NCBI GenBank assembly: GCA_022712735.1
Contig: JAFLKA010000347.1
Span: 1-5,217, forward strand
Direction of reading: 5' to 3'
From: Marinosulfonomonas sp.
GTDB taxonomy: Bacteria > Pseudomonadota > Alphaproteobacteria > Rhodobacterales > Rhodobacteraceae
Length of the DNA: 5,217 nucleotides
Positions 1 to 5,217 of this stretch are shown here, one piece after another. Position 1 is the stretch's first letter. Every line of letters starts with the position of its first letter. Below the pieces are notes generated by a model that did not search any database, had not been told where the DNA came from, and saw only the letters and a program-made list of their open reading frames with translations. The translations under genes were made by a program, and so were the position numbers.

Positions 1-1
1 C

Positions 2-523
2 CGCGCCCCCGGTGTGCGGGCCAGCACCCTACCCGTCTCGCAAATCGTCCTTATGATCGCTGCTGGCATCATCGGCTGGCGGCTGGCCCTGCGCATCAAC
101 CTGTTCGGCGCCTCGATCCTTGGCCCGTTGATATTAAGCGCTATTCTATCACTAACCGGCATTATCCAGTCCCGCCCTCCTGCCGCAATGATCTGGGCGG
201 CGCAGTTTTTCATCGGTATTGCTGTGGGGTCGAAATATTCCGGCATCACCGCGCGTGAAATCCGTGTCGATATTGGCGCGGGGCTGGTGTACTGCGCCCT
301 GCTTGCCGCGATCAGTATCGGGTTCATCTGGGGCATCACGCAGTTCACCGCCCGCGACACACTGGACCTGATGCTGGCGTTCCTGCCCGGAGGGCAAGCG
401 GAAATGGCGGTGATTGCCATCGTGGCGCAGGCCGATGTCGGGTTTGTTGTCGCCCACCACCTGCTGCGCATTTTCATCGTGATTTTCAGCGCCCCCGTTG
501 TGGCCCGCCTGTTCGGGCGCTGA
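2..523 (+). CDS. AbrB-family (COG3180-type) membrane protein, C-terminal part, 5'-truncated
   Basis: The reading frame is already open at the first complete codon of the window (base 2) and ends at TGA 521-523, so 173 residues of the C-terminal part are visible. A GTG at 14 is in frame but is probably internal, because the family is usually around 350 residues and is built from two similar halves. The visible part is very hydrophobic, with about five membrane segments. It carries a well-recognised C-terminal signature: F-L-P-G-G-Q-A-E-M-A, then I-V-A-Q-A-D-V-G-F-V-V-A-H-H-L-L-R-I. This is the repeated 'AbrB' membrane domain, named after an old ammonia-monooxygenase/AbrB annotation and unrelated to the Bacillus DNA-binding regulator AbrB. 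Family members are inner-membrane proteins, probably permeases, with no settled substrate. The gene ends 90 bp before gcdH on the same strand, so it could share a transcript, but nothing ties it functionally to that gene. Confidence 0.88.
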   Translation, partial: RAPGVRASTLPVSQIVLMIAAGIIGWRLALRINLFGASILGPLILSAILSLTGIIQSRPPAAMIWAAQFFIGIAVGSKYSGITAREIRVDIGAGLVYCALLAAISIGFIWGITQFTARDTLDLMLAFLPGGQAEMAVIAIVAQADVGFVVAHHLLRIFIVIFSAPVVARLFGR

Positions 524-575
524 ATTTCGTTGCACCTGCTACAATTCCCCTTGCGTCAACTGCTGCAAAGCGCTT

Positions 576-602
576 CTAGTGGCCGTGCAAAACCCCCACT
601 GG
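576..602 (+). promoter_or_regulatory. Possible hairpin overlapping the gcdH ribosome binding site
   Basis: The arms CTAGTGG (576-582) and CCACTGG (596-602) can form seven RNA pairs, one of them G-U, around a 13-nt loop. The 3' arm takes in the first two bases of the GGAG ribosome binding site of gcdH (601-604). It could tune gcdH translation or be chance. A TACAAT at 540-545 resembles a -10 box, but I see no convincing -35 for it. Confidence 0.25.
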
Positions 603-613
603 AGACTCATGTC

Positions 614-1834
614 ATGACAACCGCACCAGCCCTAAAAGCAAAAGACGCCCCCGACCTGACCCGCTTTGACTGGGAAGACGCCTTTCGTATGGAAACGCAA
701 CTGAGCGAGGACGAGCGCATGCTGCGCGATGGTGCGCGTGATTTTGCCCAGTCGGTGCTGCAACCAAAGATTATTGATGCCTATCGTGATGCGACCACCG
801 ACCCTGATATCTTCAAGGAAATGGGCGCGATTGGCCTGTTGGGCCTGACGGTTCCCGAGGAATACGGCGGGCTGGGTGCGAACTATGTGACTTACGGTCT
901 GGTGGCGCGGGAGATTGAACGCGTTGACAGTGGCTATCGTTCAATGATGTCGGTGCAGTCGTCTTTGGTGATGTATCCGATCTATGCGTATGGATCCGAA
1001 GAACAGCGGCTGAAGTATCTACCGGGTTTGGCGGCGGGCAGCCTGATCGGCTGTTTCGGGTTGACCGAACCCGATGCAGGGTCCGATCCGGGCGCGATGA
1101 AAACCAAGGCCGAGAAAACCGCGACAGGTTACAAGCTGACCGGCTCCAAGATGTGGATATCCAACAGCCCGATTGCCGATGTGTTCGTCGTCTGGGCCAA
1201 ATCTGACGCGCATGGCGGTAAAATCCGCGGTTTTGTGCTGGAGAAAGGCATGAAAGGCCTGAGCGCACCTAAAATCGGCGGCAAGCTGTCGTTGCGGGCC
1301 TCCGTCACTGGTGAAATCGTCATGGATGGCGTTGAAGTGGGGGATGACGCCCTGCTGCCCAATATCGAGGGCCTGAAGGGGCCATTTGGCTGTCTGAACC
1401 GTGCGCGTTACGGCATCGCGTGGGGCGTGTTAGGCGCGGCCGAATTCTGCTGGCATGCCGCACGGCAATACGGCATGGACCGAAAACAGTTCAACAAACC
1501 GCTGGCGGGCACACAACTGTTCCAGAAGAAACTGGCCGATATGCAGACCGAAATCACGCTGGGGCTGCAAGCCAGCTTGCAAGTGGGTCGTTTGATGGAC
1601 GACGCCCAGGCCGCACCCGAGATGATCAGCCTGATCAAGCGCAACAATTGCGGCAAGGCGCTGGATATCGCACGGATGAGCCGTGATATGCACGGCGGCA
1701 ACGGTATTAGCGAGGATTTCCAGATCATGCGCCATATGGTCAATCTGGAAACCGTCAACACCTACGAGGGCACCCATGACGTGCACGCGCTGATCTTGGG
1801 GCGTGCGCAAACGGGGCTACAGGCGTTTTTCTAG
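614..1834 (+). CDS. gcdH: Glutaryl-CoA dehydrogenase (FAD, acyl-CoA dehydrogenase superfamily)
   Basis: This cytoplasmic flavoenzyme oxidises and decarboxylates glutaryl-CoA to crotonyl-CoA and CO2 in lysine, hydroxylysine and tryptophan breakdown, passing electrons to electron-transfer flavoprotein. I start at ATG 614 (406 aa) because GGAG at 601-604 lies 9 bases upstream; the open frame runs back to a TTG at 530 but those codons look non-coding. Visible marks in order: E-E-Y-G-G-L-G in the N-terminal helical domain; G-Y-R-S with R109, matching the arginine that binds the glutaryl carboxylate in the human enzyme; the acyl-CoA dehydrogenase signature [12 protein letters not shown] (148-159); the flavin-contacting T-G-S-K-M-W-I-S (176-183); R-K-Q-F-N-K-P-L and L-A-D-M in the C-terminal helical domain; and Y-E-G-T with E385 as the catalytic base. 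Length and motifs are complete. The Y-R-S plus Y-E-G-T-H combination separates it from other acyl-CoA dehydrogenases. Two micropeptide frames and an exporter follow closely. Confidence 0.96.
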
Positions 1835-1843
1835 GGGCCAGAC

Positions 1844-1930
1844 ATGATTGCAATTACATCCATCTTCCTATTCGCGGTGGTGCCGCATCCATTGCAGCCC
1901 TTTGTAATCGTGATTATCAATGCGGTGTAG
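1844..1930 (+). CDS. Candidate 28-aa hydrophobic micropeptide, copy 1 of a tandem pair
   Basis: ATG 1844 to TAG 1928-1930 encodes 28 residues, almost all hydrophobic and long enough for one membrane span, with no lysine or arginine and only one histidine. A good ribosome binding site, AGGGG at 1833-1837, overlaps the gcdH stop codon and sits 6 bases before the ATG, which suggests translational coupling to gcdH. Residues 14-23 read P-H-P-L-Q-P-F-V-I-V and match residues 16-25 of the next small frame (P-T-P-F-K-P-F-I-I-V). That internal similarity is the main reason to take it as real. I recognise no known family. It may be a small single-pass inner-membrane protein, a type I toxin-like peptide, or an unused frame. 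Function unknown. Confidence 0.5.
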   Translation: MIAITSIFLFAVVPHPLQPFVIVIINAV

Positions 1931-1953
1931 TATCCGTATCAGAAAGAACACCC

Positions 1954-2055
1954 ATGCAAGCAGACCCGACCATTGGTCTAATGATCCTCACATTCACCCC
2001 GACCCCGTTCAAGCCCTTTATCATCGTGGGCGTATTGGGATTCGCTCTTTTCTAG
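1954..2055 (+). CDS. Candidate 33-aa hydrophobic micropeptide, copy 2 of a tandem pair
   Basis: ATG 1954 to TAG 2053-2055 encodes 33 residues: a short polar start (M-Q-A-D-P-T), a hydrophobic stretch, the motif P-T-P-F-K-P-F-I-I-V (16-25), then G-V-L-G-F-A-L-F to the end. The motif shares six of ten residues with the preceding small frame, and most of the remaining changes are conservative (L/F, V/I). At the DNA level AGCCCTTT and ATCGTG are kept in the same spacing in both, as expected from an old tandem duplication. Only a weak purine-rich ribosome binding site (AGAAAGAA, 1941-1948) is visible 5 bases upstream. The frame starts 23 bp after copy 1 stops and ends 18 bp before the exporter ATG, so all three probably share a transcript. 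No known family recognised; a one-span membrane peptide is the simplest reading. Confidence 0.5.
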   Translation: MQADPTIGLMILTFTPTPFKPFIIVGVLGFALF

Positions 2056-2073
2056 CTCTGATAGGCCCCTCTG

Positions 2074-2706
2074 ATGCCCCTTGATCTCTGGCTCACCTTC
2101 GCCGCCGCCTCGTTCATCGTTCTGGTCATCCCCGGCCCGACTATCCTGCTGGTGATCTCCTATGCGCTGACCCAAGGACGGCGCGTTGCAGTTGCAACAG
2201 CCTTAGGCGTCGCAATGGGGGATTTAATCGCTGTAACCGCTTCGATGGCGGGTCTGGGTGCGATTATGCTGACATCGGCATGGGCGTTTACGGCGCTGAA
2301 ATGGATCGGCGCAGCCTACCTCGTGTTCCTCGGCATCAAACTGCTGCGCAGCCCGCCGCATCTGGACGATCTGGACACACCTGCCCAGACATCGGCCCAA
2401 ACACCCGCCAAACACATCTTTGGCCACGCCGCACTGGTGACGGCGCTAAACCCGAAGGGCATTATATTCATCATCGCCTTTGTGCCCCAGTTCCTCAGCC
2501 CCGAATTACCTGCCATGCCACAATTCCTGACCATGGGGATCACATTCGTCGGGCTGGGCGCGATAAACGCACTGGCCTACGCGCTATTGGCGGATCAATT
2601 ACGCCAGCGCATCCGCCGCCCATCGGTTTTAACATGGATAAACCGCATAGGGGGCACCGCCCTGATAACAATGGGCGCGTTGACAGCTACAATGCAGCGC
2701 AATTGA
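2074..2706 (+). CDS. LysE/RhtB-family amino-acid-type exporter
   Basis: This 210-aa inner-membrane protein has the usual length and layout of the LysE/RhtB family, which exports amino acids and related metabolites, usually driven by the proton gradient. Evidence: the first membrane segment ends in I-P-G-P-T (19-23), the family hallmark. It is followed by a G-V-A-x-G-D segment (45-50), W-I-G-A-A-Y-L-V-F-L-G-I-K (77-89), a polar loop rich in D, T, Q and A (about 94-114), then A-L-N-P-K-G (124-129) with F-V-P-Q-F (136-140), and two further membrane segments. ATG 2074 is the first possible start after an in-frame TAG at 2062-2064; AGG at 2063-2065 is a modest ribosome binding site. The substrate cannot be read from sequence. 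Its position behind gcdH suggests a link to lysine or related intermediates, which is inference only. The gene ends convergent with the RTX gene. Confidence 0.92.
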   Translation: MPLDLWLTFAAASFIVLVIPGPTILLVISYALTQGRRVAVATALGVAMGDLIAVTASMAGLGAIMLTSAWAFTALKWIGAAYLVFLGIKLLRSPPHLDDLDTPAQTSAQTPAKHIFGHAALVTALNPKGIIFIIAFVPQFLSPELPAMPQFLTMGITFVGLGAINALAYALLADQLRQRIRRPSVLTWINRIGGTALITMGALTATMQRN

Positions 2707-2717
2707 CCCCGAAACGC

Positions 2718-2756
2718 AAAAGGAGGCGCACGAATTGCACGCCGCCCCGTTTTGTT
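2718..2756. terminator. Probable bidirectional Rho-independent terminator between convergent genes
   Basis: The arms GGAGGCG (2722-2728) and CGCCGCC (2740-2746) pair at six of seven positions with one A-G mismatch, around an 11-base loop. On the plus strand the stem is followed by CCGTTTTGTT. On the minus strand the other side gives TTTTGCGTTT directly after the stem. It lies 15 bp past the exporter stop and 26 bp past the RTX stop, where a shared terminator is expected. The mismatch and broken T-runs make it moderate rather than strong. Confidence 0.5.
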
Positions 2757-2772
2757 AAACCTGTCCTATCTA

Positions 2773-3105
2773 TCAACCAGCGCCGCCCAGAATGGTGTTA
2801 TGGCCCTTGATGCCTAGAATGGCATCATTGCCGTCACCACCTGACAAAAAGTCGTTGCCATGGCCGCCGTGCAGGTAATCATCCCCCGCGCCGCCAAACA
2901 GCTGGTCGTCGCCGCGCTCGCCATAGAGCGTGTCATTGCCGTCGCCGCCAAAGACCGTATCGTTTCCATCACCGCTGATCACAGTATCATTGCCAGCACC
3001 GGCAAAAACAAAATCATCGGCACCGGAAACACTGTTTCCCGCAATATCAATGAACGGAAAATCGATCAGATCATCCAGACCCGTTCCGTTAACAATAGTT
3101 GGCAT
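2773..3105 (-). CDS. Small RTX (hemolysin-type calcium-binding repeat) protein
   Basis: A 110-aa acidic, glycine/aspartate-rich protein. Residues 1-35 ([12 protein letters not shown]...) form a short lead-in. From about residue 36 to the end there are eight consecutive nonapeptide repeats of the GGxGxDxUx type, such as [18 protein letters not shown] and G-D-G-N-D-A-I-L-G. The last full repeat, I-K-G-H-N-T-I-L-G, has lost key residues. Such repeats fold into a parallel beta-roll that binds calcium, normally outside the cell after type I secretion. I start at ATG 3105 because AGGGGG lies 7 bases upstream; a TTG start at 3165 would add 20 residues but has no ribosome binding site. The protein stops (TGA, then an in-frame TAG) directly after the repeats, so the C-terminal region that usually carries the type I secretion signal is absent. 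No secretion genes are in the window. Confidence 0.85.
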
Positions 3106-3112
3106 TGGTATT

Positions 3113-3118
3113 CCCCCT
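3113..3118 (-). promoter_or_regulatory. Ribosome binding site that fixes the RTX gene start
   Basis: On the minus strand AGGGGG lies 7 bases before ATG 3105, the strongest ribosome binding site in the window. It favours the 110-aa start over the 130-aa frame, in which it would be coding sequence. Further upstream on this strand a TAATAT (3144-3149) could serve as a -10 box, but I see no good -35 partner at normal spacing. Confidence 0.7.
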
Positions 3119-3291
3119 AAAAATTTTACATAAATTGGCGCATATATTAGCTTGAAAATAATCAAAAAATAAACATCAGCAAGACACAGTTTTTCGGATC
3201 ACTTTTACAGAATCACGACAATGTCAAAAACAGTATGAGAGGGAAATGTTTGATACAGCTCTTAATAGGTAATTTCAGCACCTTCCTCATC

Positions 3292-3340
3292 CATCCGCGC
3301 CAATCAGAAAACCGGCCTATTAATAAATTTGGCGCGGATG
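3292..3340. repeat. Perfect 12-bp inverted repeat with 25-base spacer
   Basis: CATCCGCGCCAA (3292-3303) is the exact reverse complement of TTGGCGCGGATG (3329-3340). The GC-rich arms stand out in AT-rich DNA, and the spacer (3304-3328) is itself AT-rich. No T-run follows on the plus strand, so it does not look like a simple terminator. It could be a pair of operator half-sites between divergent genes, a stem in a leader or small RNA, or the remnant of a dispersed repeat. Confidence 0.7.
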
Positions 3341-3440
3341 TGTTCAACTACCGACAACTCTGGCAACAAAACCCGCGCACACAAAGGATTGATCACAAAT
3401 CAATTGTAATCCGCCGTAATATTGGTCGCACCGCAACAAA

Positions 3441-3454
3441 AATTTAGCTAAATT
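3441..3454. promoter_or_regulatory. 14-bp perfect palindrome, possible operator
   Basis: AATTTAGCTAAATT reads the same on both strands and lies 42 bp before ATG 3497, where the core promoter of the 321-aa gene is expected. Its size and symmetry suit a dimeric helix-turn-helix repressor. The AT-rich surroundings make chance symmetry more likely than in GC-rich DNA, so this is a candidate only. Confidence 0.4.
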
Positions 3455-3496
3455 GGATGGGATACCTGCTGCCAGTGTCACCAAGGAAAATATCAA

Positions 3497-4462
3497 ATGC
3501 AAGATAACCCCACCGCCAAACCACTTGACGCACAAACGCGTGAATGGCTGGCCAATCTAGAAGACCTTGGTGAAGAACGCGGTTATTTCGAACCGTTGGG
3601 GGCTGCGCATTTTGCCGTTCTTACCGATGCCTCGCCGACCCTGCTGGTGACATTTGAAACCATAGAAAACATCCGCGAGGATAATGAGGACGAATTGCCG
3701 CTCGGATTTGATCTGGTATCTGAAAACGGCTGGTCGCATCTGGGCATTATTGCCAATGGTAACACCTGGTTTCGGGATGAATCGGTTTACGGCTACTTTG
3801 ACCGGCTGGTTGATGACGGGTTCTTTGAAGATTTCGATCAGGTCATCTTTATGGGGTCCGGCATGTGTGGCTACGGTGCTGCCGCCTATTCCGTGGTGGC
3901 GCCTGGTTGCACCGTGCTGGCGTATAATCCGCAGGCCACGCTTGACCCGCGCGTTACCGAATGGGACCACCGGTTTGGCTCGATGCGCCGCACCTCGTTC
4001 ACCGACCGCTACGGTTATGCGCCCGACATGATCGATGCCGCCGATCAGGTTTTCGTATTCTATGACCCCGAAGAAGAAATGGACGCAATGCACGCGGCCC
4101 TGTTCACCCGCCCGCATGTGACCAAATTGCGCTGCCGCCATTTGGGGCGCCACATTATGCAGGACATGATCCATATGGACATCCTGCAACCGCTGCTGGA
4201 AACGGCCGGTGATGGCGGTGATATTGCCAACCATTTTCATCGCCTGTTTCGGGCGCGTCACGCCTATTCACCCTATTTGCGTCGCCTGCTGATGCGGCTG
4301 GAGGATGACGACCGCTCTATGTTGTCCGGTCTGTTGTGTCGCAATGTGGTTGGCCGGATGAAAGCGCCGCGGTTCCGCCGCCGCCTGAACGCAATCGAAT
4401 CCCGATTGACCGAGTCTGGCCGAAGCCTGCCCAGACAGCGCAAGATCGTTCCGGCCACGTAA
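3497..4462 (+). CDS. Alpha/beta-hydrolase-like protein with altered nucleophile elbow, function unknown
   Basis: A 321-aa protein that appears soluble and cytoplasmic; no signal peptide or membrane segment is evident. ATG 3497 has AAGGA at 3483-3487, 9 bases upstream. The N-terminus (to about 60) is acidic. A central region reads like an alpha/beta-hydrolase: strand V-I-F-M-G, a turn G-S-G-M-C-G-Y-G-A (120-128), then P-G-C-T-V-L-A-Y-N-P-Q (136-146). A later strand ends in F-Y-D-P (D190), and L-R-C-R-H-L-G-R-H (H215, H219) follows where a catalytic histidine would fall. The usual elbow would be G-x-S-x-G-G-Y, but here glycine 122 replaces the nucleophilic serine and cysteine 124 the next glycine. 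The C-terminus (about 245-321) is basic and helical. From memory, similar Rhodobacteraceae proteins are sometimes labelled phosphoadenosine phosphosulfate reductase; I see no motif supporting that chemistry. True function unknown. Confidence 0.85.
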   Translation: MQDNPTAKPLDAQTREWLANLEDLGEERGYFEPLGAAHFAVLTDASPTLLVTFETIENIREDNEDELPLGFDLVSENGWSHLGIIANGNTWFRDESVYGYFDRLVDDGFFEDFDQVIFMGSGMCGYGAAAYSVVAPGCTVLAYNPQATLDPRVTEWDHRFGSMRRTSFTDRYGYAPDMIDAADQVFVFYDPEEEMDAMHAALFTRPHVTKLRCRHLGRHIMQDMIHMDILQPLLETAGDGGDIANHFHRLFRARHAYSPYLRRLLMRLEDDDRSMLSGLLCRNVVGRMKAPRFRRRLNAIESRLTESGRSLPRQRKIVPAT

Positions 4463-4472
4463 TTTGCAAATT
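4461..4472. repeat. 12-bp palindrome overlapping the stop codon of the 321-aa gene
   Basis: AATTTGCAAATT is a perfect palindrome that begins inside the TAA stop (4460-4462) and runs into TTTATT. It shares its AATTT/AAATT half-sites with the palindrome upstream of the same gene (3441-3454). The stem is too AT-rich for a good terminator. It may be a regulator site for the following 126-aa gene, or chance. Confidence 0.3.
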
Positions 4473-4475
4473 TTA

Positions 4476-4502
4476 TTGCAACCTTAGCAATTTATTTAGA
4501 AT
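4476..4502 (+). promoter_or_regulatory. Weak candidate promoter for the 126-aa gene
   Basis: TTGCAA (4476-4481) as -35 and TAGAAT (4497-4502) as -10 are separated by 15 bp, shorter than the preferred 16-18. The -10 matches five of six consensus bases and the -35 four of six. They lie in the AT-rich gap before ATG 4544, leaving a leader of about 35 bases that contains the hairpin described next. Confidence 0.3.
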
Positions 4503-4517
4503 TATCATGAAATCTGG

Positions 4518-4538
4518 CCCTGTAGAACAAACAGGGGA
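4518..4538 (+). promoter_or_regulatory. Hairpin holding the ribosome binding site of the 126-aa gene
   Basis: CCCTGT (4518-4523) and ACAGGG (4531-4536) are exact reverse complements around a 7-base loop. The ribosome binding site AGGGGA (4533-4538), 5 bases before ATG 4544, lies largely in the 3' arm, so folding would mask it. This suggests translational control by RNA structure, although a six-pair stem is only moderately stable. Confidence 0.45.
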
Positions 4539-4543
4539 TATCC

Positions 4544-4924
4544 ATGCTGCGAAATCAATTACCTGCCGATGAACTGGCCCATGTCCGTGATGGAATCCGG
4601 GCGCTGCGGGCGCGCGAGGTCGAGTTACGAAAATGTTTCACCGACGATTGCGACAATGGCCTCTTTGAAGGATTTGAATTTGATGTGGTGGTGCGTATCC
4701 AGCAGCGCCGCGTGTTGAACAAGGATCGTTTGCCAGCCGCCATTTTGAATGACCCGCAATATTTCGATACGAAATTTTCGCCTATCGTGCGGGTCGTACC
4801 GCGTAAAGAGCCGCAATTGCCACTGGGGTTTTCGGATGTGGATGTTATCGCATCTGGCGACAGTTTTGAAGTTGTCGAGGCGTGGACGCAGGCACCCGTG
4901 ATAAGTAAAAATCTGCCCGCCTGA
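4544..4924 (+). CDS. Hypothetical protein, 126 aa, helix plus small beta domain
   Basis: ATG 4544 follows a good ribosome binding site (AGGGGA, 5-base spacing), and codon use resembles the neighbours, so this is very probably a real gene. I do not recognise a named family. Residues 8-32 should form a charged amphipathic helix (A-L-R-A-R-E-V-E-L-R). Residues 44-58 look like a beta strand with F-D-V-V-V-R-I-Q-Q-R-R-V-L, followed by L-P-A-A-I-L-N-D-P-Q-Y-F (63-74) and a second strand V-R-V-V-P-R (82-87). The last 30 residues are mixed. There is no signal peptide or membrane segment, and the two cysteines (31, 36) are not in a recognisable metal motif. It lies 81 bp after the 321-aa gene and 48 bp before pyrC, all on the same strand. 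Similar short proteins are familiar to me as unannotated Rhodobacteraceae genes, from memory only. Confidence 0.8.
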   Translation: MLRNQLPADELAHVRDGIRALRAREVELRKCFTDDCDNGLFEGFEFDVVVRIQQRRVLNKDRLPAAILNDPQYFDTKFSPIVRVVPRKEPQLPLGFSDVDVIASGDSFEVVEAWTQAPVISKNLPA

Positions 4925-4972
4925 CAATTAGGCGTAGCTTGGGGCGCACAGATTGTGTAATCCATCCTCGTA

Positions 4973-5217
4973 ATGACAGATCAAATCACCCTCCACCGCC
5001 CCGATGACTGGCACCTGCATTTGCGCGATGGCGCAATGTTGGCCGCTGTGTTGCCCGAAACCACGCGCCATTTTGCCCGTGCCATCATCATGCCTAATCT
5101 GGTGCCCCCCGTGGTCACCGGTGCCGATGCCGCCGCCTATAAGGCGCGGATCATGGCGGTGATACCGGATGGCTCCGATTTCACCCCGTTGATGACGCTC
5201 TATCTGACCGAGGACAC
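4973..5217 (+). CDS. pyrC: Dihydroorotase, N-terminal part, cut by the window end
   Basis: The first 81 residues of PyrC, the zinc enzyme that closes N-carbamoyl-L-aspartate to L-dihydroorotate in step three of pyrimidine synthesis, in the cytoplasm. They closely resemble the E. coli type II enzyme. [11 protein letters not shown] (9-19) gives the metal-binding H14-x-H16 pair and the substrate-binding R18. [11 protein letters not shown] (37-47) contains N42, another substrate contact. [11 protein letters not shown] (69-79) is also family-typical. The full protein should be about 345 aa, so roughly three quarters lie beyond the window. ATG 4973 is fixed on the left by an in-frame TAA at 4958-4960. 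No recognisable ribosome binding site precedes it: the 12 bases before the ATG are pyrimidine-rich, so translation may start weakly or on a short leader. Confidence 0.95.

Follow-up and report, generated by a model that had tools for sequence, protein, structure and literature searches.

Two putative, probably paralogous hydrophobic micropeptides encoded between gcdH and a LysE/RhtB-type exporter gene in one genus of Rhodobacterales

A 5,217-nucleotide stretch of Marinosulfonomonas sp. (contig JAFLKA010000347.1; "the window" below is this whole stretch) raises the question of whether two such frames are genes and what they might do. The two frames, pep1 and pep2, lie in tandem in the gap between gcdH and the gene for a LysE/RhtB-type exporter (Table 1). 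An initial annotation of the DNA had described them as mutually similar micropeptide genes of 28 and 33 codons with ATG starts, sharing a motif at residues 14-23 and 16-25, with an AGGGG overlapping the end of gcdH at its stop and 18 bp between pep2 and the exporter. Re-reading the window bears out each of these points. The gap was also said to measure 240 bp; it does hold the two frames, and its exact length is 239 bp (1835-2073, from the gcdH stop at 1834 to the exporter start at 2074).

Table 1 Features of the gcdH-exporter region, in window positions.
Feature	Coordinates	Strand	Basis
gcdH, glutaryl-CoA dehydrogenase-like, 406 aa	614..1834	+	Pfam acyl-CoA dehydrogenase domains
TAGGGG across the gcdH stop, likely pep1 ribosome-binding site	1832..1843	+	sequence and 6/6 loci
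pep1, hydrophobic micropeptide, 28 aa, motif PHPLQPF	1844..1930	+	frame, kept in 5 relatives, codon tests
pep2, hydrophobic micropeptide, 33 aa, motif PTPFKPF	1954..2055	+	frame, 5 relatives, database proteins P0003-P0009, codon tests, AlphaFold2
LysE/RhtB-type amino-acid exporter, 210 aa	2074..2706	+	Pfam LysE, E 3.7e-32

The flanking genes can be assigned to families. Nine of the ten solved sequences that match the gcdH product at E ≤ 1e-100 are named glutaryl-CoA dehydrogenase, one of them "putative"; the remaining one, which scores highest, bears the name acyl-CoA dehydrogenase, and the product reaches no NCBIfam equivalog cut-off. The exporter carries a LysE domain (PF01810, 111.8 bits against a cut-off of 25.6). 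Its top NCBIfam match is the RhtB equivalog for homoserine/homoserine lactone efflux at 139 bits, under the cut-off of 209, which makes homoserine and homoserine lactone no more than candidate substrates.

Further genes surround these two. An abrB gene precedes gcdH in the window; at three other loci (L149, L150 and L152) an AbrB-family membrane protein gene apparently ends 46-56 nt before the exporter. Downstream of the exporter, a 110-aa RTX calcium-binding repeat protein (Pfam HemolysinCabind, 2773-3105, minus strand) is encoded ahead of a 321-aa protein (3497-4462, plus strand). Further RTX-repeat matches occur close to the exporter in two loci of genome G395, L122 and L144. The 321-aa protein has no Pfam or NCBIfam match and occurs in 5 of 80 gcdH loci, three of them with pyrC.

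The order gcdH - pep1 - pep2 - LysE/RhtB-type exporter is common to six loci: the window and five relatives, L001 (genome G001, Marinosulfonomonas sp. NORP109), L082 (G005), L125 (G398), L126 (G399) and L122 (G395). In all five relatives, each frame reappears complete with its start and stop. Frameshifts, stops or missing start codons in related genomes had been named beforehand as signs of non-coding DNA; no such pattern occurs, the DNA having diverged while protein, start and stop are kept. For each pair of loci, we dealt the pair's own substitutions randomly to like bases and compared the resulting protein similarity with that observed: Protein conservation was favoured in 30/30 comparisons (p 0.0003-0.037), which share history and so are not 30 independent tests. 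The dN/dS check suggested by the initial annotation points the same way, with values of 0.05-0.61 in 26 of the 27 computable pairs. For pep1 they span 0.05-0.61 in 14/15 pairs, with 0.97 for L001-L122, and for pep2 0.08-0.41 in the 12/15 pairs with computable dS; gcdH and the exporter give 0.03-0.13 in the same analysis. Differences at codon positions 1, 2 and 3 number 172, 64 and 205 in pep1 and 180, 94 and 261 in pep2, position 2 changing least in both. Insertions and deletions in pep2 come as multiples of three, and pep1 varies in length by its last codon only.

Could the frames have arisen by chance in a non-coding spacer? They are very short, and the +3 frame over pep1 is likewise stop-free in 6/6 loci. 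The uniform outcome of the codon-shuffle comparisons, the quiet second codon position and the three-base steps in pep2 length speak against chance, as does recurrence in five relatives, so that the initial annotation's dismissal of chance frames holds and we consider this explanation scarcely tenable. Both pep1 and pep2 look like real genes that are conserved as protein rather than as DNA, and at under about 50 aa with codon-level conservation they fall, as far as sequence can tell, among candidate small membrane proteins. Pooled pN/pS is 0.57 for pep1 and 0.46 for pep2, higher than in gcdH (0.12) and the exporter (0.17), which suggests weaker constraint on the peptides than on their neighbours, as would be expected if what counts is chiefly hydrophobicity together with the proline core. 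Across the six loci, pep1 contains no charged residue and pep2 none to three, and mean hydropathy of the 12 peptides lies at 1.15-2.00.

The two peptides resemble one another. Similarity between the pep1 and pep2 families exceeds that of column shuffles (p 0.002), and locus by locus p is 0.027 in the window, 0.050 in L001 and 0.012 in the other four; the profile-profile comparison gave a probability of 21.5. The initial annotation had deduced tandem duplication from DNA words kept in the same spacing. Paralogy remains likely, and the argument from DNA words is weakened: the two copies share AGCCCTTT in 2/6 loci, and ATCGTG in the window alone. The 30-base DNA cores of the two copies, compared in register, agree at 22/30 positions in the window and at 20 in L001, with 13-18 for the remaining four loci (p 0.0002 to 0.22). 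Likewise, the matching position of the motif holds in the window and not generally, since in 4/6 loci the pep2 motif is one residue longer (PxPFLxP). We conclude that an old duplication likely gave rise to pep1 and pep2. Descent of the peptides from the first helix of the exporter, with its PGP segment, found no support (shuffle p 0.36 for pep2, 0.14 for pep1).

The spacing of the genes bears on how the peptides would be made. Between the gcdH stop and the pep1 ATG lie 9 nt in the window and 8-10 nt across the six loci, with AGGG or AGGAG over the stop in every one, and gcdH and the peptides are probably carried on one transcript. pep1 and pep2 are 23-28 nt apart. Upstream of pep2, L001 has AGGAAG, L082, L125 and L126 have AAAGGTG, L122 has GAAGGAAGG, and the window has only a weak AGAAAGAA. 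The pep2 stop precedes the exporter start by 18 nt in the window and L001 and by 2-3 nt in the other 4/6 loci, which suggests coupled synthesis. Three loci (the window, L001 and L122) show no stop in the pep2 frame across pep1; in L082, L125 and L126 that frame is blocked 9-16 codons upstream of the pep2 ATG, and we rejected a single longer protein running through pep1 into the pep2 frame.

We also looked for signals in the RNA. The predicted fold of the window gap is no more stable than those of its shuffles (z -0.51), and aligning all six sequences yields a weak consensus fold (-5.9 kcal/mol, with a covariation term of -0.22 and two-sided change in 5 of 22 pairs). No plus-strand terminator-like site was found in 1700-2800, and no Rfam family in the gap. 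An attenuator RNA, with alternative hairpins or a terminator before the exporter gene, found no support.

These observations frame the main rival to a function of the finished peptides: that pep1 and pep2 are translated leader peptides. Ribosomes reading them would slow down, either on the proline motif or as the nascent chain enters the membrane, such that exporter synthesis is controlled in cis and the free peptides are inert. Short frames that precede a metabolite exporter, end 2-3 nt from its start in most loci and carry a proline-rich core (PPP in L122) are what such leaders would look like. Weak RNA structure counts against them, though stalling free of hairpins would still be compatible, and so does the conservation of hydrophobic sequence across most of the peptide length. 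We judge leader peptides rather unlikely, though likelier than the other alternatives.

The initial annotation had brought up type I toxins as well. Ibs and Ldr toxins are tandem short hydrophobic peptides, and pep1 and pep2 share tandem order, small size and hydrophobicity with them. They differ in being co-directional with, and closely spaced before, an exporter gene, and no antisense antitoxin is apparent among promoter-like sites or in Rfam: One promoter-like site does lie on the minus strand inside the gap (1942-1913), yet it is one of two in 1700-2800, where 1.1 are expected. Four genomes (G001, G005, G398 and G399) each hold one strong pep1 profile match, and there was no PADLOC or PHROGs match for the peptides, in libraries that were not built for such toxins. 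Since the case for toxins amounts to small size, hydrophobic composition and tandem arrangement, we regard them as very unlikely.

How widespread is the pair? Among 80 gcdH loci from named genomes, some of which end soon after gcdH, the exporter is visible in two: L001, which has both peptides, and L006, where the gcdH-exporter gap of ~100 bp is without them. A search of 394 family genomes with pep2 returned matches in 60, convincing in G001 and G005 and weak in the other 58. In the eight genomes of the genus, the pep1 profile gave the four strong matches named above; the G395 pair was missed by the profile and recognised on reading the gcdH-exporter gap, so the pair is carried by five of the eight, plus the window. 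Protein searches with queries of 44, 41 and 46 aa yielded P0003-P0009, seven database entries 33-36 aa long; four are identical to known pep2 sequences and three are new. Beyond the genus, the peptide profiles had no convincing match among 394 and 374 family genomes (the two samples overlap) or 367 genomes of the class; tblastn with pep2 found no match in plasmids, and the gap DNA none in phages. No Pfam or NCBIfam family was matched above cut-off by the tested peptides, and window pep2 alone has one weak DUF5510 match (E 0.068). As far as searched, the pair is thus confined to one genus of Rhodobacterales.

A motif scan of the weak-match loci L105, L108, L180, L181, L183 and L242-L245 showed no clear pair. 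Two of these loci stand out: L180 (G297) has, on its reverse strand around position 1510, a 54-aa frame in which LTPQPLRPVVILL resembles the pep1 core, and the locus has a profile match at E 0.009 among 374 genomes; L105 has a 29-aa frame containing MPWPFALFAILGIMT.

The three genomes of the genus without the pair are G400, G397 and G396. In G397, no exporter match reaches E 1e-40, and G400 has its exporter 8 nt after gcdH with no peptide between (L124/L177). In G396, gcdH and the exporter are on separate contigs. Away from gcdH, the exporter is preceded, at a distance of 14 nt, by a 33-aa hydrophobic frame that contains PEPFKIF (L178:1385-1486); there are other genes upstream and a relative of the 321-aa protein (64% identity) downstream. 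End-to-end shuffle comparisons of this frame gave p 1e-4 with window pep2 and 1.5e-4 with L001 pep2, and local ones p 0.012 with both of these and 0.002 with the pep1 family; against the pep2 family profile it does not rise above shuffles (p 0.11). The frame was spotted by eye after scanning other loci, which makes all these p values post hoc. It is a probable single-copy member of the peptide family, and a related frame before an exporter without gcdH nearby would tie the peptides to the exporter, not to gcdH.

A larger sample of exporters qualifies this link. An exporter match at E 1e-65 is present in 122 of the 394 family-sample genomes, and two of these, G395 and G005, have the pair. Scanning 250-300 bp upstream in the other 120 for 18-60 aa frames with a hydrophobic stretch, we found P-x-P within the hydrophobic part in 0/120. 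Several have some hydrophobic short frame, most of these resembling the 3′ end of the upstream gene. In L159 and L206, separate-looking frames without P-x-P end just before the exporter (a 31-aa GTG frame with NTPPF, p 0.11 against pep2, and a 32-aa frame, p 0.037); these matches are weak, and both frames were left out of the peptide family count. Five of the 120 (L148, L154, L162, L233 and L238) have gcdH within about 40-430 bp upstream of the exporter yet no peptides. Counted by genome, six have gcdH upstream of the exporter and lack the pair (G002, G364, G183, G036, G322 and G400).

Might the peptides, then, have a membrane role unrelated to the exporter and merely be sited in its operon? 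Constraint on the proteins would by itself require no partner, exporter binding is a step of interpretation, and the majority of exporter orthologues do without the peptides. The constant gene order in 6/6 loci and the G396 frame, which stays with the exporter while gcdH is elsewhere, weigh against this, and we hold it to be quite improbable.

The G400 lineage offers a view of an exporter without peptides. The GcdH tree joins G400 to the window, L001 and G395 and separates it from the remaining three carriers (90/90, not starred), so that the absence of peptides in G400 would mean loss. In the exporter tree the six carriers form a group (93/87) that excludes G400, whose branch measures 0.79 where those of the carriers measure 0.017-0.18; the tree program flags this length as unsure. 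Ratios of exporter to GcdH distance from G400 to the six carriers are 3.15-4.32; between carriers they are 1.59-2.61 in 14/15 pairs, with one pair at 4.04. Measured to three non-carriers, the G400 ratio is not raised (1.88-2.51, inside the carriers' 1.69-2.83 to the same three). The G400 exporter may have changed faster after peptide loss, an idea that these checks weaken.

Our preferred reading, to which we give a probability of roughly 0.47, is that pep1 and pep2 are paralogous small membrane proteins with a bend at P-x-P, which attach to the exporter and tune it. It starts from the two frames, their conservation as proteins, the gene order and the close spacing before the exporter. One gcdH-pep1-pep2-exporter message would yield both peptides, each a helix interrupted mid-way at the conserved P-x-P, as predicted for pep2. 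In the AlphaFold2 prediction, a break at residues 15-16 separates two pep2 helices, 5-14 and 17-32 (pLDDT 80.8 in the best of five models and 64.0-75.4 in the others; pTM 0.36; alignment of nine rows, one a duplicate). The peptides would insert into the inner membrane and, perhaps paired, dock on the RhtB-type exporter, and docking would set its activity, specificity or stability. By analogy, docking of bent peptides is favoured because of the AcrZ and MntS/MntP precedents discussed below and the predicted break. On the other side stand the 120/122 exporter orthologues and the six gcdH-exporter genomes in which the pair is absent, together with the poor match of the G396 frame to the pep2 profile (p 0.11). 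G400 does not clearly speak for it, and coupled, conserved short frames are also typical of leader peptides. Gene order and G396 support a link to the exporter; the suggestion in the initial annotation that the peptides help the exporter is the best reading left, though conjectural. More tentatively, pep1 and pep2 may represent a new micropeptide family whose paired, proline-bent members reside in the membrane and serve an RhtB-type amino-acid exporter as dedicated subunits or regulators; the family would have arisen within one Rhodobacterales genus, with a single copy in G396 and none in G400.

If the peptides do tune the exporter, the small operon makes the idea directly testable, and two diverged copies together with natural presence and absence provide built-in comparisons. 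The titles and abstract openings that we searched, with subscription literature mostly outside their reach, mention no small protein partners of RhtB/LysE-type amino-acid exporters. The locus also illustrates that genes of 28-33 codons under clear codon-level selection can be nameless in the family libraries searched.

Several known small proteins act on transporters, and pep1 and pep2 can be likened to them by description. MgtR, MgtU and MgtS (30, 28 and 31 aa; PMC10710835) and KdpF (PMC7267776) are described as small membrane proteins acting on transporters; pep1 and pep2 are of like size, and membrane location and such a role would be theirs by analogy. The named proteins act on other transporters, and pep1 and pep2 match no Pfam or NCBIfam family above cut-off. 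Closer in partner is MntS of E. coli, a 42-aa protein for which inhibition of the exporter MntP has been proposed (PMC4361602); MntP in turn is assigned to the LysE superfamily (PMC4608589). MntS is a single protein and not a pair, MntP exports manganese, and the two are described as induced under opposite manganese conditions. Closer in shape is AcrZ of E. coli, a small membrane protein whose proline bend is required for binding the efflux transporter AcrB (PMC7267776). AcrZ differs in being 49 aa, single and partnered with an RND pump, and pep1 and pep2 have a P-x-P core. With MntS as with AcrZ, the likeness drawn here is one of description: a small protein proposed to act on a LysE-superfamily exporter in the one case, and a proline-bent one that binds its transporter in the other.
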